A stretch of DNA of 64,000 nucleotides from an uncultured Methanobrevibacter sp. (GTDB lineage Archaea; Methanobacteriota; Methanobacteria; Methanobacteriales; Methanobacteriaceae): contig NZ_CACWVY010000015.1 in assembly GCF_902764455.1 (NCBI RefSeq), positions 20,504 through 84,503 of the forward strand, in the 5' to 3' direction. The notes under the pieces are model-generated. The model saw only the letters and a program-made list of their open reading frames with translations, had not been told where the DNA came from and searched no databases. Positions 1 to 64,000 of the stretch are shown here, one piece after another (positions within the stretch are counted from its first letter, which is position 1; each line of letters begins with the position of its first letter). The translations under genes were made by a program, and so were the position numbers.

Positions 1-165
1 CAAATCGTCTAAACTATCATCCCAGTCCTCATCATCCAAATCATCAAAACCAACATCCAAATCGTCTAAACTATCATCCCAGTCCTCATCATCCAAATCG
101 TCTAAACTATCATCCCAGTCCTCATCATCCAAATCGTCTAAACTATCATCCCAACCATCCTCAGA
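1..165 (-). repeat. 36-bp tandem repeats within coding sequence
   Basis: Units of 36 bp at 1-36, 58-93 and 94-129 are identical, and a fourth from 130 diverges after about 23 bp. A 21-bp insertion (37-57) separates the first two units. Each unit encodes 12 residues (DDEDWDDSLDDL), and both 36 and 21 keep frame. Identity at the DNA level points to recent expansion or homogenisation. Confidence 0.9.
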
Positions 166-312
166 ATCATCATCCAAATTGCCAATACTTATCATGCCAT
201 CATTTATTGCGTCGTTTCCATCTGCTATTATATTTTCATGCGCACTTGCTGCTGAAATTGACAACACCAAGATAAACAATGAAAATATAATCATCTTAGT
301 TTTAGAATTCAT
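1..312 (-). CDS. Secreted Asp-rich repeat protein, 3' end outside window
   Basis: The ATG is at 310-312 and the reading frame stays open to the window edge (104 codons seen). Residues 1-24 form a Sec signal peptide: Lys at the N terminus, then MIIFSLFILVLSISAASA, with likely cleavage after ASA. The mature part becomes strongly acidic and is made of 12-residue units of the type DDEDWDDSLDDL. This is the kind of surface or cell-wall associated low-complexity protein common in Methanobrevibacter. I do not recognise a family. The acidic Asp/Trp units could bind cations, but that is only inference. The signal peptide resembles that of the next gene (551-1999), so the two may be related in export and setting. 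Confidence 0.75.
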   Translation of the reverse strand, partial: MNSKTKMIIFSLFILVLSISAASAHENIIADGNDAINDGMISIGNLDDDSEDGWDDSLDDLDDEDWDDSLDDLDDEDWDDSLDDLDVGFDDLDDEDWDDSLDDL

Positions 313-534
313 TTATTCACCTCGATTTTAATTTTTATTCCTAATTCTCTTTAAAAACTAGAAATAATGTTTTTAGCTTTAAATGAAATATTTTAAATAT
401 TAAACTGCCATTTTTTAGCACAGTTATTTTTATAAAAAAATAATAGGATTCAAGCTAAAAAAATTATTTCTAATATTTAAAATTAAGAAAAAATATTTTT
501 CATTAATTTAAATATTTTATAAAAATAGTGGGAA

Positions 535-560
535 AATCCCTAAAATTTTTTTAAGGGATT
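535..560 (-). terminator. Hairpin at the end of the 551-1999 gene
   Basis: AATCCCT (535-541) pairs with AGGGATT (554-560), and A/T pairs extend the stem. The stop codon of the 551-1999 gene lies inside the stem. On the minus strand it is followed by T-rich sequence (CTATTTTTATA). The whole 313-550 spacer is AT-rich and must also hold the promoter of the leftmost gene. Confidence 0.45.
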
Positions 561-1999
561 GTGATTTCAATTACTCCAAATAATGCAAAAATAGAAGTAT
601 TTTCTACAATAAAAGGAGAATTGACATTACATTTTTTAAAGAGAACATAATCGTGGTTATCTTCTTGTTCAGCACTGGCAATGGTGTCAAATTCACTAAC
701 TTTTGGAATATTATCAAAACTATTAAACTGTTTAGTGAAACTGGTGTTAGTACATTCACATCCAATCATATGATAAAAAGTATGTTGAATATCTTGTGAT
801 ATATTGCTTGATAAACAAGTGGTCTGTTGGCTAAATTTAAAACTTTGTATTTCTGCAGTTTTATCAGAATTGTCATATGCATCACGCCAACAAGCCACAT
901 CATAAGATGAGTGTAAATCAGATTCCCGATTATATGAATTAATACAAACATCATGTATTGAATTTAAATCAGATCCCAGATTATATGAATTAATACAAAC
1001 ATCACGTATTAAATTTAAATCAAATGTTTGATTAATTAACTCTATATTGTCCTGAATAATCAGAATATCCGAAATATTACTGTCAGATTTCATAAATAAT
1101 TCCATTTCATCATTCAAATCATATAAATTTATTATCAAATCTATATCTTGATAAAAACCGTAATCTGAATAATTAGAATAATATTTATCGTTTCTCAACA
1201 TTGGATTATAATTGGATGATGGAATATTAGTCATTACCTCATGAGTGGATGGCGAGTTCATGATTTTATCAAAAATATCAAGAAATGCATCTACATCAAT
1301 TAAATTCACTACAGAGAACTCAACATATTTCGCCCCAGCATCCATAAAATTAATCAGACCATATTTCAAATAATTGATTGTTATAGAATCAAAAACAGGG
1401 ATGTTGCTATTAAAAACCTCTCCAATTTTATTTTCTTCAATTAAGTTTTTTAATGAATCCCAATTTAAATAATCAGAATATTCACTGAAACTGGAGTATG
1501 TTTGTGCAAAAAAATCTTCGGCATAAATATTATCATTTAATGCTTCAATATCCCCATCATCAGAGGATTGAAAATTAGAAAGCATTCCATCAATACCATA
1601 TTCATTATCCCTAACATCTGCACCATCACCCCTTGAATAAGGAGAATATAAAGATGATTTGTGAACAGCAATATTCTTATTTGAATAAGCACCAGCATGA
1701 GCTGCACCATTAAACCCATAGTCCATAGAGGCATCATAACCATCCGATGATCCAGGATAAATATCCAGTTTAATACCACCTTCTGAGATATTTTCATCAT
1801 CATCAATGACATTATCATCAGGGACAGGATTCTCGCTAATACTATTTTCATTATAACCTTGATTAGAACCTAACTCAATGTAATCTGAATTCGAATTGGT
1901 TCCATCATCAACAGTTATATTTTCTTCTGCACTAACAGCAGACATTAGCATGAATATTATTATTAATGAAAATATAATAATTTCTTTTCTAAATTTCAT
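551..1999 (-). CDS. Secreted protein of unknown function
   Basis: This 482-residue protein has a clear signal peptide (MKFRKEIIIFSLIIIFMLMSAVSA, then EEN), so it is exported. The mature protein is rich in Asn, Asp, Ser and Tyr and shows no family motif I recognise. A 17-residue unit containing DVCINSYN occurs twice, about residues 330-365, followed by a partial third (SSYDVACW). Further Cys residues cluster toward the C terminus (CLSS, GCEC, KKC), so disulfides or metal binding are possible. There is no Ig-like domain, GGAI repeat or C-terminal anchor like those of the adhesins elsewhere in the window. It faces the 2267 gene across a 267-bp divergent region. No clear Shine-Dalgarno sequence precedes its ATG. 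Confidence 0.7.
   Translation of the reverse strand: MKFRKEIIIFSLIIIFMLMSAVSAEENITVDDGTNSNSDYIELGSNQGYNENSISENPVPDDNVIDDDENISEGGIKLDIYPGSSDGYDASMDYGFNGAAHAGAYSNKNIAVHKSSLYSPYSRGDGADVRDNEYGIDGMLSNFQSSDDGDIEALNDNIYAEDFFAQTYSSFSEYSDYLNWDSLKNLIEENKIGEVFNSNIPVFDSITINYLKYGLINFMDAGAKYVEFSVVNLIDVDAFLDIFDKIMNSPSTHEVMTNIPSSNYNPMLRNDKYYSNYSDYGFYQDIDLIINLYDLNDEMELFMKSDSNISDILIIQDNIELINQTFDLNLIRDVCINSYNLGSDLNSIHDVCINSYNRESDLHSSYDVACWRDAYDNSDKTAEIQSFKFSQQTTCLSSNISQDIQHTFYHMIGCECTNTSFTKQFNSFDNIPKVSEFDTIASAEQEDNHDYVLFKKCNVNSPFIVENTSIFALFGVIEITIP
911..1012 (-). repeat. Two-copy 51-bp in-frame repeat
   Basis: A 22-bp core (TATATGAATTAATACAAACA plus TC) recurs exactly 51 bp apart, at 931 and 982, with flanking similarity over the whole unit. 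It encodes the repeated 17-residue segment with DVCINSYN in the secreted protein. Confidence 0.8.
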
Positions 2000-2266
2000 A
2001 TTCGCAACACATTGACAAATTTTATCGACTAAAATATAAATAATTTTTGTTTTGTTATTTTACCAGTTAGTTCTTAAAAATTGTGTTTCTATTATATTAA
2101 CATTTGATTTTAAATAAATGTTAAAAAAAAAGTTATCCATTACAAATTCATAATACCTAAACTTAATTTGAAGAGATAACATCCATATAATGAACTAAAC
2201 AAACACGCCAACATTAGTAAAATTTTAATTAATTAAAATTAAAAATTAAAACTAGGAGTAAAAATT

Positions 2267-3340
2267 ATGAAGCAAGTAAGAACAAGAGATTTTATCTACA
2301 CAAGCGATGATTTGTATTTCGCATCAACAAATTACATTCACCCTGAAAACAGAGTAATTTCCTTTTTAAGATATGTACCTGATCCTGAAGGAGACCGTGA
2401 AAAAGACGGCAAACGTTATAGAAAAGTAGGGTCTGAAGAGGCATACTCATATTTACGTGAAAACTATCCTGATTATCTGTATTTTTCAGAAGTCACCAAT
2501 GTTGAAATGATGGGAGTTCCATTGGAAAAAGTTGAAAAAATAATAAAGCCTGAAGAAAGGCTTTTAGGCCTCAAAAAGACTTTTGATGAAGGAGGAGAAG
2601 TTAAAAATCCAGAATTGATTGCAAAATTAATGGATGTTGCTGACTTTTTCCATTTCACAGCAGACATTCCATATGACCATTTAGGAATTTCAGGTTCAAT
2701 ACTGCCCGGCCTTCAAAAAAGTGATGTAAGTGACCTGGACTTTGTGGTTTATGGTCTTGACAATCACAGAAGAGCAATTGCCGCTTTTAAAGAACACCGT
2801 GGAAAAGAAGTCTACATCGAAGAAGTTGACAAGCACATTACAGTTGAAGGAATCACCAACGATTACTGGGATTTCGTATATGATAAAAGAATGTTTGACG
2901 AAAGCCTTACAAAAGAAGAGTTCAGATGGTATGAAAACAGAAAAGCAAACAGAGGAACAATCAACGGAACATTATTCGATATTTTAGCAACCAAAGATTA
3001 CGATGAAATTGAAGGAAGCTGGGGAGATACAGTTTATGAGCCTCAGGGAATTGCAAAAATCGAATGTGATATCGTAAGTGCACTTGGAGCATTCGACAAT
3101 CCATCATTATACACAATTGAAAATGTAGAAGTTCTTGACGGCGTTGATTTCCCATTGACTGAAGTTGTTTCATTTACACACACCTATGCAGGAGAGGTTG
3201 TTGACGGAGAGCATGTGGTTGCAAAAGGCAAAGTGGAAAAAGTCATTGTAAATGGTGAGTTTTCACATTACCGCATTGTTGTCGGAACTACCCGTGAAGC
3301 AATTGATGAGTATCTAAAGCTTAAGGAAAGCCCAGCTTAG
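2267..3340 (+). CDS. Nucleotidyltransferase-fold protein
   Basis: 357 residues, with a good SD (aggag about 10 bases before the ATG). Near residues 140-165 the stretch GSILPGLQKSDVSDLDFVVY matches the GS-x-SD-x-D motif of the DNA polymerase beta-like nucleotidyltransferases, with the paired metal-binding Asp residues present. The protein is hydrophilic and cytosolic. The C-terminal 90 residues (from about IAKIECDIVSALG) look like a beta-rich accessory domain. Such proteins are annotated in methanogens only as predicted nucleotidyltransferases, and the substrate is unknown. No partner gene is adjacent, so it is probably monocistronic. Confidence 0.75.
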   Translation: MKQVRTRDFIYTSDDLYFASTNYIHPENRVISFLRYVPDPEGDREKDGKRYRKVGSEEAYSYLRENYPDYLYFSEVTNVEMMGVPLEKVEKIIKPEERLLGLKKTFDEGGEVKNPELIAKLMDVADFFHFTADIPYDHLGISGSILPGLQKSDVSDLDFVVYGLDNHRRAIAAFKEHRGKEVYIEEVDKHITVEGITNDYWDFVYDKRMFDESLTKEEFRWYENRKANRGTINGTLFDILATKDYDEIEGSWGDTVYEPQGIAKIECDIVSALGAFDNPSLYTIENVEVLDGVDFPLTEVVSFTHTYAGEVVDGEHVVAKGKVEKVIVNGEFSHYRIVVGTTREAIDEYLKLKESPA

Positions 3341-3908
3341 ATAATATTTCAAGGTTTATAATTCTTTAAACCAAAAACCCAAAGCGGATTTGAAAAAAGA
3401 TTGATGTTAATGTAAACACCCACTACAGAATAACAATTCAAAAGAAAACAAAAAATAGAATTTTCAAAAATAAAATCAATTAATGTCTATATTGTGAGTT
3501 TTACCCCACAATACATCCCATTAGACATTAAAACCATACAATTAATTTTTTTGAGGTTTTCTCCTAAGAGATAACACTCTTGTTTAATTATATTATTGAA
3601 GGAAATATATAAATATAATTATTTTAGAGTCGTAATTGACCAGTGTTTTCCAAGCAAAAAGGCCTCAGCGATAATTAAGTTAACAAAAAATTATAGTCAA
3701 ATTTTTTTAAACAAACACTAAAAATTTATGACTCCAATTATTAACTTTTCACTATTTTTACAATGAATATTATTTATTTAAAAAAATAACAAATACAAAC
3801 TCCATTCAAATTGTTTTAATAAAAAATAACACGAGATAATTAAATTTAATACAATAATATATAAACTTTAAACACCTAAAATAATAGTATTAAATTTAAT
3901 GTGATTAT
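3341..3908. other. 568-bp intergenic region with nested inverted repeat and promoter
   Basis: No protein gene is visible. At 3480-3531 there is a nested inverted repeat: outer arms TTAATGTCTA (3480-3489) and TAGACATTAA (3522-3531), inner arms ATTGTG (3491-3496) and CACAAT (3507-3512). A TATA-like ATATATAAATA lies near 3605. A better one, ATATATAAAC at 3857-3866, sits about 45 bases upstream of the symporter ATG and is its likely promoter. The rest is AT-rich without a signal I can name. Confidence 0.55.
3857..3866 (+). promoter_or_regulatory. TATA box of symporter gene
   Basis: ATATATAAAC fits the methanogen TATA consensus. A start site about 26 bases downstream would give a leader of roughly 20 nt that contains the weak SD gtgat ahead of the ATG at 3909. 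Confidence 0.45.
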
Positions 3909-5387
3909 ATGACAGAACAGAAAAAATCTGAATGGAATAGTAATCTTGCATTTATGATGGCAATGATTAGTTCTGCTGTCGGTCTTGGAAACATTTGGCG
4001 TTTCCCAAATGTTTTATATTCTAACGGTGGAGGCTCATTTATGATTCCCTACATCATTTCACTATTTCTTTTAGGAATTTCATTTGTTTTAGTGGAATAT
4101 GCAGTCGGATTCAAGTTCAAAAGGTCAATTGCAAGAATATTATATTCAATTAATGAAAAATTAGAACCGGTAGCATGGTTTATACTGATTGTTGTATTTT
4201 TAATTACGACATATTATGTTTGTGTTGTTGGATGGGACCTAATTTATATATTCCTGAGTTTTACAAAAGCATGGGGATCAAATCCCGATTTATATTTTAC
4301 TAATACAGTATTACAATCTACAGAATCAGTGTCTGGATTGTTTACAATTGTACCTGTTGTTCTCGCTTCAGTATTTGCTATTTGGTTTATAGCATGGTTT
4401 ATTATCAAAAGGGATTTAAATGAGGGAATCGGTAATGTAAGTAAAATTTTATTACCTATACTTTGCGGAATTGTTGTAATTATTGTTGCATTCTCATTAA
4501 CATTGCCAGGTGCATCAGCAGGATATACACAAATTTTCACACCCGATTGGTCGGCATTGGGCAATTTTGAAGTGTGGTTAGCAGCATTTGGACAAATTGT
4601 ATTTTCCCTAAGTTTAGGAATGGCAATTGCAATGACCTATGCAAGTTATCTGCCAGAGGGTTCAAAATTAGTAGATAACGCAATAATTGTGGCATTTTCA
4701 AACTCCGGTTTTGAAGTGTTTAACTCAATTGGAATTTTTTCCATTTTAGGATTCATGACAGTGACAAGCGGGATTCCATTTAATGAACTTGTAACATCAG
4801 GAACAGGACTTGCATTTGTAGTATTCCCACAGGTGTTCAATACAATGGGACCTGCAGCATATGTAATTGGACCATTGTTCTTTTTATGCATCTTATTTGC
4901 AGGAATCACATCCGTTATTGCACTTCTTGAGGGAGTATGTTATTCAATTTCTGAAAAATTCCTTATCGAACGTAAAAAGACTGCAACAGTAGTTTGCATT
5001 GTTGGATTTTGTATTTCAATCCTCTTTACAACAGGTATTGGAAGTACACTTTTAGGAATTTTCGATGCATTTTTAAATAACTTCGCATTATTATTTGCAG
5101 TGCTTCTTGAGTGTATAGTCTTCGGTTGGATTTACAAATTTGATGATTTAATTGAAACCTTAAATAACCATTCAACAATTAAAGTTGGAAAAACTTGGAA
5201 AATAGTCATCAAATACATTTTACCGATTTGTATACTGGGCCTTTGGATACAAGGAGTAATTTCAACAATTTCTGAACCAAATGACCTAAGTTCAATCGTG
5301 ATGTTAATATTAACTATAGTAGTGATAGTAATCCCATGTATTGTTGCATTCTTGCCTGCACGAAATAAAGATTACTACAACGTATAA
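3909..5387 (+). CDS. Sodium-dependent (NSS/SNF family) transporter
   Basis: 492 residues with about 12 hydrophobic segments, typical of prokaryotic neurotransmitter:sodium symporters. The N-terminal signature is clear: SSAVGLGNIWRFPN followed by NGGGSFMIPY, which forms TM1 and the Na+/substrate site in LeuT-type proteins. It should import an amino acid or related organic solute with Na+ at the cytoplasmic membrane; the substrate cannot be read from sequence. It stands alone, with its own TATA box and a strong hairpin terminator just downstream. Confidence 0.9.
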   Translation: MTEQKKSEWNSNLAFMMAMISSAVGLGNIWRFPNVLYSNGGGSFMIPYIISLFLLGISFVLVEYAVGFKFKRSIARILYSINEKLEPVAWFILIVVFLITTYYVCVVGWDLIYIFLSFTKAWGSNPDLYFTNTVLQSTESVSGLFTIVPVVLASVFAIWFIAWFIIKRDLNEGIGNVSKILLPILCGIVVIIVAFSLTLPGASAGYTQIFTPDWSALGNFEVWLAAFGQIVFSLSLGMAIAMTYASYLPEGSKLVDNAIIVAFSNSGFEVFNSIGIFSILGFMTVTSGIPFNELVTSGTGLAFVVFPQVFNTMGPAAYVIGPLFFLCILFAGITSVIALLEGVCYSISEKFLIERKKTATVVCIVGFCISILFTTGIGSTLLGIFDAFLNNFALLFAVLLECIVFGWIYKFDDLIETLNNHSTIKVGKTWKIVIKYILPICILGLWIQGVISTISEPNDLSSIVMLILTIVVIVIPCIVAFLPARNKDYYNV

Positions 5388-5398
5388 AATTGACTTAA

Positions 5399-5438
5399 AA
5401 TAGCTATATTTATAGCTATTAACTTTTTTTATTTTATT
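5399..5438 (+). terminator. Hairpin plus T-tract after symporter gene
   Basis: Perfect 10-bp arms AATAGCTATA (5399-5408) and TATAGCTATT (5411-5420) are followed by a T-rich run (CTTTTTTTATTTTATTT). This fits termination 12 bases after the stop codon. Confidence 0.7.
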
Positions 5439-5522
5439 TAAGATAATTTAAGGCATTTATAACTTCTTATTTTATATATCATTAGAATCTAACTAATATT
5501 ACGTAATTTAAGAGGTTAAAAC

Positions 5523-6317
5523 ATGATGAATATTTCTTCAATAAAAACACACATGTACTGTCCGATGAAACTCTACATTCAAAAGCATGTAGATATTCAG
5601 GAAAATGAAGATTACCAACTTGCAATCGAAATTAAAAAGCTTAAAATCGACATTCAAGACTTGATTCAGAAAAATATGAGAAAAATAAGAAAAGAAATGA
5701 ATATATCTGAAATTGAACAGATTTTATCTGAAAATATTGATTCATACATCAAAAGCACCGCTGATGCAATTATGTCAATGGATTTAGGGCTTGAATCATC
5801 GAAAATCAACCAAATTATTGACGACACCTATTTCAACATTAAAATTACAGCTCTAAAAATAAAGCAGTCCATGATAATTTTCAACAAACACGCATTTGCA
5901 ATAATCGACATGTTTTTTCCAAACTGCATGTATTCATATCTTCTAAAAGACCCCCAACTTGAATTAATAGGAATGTGCGACAAGATAGAAATAAGCGACG
6001 GCAAATATTATCCAGTTATCATCAAAAACTCAAATCCTCCCCTGAAAGGCGTCTGGGATCAGGATGCAATCGAACTTGTTGCCTGCGCAATACTTATAGA
6101 AGAAGAGTTTGAAACCGACGTCTATGTAGGTTTTGTCGATTATGACAAAATCGGAGAAAGACGCCCTGTTGTGATGGACGTTAATCTTAGAAAAGGACTA
6201 TTTGATGTGATGAGAGAAGTTAAAGAAATTACTGACAATAAAAAACTCCCCACTGTTAAAAGAAATCCCCGAAAATGTGATACCTGTGAATATATAGACA
6301 TCTGCATCAAGGAGTGA
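5523..6317 (+). CDS. Cas4/Dna2-like PD-(D/E)XK family protein
   Basis: 264 residues, SD agaggt 6 bases before the ATG (a second ATG follows at once). The four-Cys iron-sulfur pattern of Cas4-like nucleases is present: C13 in MYCPMKLY near the N terminus, then C252, C255 and C261 in CDTCEYIDIC at the end. The middle holds GMCDKIEISDGKYYPVIIK (about 150-168), which aligns with the D...ExK nuclease core, and WDQDAIELVACAILIE, which resembles the QxxxY helix. The acidic residue expected two before K168 is Ile166, so catalysis is doubtful. No CRISPR array or other cas gene lies in the window, so it is a stand-alone Cas4-like protein. DNA binding or repair is possible but unproven. Confidence 0.75.
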   Translation: MMNISSIKTHMYCPMKLYIQKHVDIQENEDYQLAIEIKKLKIDIQDLIQKNMRKIRKEMNISEIEQILSENIDSYIKSTADAIMSMDLGLESSKINQIIDDTYFNIKITALKIKQSMIIFNKHAFAIIDMFFPNCMYSYLLKDPQLELIGMCDKIEISDGKYYPVIIKNSNPPLKGVWDQDAIELVACAILIEEEFETDVYVGFVDYDKIGERRPVVMDVNLRKGLFDVMREVKEITDNKKLPTVKRNPRKCDTCEYIDICIKE

Positions 6318-6324
6318 ATAGCTT

Positions 6325-6378
6325 AAATCAAAAAAGTAATGAAAAAAAGTAAAGCAAATAAGGATAATTAATCCTTAT
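6325..6378 (-). terminator. Terminator of the ehb operon
   Basis: ATAAGGAT (6358-6365) and ATCCTTAT (6371-6378) form an 8-bp stem. Read on the minus strand it is followed by T-rich sequence down to about 6325 (CTTTACTTTTTTTCATT). It lies 54 bases past the ehbQ stop. Confidence 0.6.
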
Positions 6379-6388
6379 TTACCTTTAA

Positions 6389-6407
6389 GGAGTTAGAAAC
6401 TAACTCC
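6389..6407. other. Second hairpin between convergent genes
   Basis: GGAGTTAG (6389-6396) and CTAACTCC (6400-6407) are perfect 8-bp arms with loop AAA. It sits between the ehbQ stop and the ehb terminator hairpin, and could add to termination or protect the mRNA 3' end. Confidence 0.5.
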
Positions 6408-6431
6408 CCTATATGTCCATAAACATGAATT

Positions 6432-7091
6432 TTAAAATTTTATATTATCTCCAAGTCTTTTAATATCAAAAACGGCAGTATCTGCAATAGCCATTACCGC
6501 CAGAACACCGGCCTGAATAGGATCAGTTATAATCAAATCAGCATATCTGGTAACACTTCCAGGCATATTAAGAGATATTACAATTAAATTACTTTCTTTT
6601 TTAACTTTTTTAACGGCTTTAGTAATATCTCCACCCATAAGTGAACCTGCCAATACCAATGCACTTACACGAGGCAGTCTTGAAATAGCTTCAACAGCAT
6701 CTGCAATATTTTTCTCACCAACCAGAGGAATTGTATCAATACTTATACGCTCACCGCGTATGTTATGCCTGTCTGCTTCAGTAATAGCACCTTTAGCGAC
6801 TTGAGACACCTGCGCTCCGCCACCAACAATAATTATACGTTTTCCATAAATATCCAATTGAGAACCATGCAATTCGACAGATTTAACTTCAGATATATTC
6901 TTCAAATCCGATACCAATTCATCAATGTCAGTTACATGCTCAAGTTCCAAATTAATGGAACCTACATCATTTTTTTCAACAAAAAGATGAACATAACTGA
7001 TATTGGCACCATGACTAGTGATAACCTCAGTAATAACGTCCAATACACCTTTTTTCTCACAAGTTTTAATAGTTAATGTATAATCATTCAT
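6432..7091 (-). CDS. ehbQ: EhbQ, ACT-domain subunit of energy-converting hydrogenase B
   Basis: 219 residues. Residues 1-72 look like an ACT domain ([20 protein letters not shown], strand-helix-strand), and the rest is a conserved methanogen domain of unknown function with [18 protein letters not shown] near residue 90. Its start overlaps the end of ehbP by 8 bases. It is the 17th and last gene of the run, which matches the 17-gene ehb operon known from Methanothermobacter; that count is the main reason for the symbol. ACT domains commonly bind small ligands such as amino acids, so a regulatory role is plausible. No transmembrane segment. Confidence 0.7.
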
Positions 7092-7347
7092 CTTTTGGCC
7101 TTACTTTATCAAGTTCTGCATGAGCTCTTTTCCACATGCTTAAGAAATTATCGTTTTTAGATACCGGAATTACATCAAGACCCAACTCTCTGTGTTCTTC
7201 AATCCATTCTTCATGAAAAACTGGTATTTCTATTTTAATAGGCTCGGAGGTTTTATTTACAATAATGAGATTTCTGTAAGGAAAATCCCATTCTACAATG
7301 TATCCTGCAAGACTTACCATATGATATGGTCTCATAACAAATTTCAA
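7084..7347 (-). CDS. ehbP: EhbP, small hydrophilic Ehb subunit
   Basis: 87 residues if translation starts at the TTG at 7345-7347, which has a strong SD (gaggtgat, 4 bases upstream). An upstream in-frame TTG at 7369-7371 has none and lies inside ehbO. The protein is soluble, with [20 protein letters not shown] at the N terminus and an acidic, helical C-terminal half. It overlaps ehbQ by 8 bases and follows the ehbO stop by 10. It is one of two hydrophilic subunits without relatives outside methanogens; the role is unknown. Confidence 0.75.
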
Positions 7348-7357
7348 AATAATCACC

Positions 7358-8356
7358 TCATAATAATCCAAGTACTACAGATAGGATTCCGAGTAATGTT
7401 GTACCAATTATAGTTGGCAGCAATTGTCTGTTTGTAAATACCGGACTGAATGCTGAAAATATTCCCATCATAAATACAAATATTAAAGCTACAGCAATAT
7501 TTACCAAAATTCCCCATGAAAATACATTTGGAGGTATTCCGATAAACAATACTGAAAATACCGCACCAAGCACAAACATGAAAAATCCTCTTGTCAGATA
7601 GACAACAGCTCTGTATTTGGCAGCATATTCCATATATGGTCCTTCAATAACATCACATTTAGCTTTAATTATTGAAAATGGATATTCATTTAAAATAATC
7701 ATATAACCAATGAAAAACACGATTGCCGCAATTCCACCAGCTACAGTAAACAGGAATGGTCCGTGAGCATGCTGATATGCTACAATGTCGGGCAAGAATA
7801 TGCTTCTGGCAGCAGTGACAGGAGCAAATAAAGCTAAATACAGTGGGAAAGACCCGTAAGTAATCATCCTTAAAGATCTTCTTGCACTTATATCTTCAAT
7901 GAAAGACCTGTTTGCGTTATTGTGAACTGCACCTTTAATCTGATCTGGAAAAGGCATATTGACAGACATTACGGATTTGGATAAAGCCCCCATAAGCACA
8001 TAGCATATTTCTTCAACCTTTAAAAATCCGACAATAGCTACAAGACTTGCAAGTGCCGGAATTTTGTAAGCCTGAGGAGTGAGTGCAATTAGAATACACA
8101 GCACAACTATAAAACATACTATAGGCAATATCTTATATAATCCTGAAACAGGAGATGAAACTTTAACATTTTCCTTAAACATGAATTTTATTGGAGCCAT
8201 TATTCCAGGAGCAATTACAACCGGTCCGATTCTTTGCTGAATTCTTGCATGAATATATTTACGTTCGATTCCCGGAAGAAATGTTGAAATTATAAAACAG
8301 ACAAGTACAGTTGCAGCAACTGCAATAACTGATTGAACAATAGTATTTTCAAACAT
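7358..8356 (-). CDS. ehbO: EhbO, NuoH-like membrane subunit
   Basis: 332 residues with about eight hydrophobic segments. It resembles the NuoH/HycD/EchB subunit that docks the hydrogenase module onto the membrane: the loops GIERKYIHARIQQRIGPVVI (after TM1) and KAKCDVIEGPYMEYAAKYRA are the conserved cytoplasmic loops of that family. It sits directly after the large subunit (4-base gap) as in other group 4 hydrogenases. It should link hydrogenase electron transfer to ion movement. Confidence 0.9.
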   Translation of the reverse strand: MFENTIVQSVIAVAATVLVCFIISTFLPGIERKYIHARIQQRIGPVVIAPGIMAPIKFMFKENVKVSSPVSGLYKILPIVCFIVVLCILIALTPQAYKIPALASLVAIVGFLKVEEICYVLMGALSKSVMSVNMPFPDQIKGAVHNNANRSFIEDISARRSLRMITYGSFPLYLALFAPVTAARSIFLPDIVAYQHAHGPFLFTVAGGIAAIVFFIGYMIILNEYPFSIIKAKCDVIEGPYMEYAAKYRAVVYLTRGFFMFVLGAVFSVLFIGIPPNVFSWGILVNIAVALIFVFMMGIFSAFSPVFTNRQLLPTIIGTTLLGILSVVLGLL

Positions 8357-8360
8357 TTTT

Positions 8361-9488
8361 TTACCTCCTGATTATCTCAATTGCACGGTCTGTACATGTA
8401 AAACATGGATCACACTGTACAATACATAATTGGGCATCAGTAATTTGATCTCCGATACAGGCATATTGCATAGCTCCAATATTTGCCATTGATGGAGTTC
8501 TTATTACACAGTGCCTTACTCTTCCACTTTCCAAATAATATGAGTGATATAGAGTTCCTCGTGGAACTTCAATATAACTTTCAATAATATCAGTGTCAAA
8601 CATTTCCCAATCCCTGTTGACTACTTTACCTTCAGGAATATTGGCAATTGCTTGACGGATAAGCTTAATTGATTCGAATGATTCCAAAGCTCTCATGATT
8701 AAGTTTGATTTAACATCACCGTCAGGCTGTGTGATAACATTAAAATCAAAGTTATCATATTCAAACATGGTTGTTCTTAAATCTCTTGCAACGCCTGTTG
8801 CCCTTAAGGTAGGTCCGGTTACAGCCAGTTCAATAGCCTGTTTTTGAGGCAATACACCAATTCCTGCAATCCTTGACATGACAATTGAGTCTGCAGTGAA
8901 CCTTTCCACAAAACCAGTGAGCCCTTCTTCTATTGCATCCATATCATTTTTAAGTCTTAACAGTTTTGCTTCATCCAAGTCACATCTTGGCCTGACTCCT
9001 CCTAAAACGGAACAACCGTATTGAACTCTGTTACCTCCAATCATTGCAAGCAGTTCCATTACAATTTCCCTTAAATAGAATACCCTCATGGAGAATGTTT
9101 CGTGAGACAATACTTCACAACCATGCGCTAAATATAAGAAGTGTGAATGTAAACGTTCAAGTTCACCCATTATGACACGAATGTAAGTAGCTCTCTCTGG
9201 AATTTCGATACCTAAACCAATTTCAGCAGTTCTGCAGGAATTCCATATATGTGAATTAGAACAAATTCCACAAATTTTTTCAGTAAGGGAATTAGCTTTT
9301 TCAACCGGAAGACCTTCCATAATTCTTTCAATTCCCCTGTGATTTACACCAATAGTGATTTCTGCTTCCTGAACTATTTCATCTTCAACGAAAAATCTTA
9401 CTCTATATGGTTCCAATGCAGCAGGGTGAACTGTACCCATTGGAATTTCAGTTTCTATAATATTACTTCTTGGTACTTTTTCATCCAT
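8361..9488 (-). CDS. ehbN: EhbN, [NiFe]-hydrogenase large subunit
   Basis: 375 residues. Both Ni-binding CxxC pairs are present: [11 protein letters not shown] near residue 70 and DPCFTC near the C terminus. The short tail after the last Cys ([10 protein letters not shown]) is of the group 4 (Ech/Ehb) type and lacks the His of the usual DPCxxCxxH processing site. It carries the NiFe(CN)2CO centre where H2 is split or formed, and faces the cytoplasm with EhbM. SD and spacing (12 bases after ehbM) fit co-translation. Confidence 0.93.
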
Positions 9489-9500
9489 TTAATCCCCTCT

Positions 9501-9947
9501 TTAATCCGCATCCAATAATGTAGGTAACAATGATACAACTCCAGCTAAAACATCCTGCGGCCTTACAGCACAGCCAGGAACTTTTGCAGCTACCGGTATA
9601 ATATTTTCGACTGGTCCTTCAATTTCTTCTGACGGAATATCACCATAACAGTTTTTGTATACTCCGCCCATTAAAGCACAACTTCCTGCAGCTACCACCA
9701 ATTTCGGATTAGGGATAGCTTCATAAATTTTTTCCAACGGTTTTCTATTCAAATGAGTAACCGGCCCTGTGACAACCAGTACATCAGCTTCACGAGGATT
9801 CCATGTTAAAAACACATTATATTGTTCAGCATCGAATCTTGGTGATAATATTGAGTTTACAATTTCAATATCGCATCCATTACATCCGCCTGTATAAACC
9901 AACATGACATGTATTGCTCTTGCTCTTGAAAATGATTTAAGACCCAT
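9501..9947 (-). CDS. ehbM: EhbM, hydrogenase small subunit
   Basis: 148 residues, the short NuoB-like small subunit of group 4 hydrogenases. Ligands for the proximal [4Fe-4S] cluster are visible: GGCNGCDIE near residue 20, then GSCALMGG and PGCAVRP. It passes electrons between EhbN and the ferredoxin subunits. The start ATG follows the ehbL stop directly. Confidence 0.93.
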
Positions 9948-10436
9948 CTAATCACCTTCCTCCCTATTCTTCAATACCGTATTATCAGATAAATATTGTG
10001 CAATAAATTTAAGCTTGTCTTCAGATATCTTAAACGGTTTATTCATAGTATCTGCAATATCAACTTCCTGATCTCCTACACAACTTGGGTGAATTGTTCC
10101 TTTTTCACCATAAAGTGAATATACCGGGCAGAAATCATGACAATAATAACAAACCACACATTTTTCAAGATTAATTTCAGGTACTTCGGTTTTAGTCCAT
10201 CCGTCAGTTATTTTTACAGGACTTGCCAATTTTTTCATCTCAACTGCACCTGTAGGACAGACATTCGCACATCCTGCACATCCAATACAAGCCTTCTCGT
10301 CAACACGGTCATCAACTTCTACTGAAAGGGTTGAAATCTGCTTTCTAAGTTCCATGTCTGTAACTCTATCAGCTGCAAAAAAGATTCTTTTAAAGTTAGT
10401 AAATGCTCCTTCCAAAGCTATTCTTAGTATACTCAT
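9948..10436 (-). CDS. ehbL: EhbL, 2[4Fe-4S] ferredoxin subunit
   Basis: 162 residues with two complete CxxCxxCxxxCP motifs: CIGCAGCANVCP and CVVCYYCHDFCP. The ehb operon is known to encode one 2[4Fe-4S] ferredoxin, and this is it. It should relay electrons between the small subunit and the polyferredoxin or soluble ferredoxin. The gene abuts ehbK without a gap. Confidence 0.9.
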   Translation of the reverse strand: MSILRIALEGAFTNFKRIFFAADRVTDMELRKQISTLSVEVDDRVDEKACIGCAGCANVCPTGAVEMKKLASPVKITDGWTKTEVPEINLEKCVVCYYCHDFCPVYSLYGEKGTIHPSCVGDQEVDIADTMNKPFKISEDKLKFIAQYLSDNTVLKNREEGD

Positions 10437-11846
10437 TTAAATACCCTCTATTGAATCTTTAAAATTTCTTTCGAATAAAAATGCTTTTGCAGGACACGCA
10501 TTCTTACATGCTCCACAATATGTACATTTCTCTTCATTAACTACATAATTACCATCAATTTTATCAATTGCATCATATGAACAGATTCCATGACATACTC
10601 CGCAATGCATACATAATTTCTGTTCGATGAAGTTGAATCCATCAACAATTTCGTTTTTATACATTGTAGATTTTGGAATCGCATCAACCGGACAGTGAAC
10701 CGCACAATTTTCACATAAAATACATTTATCCAATTTTACAGATATTGTGCCCCTATACAATGTAATTGCCTCTTCCTGACATACTTCCACACATATTCCA
10801 CATGAGATACAATCATCTGAAACTTTTCCATCCCAGGTATGAGTCATGTACTGACGAGCTTGAGCTTCATCACAAACCTGAACACATTTTCCACATGATA
10901 CACAAAATCCGGACAATGCCGGTAGCTCTGTGTCCTCAAATTCATCATAAATAAACATTTCACTGTCTTCAGTCAATGTATGAACCGGACATGAGGCAAC
11001 TGCAATATCATGAGAAACATTTTCAGTGTCTGATGTTGGGTCATATCTTAAGTGGCCGTCAACTTTTCTAAGTGATTCGTTTTCACATAAATCAGCGCAT
11101 AAACCACAATTAAGACAGGATATGATTTTACCAGTCGCTTTTTGATTAATCTTATTGACGATTATTTCAAAGTCGTCTACAGAAATTGCATCATGAGGAC
11201 ATGCTTTCATACAATTAAGACAAAGTGTACATGATGATTTGTTTACCATTTGATGTTTATTCATTGATCCATTTGGACAAACATCACTGCACAATCTGCA
11301 TTCACGACAGATTCCTTCATCACGGTCAATCTTTACATGGATAGCTTCCATCGGACAATATTCTTCACATCTGCCACATAATATACATTTATCAGTATCA
11401 GTTCCGAAGTAACATCTTGAAACTTCCTCTATCAAGTTTTCTGATTTGTGAGGAACATCATTCAGTGGCGGATTCAGTATGTTCATTGATTTGATTAATG
11501 TGATTTGCTTATCTTTTTCAAGCTCAAAACCATCTACACGGCTTTCAGGGAAGGCTTCTGCACAGGCTCCGCAACGTGAGCAGATTCCATAAACAATACC
11601 GTCTTCAATAGTGATATTGTTTGTCGGACAGTTGTACATGCACATTCCACAACCGTTACATTTAGCCCTGTCTACAACATATCCTCCATAACTATTTTGG
11701 AATATAGCACCATTAGGACAGTTTTTAGAACAGATCCCGCATGTAAGACAACTGAACGGTTGGCCATTAATTAATCTAATAGATTTTGTAGGACATGATT
11801 TAATACACTCTTCTTTTTCTTCACAGGTATTAGTTGTTAAAAACAT
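10437..11846 (-). CDS. ehbK: EhbK, polyferredoxin
   Basis: 469 residues almost wholly made of [4Fe-4S] motifs. I count eleven full CxxCxxCxxxC motifs (for example CLTCGICSKNC, CNGCGMCMYNC, CILCGRCEEYC, CTYCGACKNAC), one with only three Cys (CSRCGACAEAF) and one irregular N-terminal set (CEEKEECIKSC). The known ehb polyferredoxin is a 14[4Fe-4S] type, so 12-14 clusters is in range. It probably forms an electron wire to or from the hydrogenase module. The high count of Cys codons makes the DNA locally richer in GC. Confidence 0.92.
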   Translation of the reverse strand: MFLTTNTCEEKEECIKSCPTKSIRLINGQPFSCLTCGICSKNCPNGAIFQNSYGGYVVDRAKCNGCGMCMYNCPTNNITIEDGIVYGICSRCGACAEAFPESRVDGFELEKDKQITLIKSMNILNPPLNDVPHKSENLIEEVSRCYFGTDTDKCILCGRCEEYCPMEAIHVKIDRDEGICRECRLCSDVCPNGSMNKHQMVNKSSCTLCLNCMKACPHDAISVDDFEIIVNKINQKATGKIISCLNCGLCADLCENESLRKVDGHLRYDPTSDTENVSHDIAVASCPVHTLTEDSEMFIYDEFEDTELPALSGFCVSCGKCVQVCDEAQARQYMTHTWDGKVSDDCISCGICVEVCQEEAITLYRGTISVKLDKCILCENCAVHCPVDAIPKSTMYKNEIVDGFNFIEQKLCMHCGVCHGICSYDAIDKIDGNYVVNEEKCTYCGACKNACPAKAFLFERNFKDSIEGI

Positions 11847-11858
11847 TATAAAAACCCC

Positions 11859-12107
11859 TTATTTACTCCTTGCAAATAGTAGTTTGCCTACAAAAATTCC
11901 AATCATTGCAGATAAAAATGCTGTGGAAATAGGTAAATCTGTGTAAAACGGATAATTGCCTGATTGCCATGCTACAATAATTCCTGCAATCAAAATTACT
12001 ACAAATGCTCCGAGAGTGAATTTTACATCAGTATTGGCGAGTTTAATTTGAGACCCAATAATTATGCCCAATATTAAACCAAATATTATCGGCCCTAATG
12101 ATAACAT
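11859..12107 (-). CDS. ehbJ: EhbJ, small membrane subunit
   Basis: 82 residues with two to three hydrophobic helices (FGLILGIIIGSQIKL, FTLGAFVVILIAGIIVAW). There is no homology I can name outside Ehb. The start overlaps the ehbI stop by one base, so translation is coupled. Called by position in the operon. Confidence 0.75.
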   Translation of the reverse strand: MLSLGPIIFGLILGIIIGSQIKLANTDVKFTLGAFVVILIAGIIVAWQSGNYPFYTDLPISTAFLSAMIGIFVGKLLFARSK

Positions 12108-12583
12108 TATTCACCCTCCCCAACAAATTTCTTAAATCCTGCAAATGCAATTACAATTGAGGATAAACCTACAAATACTTTCAAACCTACAAATATATTG
12201 AGATATGGAATTATGCCTGCATTGGTGACATCAGGATAATGCAGAACATTCTGAATAGCTGCAGGGACAACATTAAATAAATCTGTTCCCACATTGTATA
12301 GGAAAAATCCTCCAACGAATAAACCTATCAATCCGAAAACGACAAATCCTAATGCACCTACAGATTCCAATACTTCAATATAAGTATGAGATAATTCCAA
12401 TGGAGAGTTACCCAGACCATAAACAAGGACAGATAATATAATTCCACTGGCAATCATTGCACCACCTTGGAAACCTCCACCAGGAGTGATGTGACCTCCA
12501 AGGATAGTCATTATACCTAAACAAATTAAGATAATTGAAATAGGTAAAGATATAAGTTTTAAAATCATGCTGCCCTGACTCAT
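12107..12583 (-). CDS. ehbI: EhbI, MrpB-like membrane subunit
   Basis: 158 residues, four hydrophobic segments. The stretch GGHITPGGGFQGGAMIASGI near residue 30 is the hallmark of the MnhB/MrpB family of multisubunit Na+/H+ antiporters. Such subunits in Ehb are thought to carry the Na+ or H+ movement coupled to ferredoxin reduction. The ehbH end overlaps by 4 bases. Confidence 0.82.
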   Translation of the reverse strand: MSQGSMILKLISLPISIILICLGIMTILGGHITPGGGFQGGAMIASGIILSVLVYGLGNSPLELSHTYIEVLESVGALGFVVFGLIGLFVGGFFLYNVGTDLFNVVPAAIQNVLHYPDVTNAGIIPYLNIFVGLKVFVGLSSIVIAFAGFKKFVGEGE

Positions 12584-12858
12584 TGTTTGTCCCCCAGTAA
12601 TCCTCTACCGAATATAAGCAATACTACCAGTCCGGCAGTTAATAATATGATTGATTCACCTAATGTATCGTAAGCTCTGAAATCAAAAATAACTACGGTC
12701 ACCATGTTCGGTGCTATTTGAGTTCCCAAAGCATTATAGATATAACTTACACCAGGCTGAATCATGCTGCTTAAATGGAACATCGCATCAAGCAGAGTAA
12801 CAGAGAATATTGCTGTTAAAACTGCAGCCAATAAATTACGGATTGTACGTTTAGACAA
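12580..12858 (-). CDS. ehbH: EhbH, membrane subunit
   Basis: 92 residues from a TTG start at 12856-12858. It has a strong SD (ggggtggt) 4-5 bases upstream, and the start overlaps the ehbG stop; an upstream in-frame start at 12897 lies within ehbG and has no SD. Two hydrophobic helices flank PNMVTVVIFDFRAYDTLGES, which resembles the VLLDFRGFDTLGE element of MrpA C-terminal/MbhE-like antiporter modules. Confidence 0.78.
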   Translation of the reverse strand: MSKRTIRNLLAAVLTAIFSVTLLDAMFHLSSMIQPGVSYIYNALGTQIAPNMVTVVIFDFRAYDTLGESIILLTAGLVVLLIFGRGLLGDKQ

Positions 12859-13186
12859 AATTACCACCCCAGTATAAGAATGCAACAATGATAGCAAGTG
12901 TTACCACCGCGTAAAATATCATTTTCTCTAAAGAATCCTCTTGTTCAATTTTAAATTTAGGAATAAGCGGAATATTGGAAATCAACACAATAGCCAATAT
13001 TAATGCAACAAAACCGGCTAAAAGAACATTGATATGTCTTAACAATAGTGTAGATAAGACCAATGAAACAATCAGGAATATTTCTGCTGTAATACTTCCA
13101 GAAACGTCCGCATTAGTTACAGGACCTGGTGAAAACAATTTTTTAAACTGTTTTACAACATTGAATATTTGATCATAAAGTTTCAT
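12851..13186 (-). CDS. ehbG: EhbG, membrane subunit
   Basis: 111 residues with three hydrophobic helices (residues about 28-47, 50-70, 88-108) after a polar N terminus. It has no named relative that I recognise outside Ehb. The gene overlaps ehbF by 4 bases and ehbH by 8, so it is firmly in the operon. Symbol assigned by order. Confidence 0.75.
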   Translation of the reverse strand: MKLYDQIFNVVKQFKKLFSPGPVTNADVSGSITAEIFLIVSLVLSTLLLRHINVLLAGFVALILAIVLISNIPLIPKFKIEQEDSLEKMIFYAVVTLAIIVAFLYWGGNFV

Positions 13187-14637
13187 AATATTCCTCCTAC
13201 AAAGTTAGAAATTCCATTTGTTACCACATCAGGGAATATACCTAATAATATAATAATTGCCAATAGGATTATCATGACCAAAACCATTGATTTTGGAACA
13301 TCTTTTCCTTCCAATTCCAAATCTCTAGGTTTTGGTTTTAAAAACATGGCATAATATGTTTTTACAAATACAACAAATGTTGCTATACTTACCATAATAG
13401 CCAAAATTGACAGTTCCGGATATCCGCAACTTAAAGATGCTTGAACAAGCATTAATTTGGACTGGAATCCGTTTAATGGAGGAACACCGGCCATTGCCAT
13501 ACCACCGATTAAAAGAATTAAACTTACCTTTGGATGTTGAGCAAGAAGCCCTCCAAGTTTACGGGTATCTGATTCATTTGTTGCATTGACAATTGCACCA
13601 AATCCTATGAATAATAATGCAGTAATAATTATTTCGTTCAATGCCTGGAACAAACCTGCAGTAATTGCAAATTGTGTTCCAAGACCAATACCTAATCCTA
13701 TGAAACCAAGTTCACCGACAGCCAAAAATCCAATCATTCTTCTGAAGTCAGTTTGGGTTAATGCGAGAGAGACACCCAATATCATAGCTAAGACAGAGAA
13801 GAAAACTATGAGAACTTCAAATATAGGCAGTGTTGAATAGATTCTAAACATTATCAATACTATAGAAATCATTGAAACTACAGTAAATGATTGAAGCAAT
13901 GCTGCTCCGTGAGGTTCTGCTTTTGAATAAATTCCAGATTTTATTGTATGGAATGGTGGTAAACCTGATGCGTATAACCAACCAAAGAATATTAAAGCGA
14001 GTGATAATAAAAATACTGGAGATGTTGAGCTAACCAAACCATTGTGAACAGCCGCTGCTATATCAGTAATATTTACACTACCTGTCATTGCCAGAAGGAA
14101 TCCAATTCCTAAAAGCATTATCGGTGAGCCAATTGATCCTAAAATCATGTATTTTAGAGCCATTTCATAACTGTAATCTATTGATGATGCTGCTACAATA
14201 CCCACCTGCGCAAGAGCCAATATTTCAAAGAACACAAACATGTGGAAGATATCATCAGTGAGTAACATTGCAGTTACAGCAGCAGTACCTAAGAACAATA
14301 AGAACAGATAAGGTCCTGAAACTTCTTTATATTTGGTTAAATAAATGAATACTACCAAGAATGTTAAAAGACCAATCATTCCTATAAATATTTGTTGCAA
14401 GAATGTAAATGAATAGGTAATCGCCGGATGGAAGATTAAACCTGTCACATTATCTGCAATCGGCGCATAACCTCCAAAGAAGTGAAGGCCATAATTAGAA
14501 GCCAAAGGTATTATCGGAAGACATATTGCAACAACAAATGCAAAAATCTTGGTTACTGTATTAAATCTTGAAAAAGCACTGATAAGTAATGCAGCCATCA
14601 AAGGTATTATAACCATAAGTGGAATTAATTCATTCAT
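13183..14637 (-). CDS. ehbF: EhbF, NuoN/MrpD-like ion-translocating subunit
   Basis: 484 residues, about 14 transmembrane helices, clearly in the proton-antiporter family shared by NuoL/M/N and MrpA/D. Typical elements are a Glu in [15 protein letters not shown] (TM5 region), [16 protein letters not shown], and [20 protein letters not shown] with the conserved Lys. It should form the main ion channel of Ehb. Overlaps ehbE by 8 bases. Confidence 0.92.
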
Positions 14638-15016
14638 CGTATTCCTCCTGTTTTGATGTGTCCGCCAACATTACACGAGTACTTAAAGTACCATATCTTC
14701 TGTATAAAACCATTACCAATGCAAGCATAACGGCCAAAGTACTTGCACCAATTACAATACTGGTAAGAACTAACCCAAAAGGCAATGGATATGCAGCATT
14801 TGATGCAAACCAGGATGTATCCATTCCAGGCATCAAAATAGGTACAACACCACCAGGTTTATAACCAATAGCAACAATGAATAGATTAGCACCTTCTTCA
14901 ATAAAACTAATACCGATTATTTTCTTTATGATATTATCAATGAAAATTGCTGAATAAAGTCCAATAATAACCAATGCAGCAGATGTCAATAATATCGCAA
15001 GTTGTGTTTGTGCCAT
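14630..15016 (-). CDS. ehbE: EhbE, NuoK/MrpC-like subunit
   Basis: 128 residues, three hydrophobic helices. [20 protein letters not shown] matches the conserved third helix of MrpC/NuoK proteins, and the first two helices carry the usual acidic residue ([13 protein letters not shown]). Starts with TAATG overlap on the ehbD stop. Confidence 0.87.
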
Positions 15017-15249
15017 TAGCTATCCTCCCTTTGAGTTTTTTTAACAGCTAAAGCAATGAATACAGGAATAATAGCTGCACCTACAATTGCCTGTGTTAAT
15101 GCAACATCCGGAGCAAGTAAAATTTGGAACAGTACAGCCAACGCTCCTCCTGAAAATCCTGTTAATATTGCAGCCTTTAACAAGTCTTTTTGAATAAGAG
15201 CAAGAATTGCGCTTACAATAATTATAATCATTAATACAAAGTCTAACAT
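15016..15249 (-). CDS. ehbD: EhbD, DUF4040/MrpB-like subunit
   Basis: 77 residues from the ATG at 15247-15249, which has the SD gaggggga and begins one base after the ehbC stop. A longer frame up to 15297 would run into ehbC and lacks an SD. Three helices, with [20 protein letters not shown], the conserved element of the DUF4040 domain found in MrpA/MrpB and Ehb/Mbh complexes. Confidence 0.87.
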
Positions 15250-15250
15250 C

Positions 15251-15673
15251 TTACTCCCCCTCATCAATTTCCAACATAGTAACTGAGAACCTTTCATCAG
15301 CCTTGAGTTTTTCTGAATCTTTGCTTTCTAAAGCTTGCATTTTTTCTTTAGGATGTATGAAAGGATTGTCATCTTCAACAACTTCTTCGACAGTTACTAA
15401 ATCCATGTTATTTTCTCTATCTTCTTTTTTCCAATAAGCATTAGCTACTGCATGAGCTACAAACGGTGCGAGAATAAAGTATACACCAGCAAGTAAAAAT
15501 TGGCCTAATGCAATCATAGCAATAATACAAGCGATATCAAAAACACCGAAAATGTGTATTCTTGCATAAACTACATTTTTAGTGTTTTTTGGTAAAGTTA
15601 AAACACCAATTGCAGATATGATTATTAGAATTGCAGATATAATAAGAAGTGCAGATTGAATGTAAACTATCAT
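15251..15673 (-). CDS. ehbC: EhbC, MrpG-like subunit
   Basis: 140 residues. Three helices, with [22 protein letters not shown] as the equivalent of the MrpG R-x-PD-x-YTRLHA loop. The C-terminal 50 residues are a soluble, acidic tail not seen in typical MrpG (usually 100-120 residues). Overlaps ehbB by 4 bases. Confidence 0.87.
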
Positions 15674-15945
15674 CCATCATCACCTCCCAAAACAATACTG
15701 AATGCAACAGTGCCTACAAAACCAAAGAATATTAAAGCTAATGATATATCTCTAAAGAATTCAAGATGATATAAATCACCAACAATGAGCAAAGCTACTG
15801 CAAAAGCATTAACTACTACAGAACTTCCTAAAAGCCCCATTGAAGTGGATTTATATGCACTTGCCCTTAAAGCAGCCAACATTAATATAATTAATGCAAT
15901 AACCAGCAAATATTTTGAAATAAACAATATATCCATACTTCTCAC
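15670..15945 (-). CDS. ehbB: EhbB, MrpF-like subunit
   Basis: 91 residues, three helices in the MrpF pattern: first helix, then RASAYKSTSMGLLGSSVVVN, then [20 protein letters not shown]. Part of the Mrp-like antiporter module of Ehb. Follows ehbA after 19 bases. Confidence 0.85.
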   Translation of the reverse strand: MRSMDILFISKYLLVIALIILMLAALRASAYKSTSMGLLGSSVVVNAFAVALLIVGDLYHLEFFRDISLALIFFGFVGTVAFSIVLGGDDG

Positions 15946-15964
15946 TCGACATTTTTATAAGGTA

Positions 15965-16279
15965 TTACTCCAACATTTTTTTAATATAGGGTTCAAAAGG
16001 AATAATATCTTCTTTTTTTCTTGGAGAAATAGCAGCTACTTTAATAATGTTATTCTCACTGTCCAAATCAACAGACAAAGTACCAGGAGTTAAAGAAATA
16101 CTATTTGCTAAAATTGTTTGAGAAACAGGTCTCTCCAAAACTGTTTCAATGTCAACAACTATAGGATCAATATTTCTCCCCATAATTGAATTAAAACAAA
16201 CACTAATTGTTGATTTAATTATTTCATAAATAAGAACTACAAAATAAACAATTCCATAGCCAATTCTAGTCAAAAACAT
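15965..16279 (-). CDS. ehbA: EhbA, MrpE-like subunit, first gene of the ehb operon
   Basis: 104 residues. One or two N-terminal helices are followed by a soluble region with ILANSISLTPGTLSVDLDSE, the signature of MrpE/MnhE proteins. The ATG has an SD (ggag) 8 bases upstream. As the first of 17 genes on the minus strand it marks the operon start; the promoter region lies at 16280-16400. Confidence 0.87.
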   Translation of the reverse strand: MFLTRIGYGIVYFVVLIYEIIKSTISVCFNSIMGRNIDPIVVDIETVLERPVSQTILANSISLTPGTLSVDLDSENNIIKVAAISPRKKEDIIPFEPYIKKMLE

Positions 16280-16326
16280 TAAACAAGCTCCATTTCATTA
16301 ATATTAATAATAGCCATAATACTGAC

Positions 16327-16348
16327 TAAATAATAATATTATTATTTA
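16327..16348. promoter_or_regulatory. Perfect 22-bp palindrome at predicted ehb start site
   Basis: The half-site TAAATAATAAT (16327-16337) is followed directly by its exact reverse complement. A minus-strand TATA-like CATTTATAATAAAT at 16357-16370 predicts transcription start near 16338, the centre of the palindrome. A dimeric regulator bound here would block initiation. AT-only composition weakens the case. Confidence 0.35.
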
Positions 16349-16356
16349 TCATGATT

Positions 16357-16370
16357 ATTTATTATAAATG
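16357..16370 (-). promoter_or_regulatory. Putative TATA box of the ehb operon
   Basis: Minus-strand CATTTATAATAAAT is the best TATA-like match upstream of ehbA. It implies a leader of about 60 nt. Other AT-rich matches nearby (TTTTTATAAAAATG near 16380) are possible. Confidence 0.35.
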
Positions 16371-16545
16371 TATGCATTTTTATAAAAATCATATAAAATT
16401 GAAAAATCTTAATAAAAAATTTATTAAAAAATTAAATTAAACAATAACAATTGTAATAATAATAAAAACAAATAAAATTAAAACTTAAAATTAAAAATAA
16501 AGAAATAATACCAATATTTACAACAATCTTTGTATAATCTTCCAA

Positions 16546-17595
16546 TCATCTCAAAGAGGATGTAAATCTCCTCAATGGTTTAGTGACTCTCCAACTTTTA
16601 GACTCCTGCATTGATTTTACACGTTTTTTACAATCATACAACTCCAAAGCCAACTTACATTCCTTTAGATTGTCAGAATCAAGAATAATATTCATTTTAT
16701 CAATGTCATTATCTCCAATCAATGAAAAATTTGCATTAACATTTGACAATTCCTCTTTGGCTTTTGTATAATACTCCTCCGAGTCTGTAAATCCCATATA
16801 ATAGACTAATTTAACAATTTTAAATGCTGCAAATTCATCCGTGAACTCATCGATGAAGTCATTTTTGACAAGATAATCTTCAATAATATCGGAAAGCCTG
16901 AAAAAGTTAATGGTATTTGATGATGAATGAACAAGAGAACCATCATTTTCACGATAATAATACAGATATTCCGGAACAAATGATATCTTGGAAGCATTCA
17001 GCATTGTTTTTACATGAAACGGTGCATCCGAATATGATTTAATCTCTGGAAAAGTAAAATCATCATTGCTTTTTAAAAATTCAGCACTGTATAATTTAAG
17101 CCATGGTGCAAACAGGTCATTTAAAACATGACTTTTGACATCCCTGTATGTAAATGTGAAGTCATTGAAGTTAACCTTATCAAATTCCTTATCTATGTCA
17201 AATGCAGGAAATTTATATTCTTCAGAACCATTTACAAAAATTACTTTCATGATACAAAAATCAGAACGGTTCGAGGTTATATTGTCATGCAATTTTTTAA
17301 ATGCATTTTTATCAAGACAATCATCAGAATCCATAAAATAGACATAATTGCCCTTAACAAGATTCAGCCCATTATTTCGAGTTTTTGCAACTCCCATATT
17401 TTCCTGTGTGATTACAGTTATACGGCTGTCTGTTTTTTCAATGTCTTTTAGGATATTTAAAGACCCGTCAGTAGAGCCGTCATCAATGCACAATATTTCG
17501 ATATCCTTAAATGTTTGACTTAAAAGACTGTCCAAACACTCTTTTATGTAGTTTTCACTATTATAAACAGGGAGTATAACTGAAATTTCAACCAT
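16546..17595 (-). CDS. Family 2 glycosyltransferase
   Basis: 349 residues. The N-terminal 100 residues are a textbook GT-A fold: ISVILPVYNSENYIKECLDS, the DDGSTDGS nucleotide-binding motif, GVAKTRNNGL, and the DSDD metal-binding DXD motif near residue 92. The C-terminal third is Tyr/Asp-rich and likely holds acceptor specificity, ending with a basic segment (WRVTKPLRRF) common in surface-polysaccharide transferases. No membrane span, so it acts on the cytoplasmic face. Donor and acceptor sugars cannot be read. It is 27 bases from the next gene upstream, so the two might be co-transcribed. Confidence 0.85.
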   Translation of the reverse strand: MVEISVILPVYNSENYIKECLDSLLSQTFKDIEILCIDDGSTDGSLNILKDIEKTDSRITVITQENMGVAKTRNNGLNLVKGNYVYFMDSDDCLDKNAFKKLHDNITSNRSDFCIMKVIFVNGSEEYKFPAFDIDKEFDKVNFNDFTFTYRDVKSHVLNDLFAPWLKLYSAEFLKSNDDFTFPEIKSYSDAPFHVKTMLNASKISFVPEYLYYYRENDGSLVHSSSNTINFFRLSDIIEDYLVKNDFIDEFTDEFAAFKIVKLVYYMGFTDSEEYYTKAKEELSNVNANFSLIGDNDIDKMNIILDSDNLKECKLALELYDCKKRVKSMQESKSWRVTKPLRRFTSSLR

Positions 17596-17622
17596 GATTA
17601 TTAATATATGAATTACTCATTA

Positions 17623-18348
17623 TTAAATGCCAATGATTGAAATTGAATTGGACACATATTGCTCAAAAAGATTAAAAAATACAGGAGCCTGATATATAAT
17701 AGCCAAAACAATTAAAACAAATACAGATATGATTCCAAAATTTCTGTAAACTTTTTTTGATGAAAGAGGAGCAAATATTTTAATTCCAGACGGCGTGAAT
17801 GAATCAAGAACAATGTGTGAAAATACTCCTAAAAACAGACTTAAGACAATTTCAACATAGTTTACACTTCCTTTATTGAATATAAACAAACTGATAAAAA
17901 ATACCGGCAGGAATAACATTAACACTTTCCTGTTTAAGAATGAAAAGCTTAAAAGAGCAATTAAAATTGCCATTATCAGATAGTAATCGTTAATGTTAGT
18001 TACCGCAAGGATTAACTGAAATGACCAGATTAATATTAATGAAACTGCTGACGTTAATGTTAAAACTCCGAAAATGGAATGTGTAAAACTCCTATGTTCT
18101 GAAAAATAGAATGTAACTCCAAGAAATACAATTATTAACCCAATGAAATAAGGTAATTTAAGGATATAAAGTGAAATAAACACTATTAATCCCAAAATTA
18201 TCAACTTGTAGACATTATCTTTTTTAAATTTATGATCAAAGTCAGGAATATTTGCACCTATCAGAGTTAAAGCAATTAACAGAGGACTATGAAAAAACAT
18301 CAATGAAAGAATTAATGCAAATATTGAATGTCCTTTGTAAGTTGACAT
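17623..18348 (-). CDS. YdjM/DUF457-like membrane-bound metal-dependent hydrolase
   Basis: 241 residues, SD ggtgat before the ATG. Conserved His/Asp elements sit between helices: TYKGHSIFA at the N terminus, GANIPDFDHKF near residue 35, EHRSFTHSIFG near 88, and FSHIVLDSFTPSGIKIFAPL near 165. These are the four motifs of the YdjM (DUF457) family. About seven transmembrane segments. Substrate unknown; family members are linked to lipid or membrane stress in bacteria, with no firm function in archaea. Confidence 0.82.
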   Translation of the reverse strand: MSTYKGHSIFALILSLMFFHSPLLIALTLIGANIPDFDHKFKKDNVYKLIILGLIVFISLYILKLPYFIGLIIVFLGVTFYFSEHRSFTHSIFGVLTLTSAVSLILIWSFQLILAVTNINDYYLIMAILIALLSFSFLNRKVLMLFLPVFFISLFIFNKGSVNYVEIVLSLFLGVFSHIVLDSFTPSGIKIFAPLSSKKVYRNFGIISVFVLIVLAIIYQAPVFFNLFEQYVSNSISIIGI

Positions 18349-18397
18349 GAAATCACCTTACTTAAAAGTATATGATATAATATTAAAAATAATTAAT

Positions 18398-18418
18398 CCG
18401 AGAGCGCTTGATAAGTAA
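18398..18418. repeat. Copy 1 of a short dispersed intergenic sequence
   Basis: The sequence GAGAGCGCTTGATAAGTAAT preceded by C matches 48015-48035 at 19 of 21 positions. Both copies lie just past the 3' end of a minus-strand gene, in the same orientation. Confidence 0.4.
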
Positions 18419-19159
18419 TCAAACCCCGAAATATGATAAAAAGCTTTTCATTTGAGCAAATGACTTTTCAACAGTTCCTCTACCAACATTACCGAAAGGA
18501 CACAGCACTTCACATGTAACGGCAGGAGTTCCCCTTAAATTAAAGACATCTTCAACTGCACCTTTATAGGATGAACCTGCAAAGTCAAAGGCAATAATCT
18601 CAGATCCGACATCTTTTGAAATATAATTTGCAACCAAAAAACTTTCAGGGCTTGGAGATTTAGATGAAAATATTGCTTCAAATCCCGGATTTGAATTAAG
18701 GGCCGTTGAGTGAAAATCTCCAACAAACTTAACCTTAAGAGATTCAGCGGCCTTAACTATAAGATTACTTACAGAATTTTCAATATGTGCAGATCTGTTC
18801 AAATCCATTGAATTGAATGTTCGTTCATTATTCATTGTTGATTTTGGAGCTGCAAAGGGAATGAAAAATAATGTATTGGATAAATTTTCATTAACCAATT
18901 CATTGATTAGTTTCAAATTTGCAATTTGTGCCGGCAATTCATTACCATGAATTCCGGATAAAATCAGCAGTTTATTTCCCCCGCCACCAATTTTAAAAAT
19001 TGGAGTTCCATAAACAGATTTTTCTAAAATAAATTGATTTAATTTGTTCAACTCTATATGTTTAAAGAGTTCACTGTTTCTTGAAATGTAACCTCCGGAA
19101 AAATCAGAAATATATGTCATTTCAAGATTTTCAAATTCATCAATTTTTTCAAAATACAT
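18419..19159 (-). CDS. Succinylglutamate desuccinylase/aspartoacylase family hydrolase
   Basis: 246 residues. Zn-carboxypeptidase-like motifs are in order: GIHGNELPAQ (HxxE Zn ligands, near residue 70), the Arg/Asn element MNNERTFNSMDLNRS, DFHSTALNSNPG (third Zn His), and VTCEVLCPFG (catalytic Glu). It should cleave an acyl-amide or peptide-like bond in the cytoplasm; the natural substrate is not evident. It ends next to the 20-bp repeat at 18399-18418. It points away from the helicase gene at 19204. Confidence 0.85.
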   Translation of the reverse strand: MYFEKIDEFENLEMTYISDFSGGYISRNSELFKHIELNKLNQFILEKSVYGTPIFKIGGGGNKLLILSGIHGNELPAQIANLKLINELVNENLSNTLFFIPFAAPKSTMNNERTFNSMDLNRSAHIENSVSNLIVKAAESLKVKFVGDFHSTALNSNPGFEAIFSSKSPSPESFLVANYISKDVGSEIIAFDFAGSSYKGAVEDVFNLRGTPAVTCEVLCPFGNVGRGTVEKSFAQMKSFLSYFGV

Positions 19160-19203
19160 AATTAATTATACATTGACGCTCTTATTTAAAACTAGGGATT
19201 AAA

Positions 19204-21126
19204 TTGAAAAAATATATCAAAAATTTAATAAAATTAGTCAATTATGAAAGGGATGCCGAAATTGAGCTGATGCGTTTTGAAATAGCACATATGTCCGGTC
19301 AAAAAAGAGAGGAATTAGGCCGTGCCATCAATAAAGTTAAAGGAAAATATATTGGTGAAGAATTAGGCCTTAAAATAGTTCAATTCGGCAGGTCAGAAAT
19401 TATAGATACAGAGATATCTGTCGGAGATATGGTACTTGTCAGTACTGCAAATCCTTTAAGCAGCGATTTTACAGGAACTGTAACAGAAAAGGGTGCAAGA
19501 TTTATTAAAGTGGCCTTTGACAAAAGGATTCCCAGATGGGTCTTAAAAAAGAAGGTAAGACTTGATTTATATGCCAATGATGTGACATTCAGGAGAATGG
19601 AGGATAATCTCAAGCATTTGAGTTTGAAAGGAAAAAATGCATTGGAATATATGCTGACTGAGAGAAATCCGAAAAAGAATCATTCAACCCCTTATATCAA
19701 CCATATTGACCAAAATTTAAATGAATTTCAAAAAAGAGCTATTGAAAATGCCCTTTCATGTGAAAACTTTTATTTAATCCACGGCCCTTTTGGAACCGGA
19801 AAGACCAGAACCTTAGTCGAACTTATTTCACAGGAAACCCGTCAGAATCATAAGGTCTTGGCTACAGCAGAAAGTAATGCCGCCGTTGACAACATCCTTG
19901 AACGACTAATGGAAAACAAAAAATTAAATCTGACAAGACTAGGACATCCCCAAAGAGTTTCAAAACACAACATTTCAAAAACTCTAGCTTATAAAGTTGA
20001 AAATCATAAGTTAAATAAAAAAATAGGCAAGATTCACAAAAAAATTGAAAAACTGATTGAAAAAAGAAAAGTTTATACTAAACCGACACCTCAGTATCGC
20101 CGAGGATATGGAGATTACGATATACTCTATAACGCTTCAAAAGGAAAAGGCGGACGTGGAATCAGTGCTGAAAAAATGAAATCAATGGCTCAATGGATAG
20201 AATACAACCAGCAAATTGATGAATTGCATGATGAAATTAAACGAATTGAAAATAAAATGATTAAAGACATTATCGAAACAAGCGATGTCATTTTATCAAC
20301 AAACTCATCAGCTGCATTGGAATCAATAGCCCGAACAAAATTTGATGTTGCAATTATCGATGAAGCATCACAGGCCACAATTCCAAGTGTTCTGATTCCA
20401 ATTGCAAAAGCCCATAGATTTATTCTTGCAGGAGACCACAAACAGCTTCCTCCAACAATAATCAGCGATAAGGCTCATGGTCTTGAAAAGACATTGTTTG
20501 AAGAATTAATAAAAATCTATCCGTTCAAATCACAACTTCTGAATATTCAATATAGAATGAACTCCCTTCTGATGAAGTTTCCAAATGCAGAATTTTACGA
20601 TAATGGTCTTGAAAGTGATTCTTCGGTTGATGACATTACCATTAATGATATCCTAACAACGACTGAAAAAGAAGATCCTATGCTTTTTGTTGATACATCA
20701 AATATTGACAGTGATGGCGAAAGACACCTTAAGGATTCAAAATCCATCATGAATGAAATTGAAGCAGAAATTGCAATAAAACTTGCCAATGATTATCTGA
20801 AAATCGGACTAACAGAAGAAGACATTGGAATAATCAGCCCATATGCAGACCAAGTAAAGATTATACAGGATAAAACCCCTGTTGAAGTTAAAACCGTTGA
20901 CGGTTTTCAGGGAAGAGAAAAAGAAATCATAATTATTTCAACAGTCAGAAGCAATGAAGATGGAAATATTGGATTTTTAAGAGATTTAAGAAGATTAAAT
21001 GTAGCAATAACACGTGCAAAACGTAAACTAATCATTATAGGAAACATCAACACCCTTGAAAGCAATCAGACATATGCAAGACTGATTGAGTTTGCAAAAG
21101 AAAATAATGTCTTAGTTAGATTATAA
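19204..21126 (+). CDS. IGHMBP2-family superfamily 1 DNA/RNA helicase
   Basis: 640 residues, from a TTG with the SD aggga 6 bases upstream. The N-terminal residues 1-60 already match the family (Y-x-x-x-L-x-x-L-V-x-x-ER-x-AE), which supports this start. Helicase motifs appear in order: Q/motif I GPFGTGKTRT near residue 196, TAESNAAVDNILER (Ia), IIDEASQA (II, DEAS box near 385), GDHKQLPPTI (III), QYRMN (IV), TVDGFQGREKE (V) and NVAITRAKRKL (VI). It belongs to the Upf1/IGHMBP2 5'-3' helicases, likely serving RNA or DNA metabolism. Confidence 0.9.
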   Translation: MKKYIKNLIKLVNYERDAEIELMRFEIAHMSGQKREELGRAINKVKGKYIGEELGLKIVQFGRSEIIDTEISVGDMVLVSTANPLSSDFTGTVTEKGARFIKVAFDKRIPRWVLKKKVRLDLYANDVTFRRMEDNLKHLSLKGKNALEYMLTERNPKKNHSTPYINHIDQNLNEFQKRAIENALSCENFYLIHGPFGTGKTRTLVELISQETRQNHKVLATAESNAAVDNILERLMENKKLNLTRLGHPQRVSKHNISKTLAYKVENHKLNKKIGKIHKKIEKLIEKRKVYTKPTPQYRRGYGDYDILYNASKGKGGRGISAEKMKSMAQWIEYNQQIDELHDEIKRIENKMIKDIIETSDVILSTNSSAALESIARTKFDVAIIDEASQATIPSVLIPIAKAHRFILAGDHKQLPPTIISDKAHGLEKTLFEELIKIYPFKSQLLNIQYRMNSLLMKFPNAEFYDNGLESDSSVDDITINDILTTTEKEDPMLFVDTSNIDSDGERHLKDSKSIMNEIEAEIAIKLANDYLKIGLTEEDIGIISPYADQVKIIQDKTPVEVKTVDGFQGREKEIIIISTVRSNEDGNIGFLRDLRRLNVAITRAKRKLIIIGNINTLESNQTYARLIEFAKENNVLVRL

Positions 21127-21128
21127 TT

Positions 21129-21144
21129 TTTAGGCATACCTAAA
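21129..21144. promoter_or_regulatory. DtxR-family-like operator palindrome
   Basis: TTTAGGCATACCTAAA is a perfect palindrome with TTTAGG/CCTAAA arms. This is the shape of operators for DtxR/IdeR/MDR1-type metal-dependent repressors, including archaeal ones. It directly abuts a TATA-like TTTAAATA (21146-21153), so a bound repressor would block promoter access. I saw no second copy in the window. The identity of the regulator is inference. Confidence 0.45.
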
Positions 21145-21174
21145 CTTTAAATAGTAGAATGTGCAAAATATTAA

Positions 21175-21295
21175 TTGAAGTATGAAATAATACTTTTTAA
21201 ACTCTTAATAGGGATTTTCTTTTTAAAGCCCATATAACTTTCAACCTCAATTATACTCCCTAATTAAGAGTTTTCTTCTGCCTATTTTTAATTAT
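21175..21295 (+). ncRNA. Candidate structured small RNA or leader
   Basis: Transcription from the TATA at 21146-21153 would start near 21175. The RNA would hold a long stem: AAACTCTTAATAGGGA (21199-21214) pairs with TCCCTAATTAAGAGTTT (21257-21273), about 16 bp with one bulged A. Pyrimidine-rich sequence follows (TTTTCTTCTGCCTATTTTT), suitable for termination. No open frame longer than a few codons fits. It could instead be part of the 5' leader of the adhesin gene. Confidence 0.3.
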
Positions 21296-21483
21296 CATCA
21301 CAGAATCTAAAAAATGATTTTGTACAATTATAACATTTTAAAAAAATACTCTCAAAAATACAATGAAATAATTTTATACATCACTTTAATAGAAATTATT
21401 AAAATATCAAATAAATGAACAAATACTTATTATAATAGAAATTATATAGTTAATTATTATAAAAATTTTTGAGGTAGAATTTG

Positions 21484-23652
21484 ATGAAATTCAAACATAC
21501 ACTAATCATGTTGATTTTGCTGTGCATTGTCATTTCGCTTTCCGCAGTATCAGCAAGCGAAAATATAAGCACAGACAATGTCAGTGTGATTGATGAAAAA
21601 ATATTGGAAGTTTCAAACAGAATTGAAACAATTGATGATTTAAACAGTGAAATTCAAAACGCAACTCCCAATTCAACAATTAAACTAGAAAACGACATAA
21701 TTGCCGACGACAATGTAAAATCTGAAGGCATTGAAATACCCGAAAAGCTAATTTTAGATGGACAAGGTCATTCTATTAATGGAAATTCAACAGATTTACC
21801 TTTTTTCCTTAGAATTCATGCAGATAACGTCGTTTTGAAAAATATAGTCTTCAGCAATTGGGACATGACATATTCATACAATCTCATCGAATGGATAGGC
21901 AGCAACGGTGAGATGAGAAACTGCACATTTATCAACAACACTGCAATCTACGGCGGCGCCGTTGACTGGACAGGAATTAACGGTTCTCTAATCAACTGTA
22001 CATTTATCAACAACACTGCTGAAAACGGAGGCGGACTGTACTGGTACGGTATAGAAGGCACTATAACAGATTGTATCTTTTTCAACAACACTGCCGAAAT
22101 AGGCGGTGCCGCATACATTACCGGAAGAGACACAAAATTAGATAATTCTAAATTTAGAAATAACTCTGTTGATGACATCGGTGGAGCAGTATATTCCGAC
22201 GGAATGAACTTCGTCCTATCAAAATGTGATTTTATAAACAATACCGCAATCAACGGAGGAGCCGTTTATTCAATGGCTTATCCAAATCTGATAGATACAT
22301 GCAATTTCACATATAACAGTGCTGATGAAAATGCAGGCGCCCTTTATCTGGCATCCGACAACAATACTATAAAAAATTCAATATTTACAAAAAACTTAGC
22401 CAGCAATGGTGGAGCAATCTATAGTGATGTAAACGACGAAATATACATATTGAACTCCAAATTCAACAACAATACCGCTTTTGAGTTAGGAGGAGCCATA
22501 ATGGCAGATTCCTATTCAAATATTATAAATTCAACATTTGACAACAACAATGCAACAACAGGTGGCGCATTATACTCTGACAGTGCAACTGATATTGAAA
22601 ATTCAACATTTTCAAATAATAATGCAACAAACGGAGGTGCAATTGTAGCCAATGACGGCTCAATTGTAAACACAACATTCACTAAAAACTTCGCAAATGA
22701 AACAGGAGGAGCAATCTACGTTTCAGGTGATTTAAATCTGTATAAAGTTTATTTCAACAACAATACTGCAGTCAACGGATCCAACAACATTTATTCAGAC
22801 GATGCACATATCACTATGGCCATAAACATGACAATCAGCATGACAAACATCACCTACGGAGATACACTAAAAGTCAAAGTCACAATGCCAAAAGACATGA
22901 CAAAAGGAATGATTAATGTTAATGTAAACGGCAGAACATATAAGGCTAACTTAACAAGTAATCAGGCAGCCGTAAATGTTTCCGGCTTGAACAGCGGATT
23001 TTATGATGTTCTAGTGTTTTATGAAGGCAGTGAATACAACTCCACCACATTCCATTATGATTTGGACGTATTCCAAAAGCCGATTACAATAAATGCGGCC
23101 AAAAAAAGCTTTATAATCAATTATGCAGGCAAATATTACATTACAATTAAAGATAAAAATGGGAAAGTTATTGCAGGTCAAAAAGTGTCAGTTTACATCA
23201 GCAACAAATTTATCAAAACTGCAACTACCAGCAAGAAAGGTGTTGCAAGCATAACAATCCCTGCAAGTAAATTAAAATCACTCAAAGCAGGTACCAAAAC
23301 CTTAAAAATTACCTTGTCAGACAATTTTAATCCAAATTCCAAATCCGTAAAGGTAACTATCAACAAGGAAAAGACAAAAATTGTTGCCAAAAAGAAAACA
23401 TTCAAAAAATCACTCAAAACCAAAAAATATGCTGTTACATTTAAAAACAGCAAAAACAAGGCTCTCAAAAAAGCCAAAGTATACTTAAAAGTAAAAGGAA
23501 AAACTTACACCTCAAAAACCAATTCCAAAGGAAAAGCAATATTCAAAATTACCAAACTCAACAAAAAAGGTAAATTTACAGCTAAAATTACTTTTAAAAC
23601 TACAAAATACTACAAAAGTGTAAGTAAAAATGTAAAATTAACTATTAAATGA
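21484..23652 (+). CDS. Adhesin-like surface protein with GGA(I/V) repeats
   Basis: 722 residues from the ATG at 21484 (a TTG immediately before it is also possible; SD gaggt). The signal peptide ends at SAVSASEN. Residues about 45-430 form a right-handed beta-helix made of repeats like CTFINNTAxNGGAVY, of the chlamydial-Pmp type (GGAI plus FxNN). About 440-530 is one Ig-like domain, and about 545-722 holds two Ig-like domains that are extremely Lys-rich (KTKIVAKKKTFKKSLKTKK), which could hold the protein to the negatively charged wall. Such proteins are hallmark surface proteins of gut Methanobrevibacter. The next gene starts 10 bases after its stop, so they form an operon. Confidence 0.9.
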   Translation: MKFKHTLIMLILLCIVISLSAVSASENISTDNVSVIDEKILEVSNRIETIDDLNSEIQNATPNSTIKLENDIIADDNVKSEGIEIPEKLILDGQGHSINGNSTDLPFFLRIHADNVVLKNIVFSNWDMTYSYNLIEWIGSNGEMRNCTFINNTAIYGGAVDWTGINGSLINCTFINNTAENGGGLYWYGIEGTITDCIFFNNTAEIGGAAYITGRDTKLDNSKFRNNSVDDIGGAVYSDGMNFVLSKCDFINNTAINGGAVYSMAYPNLIDTCNFTYNSADENAGALYLASDNNTIKNSIFTKNLASNGGAIYSDVNDEIYILNSKFNNNTAFELGGAIMADSYSNIINSTFDNNNATTGGALYSDSATDIENSTFSNNNATNGGAIVANDGSIVNTTFTKNFANETGGAIYVSGDLNLYKVYFNNNTAVNGSNNIYSDDAHITMAINMTISMTNITYGDTLKVKVTMPKDMTKGMINVNVNGRTYKANLTSNQAAVNVSGLNSGFYDVLVFYEGSEYNSTTFHYDLDVFQKPITINAAKKSFIINYAGKYYITIKDKNGKVIAGQKVSVYISNKFIKTATTSKKGVASITIPASKLKSLKAGTKTLKITLSDNFNPNSKSVKVTINKEKTKIVAKKKTFKKSLKTKKYAVTFKNSKNKALKKAKVYLKVKGKTYTSKTNSKGKAIFKITKLNKKGKFTAKITFKTTKYYKSVSKNVKLTIK

Positions 23653-23662
23653 GGTCATTAAT

Positions 23663-26600
23663 ATGAAAGGAAAATTGGCAGTTATTTGTTTGTTATTATT
23701 TATTTTATGTTCAATTTCAACAGTTTGTGCTGAAAATACTAATGACACTCAAATAATGCAGCAAAACATTGCAATTGATAATTTAGAAGTCGCCAACGAT
23801 GCAGTACTGATGGATTCCACTGGAGACCTTCAAAAGATTATCAGTTCAGCATCTGCAGGTTCAACAGTGAAATTAAACAGCAGTTATACACCTGCAAGCA
23901 CAATAAATATTAATAAGTCACTGACTATTGACGGAGCAGGAAATACAATAAAAGGTCAAATTAAGTCATCAAGCGGTGACATCACATTGAAGAACATGAA
24001 ATTTGTAGACGGAAATACACACAATGGTGGGGCTGTATACATTACAGGTTCTGCTAAATTTACTATTATTAACTGTACATTCACAAACAATAAAGCAAGC
24101 AACCATGGTGGTGCAATATACAATAATGTCGTAGCTACTTTAACTATCAAAGATTGTAAATTCACAGGAAATACTGCAGGAACTTTAGGAGGTGCAATAT
24201 ACTCCAAAGGAAATGTTGAAGTTGAAAAATCCGTCTTTGAAAAGAATTATGCAAAAGTTGATGGCGGAGCCATTAATAGTGAAAAAACAGTTGACATTTC
24301 AAAATCAGTATTTAATTCTAACCATGTTGATTTTACACTTTCTGGAACATATGGTGGAGCAATTAATGTAAAAAAAGATGCATTCATCAATAATTGTACA
24401 TTTAATGGGAATTCTGCAAATAAGGGCGGTGCAATTTTTGCGTATTTAGATTTGATAATTGAAAATTCACAATTCATTAATAACACAGCTAAAGAGGGCG
24501 GAGCTATCAAAGTATCCAGTGACAGCCACCTCTATATTGAAAAATCAACATTCAAAAAGAACAGTGCAACCGATAATGGCGGAGGAGCAATATATTCAAA
24601 CAAATGGGCACATGTTGGAAATTCTGTTTTTGAGCTCAACACAGCAAAAGGAAAAGGAGGAGCCATTAAAACTGATTACCTCCAATTCTCCGGGAAAAAC
24701 ACATTCGCAAGCAACTCTGCAAAAGACCATGGAGGTGCTGTCTATACCGATACAATTGGAAAAACCAGCAGCAACTTGATTTTTGAGGGAAATCATGCAG
24801 ACAGTGATTTTGGTGGTGCAATTTATATTAACAAGAAATCCGGTGATGTACGATTTTATTCATCCGTATTTAAAAACAACCATGCAAATGCAGGTGACGG
24901 AGGAGCCGTATACTCAGACAGCGGTTCAACCAATCTTTTCTTTACTAACTGTACTTTCACATCAAACTACGCAACAGGAGGTAAAGAAAAACGTTACGGA
25001 GGAGCAGTACGTTCCAACGGAGGAATTAATGTAGATAACTGTACTTTTAAAGATAATTGGGCTGAAAACCTTGGTGGAGCAATATATGCTGAAACAGCAG
25101 GCGAAATTAAAAATTCAGTGTTCATTTCAAATCAGGTTAAAAATGGAGGAACCCGTAACGGAGGTGCGATATATATCAACAAGGACTGCACCGTGACAAT
25201 ATCCGGAAATTATTTCGAAAAAAATGGAGGAGCAGCATCACGCGGAGGAGCCATCTATACTGATTCTATAAAAGCACATCTGAAATTAACCAACAATGCA
25301 TTCATTGAAAACTCAGCAGGCGACCAAGGGCGTTCTGTTTTCAACTCCGGTTATTATGATGACATATCTAACAACTGGTGGGGAATCAATGGAGCACAAA
25401 TAGGAAATCAGCTAAAAGAATACCACAGGATTGGAAGTAACAAGGACAAAGGAGACTCCAAACCTCTCACAGTTTCCATAGTTGCAGACAAAGATGCTTA
25501 CAGCGGTGTCAAAACCACAATTAAAGTTTCATTTACAGGTTCCGTCACATATTATGTTTTAGACACAGTGAAATATTCATCAAACAAAAAAGGCGAATTT
25601 ATAACCAAAAAAATCAATGCAAATTCACTTGAATTGATTTATGTTCCAAATGAAACAGGAACTCATAAATTTGATTTCACAATCAACTCACAAAAACTGT
25701 CCTTTGAAATGAATGTTAAATACACCAGTGTATACGGCTATGACCTCACAAAAACCTACGGTGATGACTCACTGTACTCCGCCGTATTCCAGGATAAAAA
25801 CGGAAAATACCTTGCCAAAGGAACAAAAGTCACATTCATTGTAAACAATGCAAAGTACACAAGTACTGTCAATGATGACGGAGCTGCAATCCTTTATACA
25901 ACATTTGAACCAGGCACATACACCGTAAAGGCTGTAAACAATGTAACTGGTGAATCATTCACAAATAAAATTACTGTGGCAAAAAGGAATGTGACTTATA
26001 ACATCAATGACCCTTACATAATTAAGGTCAACGCTTCAGCAAACCAGACTGTGACATTCAAGATTGGAAGCAAAACATTCACAGACAAAACTTCAGAGCA
26101 GGGAATAGCTTACTTCACTTTGAATGTAACTGCAGGCAATTATATGGTTGAAACAACATTTGCCGGCAAAACAATCAAAGATTATATTACTGTATCAAAC
26201 AGATATTCAGTCATTGATTTGGGTCTTAACGGAACATCATACGGTGCATTACTGCCGATATATTCAAATGAAACATTTAAAATCATTTCCAACGGTACAA
26301 TGTATTCTGTTCTTGGAAAAAATACTTACAGATATGTTATGGCAAACGGTGAAGCATTCATCATGTACAACGTCACTGTTTCAAATTCACAGGAACTTAC
26401 AGAAGTCCTTAGAAAAATGGTGCGAACAGATTATAAGGTGGATGTCACAATCATAAACCTCAAGAAAAACACCTACAAAGTTACAGAAAACTTCTGGAGA
26501 GATGCTGAATGGTATTATTTAAGCCACCTTACACACGGTTCATTAATCATTCACGGTAACGGTTCAACACTTGAGGATGACTACAAGCACAATTTCATAG

Positions 26601-28837
26601 GTATGGAACCGGGTTCCAACATCATGGTAGACAATCTTGAATTCAAGAAATTCTACAGAGTGTTTGCAAACAGCGGAGAAGTATACTGTGAAAACTGTAC
26701 ATTCACAGAAAACAATGCGAAATTCTGGGCAACAAAAACCCCAGGTTCTGTAATCTACAACAAAAACAAAGCAACATTTGAGAACTGTATATTCAATAAA
26801 AACGACAACAGCGGAGGCGGTTCAGGTAGACTTGGAGGCGTTTTATATGCCGATAAGAATTCCCTGACAAACTTCGTCAAATGCAGCTTCAAGACAACTG
26901 ACGATGACTTTCGGGCGAAAGAAAAAAGTATGGTTGTTATTTATGACGATAACTGGGACACATATAATCATGTCGTGGAAAACAGCTACTTTGATGATAA
27001 CTCCTCCCTATCCCTCAGATCACTCTATTCTTTAAAAAACAATGCAACCAAAAATTTCTACATAAAAAATGTAAGCGATTTAAATGTGTTAAACAAATGG
27101 ATTGATGGTTTAAACAACGTAACATTATTCAATGTGACATTAAAAAAAGGAGAATATATTCTTTCTGCAGATGAAATTGACAAATATAGAGAAAGCAATG
27201 AATGGCGCGGTGCGGTAAGAGACAAAATGGTAGTAGGGCGTACTATATGGGATCAGGGATTTTTCGATTTAAACTCAAAACCATTAATAATAAACGGTAA
27301 CGGAGCTACCATAAAACTTACCGGAAATAGCGTATCTAATGATTTTCACTTTGCATACGTTCCATACTACGGATCCCTCACATTGATAAACCTTACATTA
27401 TCCGGATTCAATACAGCAATTCTGAATTACGGCATATTCACTGCAATCAACTGCACATTCAAAGACAACACAATCCACTATAAAATTAAAAAGGGAGATT
27501 ACGGTGGCGCAATAAGAAACTATGGTAATGTATACTGCTACAATTCACTGTTCAAGAACAATGGTGCCACTGAAGGTGGTGCATACTATAGTACTGGAAA
27601 AGATGCAAACGGAGTATTTTACAACTGTGAATTTTCAGGAAACTTAATCAAATCAAATTGGCCATGGAAAAACAATGACAAAAATGATTTTGAAATCGAT
27701 GAATTGTCAGTAGTCAAATTAGTAAACTGCAAAGGATACTCCCCGTCCACAATAAAAACTAAAGACGGAGGAATATATCTTGAAAGAGAAAGCCTGAACA
27801 TTAGCATATATAATACCGTTGTAGATAATATGGCTTCATTAATGAGAGTTACAAAAATCATTAACGGTAACACAAAATATGACATCATAAACATTACTAT
27901 GCTTAAAGATGATTACGGTGTTATACCTAATTCAAAAAGCCTCTTTAAGGCAGATTACGGATTACTCATCATCAACGGCGGAGGTGCAAGAATATTTGTT
28001 CAAAATCCTCATGACAGCGATACAACACAGTTTTTAACCATAGCCCTCCGTGGAAATGTATATCTCAATAATCTAATTATAGAAGGATTCAATATCGCCG
28101 TTGAAAATTCAGGAAAATTGACAATAACCAACTGTGCATTCAACAACAATAAGGTAGACTATAATGTAAAGGATGATTATGGAGGTGCAATTGTAAACAA
28201 AGGCATCCTGAATGTTTTCAATTCCACATTTAAAAACAATTATGCCAAATATGGTGGAGCTATTTACAACAAAGGAACTGCCAAAGTCATAATGTCAATC
28301 TTTTCTGACAATACAGGTTATTCATCTGTTAAAAATCTGGGCAAAAAAATTGACATCTACAATGATGACGGTTCCCTTGAAGATGTTATCATCTTCGGAA
28401 AAGATCACAGAAACTATGAGAAACATCCGATGGCTTCATGGAGAAAGGATTTGCTTCAAAGCGGTTTTCTCGCACTTACCGCAGCGGTTACTGCCGGTGC
28501 TGGATGGTACATTGCAGCAACAGCAGGTGCCCTTGCTCCATTAATCTCAATGGGAGTTAATGCAGCCATAGGAGGTATTTTGGGCGGAGCTTATGGTGCA
28601 ATATATGCAAATGACCATCATGACTACAGCAATTTCTGGAGTGATGTATTGAAAGGTGTCGGAAGCGGACTTCAATTTTCACCATTCGGTGGTGCAATCC
28701 AGGGTATTGCAAAAGGAGGTGCCATGAAAGTGGCAGTAGTTCAGTTATTTGGAAAAACAGCTTCTCAAATTGATAAAAAAGCAATATCCACACTGGAAAA
28801 CTACAAAAAACAGAATAAAATCATATACTTTACTTAA
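23663..28837 (+). CDS. Giant adhesin-like protein with Gly-rich hydrophobic C terminus
   Basis: 1724 residues; SD gaggt overlaps the stop of the preceding gene. Signal peptide ends at STVCAEN. Residues about 60-590 are beta-helix repeats with GGAIY/FxNN units. About 600-860 are Ig-like domains (SVTYYVLDTVKYSS onward, KVNASANQTVTFKIGSKTF). A second beta-helix region, with longer and less regular units, spans about 870-1570. The C terminus (about 1590-1724) is unlike the neighbour: instead of Lys-rich Ig repeats it has two Gly/Ala-rich hydrophobic segments (SGFLALTAAVTAGAGWYIAA and ISMGVNAAIGGILGGAYGAI) and a Gly-rich stretch (GVGSGLQFSPFGGAIQGIAK). Those could insert in a membrane. A stem-loop terminator follows. 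Confidence 0.88.
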   Translation: MKGKLAVICLLLFILCSISTVCAENTNDTQIMQQNIAIDNLEVANDAVLMDSTGDLQKIISSASAGSTVKLNSSYTPASTININKSLTIDGAGNTIKGQIKSSSGDITLKNMKFVDGNTHNGGAVYITGSAKFTIINCTFTNNKASNHGGAIYNNVVATLTIKDCKFTGNTAGTLGGAIYSKGNVEVEKSVFEKNYAKVDGGAINSEKTVDISKSVFNSNHVDFTLSGTYGGAINVKKDAFINNCTFNGNSANKGGAIFAYLDLIIENSQFINNTAKEGGAIKVSSDSHLYIEKSTFKKNSATDNGGGAIYSNKWAHVGNSVFELNTAKGKGGAIKTDYLQFSGKNTFASNSAKDHGGAVYTDTIGKTSSNLIFEGNHADSDFGGAIYINKKSGDVRFYSSVFKNNHANAGDGGAVYSDSGSTNLFFTNCTFTSNYATGGKEKRYGGAVRSNGGINVDNCTFKDNWAENLGGAIYAETAGEIKNSVFISNQVKNGGTRNGGAIYINKDCTVTISGNYFEKNGGAASRGGAIYTDSIKAHLKLTNNAFIENSAGDQGRSVFNSGYYDDISNNWWGINGAQIGNQLKEYHRIGSNKDKGDSKPLTVSIVADKDAYSGVKTTIKVSFTGSVTYYVLDTVKYSSNKKGEFITKKINANSLELIYVPNETGTHKFDFTINSQKLSFEMNVKYTSVYGYDLTKTYGDDSLYSAVFQDKNGKYLAKGTKVTFIVNNAKYTSTVNDDGAAILYTTFEPGTYTVKAVNNVTGESFTNKITVAKRNVTYNINDPYIIKVNASANQTVTFKIGSKTFTDKTSEQGIAYFTLNVTAGNYMVETTFAGKTIKDYITVSNRYSVIDLGLNGTSYGALLPIYSNETFKIISNGTMYSVLGKNTYRYVMANGEAFIMYNVTVSNSQELTEVLRKMVRTDYKVDVTIINLKKNTYKVTENFWRDAEWYYLSHLTHGSLIIHGNGSTLEDDYKHNFIGMEPGSNIMVDNLEFKKFYRVFANSGEVYCENCTFTENNAKFWATKTPGSVIYNKNKATFENCIFNKNDNSGGGSGRLGGVLYADKNSLTNFVKCSFKTTDDDFRAKEKSMVVIYDDNWDTYNHVVENSYFDDNSSLSLRSLYSLKNNATKNFYIKNVSDLNVLNKWIDGLNNVTLFNVTLKKGEYILSADEIDKYRESNEWRGAVRDKMVVGRTIWDQGFFDLNSKPLIINGNGATIKLTGNSVSNDFHFAYVPYYGSLTLINLTLSGFNTAILNYGIFTAINCTFKDNTIHYKIKKGDYGGAIRNYGNVYCYNSLFKNNGATEGGAYYSTGKDANGVFYNCEFSGNLIKSNWPWKNNDKNDFEIDELSVVKLVNCKGYSPSTIKTKDGGIYLERESLNISIYNTVVDNMASLMRVTKIINGNTKYDIINITMLKDDYGVIPNSKSLFKADYGLLIINGGGARIFVQNPHDSDTTQFLTIALRGNVYLNNLIIEGFNIAVENSGKLTITNCAFNNNKVDYNVKDDYGGAIVNKGILNVFNSTFKNNYAKYGGAIYNKGTAKVIMSIFSDNTGYSSVKNLGKKIDIYNDDGSLEDVIIFGKDHRNYEKHPMASWRKDLLQSGFLALTAAVTAGAGWYIAATAGALAPLISMGVNAAIGGILGGAYGAIYANDHHDYSNFWSDVLKGVGSGLQFSPFGGAIQGIAKGGAMKVAVVQLFGKTASQIDKKAISTLENYKKQNKIIYFT

Positions 28838-28886
28838 ATACCCTTTTAAACAACTACCAAAAAGAAAGTAAACTTGTATACATCTA

Positions 28887-28930
28887 GATGAGATTCCTCG
28901 CATTGCGAGGTTTTCATCACTTTTTTTAAT
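28887..28930 (+). terminator. Terminator of the adhesin operon
   Basis: CCTCGC (28896-28901) and GCGAGG (28905-28910) form a stem with loop ATT. Outer arms GATGA (28887-28891) and TCATC (28914-28918) lengthen it. A T-tract (CTTTTTTTAATTTTT) follows. It lies about 50 bases after the adhesin stop. Confidence 0.75.
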
Positions 28931-29064
28931 TTTTAATTTAAAACATCACAAAAATCTAAACCTTTTTCATAATGACAATCCGTCTTTTAAAAATTTTAAA
29001 TACTATTAAAAATATAAATATATCTTGATAATTCATTCTTATTGAAATTAATTATGGTGATTTT

Positions 29065-30243
29065 ATGACTGATAAAGTACTTTTAGCATTCAGCGGTGGG
29101 CTAGACACCTCCGTTTGTGTTAAATTATTAGAAGAAAAATACAATGTAGAAGTTATTACCGCATGTGTAGATGTAGGACAAGGCGAAGAAGAAATGATAC
29201 AAGCAAAAGAAAGTGCAGCTAAAATTGGGGGATTAAAACACTACAATATAGATGCTAAAGAGGAATTTGCAAACGAATACATCGCACGTGGAATTAAAGC
29301 AAATGCAGAATACGAAGGATATCCGTTAAGTACTGCTTTTGCAAGGCCATTAATTGCTCAAAAACTTGTAGAATTAGCTGAAAAAGAAGGAGCAACTGCA
29401 ATTGCACATGGTTGTACCGGAAAAGGAAACGACCAGTTCAGATTTGAAGCAATTATTCTTGCAATGTCCGATTTGGATATCATTGCACCAATCAGGGAAA
29501 TGAACTTAACAAGAACTGAAGAAAAAGCATATGCAGAATCCAAAGGAATCGAGTTAACTTATGATAAAATTTACAGTATCGATGAAAACCTCTGGGGAAG
29601 AGCAATTGAAGGGGATGTCCTAGAAGACCCTGCAAATGAACCTCCAGAAGATATCTATGAATGGACTGCTTCATGGGAAGATGCTAAAGACGAACCTGAA
29701 AAAGTATCTATTGAATTTGAAGAAGGTGTTCCAGTAGCTATTAACGGCGAAATGATGCCCTTACTCGATATCATCATCAAATCAAATGAAATTGCAGGAG
29801 CCCATGGAATCGGCAGAGTAGACACTATTGAAAACAGAATGATTGGTATTAAAAGTAGGGAAATCTACGAAACCCCTGGTGCAAAATTATTGATTGCAGC
29901 TCACCAAGCATTAGAAGAACTGGTTTTAACCACTGATGAGTTAAGATTTGCCGAATACATGTCCGGACTCTATGCAGACCTTGTATACAGAGCACTCTGG
30001 CAAGAACCTTTAAGAGATGACCTTGACCAAGCAATCGACAATATGCAAGAAAGAGTAAGTGGAGAAGTTGTAATGAAACTATTTAAAGGTTCAATCCAGC
30101 CAATTTCCAGAAAATCTCCATTTAGCTTACACAGCATAGAACAAATTACATTTGAAGACAAAGAAACTGACCAAAGAGACGTTGAAGGTATGATTAGATA
30201 CCACGGTCTTCAAGCTGCAAATTATCAAAAATTAAACAGATAG
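29065..30243 (+). CDS. argG: Argininosuccinate synthase
   Basis: 392 residues, the usual length. N-terminal [20 protein letters not shown] is the SGGxDTS PP-loop that binds ATP. Other typical stretches are [15 protein letters not shown] and [19 protein letters not shown]. It joins citrulline and aspartate to give argininosuccinate, the penultimate step of arginine biosynthesis. It has its own promoter region (AAATATAAATATAT near 29010) and the SD ggtgat. No other arginine gene is nearby. Confidence 0.97.
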
Positions 30244-30275
30244 CTTTACTGCTATCATTTTTTCTTCTTTTTTTG
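30239..30275 (+). terminator. argG terminator overlapping the convergent helicase gene
   Basis: GATAGC (30239-30244) and GCTATC (30251-30256) form a hairpin with loop TTTACT that contains the argG stop codon. It is followed by ATTTTTTCTTCTTTTTTTG. The T-tract, read on the minus strand, encodes the Lys-rich end of the helicase gene. Confidence 0.7.
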
Positions 30276-31904
30276 TACCGCTTCAATGAAATATTCATTG
30301 AAAAAACCCCGATTATATTCAAACAACTGTTTAAAACTGGAATCTATAATATACATCACACAGTAATCGTCAATGTCACGAATTCCCCTACCATAAGCCT
30401 GCATTAAAGCCATCACAGCCTGATAATAAAACCATTTTGGATCCAAATCCTTTCTGTATTTTACCTGTTCGTTTAATTGAGGATAAGGCATTTTAAATAC
30501 AATCTGGAACCTGCATAAATCCCCCTTGAAATCAACACCATCTTTAATTGATGCCCCTATAAGAACAATAGCTTCACGGGACTCTGTAAATTCCTTCAAA
30601 ATACGGTTCCTGTCTTCACCGCCAACAAACATGAAATTGTATCCCTTTAAATTTTCCATAATCCAAAATGCCTGTTCATTGCTTGAAGTGTGGATAACTC
30701 CTTTTTCATTTTTATGCAAGTCCAATAACTCTTTTATTTTACCTAATGCCCTTTTATTTTGCCATCTTGGCCTTCCATTTAGAGAACCACTCAATTTACC
30801 TGCAAAATCAATATAAATAGGTCTCTTATCAACATCAAAAGGACTTTTTTCATAGATATAATATGTTTCATCAGGGTTTATATCGTTCCACTCGCAAAAT
30901 TTTTCCTTGCTTCCCAGTGTCCCCGTTAAGAATATACAGACATTTCCCAAATCAAGCAACTTTTGGGTATCGTCCAATACTGAATATGGTTTGAATTCCG
31001 CTGCAATATCCATTTTATTATCAATAATAGTTGTTTTGTTGGGAAGATCAATTATATAATCATTGGCTTCAAGACCCATGCTGATTGATGCAAAGGATTT
31101 CATGTCCTGTTCAAGATTTTGCTTTTCAACATAATCAAAATTGGAAAATTTAGAAGGATTGTTTTCAAATTCATCCAAGGATACCTGAACGGATTTATTG
31201 GCATCACCCTCAATCTTTTTAATCCTTTTCTTGCATTCCCCAATCAAATCATCACATAATCTTATCCAGTAACTTGAATCCTTTTTTAACTTGTTAATAG
31301 AACTTGTGGCATGCATTATAGGTTCAAAAATATCAATACCAAACTTTGTGGAAATATATTCACGGTTAAGCTCACAAGAGGACAGCATTAACATCTTGCG
31401 TTCAAGATTATGGGCCTCATCCAAAATCAGCAGTTCCCTCGGATCAAAAAGATGATTTCCAACACCTGCATAATAAAAATAATCATAATTGGTTATTACA
31501 TTTTTGGCATTCAGAGCCTTCTTAAAGGCAAGATTATACTCACAGTTGCCGCATTTCTGCAGCTTATATTCCGCCTTAATGCAAAAATCGCAGCTGCCCT
31601 TATAATTGCACCTGTAATTTCCACGACCTTTGATTTCGACAAGCATATCTCCGAAATCATCCAGATATTGCTCCTGAAGCTGTTTTGTCATTGTTAAAAT
31701 GTAGGAATCCTCATACATATTGGCAAGTGTCGTAGCGATAGCGGATTTTCCAATACCTGTTCCCGCTTCGAGAATAATATTTTTATAGCCTTCACCAATA
31801 GCCCAGTTAATCTTATTTATAAGCTTGATTTGGCTGTTTCTAGGATAATGGCCTTTAAGCGACCAGTTAACCATCCAATCGAGATTTGAATTATTGTTTT
31901 CCAA
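30255..31904 (-). CDS. XPD/DinG-like superfamily 2 DNA helicase
   Basis: 549 residues. Walker A is EAGTGIGKSAIATT near residue 45, and the DEAH box is ILDEAHNLE near 163. Between them, CNYKGSCDFC plus KCGNCEY holds the four Cys of the XPD-type iron-sulfur domain. The C-terminal helicase motifs include FVGGEDRNRIL and the final box QAYGRGIRDIDDYCVMYIID. Family members are 5'-3' DNA helicases used in repair. The C terminus is a run of Lys encoded by the argG terminator T-tract. Divergent from the sirtuin gene. Confidence 0.88.
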   Translation of the reverse strand: MENNNSNLDWMVNWSLKGHYPRNSQIKLINKINWAIGEGYKNIILEAGTGIGKSAIATTLANMYEDSYILTMTKQLQEQYLDDFGDMLVEIKGRGNYRCNYKGSCDFCIKAEYKLQKCGNCEYNLAFKKALNAKNVITNYDYFYYAGVGNHLFDPRELLILDEAHNLERKMLMLSSCELNREYISTKFGIDIFEPIMHATSSINKLKKDSSYWIRLCDDLIGECKKRIKKIEGDANKSVQVSLDEFENNPSKFSNFDYVEKQNLEQDMKSFASISMGLEANDYIIDLPNKTTIIDNKMDIAAEFKPYSVLDDTQKLLDLGNVCIFLTGTLGSKEKFCEWNDINPDETYYIYEKSPFDVDKRPIYIDFAGKLSGSLNGRPRWQNKRALGKIKELLDLHKNEKGVIHTSSNEQAFWIMENLKGYNFMFVGGEDRNRILKEFTESREAIVLIGASIKDGVDFKGDLCRFQIVFKMPYPQLNEQVKYRKDLDPKWFYYQAVMALMQAYGRGIRDIDDYCVMYIIDSSFKQLFEYNRGFFNEYFIEAVQKKKKK

Positions 31905-31957
31905 TTAAATCCCCACAATTTTAATAACAACTTTATAATAAATATATGTTGGATAAT

Positions 31958-31969
31958 TATATTTAAAAG
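31958..31969 (+). promoter_or_regulatory. TATA box of sirtuin gene, close to ATG
   Basis: TATATTTAAAAG is centred about 26 bases before the ATG at 31989, so transcription should begin at or next to the start codon. No SD is visible, in line with a leaderless mRNA. Confidence 0.4.
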
Positions 31970-31988
31970 TTTACACATATCTTTAAAT

Positions 31989-32714
31989 ATGTCTAAAATT
32001 ACTCAATTACAAGAAATTATTGATTCCTCAGATAATATTGTGTTTTTTGGAGGAGCGGGCGTTTCTACAGAAAGTGGAATACCAGATTTCAGATCTGAAA
32101 GCGGAATATTTAAAAGCCTTGAAAAATATGGTGACACACCTGAAAATCTTGTCTCACACAGTTATTATTTAGACCACACCGAAGAGTTTTTCAGCTATTA
32201 TAAGGAAAATCTAGTTTTCAGAAATGCGAATCCGAATCCTGCCCACATCACTCTTGCCAAATTGGAGGAATGCGGAAAATTAAAAGCAGTTATTACACAA
32301 AATATCGACGGACTTCATCAAAAGGCAGGAAGCAAAAACGTTTTGGAACTGCACGGAAGCATCCACAGAAATTATTGTCAAATCTGCAATAAGGAATATG
32401 ACCTGGATTATATCCTGGAAAGCAACGGAATTCCAAAATGTGAATGCGGAGGAATCGTAAAGCCGGATGTTGTCCTGTATGAAGAACCTTTAAACAATGC
32501 AGTATTAAGTTTTGCAATCGATTACATTTCTAATGCAGAAACATTAATTATCGGAGGAACTTCCCTAGTTGTATATCCTGCTGCCGGATTAATAAATTAC
32601 TTTAACGGCAAAAATTTGGTTTTGATTAACAAAAGTGAAACACAATACGACAGTCTTGCAAATTTAGTCATTAACGATGCTATCGGGGAGACTTTGAGCC
32701 AAATCAAAATCTAA
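31989..32714 (+). CDS. cobB: SIR2-family NAD-dependent protein deacylase
   Basis: 241 residues, the normal size. Motifs: FFGGAGVSTESGIPDFRS (NAD binding), ITQNIDGLHQKAG, the catalytic His in LHGSIHRNYC, Zn ligands CQIC and CECGG, and GGTSLVVYPAAGLI. It removes acyl groups from protein lysines using NAD+, and in archaea chromatin protein is one substrate. The 3' end overlaps the convergent sfsA gene by 51 bases. Confidence 0.93.
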   Translation: MSKITQLQEIIDSSDNIVFFGGAGVSTESGIPDFRSESGIFKSLEKYGDTPENLVSHSYYLDHTEEFFSYYKENLVFRNANPNPAHITLAKLEECGKLKAVITQNIDGLHQKAGSKNVLELHGSIHRNYCQICNKEYDLDYILESNGIPKCECGGIVKPDVVLYEEPLNNAVLSFAIDYISNAETLIIGGTSLVVYPAAGLINYFNGKNLVLINKSETQYDSLANLVINDAIGETLSQIKI

Positions 32715-33407
32715 GGACTCGGGAATCAAATCGATTCCATCCAAACGATTATCACATCTGTAAACAAGGATTTCCACACCTGCATCAAATGCTTCGTTTA
32801 AAGTTTTAGAGAAATTAGGGTCGTTTTCCCAATTGGGTCTGAAAAATTTTCCTGCAGGGTGCTGAATCAGGAAAAACACACAGCATCTGTTTCTCTCTTT
32901 TTTAAGCTTGATTAGTTCTTTTAGATGTTTTGCGCCTCTTTCTGTTGGAGCATCCGGAAATCTTGCTTCATCACCAACTATTAATGTAACGCCCTTTACT
33001 TCAACATAACATGAGTCTGTCAAAAAATTCATACCACAACAATCATCTTCATGATTAGCCAAGTATATATCTATCCTTGAATTATCAACAGTTTTTTCCC
33101 TTTGATGATAAGAATAGCCAGAAAGTTCTTTTATTTTGCCATTTACAATTGCATCATATACAATGCTATTAGCTTGCTGAGAGTAAAGTGATACCAGCTC
33201 ACCCCTGTTCTCAACAAAATGAAGTGAAAATTTGGTTTTGCGGTTCGGATTATCGGAAGGTTTTAGCCATACAGTTGCGTTTTCAACCAGAAGCTCTTTG
33301 CACCGGCCGGTATTTGGAACATGGGCAATTTCAAGATTGCCTTCAACTTCGACCTCTGCAATAAACCTGTTTGGACGATTTTTAAAGATTCCCTTAACAT
33401 AATCCAT
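32664..33407 (-). CDS. sfsA: SfsA family nuclease
   Basis: 247 residues. SfsA features: HVPNTGRCKELLVENATVWL near residue 30, an N-terminal OB-fold-like region, and the PD-(D/E)XK core around DSCYVEVKGVTLIVGDEARF, then FPDAPTERGAKHLKEL. Bacterial SfsA was first linked to sugar-fermentation genes and is now seen as a nuclease-fold protein. Its start overlaps the nnrD end by 14 bases, so it is likely translated from the same mRNA. Confidence 0.9.
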   Translation of the reverse strand: MDYVKGIFKNRPNRFIAEVEVEGNLEIAHVPNTGRCKELLVENATVWLKPSDNPNRKTKFSLHFVENRGELVSLYSQQANSIVYDAIVNGKIKELSGYSYHQREKTVDNSRIDIYLANHEDDCCGMNFLTDSCYVEVKGVTLIVGDEARFPDAPTERGAKHLKELIKLKKERNRCCVFFLIQHPAGKFFRPNWENDPNFSKTLNEAFDAGVEILVYRCDNRLDGIDLIPESLDFDLAQSLPDSIVND

Positions 33408-34935
33408 TTTTAATCACACTGCCAATGTGGGATACCAGATCCGTTGCTGAAAATCCATTTCCTTTCTCTTCAAATGCAGCATCACCTGCAAGACCATTAA
33501 CAAATACTCCAAGACATGCACAGTCAAAAGAATCCATATCCTGTGTTAGTAAACTTGCACAGATTCCAGCCAGTGCGTCGCCAGTTCCACCAACAGTCAT
33601 TCCTGCATTTCCGCTTTTGTTGATTCTGAATCTGGTACCTGATAAAATTAAATCATACTTTCCTTTAACAATAACTGTGGCTTTAATTTTGCGGGCAATC
33701 TGCTGAAAACCAGTAATGTTTTCATCGACCTTTTCAAAGTCATATGAATCAATATCCAATTTCACATCACTGCCTACATTGAAAAGTGATCTGAATTCAA
33801 AAATATGAGGAGTCAATATGATATCATCCCTGTTTTTAATTAAAGATAATTCAACCTGTTTTAAAGCATCAGCATCCAGTACCAATGGTTTTTTAATTTT
33901 TGCAGCCAGCACATTAAATAATTTTGATGTTTCCTCATCAATTCCAGCTCCAGGTCCAATTAATACTGCATCAACTTTTTGTGCCAATTCAAGAATCTCA
34001 TCGAGATGTGTTAAAGATAATTTATCGCCTTCAAGAGATTTGACAATTAAATCAGGAGAGGTAGATTTAATGGCACGAGCGGCATCACATGGAGATGCAA
34101 CATAAACCAAATCGGCGCCAGCACCTATAGCAGCCATCCCTGCAATAGCCGGAGCACCTGCATAATCATTATTTCCACCAACTATTAATAAACTACCATT
34201 ATTTCCCTTATGAGAATTAGGATTTCTATTTTTAAGTCTTAAAAAGTCCCCATAATTAACAAAATATTCCGCTTCAAATGGAATTCCAATATCAGTTGTA
34301 ACAAGACCGCCAACAACTTCTTCATCAGCCTGGCGAACTCCAGTTTTAATTTTATGAAAACTTATTGTATAATCCGGCACAACGGCCAAATCATCAACAC
34401 TGCCTGTAAGAGGATCCATTCCTGAAGGAACATCCACACTTATCTTAATCCCCTTGGAATCGTTTATAATCTCGATTGCTCTTCTGATATTTGTCTGGAG
34501 TTTCCCATTAATTCCAGTTCCTAAAAGACCATCCACAATAATATACTCGCCTTTTTTACTTTGAGCAACCTCACAGGCATTAATGTCCTCCAATGTTTTT
34601 AAATTAAATATTTTTAAGCGGGACAAACGAGGTTTCATATTTTGCAATATTTCAAAATTAATCCTTGCCTGATCTGAGTGAATATTATCCTTTAACATAT
34701 AGATATCCACATCATAACCTCTGTTCAGCAAATATCTTGCCGCAACAAAACCGTCCCCGCCATTTCCACCGGAACCTGTAAAAATTACAACTTTAACAGG
34801 TTTTGAAAATGTATAAACGGCAATTTTACCTACTTCTTCAGCCAGAGATTTTCCGGCAGATTCCATTAAACATAATCTAGACAATCCTAAATATTCACAG
34901 TTATAATCCGTTACCATCATATCAATGGGTTTCAT
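33394..34935 (-). CDS. nnrD: Bifunctional NAD(P)HX epimerase/dehydratase
   Basis: 513 residues from the ATG at 34933-34935; a GTG four codons upstream is possible but adds no conserved sequence. The N-terminal half (about 1-210) is the YjeF_N epimerase, with FTGSGGNGGDGFVAARYLLN. The C-terminal half (about 220-513) is the ADP-dependent (S)-NAD(P)H-hydrate dehydratase of the ribokinase-like fold, with LLIVGGNNDYAGAPAIAGMA, IGPGAGID and GGTGDALAGI. Together they repair hydrated NADH/NADPH. Confidence 0.93.
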   Translation of the reverse strand: MKPIDMMVTDYNCEYLGLSRLCLMESAGKSLAEEVGKIAVYTFSKPVKVVIFTGSGGNGGDGFVAARYLLNRGYDVDIYMLKDNIHSDQARINFEILQNMKPRLSRLKIFNLKTLEDINACEVAQSKKGEYIIVDGLLGTGINGKLQTNIRRAIEIINDSKGIKISVDVPSGMDPLTGSVDDLAVVPDYTISFHKIKTGVRQADEEVVGGLVTTDIGIPFEAEYFVNYGDFLRLKNRNPNSHKGNNGSLLIVGGNNDYAGAPAIAGMAAIGAGADLVYVASPCDAARAIKSTSPDLIVKSLEGDKLSLTHLDEILELAQKVDAVLIGPGAGIDEETSKLFNVLAAKIKKPLVLDADALKQVELSLIKNRDDIILTPHIFEFRSLFNVGSDVKLDIDSYDFEKVDENITGFQQIARKIKATVIVKGKYDLILSGTRFRINKSGNAGMTVGGTGDALAGICASLLTQDMDSFDCACLGVFVNGLAGDAAFEEKGNGFSATDLVSHIGSVIKNGLC

Positions 34936-35188
34936 AATATCCCACACTTTTACTCTTTACAACAATATTTGTTGATACTAACTAAAAAAGAATATGATAA
35001 TGACGATTTGATGCGATAAGAATTAATATTCACAATGTAAAAATATTCTTATTTTCATATTTTTGAAATAATATACATTCCAAATAATAGTTTGAACCTT
35101 TAAAAATAGTAATACTTATATTAAATTATAAATAAAAGTAAAGATATCTCGTAATGAGTTTAAAATTAATCAAAAAAAGGTGAATTAA

Positions 35189-35905
35189 ATGAATATAGGA
35201 GATATAATAAGTGATGCTATGGCATACCCATTAAAAAATGTTAAAGCTTTAGTTTTATATATAGTTTTAGGAATTATTGCCGCAATTATTGGAGGAACAA
35301 CAATCCTTAGTTTTGCAACTGCAATTACTACAAAAGGAGCCTCCAGTTTTGCTCTTGGCGGCGTAGGACTTCTTGGAATGATTGTTTTCATTTTAATACT
35401 GTTCCTGATTGAAGGATATGGTTTGGACATTATAAAATTTGGTATTGAAAGAAGAGAAGACGGACCTGGAATTGATATAGGAAGACAAATTTCAAATGCT
35501 GTCAAATTAATTATTGTTAATATTGTTTACTACCTTGTCCCAGCTATTATCATTTTTGTTTTAGGAATTTTCCTCAGAGACTGGATTATGACCATAATCA
35601 GTTTAATATTAGTGATATTATTTGCTTTAGCAAACTTTATGGCTAAATGTAGATTAGCAAAAACTGACAATTTAGGTGATGCTTTAGCTATAGGAGAAGC
35701 TATTGGAGACATATCCAGAGTAGGTATCGGCAGACTTATTGCAACTGTTGTTCTTGTTGTAATTATAGCAGTAATCATTGTGATTCTTATAGGAATTATA
35801 GGCAGTATCAGCGATATTGTCGGAGATATCTTATTCGGTATCTTTTTAGTTTACTTAGTATTCTTCTACAACAGAGCTATTGGTTTATTATACTCTGACG
35901 TATAA
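35189..35905 (+). CDS. DUF4013 family membrane protein
   Basis: 238 residues, SD ggtga before the ATG. It begins with MNIGDIISDAMAYPLKNVKA, the standard opening of DUF4013 proteins, which are numerous in Methanobrevibacter. About six hydrophobic segments and several Gly/Ile-rich helices. No known function. It is followed by a long T-tract (CTCTTTTTTTTCTTTTTTT at 35913-35931), a likely U-tract terminator. Confidence 0.85.
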   Translation: MNIGDIISDAMAYPLKNVKALVLYIVLGIIAAIIGGTTILSFATAITTKGASSFALGGVGLLGMIVFILILFLIEGYGLDIIKFGIERREDGPGIDIGRQISNAVKLIIVNIVYYLVPAIIIFVLGIFLRDWIMTIISLILVILFALANFMAKCRLAKTDNLGDALAIGEAIGDISRVGIGRLIATVVLVVIIAVIIVILIGIIGSISDIVGDILFGIFLVYLVFFYNRAIGLLYSDV

Positions 35906-35912
35906 TTTAACC

Positions 35913-35931
35913 ACTCTTTTTTTTCTTTTTT
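35913..35931 (+). terminator. U-tract terminator after DUF4013 gene
   Basis: The run CTCTTTTTTTTCTTTTTTT starts 8 bases after the stop codon. Archaeal RNA polymerase stops at such T-tracts without a hairpin. Confidence 0.55.
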
Positions 35932-36068
35932 TAAATTCAAACAAATAATAAATCTTATTTTTTTTGGTATTAACATTTTGCAGACACGAAAGTCTTAAAA
36001 AAATTACCTTTAGATTAAAATACCACTATAATTAATAAATATAATTATATAATTTAGGGAAATATCTC

Positions 36069-37202
36069 ATGAGAAAAATAACATTGAAGCTTTTAAGAGA
36101 CTTACCTCAAAAATACATAACAACAGGCGTTATTTTAATAGGAGGATTATTTATTTATGGATTTGTAGGTTCCATTTTCATAATGAACTTAAATCCATTG
36201 GATGCTCTTTATTATTCTGTGATTACCATGACCACAGTAGGTTATGGAGATTATATTCCAACTACCGGATTTGAAAAAGTATTTGCAACAACATTAGCGA
36301 TTTCAGGAATTGGATTATTGGCTTATGTATTTAATGTAATGTTATCAACTTTCCAGGAAAGAATGATTCTATTTTCAAAGGGAGCAAGAAAAATGAAATC
36401 TATTGAAAGAATGGACGATTATTATATAATGTGCGGTTATGGAAGAGTGGGAAGAATAGTATTTAAAGAATTAGTCGAAAGAAATCAGAATATAGTCGTG
36501 TTTGAAAAAGATGAAGAGGTAGCTGAAAGCATTGAAGAATCCGATTCAGTAATCGTTCTTCCAAAGGATGCAACGGAAAATGATCTTATTGCCAAACTGG
36601 CAGGAGACAAATGCAGAAGCGTGATTTTATGCAGCGGCGATGATGTAATCAACATATTCATTGTGCTGACAATACGTGAAACAAACCCAAATGCATGGAT
36701 TGTAACAAGGTCCAGTAAACTGGAAAATATTTCAAGGCTTAAAAAAGCAGGTGCAAATAAAGTAATATCTCCAGAAGTGATTGGAGGAAAAGATTTATAC
36801 TTTGAATCTGCAAGACCTCATCTTTTAGGAATTACCGTGAGGCATACCCCTGATAAAATTTTTGATGAATATGAAATCATATCCAAAAACGGATGCACTT
36901 TAGAAAATATCCAATACCACCTTCCAGGAGTTGAAACTCCTCTTACCCGTCAAATACAATCCAAAGACATTAAAGCGGGTCAAAAGTACAAAAATTATTT
37001 AGACAGTCATGATGATAAAAAAGAAGCAATAGATTTTCTATATAACACTGTCAACAATATCCACACACATGTCATTTCAGGACCCGACAATTCAAGCTTT
37101 GAAAAATTGATTAAAGATTTAGAAAAAAAAGAAGAAATTCTTGGAATTAATTTAAGTGATGAAGAAATAGCAGAATTAACAAGAAAAGAAAATAATAAGT
37201 AA
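36069..37202 (+). CDS. MthK-like K+ channel with RCK domains
   Basis: 377 residues. Two transmembrane helices (about 17-36 and 72-92) flank the selectivity filter TMTTVGYGDY near residue 57. An RCK/TrkA-N domain follows from about 118 (MCGYGRVGRIVFKEL, Rossmann GxGxxG), and an RCK-C region from about 240. The C-terminal 60 residues add a polar helical tail. It should be a ligand-gated K+ channel, as Ca2+-gated MthK is in a related methanogen. Unlike mthK, I saw no internal Met giving a soluble RCK-only form with an obvious SD. It ends 2 bases before the convergent surface-protein gene. Confidence 0.88.
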   Translation: MRKITLKLLRDLPQKYITTGVILIGGLFIYGFVGSIFIMNLNPLDALYYSVITMTTVGYGDYIPTTGFEKVFATTLAISGIGLLAYVFNVMLSTFQERMILFSKGARKMKSIERMDDYYIMCGYGRVGRIVFKELVERNQNIVVFEKDEEVAESIEESDSVIVLPKDATENDLIAKLAGDKCRSVILCSGDDVINIFIVLTIRETNPNAWIVTRSSKLENISRLKKAGANKVISPEVIGGKDLYFESARPHLLGITVRHTPDKIFDEYEIISKNGCTLENIQYHLPGVETPLTRQIQSKDIKAGQKYKNYLDSHDDKKEAIDFLYNTVNNIHTHVISGPDNSSFEKLIKDLEKKEEILGINLSDEEIAELTRKENNK

Positions 37203-37204
37203 AA

Positions 37205-39043
37205 TTACACAATAGTAATTTTACTTTTACCTGAAATTATGTATTTAATGTTAGTCGGAGCCAGTACAACCTTATACTTTCCAACTGACAAATCTTTTGT
37301 ATTAAATGTTGCAACACCCTTTTCATTAGTTTTAATTATATAGGCTTTTGATTTACTGCCAGAAGTTAATTTGATTTTAACTTTAAGATTGGATATTGCT
37401 TTATTTGTGTTTTTATTTTTAACAGTTACTTTAAAGTATTTTGTCGCATTGAACTTGTTTTTCACATCAGGAGCTTTTATTGTTGTTGGAATTTTAACAA
37501 ATTTGTCAACATTTCCAAAGCTGTGAGATCCCAGATATTTCATATTAGGACATCTCGGAAGGTTATAACTGCTTACGAATTTGTTTTTAAATCTGACATT
37601 ATCAACCAGTCCTCCGGAAGACACACCTACAAATCTGCCATTATCATTAGCTGCATAAGCCTTGATTGAAGAGGTAACTGAAAGGTCCTTGTGTGTTGTA
37701 GCTTTCCAGTGAAGCACAACAACCTGCCTTCTGTTGACACCATAGTGGTCTGTAGCACCTACCTTGATTGCTGCTTTAGCAGGATCGGTACTGTATTTTT
37801 TATAAGTACTGTGGCGGTAATATTCTTTAAAGTTAGGAGAACAGCTGAATTCACCAGGTTTTAATTTACCTGTGATAATATTATTCTTCCATACAACTGC
37901 ATATCTTCCGTCAGGAGCTTTAATTGAATAATGTCCGAAATTAATGCTTCTTTTATAATTATAAATTTTTCTCAAGGAAGACATTTTGATTTTGTTGGAT
38001 TTAATCATATCAACAGATAACTTTTCCATTGACTGTAAGAAATCATATCCGTCAAGTCCGCCGTTACCTACTATCCATCCGTTGGCAAATACCATCAAAT
38101 GAATGAAATTGTTAGCATTAGTGTGTTTTACAACAGGTATGCCTCCTAATGTATAGTCTTTAACAGTAATGGTGGTCATTGCAGTATTGTCTCTTCTGAA
38201 ACCTCCGACTGATTCAGTGTTGCTCACCTGAAGGAAAAAGGAACAGCAGTCTTCATCAGCACATGGTTTGACCAGAACAGTTACTTTGTTATTAGATTTC
38301 TTATAGGAAATATAATTTTTATTTTTGGAATCCTTAATTTGTGTAGAAACCTTATAAGACGCAGCTTTCAGATTCTTTTTCAAAGTGGCAATTCCATTAC
38401 TGTCAGTGGTTGCATAATAATTAGCATATTTTTTAGTTTTAGTGGAATAGGTTTTAAATAAAACTTTAATTCCCCTTACAGGATTTCCAGTATTTTTATT
38501 ATATACTTTTGCTTTAAAATAGGAACCTGATTTAAAATAAGTATTGAAATTGCTCATCTGAATAGCCAACGGAGCCTTTTTAATTTTAACATAAGAATTA
38601 GCTTCACTGGAAGTGAAATTTTCATCCCCATTGAACTTTACAGTCAATTTATATGTATTTGGCTTAAGATTACTGAAATCTAAAATAAATTTACCATTAT
38701 TATCTGTTGTTTTATTATCTACATCCCCATTGAAATAAACATTGACATTTTTATTGACCAATGAGACATTATTTGAATCTTTCAGTTGAACTTCAACTTT
38801 TACTTTCTCTTTATAATATGAAGTTACATCATCTACATCAATTTTAGTATCAATTTTTGAATTTTCCCCTTCGAATGAATCCTCATCGGCATTATTAATT
38901 CCATCTACATCAACGGAAGATGAAATATCTTCTGATAGAACATCACCGGTTACGTTTTCTGAAGCCGAAACAAAACTGAGGCCCAACGTTATGGTCACTA
39001 ATACCAATAAGAATAAGGAAATCATTTTAAAAGATTTGTTCAT
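37205..39043 (-). CDS. Secreted Ig-like protein with conserved Cys-containing core (copy 2)
   Basis: 612 residues. The signal peptide ends at SFVSASEN. Two Ig-like domains follow at about 65-155 and 157-258 (NTGNPVRGIKVLFKTYSTKT). A globular core at about 262-520 opens with CCSFFLQVSNTESVGGFRRD and includes GHYSIKAPDGRYAVVW, ITGKLKPGEF, VGATDHYGVNRR and NDNGRFVG. A last Ig-like domain ends at KITIV. The core is shared with the gene upstream (39094-40923). Its Cys-Ser start, RRD, and APDGR steps recall N-terminal-nucleophile acyltransferases of the C45/bile-salt-hydrolase type, but that is only a hypothesis. Outward-facing surface enzyme or binding protein. Confidence 0.75.
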   Translation of the reverse strand: MNKSFKMISLFLLVLVTITLGLSFVSASENVTGDVLSEDISSSVDVDGINNADEDSFEGENSKIDTKIDVDDVTSYYKEKVKVEVQLKDSNNVSLVNKNVNVYFNGDVDNKTTDNNGKFILDFSNLKPNTYKLTVKFNGDENFTSSEANSYVKIKKAPLAIQMSNFNTYFKSGSYFKAKVYNKNTGNPVRGIKVLFKTYSTKTKKYANYYATTDSNGIATLKKNLKAASYKVSTQIKDSKNKNYISYKKSNNKVTVLVKPCADEDCCSFFLQVSNTESVGGFRRDNTAMTTITVKDYTLGGIPVVKHTNANNFIHLMVFANGWIVGNGGLDGYDFLQSMEKLSVDMIKSNKIKMSSLRKIYNYKRSINFGHYSIKAPDGRYAVVWKNNIITGKLKPGEFSCSPNFKEYYRHSTYKKYSTDPAKAAIKVGATDHYGVNRRQVVVLHWKATTHKDLSVTSSIKAYAANDNGRFVGVSSGGLVDNVRFKNKFVSSYNLPRCPNMKYLGSHSFGNVDKFVKIPTTIKAPDVKNKFNATKYFKVTVKNKNTNKAISNLKVKIKLTSGSKSKAYIIKTNEKGVATFNTKDLSVGKYKVVLAPTNIKYIISGKSKITIV

Positions 39044-39093
39044 TAAATAAACCCCCTTAAACCTTCTGATTCAAGCAAAGTTACCTTAAATTA

Positions 39094-40923
39094 TTATTCG
39101 TTAATTATAATGGTACTTTTAGCTGAAATCAGATATTTATCACTAGCAGGATATAAAATTACTTTGTGAGTGCCAACTAATAAATCTTTAGTATTTAATT
39201 TTGCCAAACCGTTTTTATCAGTTTTAATGATATAAACGTTTGTTTTATCTACTGCACTTATTTTTATTTTAATTTTAAGATTGGAAATTAAATTACCAGT
39301 TTTTTTATTTTTAACAGTTATCTTGAAGTATTTTGTTTGATTGAAATGATTTGTTACCTCCGGAGCCCTTATTATTGTTGGAATCTTTACAAATTTATCG
39401 ATATTACCGAATTTATGGGTTCCAAGCAGTTTCATATTTGGAACTGCGGGAAGATTATATTTACCGATAAACTTATTTTTGTAATAGATATCATCCCTTA
39501 AAGATCCGGTGGAACTTCCAACAAATCTGCCGTTGTCGTTTGCACCATAAACCTTAACAAGAGAAGTTGTTTTGAAGTTTTTATCGGTTGCAGATTTCCA
39601 ATGGAAAAGAGTAATGTCCCTTCTGTTGACACCGTATACATCGGTTGCACCTACTTTAACGGCTGCCTTTAAAGGATTTGAACCGAATTTTGAATATTCA
39701 CCGTGGCGATAGCATGACTTTAAATTAGGAACACTGATAAATTCGCCGGGTTTTAATTTGCCTGTTATATAACCGTTCAGCCATACTGCGGCAAATCTTC
39801 CGTCAGGCGCTTTAATTGAAAAATGACCCAAACCCAAACGTCTTTCATAGTTTTGAATCTTTTTTAGATAAGATGACTGTATCTTATTTGACTTAACCAT
39901 TTTGCCTGCAAGATTTTCAATAGCCCTGTTGATTGTAGGATTATCGATTCCTCCAGTTCCTATCATCCAACCGTCAGAAGTTGTTATTGAATGGAAAAAA
40001 TAAGAATAAGCCAATTTATACTGTTTTATTGCAGTTCTGCCATTCCATTTTACATTTTTTATGTAAATGTTTAAAGCATTGGTTGCATCACGCCTGAAAC
40101 CTGCTACACTTTCGGTTGCATTAACCTGCAAATAAAAGGAACAGCAACCGGTCTCTGCAGTAGGTTTAACCTTCATTGTAACTTTACTTTTGGAATTTTC
40201 ATATGAGATATACTTTTTATTTTTAGAATCCTGGATACAAGCAGATATCTTATATGTTCCAACTTTCAGGTTCTTGTTCAGTGTTGCAATACCATTCTTA
40301 TCTGTTGTTCGCCAATAATTGGAATATTTTTTAGTTTTAACGGAATAAACTTTAAAATGAACTCTGATTCCTGAAACCGCATTGCCTGTGAGTTTATTAT
40401 AGACTTTTGCTTTGAAAAACAAATCGGAATCGACATAGGTATTGAAGTTGCTTATTTTAATGCCAAGAGGCGCCTTTTTAATTTTTACAATCGAATCTGC
40501 AGCATGTGAGGTGTAATTTTCATCCCCCATGAATTTAAGATTAACTTTATAGGTGTCCGGCTTTAAATTCAAAGCCAGTGAAAATTTTCCAAGACAGTCT
40601 GTTGTTTTATTATAAGACTGTCCATTTAAAACTACATTTACCTGCTTGTTGCTGATTGGAGTGCCGTTACAATCTTTTAAATAACCCTCCAAATTGGATT
40701 TTTCCTTATAGAAAGATTCAACATCACACACATCTATTTGAACGTCAACAGTATCAGCCGCATTTGTATTATTAACACTTATTTCATCCAAACTTTCAGA
40801 AAAACTTTCTCCATCTGCAATGAATTGTGTAGTGTTTTCCTGAGCAGATACGATACTCAAACTAACAAATAAAACCAGCAATATAAATAAAATATTAAAA
40901 GTTTTTTTAAAAAACAACATCAT
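39094..40923 (-). CDS. Secreted Ig-like protein with conserved Cys-containing core (copy 1)
   Basis: 609 residues, possibly starting at the second of two adjacent ATG codons. Signal peptide ends at SIVSAQEN. Same plan as the downstream gene: two Ig-like domains, core from CCSFYLQVNATESVAGFRRD (about 267) with GHFSIKAPDGRFAAVW, ITGKLKPGEF, VGATDVYGVNRR and NDNGRFVG, and a C-terminal Ig-like domain. The two differ clearly in the Ig parts and loops but keep the core motifs, which suggests an old tandem duplication under selection. They are 50 bases apart and likely co-transcribed, this one first. Confidence 0.75.
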   Translation of the reverse strand: MMLFFKKTFNILFILLVLFVSLSIVSAQENTTQFIADGESFSESLDEISVNNTNAADTVDVQIDVCDVESFYKEKSNLEGYLKDCNGTPISNKQVNVVLNGQSYNKTTDCLGKFSLALNLKPDTYKVNLKFMGDENYTSHAADSIVKIKKAPLGIKISNFNTYVDSDLFFKAKVYNKLTGNAVSGIRVHFKVYSVKTKKYSNYWRTTDKNGIATLNKNLKVGTYKISACIQDSKNKKYISYENSKSKVTMKVKPTAETGCCSFYLQVNATESVAGFRRDATNALNIYIKNVKWNGRTAIKQYKLAYSYFFHSITTSDGWMIGTGGIDNPTINRAIENLAGKMVKSNKIQSSYLKKIQNYERRLGLGHFSIKAPDGRFAAVWLNGYITGKLKPGEFISVPNLKSCYRHGEYSKFGSNPLKAAVKVGATDVYGVNRRDITLFHWKSATDKNFKTTSLVKVYGANDNGRFVGSSTGSLRDDIYYKNKFIGKYNLPAVPNMKLLGTHKFGNIDKFVKIPTIIRAPEVTNHFNQTKYFKITVKNKKTGNLISNLKIKIKISAVDKTNVYIIKTDKNGLAKLNTKDLLVGTHKVILYPASDKYLISAKSTIIINE

Positions 40924-41097
40924 TTCACATCATTCCAATATACATAATTTAAATATTCTTGTTAAATGCAAATATGCAAATTACATTAACTGTTAAATTA
41001 CATTTAGAAATTTGTATTAACTTGTATAAATAATGTGTGAAATTTTTAAAATAATCAAATAAAATCAAAAAAAGAAATAAAAAGAGAGGAAATCTCT

Positions 41098-41985
41098 CTA
41101 GAATAAATCGTGTAAGTTCATAATAGCTGAACCTAATTTACCGTCAAAGTTACCTGCACTGATTTCTAAAACGCCGTCAACAGCACAAGCTGCTTGAATA
41201 CCAGCTTTCATAGCTGCTTTTACGGTTTCTTCATCTACACCGTCAATAACGATTTCAAATACACCGTCAGCATCTTCTCTGATATCTGAGTCCACTTTAT
41301 CTTTTAATGTTACACACATTTTTTCGTTAGTGGATGCTGGTAAGAATGCATATTTGTTGGATCCGACTTTAGAACCGGATGCAACCATACCTCCAGGGAA
41401 CGGAGTGACAGTTCCTGGAACATTTTGAATTGCAGCTGCAGCTAATTGTGCAGCTTTAACACCAGTCATTTGGTCTTTAGCTAAAATGAAGAAGTTTCCT
41501 CCAGCTACACCTTCTTTGAAACCGAATGCAGTTTCAACTAAGAAGTCACCGGACATGATTGGGATTGAGTGGATTGTTCTTCCGTCAATTTCTAAATCGG
41601 ATTCGAATCCGTCACCGAAGAATTTTAACTTGTTACCAGTTTTTAAAACATCTTCAGATTCGAGAAGGTTGAATGCAGCTGCGGTAGGAGCAGTTAAAAC
41701 ACACATACCGATTCTTTCCATTAATTCATTGTCGAGTGCTTTTTTACTAGCGTGACAAATCATAATTGCATAACCAGGTCTTCCATCTGGAGTTTCTTCA
41801 GCTGGTACAAAACAGTCAATACCTGCTTCAGCAGGACATCCAATAACAGAAGTTCCGTAACCGGTTGCTTCAGTTGCTGCAATTTTTGCTAATTCTTGAG
41901 TTGCTGCAGTAACTAAAATTCTAGTAACTTTAATTCCAAAACCTTCTGCATAAGTATTTTTAATTTCTACGCCATTAATTTCCAT
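41098..41985 (-). CDS. ftr: Formylmethanofuran:tetrahydromethanopterin formyltransferase
   Basis: 295 residues from the ATG at 41983-41985, which has the SD ggtgaa and matches the known N terminus ([20 protein letters not shown]). A longer frame to 42012 has no SD. It moves the formyl group from formylmethanofuran to H4MPT, the second step of CO2 reduction to methane, in the cytosol. Length and sequence ([29 protein letters not shown]) are typical. Stands alone, as ftr often does. Confidence 0.97.
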
Positions 41986-42103
41986 GATTTCACCAAAATT
42001 AATAAAATGCAAAAAAATTATTTTTTTGCTATGTTAAAATTTATGATAATAAATTAAAATAAAGTTTTCTATTTAATTTAACAAAGAAAATTTGCAACAA
42101 AAA

Positions 42104-43381
42104 TTATTTTTTAATTTCACTTAAAATTTTAAGCAATTCCTTTTTATCGGAGAATTCGAATTTCAAAGTCCTGTTGAAACTCACATTTTCACCCATTCCA
42201 AAGAAAAGATAATGCACAATAGGATTTAATGTGGAATAAAATCTGGTGCCTTTCAGATTTTTTTGTTTTAAATAAAAACCAACATCAAAAAAGTCAGAAC
42301 TCTTCAATAACTTATATAAGCTTAAATTTGTACCTATATTTTCATGTGAAGCAATTGATTTTAAAATAATATAAATTCGTGAATTAAAACCACCGAATAA
42401 TTTATTAAAGAAAGATAAATTTGAATAATACTCAATTGAAAGGTCTTTTTCATCCAGACGTCTTGTCAAATACCTGTTATGTTTTTTTACTTTAGAAAAT
42501 TGAGCTTTAAAACTGTTTTCCCCATACAATTTCTTCTCGTCAAAACGCCTGTTAACATAATCAATTGAATCCTTTTTGTCCATATGCTGGTGATTGTCGA
42601 TTGGCCTGATTACAAGCTTAATTTTATTTTCATTGTTTTCAAGCTTGAATATCTCATATAAATCTCCAATGAACTGAAGATATTGTGTATCTATATCATA
42701 AGGACGGCAGCTAATAAAAATCTGTGCATCGGGAACATAATTTTCCTTTTTCATCAGCCCCATAAATGAAAACTTATAGCTGACCTTTTCGAGTTCCTCA
42801 TCGGAATAATCGCTGTAAAGTTTTCCTATGACCTTGCTTGTAAAATGGCCGAAATTCATCAGATACAGTTGCGGAAGATCTGCTAAAACCATTGAACCTT
42901 TTACCATAGTTCCAAGCATTAATGAAGTAAATCCTCCCATACTGCTTCCATAAAACAAGATTTTATCATTGGTAAAATTGAAATAAGAAGCAATCTGTAA
43001 AATCATTTCACTGATATTTCTCAAAAAATAATCATCATATGTTCCAACACTCCAGCCTCCCTGAAGGTCTTTTGTATAATCATCATCAACATCAACATAA
43101 CGTGTCGGATCATTGAATAATATTGTAGATTGTCTGAATTTCCAGCTTAAGCGGTGAAAAAGAGGTTTTTTGTGAAATCTTTCCAAATCATCAACTTTAA
43201 GAACACTTGAACTGAGACATAAAAGTTCATCAACATCTTTTTTAATATTTAACAGAAATTCGTATTTTGTATCATTATAATAAATGATAAGACCGGTTTT
43301 TATATTATACTCAATTTGTCCCAAAGCTTCATTTAAATTATCGTAATCTGTTTCGATAACCTTTTCACAAATATCCTTCAT
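42104..43381 (-). CDS. Alpha/beta-hydrolase-like protein with glycan-associated C-terminal module
   Basis: 425 residues, no signal peptide. FYGSSMGGFTSLMLGTMVKG near residue 146 is a nucleophile elbow (GxSxG), and NHQHMDKKD near 265 supplies a possible catalytic His, so the N-terminal 280 residues look like an alpha/beta-hydrolase. The end (about 370-410) reads FFDVGFYLKQKN...NPIVHYLFFGMGE, the short DxxFYLK/HYLxxG module also found twice in the LicD protein at 52226-53563. That module is common in surface-polysaccharide enzymes. Function probably deacylation or modification of a surface polymer; not established. Confidence 0.65.
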   Translation of the reverse strand: MKDICEKVIETDYDNLNEALGQIEYNIKTGLIIYYNDTKYEFLLNIKKDVDELLCLSSSVLKVDDLERFHKKPLFHRLSWKFRQSTILFNDPTRYVDVDDDYTKDLQGGWSVGTYDDYFLRNISEMILQIASYFNFTNDKILFYGSSMGGFTSLMLGTMVKGSMVLADLPQLYLMNFGHFTSKVIGKLYSDYSDEELEKVSYKFSFMGLMKKENYVPDAQIFISCRPYDIDTQYLQFIGDLYEIFKLENNENKIKLVIRPIDNHQHMDKKDSIDYVNRRFDEKKLYGENSFKAQFSKVKKHNRYLTRRLDEKDLSIEYYSNLSFFNKLFGGFNSRIYIILKSIASHENIGTNLSLYKLLKSSDFFDVGFYLKQKNLKGTRFYSTLNPIVHYLFFGMGENVSFNRTLKFEFSDKKELLKILSEIKK

Positions 43382-43419
43382 TAATAATACCTCAAAAACA
43401 AAATAAAATCAGATATGCG

Positions 43420-44484
43420 TTAATCATTTTCCAATTCTTCTTTAAGTGATTCTTCGATTTGCTCATCTGAAGAACCAAATGATATATTGTCAAGTACTGA
43501 TGAACCGTAATACGGTAAAATAACCATACCCAATATTGTAGTCATCCAGAATGAAATTAATCTTTCAATAATGGTTGCTGCAGCACTGATTGATGCGGTA
43601 ATTCCGGCAGCTGAGTAAAAAGCAATCATTATTCCGTCTACAGCACCAAGTCCTCCAGGAAGCAAAGGAATCATACCTGCAAGACATGCTAAAATAAAGA
43701 CTTCACCAATAACAACCGGACTGACACTGGCTCCAAATGCCAAAAATACAAAATAGACTCTTAAAATCTCAAAAATCCAAATTACAAAGGATAATGGCAT
43801 TGCATAATATAAAGATTTTTTATCTGAGATTACAAGCTTCATGGTATCCTGGAAACCGGATATTGCAGAATGAATCTTATTTTCCAGATCTTCAGAATTT
43901 TTCTTGTAGAATCTTCTAACCAAACCGATAATCCAGCCGTCAACCCTTTTTCCAAAACCCGGATTAACACACATGTAAATCAGTATAATCAAAACTGCTA
44001 CAATTGCAATGACTGCTATAATCATTAAAATAAGCAACCATGCATCAAAATCAAAAGAAATTGTCATTCCAATAATTGTCAGAACAGCCAGCACAACAAA
44101 CGGGAACGTATCCAAAGCTCTGTCCGCAACAACAGTTGCAAATGTCTCTTCCATAGGATAGTCTTCTTCACGAGCCAATATATATGCTCTTACAGGTTCT
44201 CCACCACCCCTTCCGGAAGGAGTAATATTATTTACAGCCAAACCTACTAAAACCATTGGAATTAACTTTTTTATACCTGTATTGATATCAACTAAATTAT
44301 TAAGTATTTTCCAACGCAGAGTGTATAGGAAATATGTAAATACCTGCATTGCTATAGCTATAATGATATATTCTGTTTTGGCAACCTTTAAAGCATCGAT
44401 TACCTTGTCTATTCCAACAAGCCATAACATTACAATAAGAATAAGAATACTTACTCCCATGAAAAAAACTGTTTTTTTATCCAT
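43420..44484 (-). CDS. Flippase-like integral membrane protein (LPG synthase TM/UPF0104 family)
   Basis: 354 residues with about eight hydrophobic segments. Signature stretches: FTYFLYTLRWKIL, then NNITPSGRGGGEPVRAYILA (the conserved TPGRxGExxRA-like loop), ADRALDTFPF, and GMIPLLPGGLGAVDGIMIA. This family includes MprF-type lipid flippase domains and archaeal AglD-like proteins. It likely moves a lipid or lipid-linked sugar. The acidic C terminus is cytoplasmic. It lies 38 bases upstream of the hydrolase-like gene and may share its mRNA. Confidence 0.85.
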   Translation of the reverse strand: MDKKTVFFMGVSILILIVMLWLVGIDKVIDALKVAKTEYIIIAIAMQVFTYFLYTLRWKILNNLVDINTGIKKLIPMVLVGLAVNNITPSGRGGGEPVRAYILAREEDYPMEETFATVVADRALDTFPFVVLAVLTIIGMTISFDFDAWLLILMIIAVIAIVAVLIILIYMCVNPGFGKRVDGWIIGLVRRFYKKNSEDLENKIHSAISGFQDTMKLVISDKKSLYYAMPLSFVIWIFEILRVYFVFLAFGASVSPVVIGEVFILACLAGMIPLLPGGLGAVDGIMIAFYSAAGITASISAAATIIERLISFWMTTILGMVILPYYGSSVLDNISFGSSDEQIEESLKEELEND

Positions 44485-44518
44485 AGTGAATATTAATTTT
44501 ATTTTTCATACTTATAAA

Positions 44519-44528
44519 TTTATATAGA
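44519..44528 (+). promoter_or_regulatory. TATA box of trkH, close to start codon
   Basis: TTTATATAGA is centred about 26 bases before 44549. Transcription would start at the GTG/ATG pair (44549/44552), giving a leaderless mRNA. Confidence 0.4.
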
Positions 44529-44551
44529 AATTTTTATTAATATTAAGAGTG

Positions 44552-45985
44552 ATGAGGTATATTACTAAAACAGATTTATTAATAGTGGCGAAAAACTCCG
44601 GTTATCTGATGATAGGAATTGGAGCAATGTGTTTGGTACCGCTAATTTTTGATTTAGTATACTTCGAATTTGACATATTGAGTTTTGTCATACCATGTGT
44701 AATTTCCGTGCTTTTGGGATATGGTCTTTTAAAATATCTTGAAGATAAAACCAAAAAAAGCATACAACTGAAGCACGGTATGATGATTTCGTCATTTGCA
44801 TGGCTATGGGCAAGTATCATAGGAGGGCTTGTTTATATGCTTGCAACACATATGCCTCCGTTAGATGCTGTTTTTGAAAGCATGTCCGCACTAAGCGGAA
44901 CTGGAATAACCATGTTTAATGATGTTGAAATATTACCTCACAGCATCCTATTTTTTAGAGCTTTAGAACAATGGGTTGGAGGATTGGGAGTAGTTGTTAT
45001 GGTCATCAGTGTCCTGACAAAACCCGGATCTGTTTCATCCAAACTATATTACTCAGAAGCGCGGGACGAGCGTATTAAACCAAGTGTGAAAGCAACTCTT
45101 GAAAAAACAATAGAAATTTATTCAATTTATACCCTAGCAGGAATAATATTGTACATTCTTGCGGGAATGCCTGTTTTTGATTCCATCTGTAACTCATTTC
45201 ATATTATTTCAACCGGAGGAATGGGTATTAAAAATGCCAATATGGGATATTATCATAATGATTTGATTTATCTTATTTCAATTGTTTTAATGATTTTAGG
45301 AGCTACAAGCTTTTTAGTCCATTATAAAGTTATAAAAACTAGGGGAAAATCATTAGTTAATGATTTGCAGTTTAAAATAATAATTTCAGTTATTGCCGTA
45401 GTAACAGTAATCCTTTACTTTGTCTCAAATATTGTTCCGATAGAACTTTTATTTACTGTCGTATCAGCAATGACAACAACAGGAGCGAGTGTTGCAAGTT
45501 CAACTACAATGGCAGGATGGCCATCATTCGTGATAATCTGTCTGATGTGTCTGATGCTGACCGGAGGATCAAACGGTTCAACAGTAGGTGCTATAAAACT
45601 TGTAAGAATGATTACTTATTTTAAAGGAATATATCGCCAGGTCAGAGAAATCCTATCTCCCGAAGGCAGGGTCGTTCCTGTAAAATTACAGGGGCGTAAA
45701 ATTCCTGAAAAGGCAATATCACAAGCGGGAAATTATATCACACTCTATTTGATGTTCATACTGTTTACATGGGCACTCTTTTGTTTATTCGGATATGATC
45801 CATTTAAAAGTCTGTTTGCGGCAATGACACTGCAGGGTAACAACGGTTTGGAACTTGGAATAATAAACAACACACTAAACCCTATATTGAAAGTTGTCAG
45901 CATATTTGACATGTGGACAGGAAGGATAGAAATATATCCTGTACTTATTACAATGAGAGCAGTTTTTGAAATTTTTAAAAGATAG
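44552..45985 (+). CDS. trkH: Trk-type potassium uptake protein TrkH
   Basis: 477 residues from ATG 44552 (a GTG at 44549 is the alternative). Typical TrkH/KtrB repeats of pore loops: SALSGTGITMF, FHIISTGGMGIKN, AMTTTGASVASST, and TLQGNNGLELG. About ten membrane helices. It forms the K+ channel-like pore that works with the TrkA regulatory subunit encoded 55 bases downstream. Confidence 0.93.
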   Translation: MRYITKTDLLIVAKNSGYLMIGIGAMCLVPLIFDLVYFEFDILSFVIPCVISVLLGYGLLKYLEDKTKKSIQLKHGMMISSFAWLWASIIGGLVYMLATHMPPLDAVFESMSALSGTGITMFNDVEILPHSILFFRALEQWVGGLGVVVMVISVLTKPGSVSSKLYYSEARDERIKPSVKATLEKTIEIYSIYTLAGIILYILAGMPVFDSICNSFHIISTGGMGIKNANMGYYHNDLIYLISIVLMILGATSFLVHYKVIKTRGKSLVNDLQFKIIISVIAVVTVILYFVSNIVPIELLFTVVSAMTTTGASVASSTTMAGWPSFVIICLMCLMLTGGSNGSTVGAIKLVRMITYFKGIYRQVREILSPEGRVVPVKLQGRKIPEKAISQAGNYITLYLMFILFTWALFCLFGYDPFKSLFAAMTLQGNNGLELGIINNTLNPILKVVSIFDMWTGRIEIYPVLITMRAVFEIFKR

Positions 45986-46040
45986 ATTTATATTTATATT
46001 AAAATAAATATTGATTATTAATTGTTAATGAGGCGATTAG

Positions 46041-46688
46041 ATGTATGCGATTATTATGGGAGGCGGCCGTGTAGGACTTGCACTTGCCAATATATTAATT
46101 GACAGCGGAGCAGACATTACTTTAGTTGAAAGTGATGAAGCATTATGTAATGATGTTGCATCAGACTTGGATGCTCTCGTTATTCATGGAAACGGAACAA
46201 ATTCAAAATTATTGGAAGAACTTGACATTGAAGATGCCGATTATTTCATAGCAACAACTGGGAACGATGAAGCTAATTTGCTTTCATGCATATTGGTTAG
46301 AAAATTTGATGTGCCTCACATTATTGCCCGTGTAAGTAACCCTGATCACGAGGAGGCATTTAAGGAAGTAGGAATCGACAAGGTAATCAGCCCAGAGATA
46401 AGTGCTGCAAGAGAATTGGCTCAGTATGTAATGAATCCTAATGTATCCACATTGACAACATTGGGTGAAGGTGACGCTGAAATTAAAGAGATGACAATAA
46501 CAAACGATAAGATTATCGGAAAACGATTTAAAGAAGTGTCTCCAACAAAAGATTACATTATAATTGCTACTTATCAGAATGGAAAATTTGTTATCCCTCA
46601 GCCTGACAACATTATTTCACGGGGAGAAAAAATTTCCATCGTAGTCAGAAGAGGAACCTTTAAGAAAGTTTCCAAAAAATTAGAATAA
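46041..46688 (+). CDS. trkA: TrkA, NAD-binding K+ uptake regulator
   Basis: 215 residues, SD gaggcga. YAIIMGGGRVGLALANILID is the Rossmann GxGxxG of an RCK domain, with ESDEALCNDV binding the ribose via its acidic residue. The TrkA-C domain follows from about 135 (EGDAEIKEMTI). It gates TrkH from the cytoplasm in response to nucleotides. Single-RCK form of about 220 residues, as in most archaea. Confidence 0.93.
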   Translation: MYAIIMGGGRVGLALANILIDSGADITLVESDEALCNDVASDLDALVIHGNGTNSKLLEELDIEDADYFIATTGNDEANLLSCILVRKFDVPHIIARVSNPDHEEAFKEVGIDKVISPEISAARELAQYVMNPNVSTLTTLGEGDAEIKEMTITNDKIIGKRFKEVSPTKDYIIIATYQNGKFVIPQPDNIISRGEKISIVVRRGTFKKVSKKLE

Positions 46689-46694
46689 AAAAAA

Positions 46695-47300
46695 TTATAA
46701 AAAGGAATAAGACAATTTCAAATGGTCTTTTCCATTATTTTCTACTATTGGACCATGGCCAGGGTAGATATTTTTAACATCCAATTTCAATAATTTTTCC
46801 ACACTATTTTTCATATCAGTGTAATCGCCGCCAATATCCATTCTGCCAACACCCCCACCGGCGAAAATGGTATCTCCGCTAATTAAGTTTTCACCATCCC
46901 ACAGACAGATTCCTCCACTGGTATGGCCAGGAGTATGGATAACTTTAAAACCCGATACTTCATCACCTTCCTCAAGTTCAATATCGACTCTGGAATTTCC
47001 TTCATCCCCAAAGGCAGACATGGAAGTTCCCAAAGTATCCTTGTTTCTCATTGAAACGGCATCCAATCTGTGAACTGCAATTTTGGCATTCGGGAAAAAA
47101 TGATTTCCTCCGATATGGTCAAAATGACAATGAGTATTAACAATAATTTCGATATCTTCAGGCTCAACACCATTTTCACGAAGTTTTGAAAACAAGTAAT
47201 CCTTATTAAGGCCTGCACCGGTATCAACCAAAGTATTTTTATCAATCAAGTAACAATTTGAATCATAATTATATCCTATAATAAAAACAATATCTGACAT
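46695..47300 (-). CDS. MBL-fold metallo-hydrolase
   Basis: 201 residues. Metal ligands of the beta-lactamase fold: NTHCHFDHIGG (HxHxDH), HTPGHTSGGIC, SGDTIFAGGGVGRMD and GHGPIVENN. It resembles glyoxalase II-type proteins, but in an archaeon without glutathione the thioester substrate is unknown. Convergent with trkA, 6 bases between stop codons. Confidence 0.88.
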   Translation of the reverse strand: MSDIVFIIGYNYDSNCYLIDKNTLVDTGAGLNKDYLFSKLRENGVEPEDIEIIVNTHCHFDHIGGNHFFPNAKIAVHRLDAVSMRNKDTLGTSMSAFGDEGNSRVDIELEEGDEVSGFKVIHTPGHTSGGICLWDGENLISGDTIFAGGGVGRMDIGGDYTDMKNSVEKLLKLDVKNIYPGHGPIVENNGKDHLKLSYSFL

Positions 47301-47358
47301 GAAAGATAATATAATTTAAAATGTTATAAAAGTTTTGAAAAAAAGTTTAATATAAAAA

Positions 47359-47506
47359 TGGGGTCACAGGGATTTGAACCCCGATCCTGGGATTTCTCTT
47401 GCCTCAGTACTCCAATTGTTCATCACAACGGATACTGTTCAGTTACGCGTATATTTCTTCAAAGACAACTGGAGTCCCAGATGATGCCAGGTTACACCAT
47501 AACCCC
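47359..47506 (-). tRNA. tRNA-Trp (CCA) with 75-nt intron
   Basis: Exon 1 is 47469-47506 and exon 2 is 47359-47393. The acceptor stem GGGGTTA pairs with TGACCCC (one G-U), the T-arm has TTCAAAT, and the anticodon stem TGGGA/TCCCA encloses CT-CCA-GA. The intron (47394-47468) lies after position 37, the canonical archaeal place, and must be removed by the BHB endonuclease. The CCA end is not encoded. The minus strand promoter would lie beyond 47506. Confidence 0.92.
47394..47468 (-). ncRNA. Box C/D guide RNA within the tRNA-Trp intron
   Basis: The intron contains box C' TGATGA (47420-47425), box D CTGA (47404-47407), box D' CTGA (47439-47442), and a degenerate box C TGAAGA (47456-47461). The 12-nt guide before box D pairs over 11 bp (one G-U) with ACTCCAGTTGT of the pre-tRNA, and the D+5 rule selects C34, the first anticodon base. 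Such a guide in the tRNA-Trp intron is known from other Euryarchaeota (Haloferax, Pyrococcus). I find no target for the D' guide. Confidence 0.8.
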
Positions 47507-47543
47507 ACATATAACATATTTAATGATATATAAAGATTACCAT

Positions 47544-47954
47544 TTATTCGAATTTCATCTGTTTATCAATACCTGCTATTTCATCAATTTCCAAACCTTT
47601 TTCCAAGGCATAATCCTTTTCAACTTTATAATTTCCATTTTTAGTACGTGGAGTCCTGCTAGGCTCCAAAAAAAGCCATTTGGTATATTTAAAACGAACT
47701 CCAATATAAGGCTTTGCCCCAAATATTTTTGAAAAATCACATAATGCTGAAATTTGAGCCTCTTCAATATAGACCTTATCTTTTGTAGTTGTTTTTACTT
47801 CAATAGCCAGATAAATCTTACCATTTCCAGCTACAACATCAGGAAGCGGATTTTTGGTAGCTCCCCCAGATGCAGGAGCTCTCATAGCTGCAAAATTCCT
47901 ATCCCATAATTTATGTACTAAATCCCTTTCTTCAGCCGAACCTTTTTTAGCCAT
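47544..47954 (-). CDS. hjc: Holliday junction resolvase Hjc
   Basis: 136 residues from the ATG at 47952-47954 (MAKKGSAEERDLVHKLWDRN). The archaeal Hjc core is present: E12 in the first helix, RAPASGGATKNPLPDVVA with the catalytic Asp, and YLAIEVKTTTKD with the ExK motif. It cuts four-way DNA junctions in recombination. Length is normal. It lies among tRNA genes, in the same orientation. Confidence 0.92.
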   Translation of the reverse strand: MAKKGSAEERDLVHKLWDRNFAAMRAPASGGATKNPLPDVVAGNGKIYLAIEVKTTTKDKVYIEEAQISALCDFSKIFGAKPYIGVRFKYTKWLFLEPSRTPRTKNGNYKVEKDYALEKGLEIDEIAGIDKQMKFE

Positions 47955-48014
47955 GTTAACACTCAAAATTTTATATAATACAATACTATTTTAAAAAACA
48001 ATATATAAAAAAGA

Positions 48015-48035
48015 TGCGAGAGCATTTGATAAGTA
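48015..48035. repeat. Copy 2 of a short dispersed intergenic sequence
   Basis: GAGAGCATTTGATAAGTAAT preceded by C matches 18398-18418 at 19 of 21 positions. It lies 24 bases past the 3' end of tRNA-His, and a T-tract (CTTTTTTATA) follows it on the minus strand. Confidence 0.4.
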
Positions 48036-48055
48036 ATATTAAAAAAAGATATATA

Positions 48056-48132
<77 letters not shown>

Positions 48133-48164
48133 ATAGATAAAACATATACAAAAAATTGTTAAAA

Positions 48165-48247
48165 TGCGGGAGCAGGGATTTGAACCCTGGTAGACCTGCG
48201 TCAACAGGTCCTAAGCCTGTCCCCTTTGGCCTCTCGGGCACCCCCGC
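48165..48247 (-). tRNA. tRNA-Leu (TAG)
   Basis: 83 nt with the long variable arm of class II tRNAs. Acceptor GCGGGGG pairs with CTCCCGC, anticodon loop CTTAGGA in stem ACAGG/CCTGT, T-loop TTCAAAT, A73. No encoded CCA. Confidence 0.93.
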
Positions 48248-48308
48248 TTAATAATAAAAAAAACAAAGGATACATAGAAACCATAAAAAATCTTAACAAA
48301 TTTTTAAA

Positions 48309-48383
48309 TGCTCCGGCCGGGATTTGAACCCGAGTCTTCGGCTCGAAAGGCCGAAATGATTGGCCGGACTACACCACCGGAGC
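48309..48383 (-). tRNA. tRNA-Glu (TTC)
   Basis: 75 nt. Acceptor GCTCCGG pairs with CCGGAGC, anticodon loop CTTTCGA in stem TCGGC/GCCGA, T-loop TTCAAAT, A73. Confidence 0.93.
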
Positions 48384-48412
48384 ATACGAACACAAATAAA
48401 TTTTAATTAACA

Positions 48413-48486
48413 TGGGCCCAATGGGCTTCGAACCCATGACCTTCCGGTTATGAGCCGGACGCTCTACCTGGCTAAGCTATGGGCCC
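48413..48486 (-). tRNA. tRNA with CAT anticodon (elongator Met or Ile2)
   Basis: 74 nt. Acceptor GGGCCCA pairs with TGGGCCC, anticodon loop CTCATAA in stem TCCGG/CCGGA, T-loop TTCGAAG. The anticodon stem lacks the three G-C pairs of initiators and position 1 is G, so it is not the initiator. Whether C34 is modified to read AUA (Ile) cannot be told from this sequence alone. Confidence 0.9.
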
Positions 48487-48493
48487 AGAAAAG

Positions 48494-48566
<73 letters not shown>

Positions 48567-48995
48567 ATATGACACCCATCTAACTTAACCAAATAAAACC
48601 CATGTTTAAAAATCAAAAGACTTTAAACAGTAATTATGATTATGATTTTAATAGTATATAAAGGTTTTGGTATTTCATGATTTTAACTAAAAATCAAACA
48701 AACCTATAAATTAAATTATATAAACTAATATATAAATTTTTAGGCATTGTAAAAATCATTATTTTAATTGAATTTGATTTAATCAATAACCAAATTCCAT
48801 TAAATTTAAAACTAAAAATTGAAACCAATGTAATTTTAAAAAAAATATAACTATTACCCCAATAACCCATTAAAAACATATTTATAATAGATTTAATATA
48901 ATATTTAAAAAAAAGAAATATGAAAACACCATTTAAATAATATTTTATATATTACCTATCTCCCACCAAAAATCATCAGCATTGGAGATAATTAA
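48567..48995. other. 429-bp AT-rich intergenic region
   Basis: No gene is visible; a short minus-strand open frame is low-complexity and without an SD. It separates the minus-strand tRNA array from the plus-strand R-M gene. It holds a minus-strand TATA box (48651-48664) and a plus-strand TTTTATATAT (48942-48951) with the SD ggaga at 48983-48987. I saw no duplicated tRNA 3' end that would mark an integration site. Confidence 0.6.
48651..48664 (-). promoter_or_regulatory. TATA box of the tRNA array
   Basis: Minus-strand CCTTTATATACTAT is a strong match to the methanogen stable-RNA promoter core (TTTATATA). The start site would be near 48632, about 65 bases before tRNA-Asn. Confidence 0.55.
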
Positions 48996-51143
48996 ATGAA
49001 ATTAAACCTCGACAAACTTCGAAAAGAAGCAATTGAATTTTGTAAACATGAAAGTGAAATTAAACATGACAAGTTAATTGGAATTAATGATGGTAAAAGT
49101 GTTGGAACTTATATTGAACATAAATTTGATGAATATCTCAAAAATAAATATGAAGTTACAATCGGATCAAGCGGAAAAGGAATTGATTTACCCGATGCCA
49201 ATATTAATACAGACATCAAAGTAACTTCTATAAAAAAACCCCAAAATTCATCACCCTTTAAAAATATCGAACAAAAAATTTATGGTTTAGGACATAATCT
49301 ACTTATATTTGTTTATGAAAAAATTGACGCAAATAATACATGTTATATTGATTTTAAACATTGTATATTTATTGAATCTGAAAAAAGTGGAGATTATAAC
49401 TTAACTAAAAAAATACGAGAATTAATTAATAATAATGCAAAAGAAAAAGAAATTTTAGAATTTTTAAAGAATTCAAATATTCCGTATGATAATGAATCAT
49501 TGAAAAATCTTGCAAGAAAGATCTTAACAAATCCTCCTAAACAAGGCTATTTAACAATTTCTAATGCATTTCAATGGAGATTGAAATATAATAATGTTCT
49601 AAATTTAGAACAAGACCCAGAGGGTATTTACACTTATGATGAATATGGTGGAAATGAATTAGAAGATTTTCAAACTCCTTTATTTTTAACAGAACAAATT
49701 TGTGAATATCTAAAAAATGATTTAAAAATATCTCCCAACATCATTATTGAACCCTCATGTGGAATTGGTAATTTTTTAAAAACCGCATCAAAAATATTCC
49801 CACACACAAAATTATATGGAATTGAAAATGACAAAAATAAGTTAGATAAAATTGATAAAAAAATCTCAAATCTTAAATTGATTAATGAAGACATATTTAC
49901 ATTTAAATGCAATAATATCAATGAAAATAAATCTTACTTAATTATCGGAAATCTCACACACTATTCAAAAAATAATTTATTGAATATTACTTCATTGAAC
50001 ATCCCCAAATATGCCTCTGATTTAAGAAAAAATAATTCAAAAAGATTTAATGCAAATAAGTTTTATAGTCAAGAACAGATTTTCTTAAAAATAATAGATG
50101 ACTTTAAAAATACACCCTCAACAATTGCATTTTTATGCCATATAACCACCTCAAGAAATATTTTTATACATTTAATTAGAAACAAAATTCCTTTCAGTTT
50201 TACCAAACAATTGAATATTGATTCAGATATTTTTAAAAGAAATTCTGATATCTGTTTATTTGTCATCCAATTTGAAAAACCAATAACAAACAATAAAACA
50301 TGTGAAGTTTCTGAAATTTCTAATCCTTCTAAAAAATCATATAGATTTGGTTTTATATCTGATAAATTTTATTCAAATATAGACAAAGTTCCAAAAATTG
50401 ATGGAAAATGCCCCATAGAATGGAAACAAGGAATAAAACATGATTGTGCTAAAATTATGGAGTTAAAATGTGAAAATAATCAATTAACAAATAAAAATAA
50501 TGAAAAAATTAATATAGAAAATACACTTATTTATCCATTACTAAAGAGTGGAGACCTTAAAAAACCTATAATAAATAAGACCTCAAAATACATTATTATC
50601 ACCCAACAACGAATAAAACAAGACACAGAATATATTAAAATTAAAGCACCTAAGACATGGCAATACTTAAACGACAATACAAGATATTTCGATAAAAGAA
50701 AAAGTGCAATTTATAAAAATAGCCCTAAATTTAGCATATTTGGTGTAGACGATTATTCTTTTAAAAGATATAAAGTCGCAACCCCTGGTTTTACTAAAAA
50801 CCCCATATTTACGCTTATTTACAGTGAAAAAGCAATGATGTTAGATGATGCTTCTTATTTTTTACCTTTTGACAATTATGATGAAGCATACATCACCATG
50901 TTAATTTTAAATAGCCAAATAGTGAAAGAATTCCTAAAAAATATTGCATTCCTTGATTCAAAAAGACCATATTCTAAAAAAATATTAAAACGCATTGACA
51001 TTAGCAAATGCCTAAAAATATTAATATTTGATGATTTGAAAAAAATTGAAGAAGAATTGGAGTTGAATAACTATTTAACAAATGAAAAATTCACTAAATA
51101 TAAAAATAAATATGAAAATATGAATAACTCCACCAATCATTAA
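48996..51143 (+). CDS. Fused type II restriction-modification enzyme (nuclease plus N6-adenine methyltransferase)
   Basis: 715 residues, clearly more AT-rich than its neighbours. Residues about 1-170 hold a PD-(D/E)XK nuclease: E41 in YIEHKF, then GIDLPDANINTDIKVTS with D64, D73 and K75, and QKIYGLGHNLLIFVY. The methyltransferase follows: QTPLFLTEQICEYL (about 226), motif I IIEPSCGIGNFL (about 250), and motif IV at about 318 reads GNLTHYS where GNPPW is expected. The end matches the target-recognition region of this family (FSIFGVDDYSFKRYKVATPG, MMLDDASYFLPFD, FLDSKRPYSKKILKRIDI). It would methylate and cut DNA as one polypeptide. Lying next to a tRNA array suggests lateral gain. Confidence 0.82.
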   Translation: MKLNLDKLRKEAIEFCKHESEIKHDKLIGINDGKSVGTYIEHKFDEYLKNKYEVTIGSSGKGIDLPDANINTDIKVTSIKKPQNSSPFKNIEQKIYGLGHNLLIFVYEKIDANNTCYIDFKHCIFIESEKSGDYNLTKKIRELINNNAKEKEILEFLKNSNIPYDNESLKNLARKILTNPPKQGYLTISNAFQWRLKYNNVLNLEQDPEGIYTYDEYGGNELEDFQTPLFLTEQICEYLKNDLKISPNIIIEPSCGIGNFLKTASKIFPHTKLYGIENDKNKLDKIDKKISNLKLINEDIFTFKCNNINENKSYLIIGNLTHYSKNNLLNITSLNIPKYASDLRKNNSKRFNANKFYSQEQIFLKIIDDFKNTPSTIAFLCHITTSRNIFIHLIRNKIPFSFTKQLNIDSDIFKRNSDICLFVIQFEKPITNNKTCEVSEISNPSKKSYRFGFISDKFYSNIDKVPKIDGKCPIEWKQGIKHDCAKIMELKCENNQLTNKNNEKINIENTLIYPLLKSGDLKKPIINKTSKYIIITQQRIKQDTEYIKIKAPKTWQYLNDNTRYFDKRKSAIYKNSPKFSIFGVDDYSFKRYKVATPGFTKNPIFTLIYSEKAMMLDDASYFLPFDNYDEAYITMLILNSQIVKEFLKNIAFLDSKRPYSKKILKRIDISKCLKILIFDDLKKIEEELELNNYLTNEKFTKYKNKYENMNNSTNH

Positions 51144-51169
51144 AATAGAGTCATTAAAAATAAAATCAG

Positions 51170-51177
51170 TATATAAA
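51170..51177 (+). promoter_or_regulatory. TATA box of radical SAM gene; leaderless start predicted
   Basis: TATATAAA is centred about 27 bases upstream of the ATG at 51201, and no SD is present between them. Transcription should begin at the A of the ATG or within a base or two. Confidence 0.55.
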
Positions 51178-51200
51178 CTTTAAAAGACATATATACAAAT

Positions 51201-52181
51201 ATGGATTCCAACATATTTGACTTGATAAAAAATGCCAATGAAACTACTTTAAAAAATCATGGAAATCTAATAACACTTGAAAGAGCAGTGTTTTTATCCT
51301 GGTGGTGTGATAAAGGAGATTGTGCTTTTTGCTACATGTCAACACAAAAGGATAAAATAAAAGATCCAAAAAAAGCCAGAAGAAACGTCAACAATATCTA
51401 TGCAGAAGCTGAAATGTGCAGCCGTCTTGATTGGAACATTGAATTTTTATCCGGAGGATACGAATCATTCACTACAAGTGAAATTAAAGAGATTGCCACT
51501 ACAATAAAAAATATTACTGGCGACGGAGTCTGGTTAAATACCGGAATTACTGATGAACTTGATGAATACGGATCCGAAATAAAAGGAATTACCGGTGCAG
51601 TTGAAGTAGCCAATCCGACAATACACGAAAAAGTCTGCCCTTCAAAAAAACTGGAAGACATAAGCAATATGCTGGATGTTGCCGGAGATTTAGGTTTTAA
51701 AAAAGCAATAACAATAATATTGGGGCTTGGAGAAACATTGGATGATGTCCAATACATCATTGACTATATTAAAGACCACAACATAGACCGAGTGATATTT
51801 TACTCATTGAATCCTCACAAAGAAACAGTCTATGCCAATTCCTCACAGCCTGCATCACTTTATTATGCTCAGGTCGTAGCTCAAATCAGACTGGCATTTC
51901 CTGATATTGAAATAATCTGCGGAACATGGATTGATAACCTGGCAAACATTGGAATTTTAATTTTAAGCGGCGCTAACGGAATCACAAAATTTCCTCTTTT
52001 TAAAATGTTTGCAACAAAATATGGAAAAAGAGTTGAAGAAGAGGTCAAATGGGCCGGAAGAGAACTTAAGGGAACATTTACAAATAAAGATATGTTAGGC
52101 CCTCAAAAAAGTGAAGTTTCACCGGAACTGGATAAATTCATCAAAAGATATGTGAAAGAATCCTTAAAAAATAAATATTAA
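51201..52181 (+). CDS. Radical SAM protein, BioB/HmdB-like, with CX4CX2C motif
   Basis: 326 residues. The cluster motif is C36-X4-C41-X2-C44 (WWCDKGDCAFCYM), one residue longer than the classic CX3CX2C. It is followed by the GGE-like FLSGGYES and by IILGLGETLDD, which fits an S-adenosylmethionine-binding TIM barrel. The N terminus (LIKNANETTLKNHGNLITLERAVFL) resembles biotin synthase and HmdB. There is no second cluster motif. The real reaction is unknown; a cofactor or methylation role is possible. Its neighbours (an R-M gene and a LicD gene) give no clue. Confidence 0.8.
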   Translation: MDSNIFDLIKNANETTLKNHGNLITLERAVFLSWWCDKGDCAFCYMSTQKDKIKDPKKARRNVNNIYAEAEMCSRLDWNIEFLSGGYESFTTSEIKEIATTIKNITGDGVWLNTGITDELDEYGSEIKGITGAVEVANPTIHEKVCPSKKLEDISNMLDVAGDLGFKKAITIILGLGETLDDVQYIIDYIKDHNIDRVIFYSLNPHKETVYANSSQPASLYYAQVVAQIRLAFPDIEIICGTWIDNLANIGILILSGANGITKFPLFKMFATKYGKRVEEEVKWAGRELKGTFTNKDMLGPQKSEVSPELDKFIKRYVKESLKNKY

Positions 52182-52225
52182 GTTTATAAAATAATTTATC
52201 TAATCAAATTAACATCTGTGAAAAA

Positions 52226-53563
52226 ATGTTATTCTACATACTAAAAGAAAAAGGAAATCTGAAAAAAGCATATAAAATGTATAAAGCTTCAAGAAAAATA
52301 AAACAGCAGGATCTGTTCAATCCGGATTTTTATTTGAAAAAATATCCCAATGTCAAAGAAGGCAGAATCAGTCCTCTGCATCATTATCTCTACCACGGAT
52401 ACAAGGAAGGAAAACAGCCTGGAAAACTATTTGACAACAACTACTATTTAAAACAGAACCCTGATGTTGAACAGTCCGGAGAAAACCCTCTCGTCCACTA
52501 CGTTTTATATGGAAAAAAGGAAGGCAGACACCCTCTTAAAACTGCAAATGACAAAGATGTTAAAAAATTAGAGAAAAAAATAGAAAAATATCATAAAGAA
52601 CTTAAAAACTCTAAAAAAGAGCTTAATAGAGCTAAAAGACAAATTGAGCACCTGCAGAAAAAATCATCCAACAATTTTTCAATTTTGGAAGCATACAATA
52701 AACTGTTTAACGATTTATATATTTTTCATGAAACAACTCCAAAAGGCACTTTAAAGGACATTCAGGAATTATGTATTGAACTTCTCCTGTTTTTTGATAT
52801 GATATGCGAAAAGTATGATATCAAATACTGGCTGGACTACGGTACACTTCTTGGACCTGTCCGCCATGGAGGTTTCCTTCCATGGGATGACGATATAGAT
52901 TTGGGAATGCTTAAAAATGATTTCGAGAGATTTGTAGAAGTCATGACAAAAGAAATCAAAGCAAACAACCTGGAAGACCGCATAATAATACGTGAAAAAA
53001 AGAAATATGACGAGACCGTAACCGGATTTATTCAGGTCATTTATAAGGGATCTCTCAAAAATGACCATATGCTTGCATGTCTTGACATTCTGCCATACGA
53101 ACATTTGGAAAACAGGGAAAACCTGCCTAAAGAGGAACTGAAAAATAAAATATCCGATCTGATTGAAGTGACAAAAGAAGAATTTTTAGAAAAGGAACTA
53201 TTCAAAAAATCCCCAATTGAAGCAAATGAAAAACTTAATGAAATTGTTGGAATAGTTCCCCATGAATCCGATTACATCATACCTTCTGCAGTTAATCTAA
53301 GGCCAAACCGAATCAGAATTTACAAGCATGAAGAAATGTTTCCTCTTCAAAGAATCCAATTTGAAAATCACAAGTTTTTAGCTGCAAACAAAGAAAAAGA
53401 ATACCTTAAGATGACATACGGAGAGGAGTTCATGAAAATGCCTAAAAAAATTAAGATACACGGCAGAATGCCTGCTCTTATTAACACCTATGAAGGCGAT
53501 TTGCATAAGCTATTCGTAGAAGAACTTGAAATAATGAGCAAAACAAATGAAAATTTCGAATAG
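52226..53563 (+). CDS. LicD-family phosphotransferase with glycan-associated repeats
   Basis: 445 residues. Two N-terminal copies of a module DxxFYLKxYPxV...NPLxHYxxYGxxEGxxP occur at about 33-68 and 72-105. A coiled coil (about 112-155) follows. The LicD domain begins near 200: YWLDYGTLLGPVRHGGFLPW followed by DDDIDLG, the Asp-rich catalytic motif. LicD proteins transfer phosphocholine or similar phospho-groups to surface polymers. No membrane span. Lies just before the gatB-polymer unit and in the same direction. Start chosen at the first ATG; no good SD is seen. Confidence 0.82.
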   Translation: MLFYILKEKGNLKKAYKMYKASRKIKQQDLFNPDFYLKKYPNVKEGRISPLHHYLYHGYKEGKQPGKLFDNNYYLKQNPDVEQSGENPLVHYVLYGKKEGRHPLKTANDKDVKKLEKKIEKYHKELKNSKKELNRAKRQIEHLQKKSSNNFSILEAYNKLFNDLYIFHETTPKGTLKDIQELCIELLLFFDMICEKYDIKYWLDYGTLLGPVRHGGFLPWDDDIDLGMLKNDFERFVEVMTKEIKANNLEDRIIIREKKKYDETVTGFIQVIYKGSLKNDHMLACLDILPYEHLENRENLPKEELKNKISDLIEVTKEEFLEKELFKKSPIEANEKLNEIVGIVPHESDYIIPSAVNLRPNRIRIYKHEEMFPLQRIQFENHKFLAANKEKEYLKMTYGEEFMKMPKKIKIHGRMPALINTYEGDLHKLFVEELEIMSKTNENFE

Positions 53564-53657
53564 TTAAGAGCCAACCTTCACCATAATGAAATTAAATTTT
53601 TTAAAAATATTTATATCATAACTAAAAAAAGTAAATTTTTGATAATATTTATAAGGT

Positions 53658-53669
53658 TATATAAACTAA
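53658..53669 (+). promoter_or_regulatory. TATA box of the gatB unit
   Basis: TTATATAAACTA predicts a start near 53688, which leaves a leader holding the strong SD ggagga at 53702-53707. Confidence 0.5.
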
Positions 53670-53713
53670 TATTATAATAATATAAAAAATTAGCTTATAC
53701 TGGAGGAATTACT

Positions 53714-55084
53714 ATTAGTGACGATGTCGATATGATGTGTGGACTTGAAATCCACGTACAACTAGAAACTGAATCAAAATTATTTTGTGACTGTCCAACA
53801 AATTATCAGGAGGCACCTATTAATACAAACATCTGTCCTGTTTGTTTAAACCAGCCTGGTGCAAAACCTCACCCAACTAACGAAAAAGCATTGGAAAATG
53901 CATTGATGATAGCTTTAATGTTAAACTGTGAAATAGACCAGAATGTTACTTATTTTATGAGAAAACACTATGACTATCCTGATTTGCCGTCAGGTTATCA
54001 GAGAACCTCAGTACCTATTGGAATTAACGGGGAACTGAACGGAATTAGAATCAGGGAAATTCACGTTGAAGAAGACCCTGGTCAATTCAAACCTGACAGA
54101 GGTACTGTTAATTTCAATCGTTCAGGAATTCCATTGGTCGAAATTGTTACCGAACCGGATATAAAATCCCCTGAAGAAGCAAGAAGCTTTTTAAATGAAT
54201 TGATTCGTGTCCTGCAATACAGTGGCGGAGCCCGTGGAGAAGGTACCATGAGAGCTGACGTAAACATTTCCATCAATGGCGGAAACAGGGTAGAAATGAA
54301 AAACGTTAACTCCATCAAAGGTGCATACAGAGCATTGATTTTTGAACGTAACAGACAAAAAAGAAACCTTGAAAGAGGAGTTGAAACCAAGCAGGAAACA
54401 CGTGCATATGTGGAAAGTCAAATGATTACAACTGCAATGAGATTGAAAGAAGATGCAGACGATTACAGATTTATTACCGATCCTGATTTACCTCCAATGC
54501 AAATTTCCGACGAAACAATTCAAAAAGTTTTAGACACAATGCCTGAAGCTCCTCACAACAAAGTGAAAAGATTTGTTAACGATTACAACATTGATGAAGA
54601 AACCGCAAAAGTTTTAACATCAGAACTTGACTTGGCTATAGCTTATGAAGAAGTTGTAAAAGAAATTGACCCAGTATTTGCAGCTAAATGGATGAGAGAT
54701 GAACTTAAAAGAGTTTTAACTTACAACAAACTGGACTTTGCAAGCAGTGAAATTACAGCTGAAAACCTTGTTGAATTCCTAAAAATGGTTCAGTCAAAAG
54801 AAATCACTGTTAAAGCTGGTCAAAGAATCATCGAACAAATGCCAAATAATGAAAAAACTCCTAGAGAAATTGCAGAGGAATTAGGATTGCTTGGTGTTGT
54901 AAAAGATGATGAAATCCTAGCTGCCGTAAAACAGGCTATCGATGAAAATCCAAAAGCTGTGAACGACTACTTATCCGGTCAAAAAGCTTCAATTAATTTT
55001 TTAGTAGGTCAAGTAATGAGATTAACCCGTGGAAAAGCGGATCCTGGTGAAACTGTAAAACTCCTAAAAGAAAATATCGAATAG
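53714..55084 (+). CDS. gatB: Asp/Glu-tRNA amidotransferase subunit B
   Basis: About 456 residues if translation starts at the ATT at 53714, which lies 6 bases after the SD ggagga; 450 if it starts at the ATG at 53732, which has no SD at a usable distance. Both forms hold the GatB core: CGLEIHVQLETESKLFCDCP, the Zn-type pairs CDC/CPVC, YDYPDLPSGYQ, and VEIVTEPDIKSPEEA. The YqeY-like tail is at the end (DYLSGQKASINFLVGQVMRL). It binds and phosphorylates mischarged tRNA so that amide can be added. gatA and gatC are not in the window. Confidence 0.92.
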   Translation: MSDDVDMMCGLEIHVQLETESKLFCDCPTNYQEAPINTNICPVCLNQPGAKPHPTNEKALENALMIALMLNCEIDQNVTYFMRKHYDYPDLPSGYQRTSVPIGINGELNGIRIREIHVEEDPGQFKPDRGTVNFNRSGIPLVEIVTEPDIKSPEEARSFLNELIRVLQYSGGARGEGTMRADVNISINGGNRVEMKNVNSIKGAYRALIFERNRQKRNLERGVETKQETRAYVESQMITTAMRLKEDADDYRFITDPDLPPMQISDETIQKVLDTMPEAPHNKVKRFVNDYNIDEETAKVLTSELDLAIAYEEVVKEIDPVFAAKWMRDELKRVLTYNKLDFASSEITAENLVEFLKMVQSKEITVKAGQRIIEQMPNNEKTPREIAEELGLLGVVKDDEILAAVKQAIDENPKAVNDYLSGQKASINFLVGQVMRLTRGKADPGETVKLLKENIE

Positions 55085-55092
55085 GTGGTTGA

Positions 55093-55896
55093 ATGGGAAA
55101 GAAAAATTTTGTAAAAGATTATATGACACAAAATGTAATTAGCGTTTCTCCAGACACCTCAGTTGACCACATTATCGATTTAATGAAAGAAAGTCACCAC
55201 AACAGTTATCCAGTAGTAAAAAATGACAAATTAGTCGGAATGGTTACAGCATTCGATATCGTTGCCAAAAAAGCCGGAAATACAGTTGACAGCATCATGA
55301 CTACAAAACTTGTTGTAGCAAATCAGAACCTATCAATCAATGATGCCTCCAGAGTAATGTTTAGAAGAGGAATCTCCAGAATGCCTGTAGTTGATGAAGA
55401 AGGAAAGCTCGTTGGAATTATTACAAATACAGATATGGTAAGATCCCACATCGAAAGATCAACTCCAAATAAGGTGGAGTACTTCAAAAAAACATTGGAA
55501 CAGTTATACGGAATCCATACCCATCTAAAACATATGGGTGTTGAAACCAAAAAGTTAAGGCCAACACAGGACAGAGTGTATGCCGATGAACTTGAAGGAC
55601 GAGCATATGAATTAGAAAAAGGACTGGCCGAACCTGCAATTGTTGTTAAGACTGGAGACAGATGGATTTTGGTCGACGGACATCACAGAGCAGTTGCATC
55701 ACTGCAGAAAGGATATGAAACTGTAGACTCATATGTTATTGATTTAGGCCAAGACATCAAATTAGGAATGGAAAAAACTGCTGATAAAGCTGGAATTAAA
55801 ACATTCGATGACATCGAAATCATTGACGATGACAAACATCCTTTAATCGCTCTTACAGAAAGCATGCAAGACCAAGAATCCAAAGGTGATGATTAA
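55093..55896 (+). CDS. CBS-pair protein with ParB-like domain
   Basis: 267 residues, beginning 8 bases after gatB. Residues about 1-120 are two CBS motifs (MTQNVISVSPDTSVDHII and LVVANQNLSINDASRVMFRR), which usually bind adenine nucleotides. From about 150 a ParB/sulfiredoxin-like domain follows, with the ILVDGHHRAVASLQ signature. Similar archaeal ParB-fold proteins include the ADP-dependent serine kinase SerK, so an enzymatic role is as likely as DNA binding. No ParB DNA-binding HTH is evident and no parA is near. Probably ligand-regulated. Confidence 0.8.
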   Translation: MGKKNFVKDYMTQNVISVSPDTSVDHIIDLMKESHHNSYPVVKNDKLVGMVTAFDIVAKKAGNTVDSIMTTKLVVANQNLSINDASRVMFRRGISRMPVVDEEGKLVGIITNTDMVRSHIERSTPNKVEYFKKTLEQLYGIHTHLKHMGVETKKLRPTQDRVYADELEGRAYELEKGLAEPAIVVKTGDRWILVDGHHRAVASLQKGYETVDSYVIDLGQDIKLGMEKTADKAGIKTFDDIEIIDDDKHPLIALTESMQDQESKGDD

Positions 55897-56187
55897 ATGG
55901 CTGATGATACAATCATCAGAGAAGTTTATGAAGTCTTAGAATCAAGACGGGACAATCCCATAGATTCATACACTTCCAAAATCATGCAGGACAGCGATAA
56001 AAAAGCTGAAGACAAAATACTTGAAAAAATTGCAGAAGAAGCTGGAGAAGTATTGCTTGCTGCAAAAAATGACGAAAATCTTGTATATGAATCAGTAGAT
56101 TTAATATTTCATACATTATTGATTTTAGTTTACAAAGGCGTAGACATAGATGAAGTATTTGAAGAATTTGCCAATAGAAGAAAATAG
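55897..56187 (+). CDS. hisE: Phosphoribosyl-ATP pyrophosphatase
   Basis: 96 residues, full length for HisE. The MazG-like helices carry [20 protein letters not shown], then [11 protein letters not shown] and [13 protein letters not shown], with the metal-binding E/EE/D pattern. It hydrolyses phosphoribosyl-ATP in the second step of histidine synthesis. The ATG directly follows the stop of the CBS gene, so the two are translationally coupled although no other his gene is present. Confidence 0.93.
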
Positions 56188-56195
56188 GTTAGAAA

Positions 56196-56963
56196 ATGAC
56201 TGAGATTTTTCCTGAAAAAAGATTTTTATTAAAACAACTAATCAAAAGAGATTTGACCTCAAAATACAAGGACTCCGTATTGGGTATTGCATGGAGTTTT
56301 CTCAATCCTCTTATGATTATGATTGTATTTACAGCAATATTTTCAATGATGTTCGGACGTCAGATTGAAAATTATCCTGTATATTTCTTATCCGGAAGAG
56401 TAATCTACGATTTATTCAAATCAGGAACAATAGGTGCAATGAAATCAGTTAAGGCAAATTCATCTATCCTTAAAAAGGTCTATGTTCCAAGATATATGTT
56501 TGCAGTAAGTAAAGTATGCTATGAATTTATAAACTTTTTAATATCATTAATCATTTTAGCAGGAGTTATGATTGTTACAGGAGCGCAATTCCACGCTACA
56601 AGCTTTCTGGCAGTCATTCCAATATTCTTCTTAATATTATTGATATTTGGAGTAGGTTTAATATTATCAGTTGCAAACACTTATTTCACAGATGTAGGAT
56701 ATCTTTATGACGTATTCGCATTAATTCTGATGTATGCATCCGCACTCTTTTATCCAATTGAAATCGTACCTGCAACTATCCAGAAGATATTTACATTAAA
56801 TCCTATTTACTGTGCAATATCCTGTTTCAGGGAATGTGTTGTATTTGGAGTGTTTCCGAATTTAAGTGCACTGTCTTATCTGGCGGTATTTTCATTGACA
56901 TTCTTTTTTGCAGGAATAATTCTTTTCAGCATATATGAAAATAAATTGACATTGGAGCTGTAG
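56196..56963 (+). CDS. ABC-2 type polysaccharide/teichoic-acid-like exporter permease
   Basis: 255 residues, six helices. The N-terminal FLLKQLIKRDLTSKYKDSVLGIAWSFLNPL is the amphipathic coupling element of Wzm/TagG/KpsM permeases. Other marks: YPVYFLSGRVIYDLFKSG, LKKVYVPRYMFAVSKV and LNPIYCAISCFRECVVFG. It pairs with the ATPase encoded 12 bases downstream to export a lipid-linked polymer. Confidence 0.88.
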   Translation: MTEIFPEKRFLLKQLIKRDLTSKYKDSVLGIAWSFLNPLMIMIVFTAIFSMMFGRQIENYPVYFLSGRVIYDLFKSGTIGAMKSVKANSSILKKVYVPRYMFAVSKVCYEFINFLISLIILAGVMIVTGAQFHATSFLAVIPIFFLILLIFGVGLILSVANTYFTDVGYLYDVFALILMYASALFYPIEIVPATIQKIFTLNPIYCAISCFRECVVFGVFPNLSALSYLAVFSLTFFFAGIILFSIYENKLTLEL

Positions 56964-56975
56964 GACGGTGTTATT

Positions 56976-58439
56976 ATGAGTTTAAAGGAAAGATTAAAAA
57001 GATTGTTAAATAAACAAATTGATAACCTTTACCCAAAAGAAGTCACTATTCTTCCAAATACCAGCAAATATAAGAATATGACTCTTTTTGCTCCAGACAG
57101 AGGTATGAATGCAGATACATTTTATCTCAGCGCACTTGATGAAAATAATAATCCTATTGTTGATGAAACCATAAAAATCAAAATTGACGATGAAATAATT
57201 GAAAAGCAAACAAATGAATATGGAAATGTAATTTTTCCATTGGATTTGGATTTAGGATTATATGTTGCAGAAGTTTTCTTCCCAAACGGAGAATATTCAC
57301 AAAGCATTGAAACAAATATAACCAGGTTCACACCTGAAAAAACAAAAAGGCTGACAAATAATAAAAAGAAAAATGATGAAGACCCTAAAAAGAAAGTTTA
57401 TCTCTATACTCCAAATATGACAATGTATAAAAACAGTGAAACACAGTACTATGCCAAATTAAGGAATTATGAGTTCGAACCTGTTGAAGGGGAAAAGATT
57501 AAGTTCACAATTGACGGGAAAACCTATACCTCCAAAACCGATGAACAGGGATTTGCAAAGGTAGATATAGCTTTAGATGTTGGAACATACCCTGTTAAAA
57601 TTGACTATGAAGGCGGTTTCAAATATAATTCCGCTCACAACAAATCCAAATTGGAAATACTGCTTAGAGATATAGACAGAAAGGTAATGATTGATGTTAA
57701 TCATTTGACTATGGAATTTAAAGTCACCAACGATAAAATAGATACCTTAAAGGAGTTCATAATAAGAACCATTAAAAGAAACAAAGAGGAAAAGGAAAAG
57801 ATTAAAATATTGGATGACATTACATTTCAGGTCTACGAAGGAGAGAAACTGGGAATTTTAGGATTCAACGGAGCAGGAAAAAGTACTCTTTTAAAAGTAA
57901 TAACTGGAATATATGAACCCACACAGGGATATATTAAAAAATATGGAAAAATTGCACCATTGCTAGAACTTGGTGCAGGTTTTGACAAAAATTATACCGG
58001 AAAGAACAATATTTATCTGAATGGAGCATTTCTTGGACTTAAAGAAAGTTTCATAAAAGAGAAATATGATGAAATAGTTGAATATTCGGAACTGGGTGAA
58101 TTTATAAATTACCCCATAAAGAATTATTCATCTGGTATGAGAGCGAAATTAGGTTTTTCAATAGCGACACTAGCTGAACCGGACATATTAATTATCGATG
58201 AAATTCTATCCGTGGGAGACGTTAAATTCAAGCAAAAAAGTTCTGAAAAAATTAATTCAATGATGGAGGACGGAGTAACTGTAATACTTGTTTCACATTC
58301 AATTTCACAAATCAAAAAAATCTGTAACAGATGCATTTGGCTGGAAGATGGGAAAATTGCAATGCAGGGCGATGTTGATGCTGTTTGCGATGCATACCTG
58401 TCCAGTGCAGCAGGAACTTCTAAAAAAAATAAAAAATAG
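56976..58439 (+). CDS. ABC exporter ATPase with two N-terminal Ig-like domains
   Basis: 487 residues; typical Wzt/TagH NBDs are 250-270 without an extension, or carry a C-terminal sugar-binding domain. Here residues about 20-115 and 140-230 are Ig-like (DENNNPIVDETIKIKIDDE, EGEKIKFTIDGKTYTSKTDE) joined by a Lys/Asn-rich linker, with no signal peptide. The NBD runs from about 235: Walker A GFNGAGKSTLL near 300, an ELGAGFDKNYTGKNN element typical of Wzt/TagH, signature YSSGMRAKLG near 387, Walker B ILIIDEILSVGD near 408, and switch His in LVSHSISQI. The Ig-like part must be cytosolic and could read the nascent polymer. Confidence 0.85.
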   Translation: MSLKERLKRLLNKQIDNLYPKEVTILPNTSKYKNMTLFAPDRGMNADTFYLSALDENNNPIVDETIKIKIDDEIIEKQTNEYGNVIFPLDLDLGLYVAEVFFPNGEYSQSIETNITRFTPEKTKRLTNNKKKNDEDPKKKVYLYTPNMTMYKNSETQYYAKLRNYEFEPVEGEKIKFTIDGKTYTSKTDEQGFAKVDIALDVGTYPVKIDYEGGFKYNSAHNKSKLEILLRDIDRKVMIDVNHLTMEFKVTNDKIDTLKEFIIRTIKRNKEEKEKIKILDDITFQVYEGEKLGILGFNGAGKSTLLKVITGIYEPTQGYIKKYGKIAPLLELGAGFDKNYTGKNNIYLNGAFLGLKESFIKEKYDEIVEYSELGEFINYPIKNYSSGMRAKLGFSIATLAEPDILIIDEILSVGDVKFKQKSSEKINSMMEDGVTVILVSHSISQIKKICNRCIWLEDGKIAMQGDVDAVCDAYLSSAAGTSKKNKK

Positions 58440-58447
58440 GTTTTAAC

Positions 58448-58960
58448 ATGGATAAAAGATGGATATACTTTATAATAATACTGGTTATTGGATTTTCAGG
58501 ACTATACTACATTGTTGGTACATCAACCACTGTAGGAAGTGCAATTGTTGGTATAAATTCTTTTACCCTTACAGTACCGGATTCATTCAATATTGAAAAC
58601 AACGACCATGGCTTTGCTTCATTAATAAACAGGCAAACAAAAGAATACCTCGTGATAAAAGACCTTGGAAAAAATAAGCCTGTTGATGAAAACTTTGATA
58701 AGGAAGCATCGTCAATAGAATCGAATGAAAATTATATGATAATCAATAATACAACAGAAAACTACCATGATATGGACTCTAAAGTGATGTACTACAAAAC
58801 AGCGGATAACAACACCCTATATAAATTTTCAGTATTTACAAAGTTCAATCATACATTTTCAATAAGATCTGCGAATTTCCTGAGGGTGGATACTTTAAAT
58901 GACAAGACACATTTCGTTATGGATACCCTAAACCAGGACTATAAGAAAAGCCAAAACTAA
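58448..58960 (+). CDS. Small membrane-anchored protein of unknown function
   Basis: 170 residues, beginning 8 bases after the exporter ATPase. One N-terminal hydrophobic helix (WIYFIIILVIGFSGLYYIVG) anchors a soluble domain that starts with FTLTVPDSFNI and contains repeated Asn-rich strands. The fold resembles the lipoprotein-like domains often made by Methanobrevibacter, but I do not recognise a family. By position it may belong to the polymer export machinery outside the cell membrane. Confidence 0.7.
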   Translation: MDKRWIYFIIILVIGFSGLYYIVGTSTTVGSAIVGINSFTLTVPDSFNIENNDHGFASLINRQTKEYLVIKDLGKNKPVDENFDKEASSIESNENYMIINNTTENYHDMDSKVMYYKTADNNTLYKFSVFTKFNHTFSIRSANFLRVDTLNDKTHFVMDTLNQDYKKSQN

Positions 58961-58963
58961 CAG

Positions 58964-61546
58964 ATGATTATAATGGATGATTTTAAATTTTCAGTTATAA
59001 TATTAGGTTATAATGTAGAATCATGGATTGAAAAATCAGTTAAATCCGTTATCGATCAAAGTTTAGATTTTGAAAAAAACATTGAACTCATACTGTTCAA
59101 CAACGGCAGTACCGACAATACCTCAGAGATTTGTAAAAAATATGCTGACCTTTATCCGGACAATGTGAAATATATCTCAAAAAATGAACATGGTCGCAAC
59201 AAACTAAATGAAAATTTAAGAAATTTAAAAGGAAAATATGTCTTCATACTGCATCCTGAAGGACACTTGTCAAGAAATTGTCTGAACAATGTTTTAGAGC
59301 TTTTTGAAAAACATGCAGAAATTGATACCATAACCATCAAACCAGACAGTTTCATCTCCTCTGCTAATCCTTCCTTTTTTGAATCAAAATACAGCACAAC
59401 ACAAGTTGTTGACTTAATTAAAAAACCTGAATTTTTCCAGGGCCAGTCAAGAGGCTGCTTTTATAAAAAATCATCATTTGACGAGGTGAAATTTCCCGAT
59501 GAAATAAACCTTCTCGAGGAAATTGCATTTGTAAATCAGATTCTGATAAATAATCCCAAACTTGGAATCTGCAGTGACTGCAAATATTTTTTCCAAACCT
59601 CTCAGGAAAAAAAGGCATTGCTGAGCATGATTCCGAATTTGAAAAAATTAGTCAGTGACGAGAGTTATCCTCTTAAACTTTTAATCGAAAAATGTTTAGA
59701 AAAATATTATTATGTTCCAAAATTCATCCAAAACACTATACTTTATTATTTAAATGAGCTTATCCTGAATGAGAGCATCTATGAAAAACTGAATAAAAAT
59801 GAGATAAAAAAAATCAATGAAAGAACAAAAAATCTTTTGCAGTATATTGATGATGAAAATATCCACAATCACCCTCAGATTGACATAAAAATAAAAGCAT
59901 TTCTGTTATTTTTAAAAAATGATTATTCCTACTCTCAAAAGGATCAAGTTAAATTAAATGAATCATTAAAATTAGACACAGTTTTCATTGACATCTATGA
60001 AATTATTGAAGACAAATTGTATATCCTTGCTAACATCAACTCATTAAGCAAAGATGAAAAAGTAAATGTATATGTAAACGGCAAAAAAGTTGAAACAAGG
60101 ACACTGGAGTTTCCGCAAAGGGAAAGATATTATCTAAACGAAAAGTACCTCACAAACCATACCTTTGAATTTTACCTGAATCTTGATAAAAACAAAAAAT
60201 ATGAAATAGACTTTAAAAGAGATTCAGCTGAAAAATACCATATCGACTTTTCAAGACCGTGCAATTTCTCAAAGGTTGTGGGATATGCAAAAACCAGAAA
60301 ATATTTGAGTATTCTTGACGGTGATAAAATCGTCATTTCCAAGAAAAAAACAATATCCTGGCTGAAAAATGAAATCAAAACATTGGCAAGGATGATTAAA
60401 AACAGATCTTCAGGATTTGAAAGTGCAGTACCAATAAGAATAATCTATATGCTTTTATATCCATTTTTCAAAAATAAAAGAATCTGGTTTTACATGGATT
60501 TTCCAACAATAGCTGACGATAACGGAATGCATCTTTTCAGATATTCAATAAACCAGGACGAAAAGGACATTGAAAAGTATTTCATTATTGATAAAAACAC
60601 CCCAGATTATGAAAAAATGAAAAAAATTGGTCCGGTTATTGGCTATCATTCCCTTAAACACAGGATATTGGGATTATTTACAGAAAAGATTATAACATCC
60701 CACCCCGACAACAACTATATCTACGCTTTTTGGGGACATTACCCTAACTTTGCAGGCCTTTTAAAATCATCCACTATATTTCTGCAGCACGGAATAACCC
60801 TTAACAACATTTCAGGCTGGCTCAATAAATTCGACAAGAACCTGGATTTTCTTCTGACTGCATCCAAAAAGGAATATGATTCACTGTTTAAATACTACTA
60901 TAATTATGATAAGCAAATCATTCAACTTTTAGGATTTCCAAGATTCGACAACTTGACTGACGAGAAGACAAAAACAATTCTTTTAATGCCTTCCTGGAGA
61001 AGGTACCTTAACCACGAGACCAAATATACAATCAGCAATTCAAGCTATTTTAAAACATATAATGCACTGATAAATAATGAAAAACTGATAGAAATGGCAG
61101 AAAAATACGGATATGAAATAATATTCCGCCCGCATCCTCACGTATACGATTTTATCGAGTTATTCCATGAAAACAAATATGTAAAAATTGACCATGAGCG
61201 CGGAAGCTATCAGGATCTCTTCAAAAAAGGATCACTGCTGATAACCGATTATTCTTCAGTTGCATTCGATTTTGCTTATCTTAAAAAACCGGTATTGTAT
61301 TATCAGTATGGTGAAGATTATCATTTCAATCTGGATGAAAGTTATTTCGACTATGATACAATGGGCTTTGGTGAAGTCTGTGGAAATGAAGAGGAGCTGC
61401 TTGAAATCATTTGTGAATATATGGAAAATGACTGCAGAATGAAGGAAAAACACATCAAAAACGTTGAGGACTATTTCATATTCACCGATAAAAACAACTG
61501 CAGGAGAGTTCATGAGGCAATTAAAAAAATTCCGCCTAGAGACTGA
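58964..61546 (+). CDS. Bifunctional GT2/CDP-glycerol-type glycerophosphotransferase (TagF-like)
   Basis: 860 residues. About 1-300 is a GT-A domain (FSVIILGYNVESWIEKSV, NNGSTDNTSE). About 300-480 is a linker. About 490-860 is a TagF-like transferase: DFPTIADDNGMHLFRY, FLQHGITLNNISGW, IIFRPHPHVYDFIEL, and GSLLITDYSSVAFDFAYLKK followed by PVLYYQ. Those motifs form the active site of CDP-glycerol polymerases, with the HGxT and RPHP histidines. It would build a glycerol-phosphate or related phosphopolymer on the cytosolic face. Start is ATG 58964 or 58973; neither has a strong SD. Confidence 0.85.
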   Translation: MIIMDDFKFSVIILGYNVESWIEKSVKSVIDQSLDFEKNIELILFNNGSTDNTSEICKKYADLYPDNVKYISKNEHGRNKLNENLRNLKGKYVFILHPEGHLSRNCLNNVLELFEKHAEIDTITIKPDSFISSANPSFFESKYSTTQVVDLIKKPEFFQGQSRGCFYKKSSFDEVKFPDEINLLEEIAFVNQILINNPKLGICSDCKYFFQTSQEKKALLSMIPNLKKLVSDESYPLKLLIEKCLEKYYYVPKFIQNTILYYLNELILNESIYEKLNKNEIKKINERTKNLLQYIDDENIHNHPQIDIKIKAFLLFLKNDYSYSQKDQVKLNESLKLDTVFIDIYEIIEDKLYILANINSLSKDEKVNVYVNGKKVETRTLEFPQRERYYLNEKYLTNHTFEFYLNLDKNKKYEIDFKRDSAEKYHIDFSRPCNFSKVVGYAKTRKYLSILDGDKIVISKKKTISWLKNEIKTLARMIKNRSSGFESAVPIRIIYMLLYPFFKNKRIWFYMDFPTIADDNGMHLFRYSINQDEKDIEKYFIIDKNTPDYEKMKKIGPVIGYHSLKHRILGLFTEKIITSHPDNNYIYAFWGHYPNFAGLLKSSTIFLQHGITLNNISGWLNKFDKNLDFLLTASKKEYDSLFKYYYNYDKQIIQLLGFPRFDNLTDEKTKTILLMPSWRRYLNHETKYTISNSSYFKTYNALINNEKLIEMAEKYGYEIIFRPHPHVYDFIELFHENKYVKIDHERGSYQDLFKKGSLLITDYSSVAFDFAYLKKPVLYYQYGEDYHFNLDESYFDYDTMGFGEVCGNEEELLEIICEYMENDCRMKEKHIKNVEDYFIFTDKNNCRRVHEAIKKIPPRD

Positions 61547-61599
61547 ACTCCCTATTGCATTACCTTTTAAAACCTATTTATGAATTTGAATAAATCAAA

Positions 61600-62361
61600 T
61601 CAGTCACTATTTACAATAGTCAGTGCAAAAACGCCTGCTCCAAAACCATTATCGATATTTACAACAGCTATTCCAGGAGCGCATGACTGAAGCATTGCAT
61701 CAAGGGCAACACGGCCTCCTTCACCAACTCCATAACCCACAGATGTCGGAACAGCAATTACCGGAACGTCAACAAGACCTGCAACAACAGACGGGAGTGC
61801 TCCTTCCATTCCGGCACAAACAATAAATGCACGAACTCCTTCCCGAGTCATATATGCAATCTGAGGAAACAGCCTGTGAATTCCTGCAACACCAATATCA
61901 TATGAGGTGATTGCTTCACATCCGCCTTCCTCGACAATTACGCGGGCCTCTTCGGCTATGTTAATGTCGGATGTTCCTGCAGTGATGATTCCTATTTTTG
62001 CAGTTTTTTCTTTATTTTTTATTTCTTTTCTAATTACCAGTATCTGAGCACGTCTGTTATAGTCAAAAATAAATGAATTTTTACCTAAATCATCTAAAAT
62101 TCTTTCATATCTTTCTTTAGACAATTTGGTTATGATTAAATCATCATCATTATTTTCAAGGAACTTTTTAATTATCACCAGAAGGTCATCATAATCCTTG
62201 CTGGGTGAAAACACTGCTTCCGGAAAGCCTGTTCTTTTGCTTCTGTCAATATCAAATTTGGCAATTTCATCAAATTCCAGAATGTTTTCTGATTTTAGAA
62301 GCTTTTCTGCTTCTTCAATATTCAGTTCCCCGCCGACCAATCTTTCAAGAATCTCTTTCAT
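61600..62361 (-). CDS. larB: LarB-like pyridinium-3,5-biscarboxylate mononucleotide synthase
   Basis: 253 residues. The C-terminal half is the AIR-carboxylase-like fold: [20 protein letters not shown], then [20 protein letters not shown] and [13 protein letters not shown]. The N-terminal half has [16 protein letters not shown], a LarB mark. LarB carboxylates NaAD in the making of the nickel-pincer cofactor of lactate racemase. larC and larE are not in the window, so the full pathway cannot be confirmed. It diverges from hypF by 53 bases. Confidence 0.88.
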
Positions 62362-62383
62362 ATAATTAATATAGGATAAAATT

Positions 62384-62393
62384 TTATATAAAA
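62384..62393 (+). promoter_or_regulatory. TATA box of hypF; leaderless start predicted
   Basis: TTATATAAAA-type sequence is centred about 26 bases before the ATG at 62415. No SD lies in between, so the mRNA is probably leaderless. Confidence 0.5.
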
Positions 62394-62414
62394 TTTAACT
62401 TAAATAATATATTT

Positions 62415-64000
62415 ATGAAAGCCCGTAAGATTTTGACACAAGGAATAGTTCAGGGAGTGGGATTTAGACCTTATGTATACAGACTTGCATCCGATTTAAA
62501 TCTCAAAGGACACGTAAGAAACCTTGGAAATGTTGTTGAAATCATAATCGAAGGCGAAAATACCGATTCATTTATTGAAAGGCTGCCTGAAGAATTGCCG
62601 CCGATTGCCAAGATAGACTCAATGACTGTTGAAGACATTGATTTTAATGATTATTCTGATTTTGAAATTATTGAAAGCGGAGATTCATACTCAGGCGTCA
62701 GTGTTATTCCGCCGGACATTGCAATCTGTGACAGCTGTCTTGAAGAGATAAGAAATCCGAAAGACAGACGGTATAAATATCCATTCAATGCATGTACCGA
62801 CTGCGGACCACGATTTACTGTCATTGAAAGCGTTCCATATGACAGAATCAGAACATCCATGGACGAATTTCCATTGTGTGACGACTGCCTTTTGGAATAC
62901 AAAGAACCTTTAAACAGGCGTTACCACGGTGAGGCAATATGCTGCGGTGATTGCGGTCCTCAAATGGCTTTTTATAGTGGAAAAGAAAAAATTGACATCA
63001 AAAATCCTATTAAATTGGGGGCTCAAAAGCTTGAAGACGGTAAAATCCTGGCGATTAAGGGAATCGGAGGAACACATCTTGTTGTTGATGCATATAATGA
63101 TGATGCAATAAAAGAATTGAGAGGACGTCTGAACCGTCCAAACCAGGCATTTGCAGTGATGGCCAAAGATTTAAAGGCCGTTCAAAATTATGCCCAGTTA
63201 TCCGAAAAGGAAATTGAAACAATTACTTCAAATAAAAGGCCGATTGTTATTCTTAAAAAAAATGATAATTATCCCTTCCCCGACAGCCTCTCACCGGGAC
63301 TTCACAATATCGGAGTTATGCTTCCCTATTCTCCTATGCATTACCTGCTTTTTGATGAAAGTGACATTGACACCTTTGTCATGACTTCTGCAAATACACC
63401 GGGAGAACCTATGATGATTGAAAACAATGAGATTATCAACGGTGTCAACGATTATTCTCTGGTTCACAACCGTAAAATACTGAACAGATGCGATGATTCA
63501 GTCATCAGGTTCAGAAACAATGAACTGTCATTTATCAGAAGGTCAAGAGGATATACTCCGGAACCCTATAAAATAAACTATGATGTTAATGACTCCAACG
63601 TTCTTGCACTGGGTCCCGAACTTGACGTTACATTTTCAATTGCCAAGGACAATATTGCATATCCTTCACAGCATATCGGAAATACAAACAAGCCAAAAAC
63701 ACTGGAATTTTTAAAACAGGCTATAGAAAACATGCAGAGAATTACAAAAATCACCGAATTCGACATGATTGCATGTGATTTGCACCCTCACTTTTTTACA
63801 ACAAGACTGGCTTATGATTTAGCCGAGAAATATGATGCTGAGGTAATTCCAGTTCAGCACCATCATGCACACTCTGTTGCACTGGCAAATGACCATTCTA
63901 TAGATGAAATGATTGTCATTGCTGCCGACGGAGTAGGATACGGAAGTGACGCCACAAGCTGGGGAGGCGAAATTCTTTATACTGATATCAGCAGCTTTGA
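62415..64000 (+). CDS. hypF: Carbamoyltransferase HypF, 3' end outside window
   Basis: 528 codons of the usual ~750 are seen. The acylphosphatase domain is at residues 1-90 (GIVQGVGFRPYVYRLASDLN). Two Zn fingers follow: CDSC...CTDCGPR from about 110 and CDDC...CCGDCGP from about 160. Then comes the YrdC-like domain (LAIKGIGGTHLVVDAYND to TSANTPGEPMMI), and the start of the Kae1-like domain (LALGPELDVTFSIAKD, HHHAHSVALAND). It makes the thiocarbamate group for CN ligands of [NiFe] hydrogenases, which this organism needs for Ehb and others. Window edge cuts it. Confidence 0.95.
   Translation, partial: MKARKILTQGIVQGVGFRPYVYRLASDLNLKGHVRNLGNVVEIIIEGENTDSFIERLPEELPPIAKIDSMTVEDIDFNDYSDFEIIESGDSYSGVSVIPPDIAICDSCLEEIRNPKDRRYKYPFNACTDCGPRFTVIESVPYDRIRTSMDEFPLCDDCLLEYKEPLNRRYHGEAICCGDCGPQMAFYSGKEKIDIKNPIKLGAQKLEDGKILAIKGIGGTHLVVDAYNDDAIKELRGRLNRPNQAFAVMAKDLKAVQNYAQLSEKEIETITSNKRPIVILKKNDNYPFPDSLSPGLHNIGVMLPYSPMHYLLFDESDIDTFVMTSANTPGEPMMIENNEIINGVNDYSLVHNRKILNRCDDSVIRFRNNELSFIRRSRGYTPEPYKINYDVNDSNVLALGPELDVTFSIAKDNIAYPSQHIGNTNKPKTLEFLKQAIENMQRITKITEFDMIACDLHPHFFTTRLAYDLAEKYDAEVIPVQHHHAHSVALANDHSIDEMIVIAADGVGYGSDATSWGGEILYTDISSF

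Follow-up and report, generated by a model that had tools for sequence, protein, structure and literature searches.

The tRNA-Trp gene and its intron

The window, by which we mean the whole stretch of 64,000 nucleotides that was analysed, carries on its minus strand a gene for tRNA-Trp(CCA) at positions 47359–47506. The match to the Rfam tRNA family scores 37.7 bits, against a gathering score of 29. ARAGORN misses the gene with default settings and returns it as tRNA-Trp(cca) when introns are allowed. The gene is interrupted by an intron in which the boxes C, D', C' and D follow one another in order. The features of the gene and the intron are given below, with the basis of each assignment in brackets.

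47359..47506, minus strand: tRNA-Trp(CCA) gene with intron (Rfam RF00005, 37.7 bits; ARAGORN with introns)
47472, minus strand: C34, predicted 2'-O-methylation target (N+5 rule; G opposite C34 in 117/117 genes)
47394..47468, minus strand: intron, 75 nt, canonical 37/38 position (sequence and alignment)
47464..47468, minus strand: i1–i5, with either the D guide (i1–i4) or the 3' part of the intron at 47399–47403 (splicing helix) as partner (sequence reading)
47456..47461, minus strand: box C, TGAAGA (TGAAGA in 113, TGATGA in 3 and TGAGGA in 1 of 117 genes)
47443..47455, minus strand: D' spacer AATATACGCGTAA, 13 nt, without U39 match (N+5 run to U39 of at most 3 bp in 117/117)
47444..47451, minus strand: self-complementary core TACGCGTA within the D' spacer (sequence comparison and permutation)
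47439..47442, minus strand: box D', CTGA (CTGA in 116 and CCGA in 1 of 117; the parsing pattern is CYGA)
47420..47426, minus strand: box C', GTGATGA (RTGATGA in all 117, as demanded by the parsing pattern)
47408..47419, minus strand: D guide spacer, 12 nt, of which 11 nt pair with A31–i4
47404..47407, minus strand: box D, CTGA
47392, minus strand: U39

According to our reading of the sequence, i1–i5 and 47399–47403 would form the bulge-helix-bulge of the precursor. A gene for the archaeal Holliday junction resolvase Hjc (47547–47966, minus strand) directly precedes the tRNA-Trp gene in the same orientation, and five further tRNA genes (Asn, Met, Glu, Leu and His) are clustered nearby at 48057–48566, also on the minus strand.

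Of 150 genomes of the order, 137 gave a match to the tRNA-Trp gene. The comparison is based on 131 loci, 130 of them within the order (123 of 136 matching genomes) and one, L170, from G150, the sole other genome of the phylum in the sample. Seven loci were dropped as extra or decayed copies. Of the 124 left, 117 parse fully, six are interrupted by N or the end of a contig and one (L129) is without boxes D' and C'. Many of the 117 genes are closely related, and 54 come from the genus to which the window belongs. No match was obtained in G015, G017 and G019, which are close to complete and belong to a single genus (f2/g18), even with a query of the spliced exons; a missing stretch is a likelier cause than real loss of the gene. 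Haloarchaeal introns (L202–L227) from 26 genomes of one family served as comparison, with 25 of the 26 D' arms parsed (L218 is misread by the pattern). A broad outgroup pattern matches eight of 344 genomes, among them the window's own, and a scan of named genomes gave five loci, two of which (L167 and L168) are tRNA-Trp genes. For two Methanothermobacter species, a tRNA-Trp intron has already been described in print (PMC3087415, accessible text).

A guide directed at C34

Counted upstream from box D, the fifth base of the guide (position 5) is a G that lies opposite C34, and guide positions 2 to 12 pair with A31 to i4. The resulting duplex of 11 bp, with one G.U pair at G37, spans the 5' splice junction. 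The 12-nt spacer between boxes C' and D, the position of the fifth base and the extent of the duplex had all been proposed in the original prediction, and the coordinates bear out each of them. A D spacer of 12 nt with G opposite C34 recurs in every fully read gene of the class Methanobacteria (117/117), which is more than chance, and the sequence supports the central proposal that the intron carries a C/D guide to its own anticodon base. The in-register duplex has 10–11 contiguous pairs in 115 of the 117 genes and contains an internal mismatch in L097 and L119. Bases 1–4 of the intron read TTGT in 115 genes, AAGT in L119 and ATGA in L170; in these last two lineages the U-A pair at i1 has become A-U by a concerted change of the guide partner (the consensus fold over alignment A1 includes only L119 of the two). 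Such concerted changes, together with the conservation in all 117 genes, are what a working C34 guide predicts. The genome of the window also encodes Nop5 (E = 5e-66) and fibrillarin (E = 2e-84) in adjoining genes.

Judged by its sequence, the intron belongs to the box C/D guides known for euryarchaeal tRNA-Trp, with C34 as its target, and is not a new system. In the accessible text of PMC2584109 and PMC7994747, the pre-tRNA-Trp intron guide of Haloferax volcanii and Pyrococcus (sR50) occupies the same 37/38 position, carries C/D and C'/D' boxes, obeys the N+5 rule and has a D guide to C34 that uses intron bases; the C34 half described here follows this established mechanism. The haloarchaeal introns of our comparison likewise lie in the same gene at the same position and have a D guide with the CTCCA complement before box D. 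It is very probable that methylation of C34 is directed by the intron. Because the guide duplex crosses the 5' splice junction, it is best suited to the unspliced precursor. The original prediction had gone further and stated that the guide can only act before splicing; the duplex does lie over the junction, but 7 bp (A31 to G37) would survive splicing.

The D guide too holds a palindrome, CAATTG, at 47413–47418 and in many relatives, which may follow simply from exon CCAG adjoining intron TTG. The D guide of L170 has AGATCT in its place, which is likewise self-complementary.

Absence of the U39 guide and the variant box C

The D' spacer of the window's gene contains no match to U39. The same is observed in all 117 genes of the class, where the longest run in the N+5 register is one base pair in 86 genes, two in 30 and three in one. 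In contrast, the haloarchaeal D' arm ends in ACTGGTATA before CCGA and pairs over 8–9 bp with the U39 region in the same register in 25 of 25 parsed introns. Both parts of what had been proposed, namely that other Euryarchaea guide U39 with this arm and that the arm finds no match here, are thus in agreement with the larger sample. The U39 guide is absent also from L170, the most distant member, despite its canonical box C (TGATGA). As none of the 117 genes of the class has it, the loss appears to be old and not local. The fifth base of the D' arm does not lie opposite U39 as it would in a dual guide, and the intron is accordingly a C34-only variant of the tRNA-Trp intron guide. The suggestion that this lineage has kept one of two functions is right in that the U39 function is gone, but it is not special to the lineage, being common to every gene read. 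The comparison across Methanobacteriales that had been recommended thus finds the C34 guide in all 117 fully read genes and the U39 guide in none of them. A separate replacement guide for U39 was sought in the genus with one pattern in 13 genomes; none of the 13 matches has a box C' in the 12 bases upstream.

Box C of the window's gene had been called degenerate. Its letters were given correctly, but 113 of 117 genes keep TGAAGA, which indicates a stable variant of the box and not decay or a half-lost function. The only effect of TGAAGA on the kink-turn is to replace its U.U step with A-U. The abstract of one of the founding papers on this intron reportedly describes both duplexes as conserved among euryarchaeotes, a statement that would fail for the class Methanobacteria. 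Um39 should not be assumed in the tRNA-Trp of these organisms.

Compared with the guides of Haloferax volcanii and Pyrococcus, the intron of Methanobacteria thus differs in the absence of the U39 guide from its D' arm, in the self-complementarity of that arm and in the TGAAGA form of box C. The gene and its C34 guide belong to a known kind, while the class-wide absence of the U39 guide and the self-complementary D' arm are apparently new. In the accessible literature our search found no paper on either, and a remark on Methanothermobacter in Clouet d'Orval 2001, Bortolin 2003 or Singh 2008 is possible.

The self-complementary D' arm

The original prediction took the D' arm as a guide without a match and missed that it is probably still under selection, as its sequence in relatives suggests. 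The letters of its core vary across genera while self-complementarity is mostly retained. The window's genus has TACGCGTA, and a self-complementary core of at least six letters is present in 111 of 117 genes, with ACGCGT as the central six letters in 79, GCGCGC in 17, TGCGCA in 12, GTGCAC in two and TGTACA in one. The six broken cores belong to g1 (the window's genus, one gene), g2 (one), g10 (three) and g11 (one). In the four genes of g10 and g11 the core is down to 4 bp (CGCG), and the deviants of g1 and g2, L051 and L088, still self-pair through G.U. With G.U counted, the D' arm of L170 self-pairs over 10 bases. The longest Watson-Crick self-complementary run of the haloarchaeal D' arm is 4, against at least 6 in most Methanobacteria. 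In 19 of 19 lineages guide position 5 falls inside the self-duplex, which would therefore occupy the place of the guide-target duplex. Among 36 distinct ARAGORN tRNA predictions of the window's own genome (a screen that covered 35 of the 37 Rfam tRNA places), the D' arm matches its own intron best, with 8 Watson-Crick pairs. The next best is a tRNA-Leu, with 8 bp including G.U, and was rejected as a target.

Among 39 distinct D' arms, 37 have at least six Watson-Crick self-pairs, with L088 qualifying through AAATTT outside the core and L067 and L087 having an equally long A+T word beside it; letter shuffles average 5.1. When dinucleotides are preserved, 27.1 of 39 are expected, with a maximum of 33 in 1000 sets, which indicates that an alternating purine-pyrimidine, G+C-rich core makes self-pairing easy. 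Similarly, self-complementary words occur in 12 of 43 distinct linkers between D' and C' and in 6 of 12 distinct D spacers (CAATTG and others), and their presence in the D guide means that palindromes can arise as a by-product. A permutation within alignment columns was made on 26 typed spacers with 22 distinct cores, hand-aligned on a shared G (the anchor is C in L170). At least six Watson-Crick self-pairs are present in 19 of the 22 cores, against 8.4 ± 2.0 expected, a value reached in 0 of 5000 permutations. When lineages are collapsed, 13 of 14 are self-complementary against 7.1 ± 1.6 expected (P 0.00025, or P 0.0046 counting G.U) in a set that omits L051, L088 and several core-repeating genera, has two re-anchored rows and includes two rows identical in ten letters; since the cores and rows are related, the P-values of both permutations are optimistic, that is, too small. 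A comparison of self and cross duplex energies (0/20000) carries a bias towards self-pairing, which requires only half the number of matches, and the column permutation is preferred. A weak tree of the gene sequence, computed after removal of the D' arm, requires at least 16 changes of the six-letter word when 'broken' is scored as one of its states, and at least five changes of the kept or broken state, counted separately; most changes thus swap one self-complementary word for another. A self-dimerising guide would be expected to keep its core through compensating changes, and such changes are observed here, among relatives that are not independent and with 6 of 117 cores broken. Taken together, these comparisons make it likely that the D' core is under selection for self-pairing.

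The D' arm might also direct methylation on some other RNA, for instance rRNA, and drift by transitions that G.U tolerates, with the palindromes as a side effect of purine-pyrimidine alternation. Orphan guides are common in archaea (PMC7994747, accessible text), and one constant 8-mer can pair over at least seven consecutive bases with 19 of 19 lineages when G.U counts and no register is imposed. Restricted to the N+5 register, a constant 8-mer fits at most 13 of 19 lineages. The palindrome-breaking g10/g11 core is among these, but g1, g5, g6/9, g12, g19 and g20 are never in the best set, and in the hand alignment the distance between the anchor base and box D' is 6, 7 or 8 nt. The column permutation also speaks against independent columns. 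In the readable ~3.2 kb of the rRNA operon of G011 (16S and most of 23S lie outside it), the best shared site serves 10 of 19 lineages, and 55 of 60 resampled sequences equal or exceed this, so no shared target was accepted from this stretch. The rRNA genes of the sample are largely masked: a search for SSU rRNA gave no match in any of 11 genomes, one for LSU rRNA gave none in 10 of 11, and the sequence upstream of the readable operon consists of N. We regard an outside target as unlikely. It is a little less likely still that the arm has neither a guide nor a pairing function and that an inherited core just fills the space that the C/D–C'/D' architecture needs. Such a role would fit the length of the D' spacer, which is 10–14 nt in 112 of the 117 genes, as well as the deletion of the whole D' half in G134, and the title of Joardar 2008 states that the intron is not essential for Haloferax; it is at variance with word changes that mostly lead from one self-complementary form to another. 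Palindromes also suit dimeric DNA-binding proteins, and sequence data separate DNA from RNA poorly, so that the core could be a DNA site for such a protein inside the tRNA gene. But the core is located within a guide-sized spacer, its letters are more variable than one protein site should be, and the deviations of L051 and L088 keep RNA pairing through G.U while breaking the DNA palindrome, which leaves this explanation very improbable.

The genes of g10 and g11 with only CGCG, and G134 with D', core and C' lost, argue against an essential role of the arm. In G134 (L129) the tRNA-Trp intron is only 40 nt long; box C is followed immediately by the C34 guide, which keeps the C34 complement, and then by box D. 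L129 is possibly a natural half-guide or an assembly fault, the latter because the genome is 83% complete.

The explanation that we slightly favour as a whole combines the C34 guide with a self-complementary D' arm through which two introns or two pre-tRNAs would pair. Before splicing, the C'/D half would pair with the anticodon arm of the precursor from A31 to i4 and direct fibrillarin to 2'-O-methylate C34, after which splicing would take the same bases into the other fold. Since the guide duplex and the splicing helix share bases in our reading of the precursor, methylation and splicing would have to alternate. In the C/D' half the U39 guide is gone, and the self-complementary core would sit at the place of the guide-target duplex. 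Pairing of two molecules via their D' arms may then keep two RNAs in one particle and make it more likely that a precursor is methylated by the guide of its partner. That such an intron-intron dimer is the reason for the self-complementary core is a tentative proposal, which we put at somewhat below even. More doubtful is the full scheme in which the intron of Methanobacteria traded its U39 guide for an arm through which one pre-tRNA-Trp docks with another, or with an excised intron, for mutual methylation of C34, with the D' duplex itself perhaps being methylated.

Box C/D particles with two guide RNAs (di-RNPs) have been reported for archaea (PMC7089733, PMC7994747). Direct pairing of guide with guide is our own addition and is not taken from the accessible text of these papers. 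Action in trans on pre-tRNA-Trp has been reported in vitro for Haloferax (PMC2584109, PMC7994747), which intron-intron pairing would suit; the accessible text of PMC2584109 and PMC7089733 calls the choice between cis and trans action and the cellular role of two-RNA particles open. When 25 introns are co-folded without proteins, 17 of them place at least four bases of their longest self-complementary word in inter-strand pairs, a count that has no shuffled control and in which the word scored for L087 is an A+T stretch. This is a weak hint of a dimer. If the proposal is true, a guide RNA whose second arm has evolved to pair with its own copy would be a natural RNA-encoded dimer. The variants with a broken core (g10/g11) or without the arm (G134) make this question directly testable.

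Extra copies of the tRNA-Trp gene (L065, L123, L124, L125, L126, L127 and L128) are present in six genomes (G073, G057, G053, G024, G033 and G086). Most of them are truncated or decayed, and some retain boxes and the D' core. The core of L127 reads ATGCGT, in which the DNA palindrome is broken and G.U self-pairing is kept.
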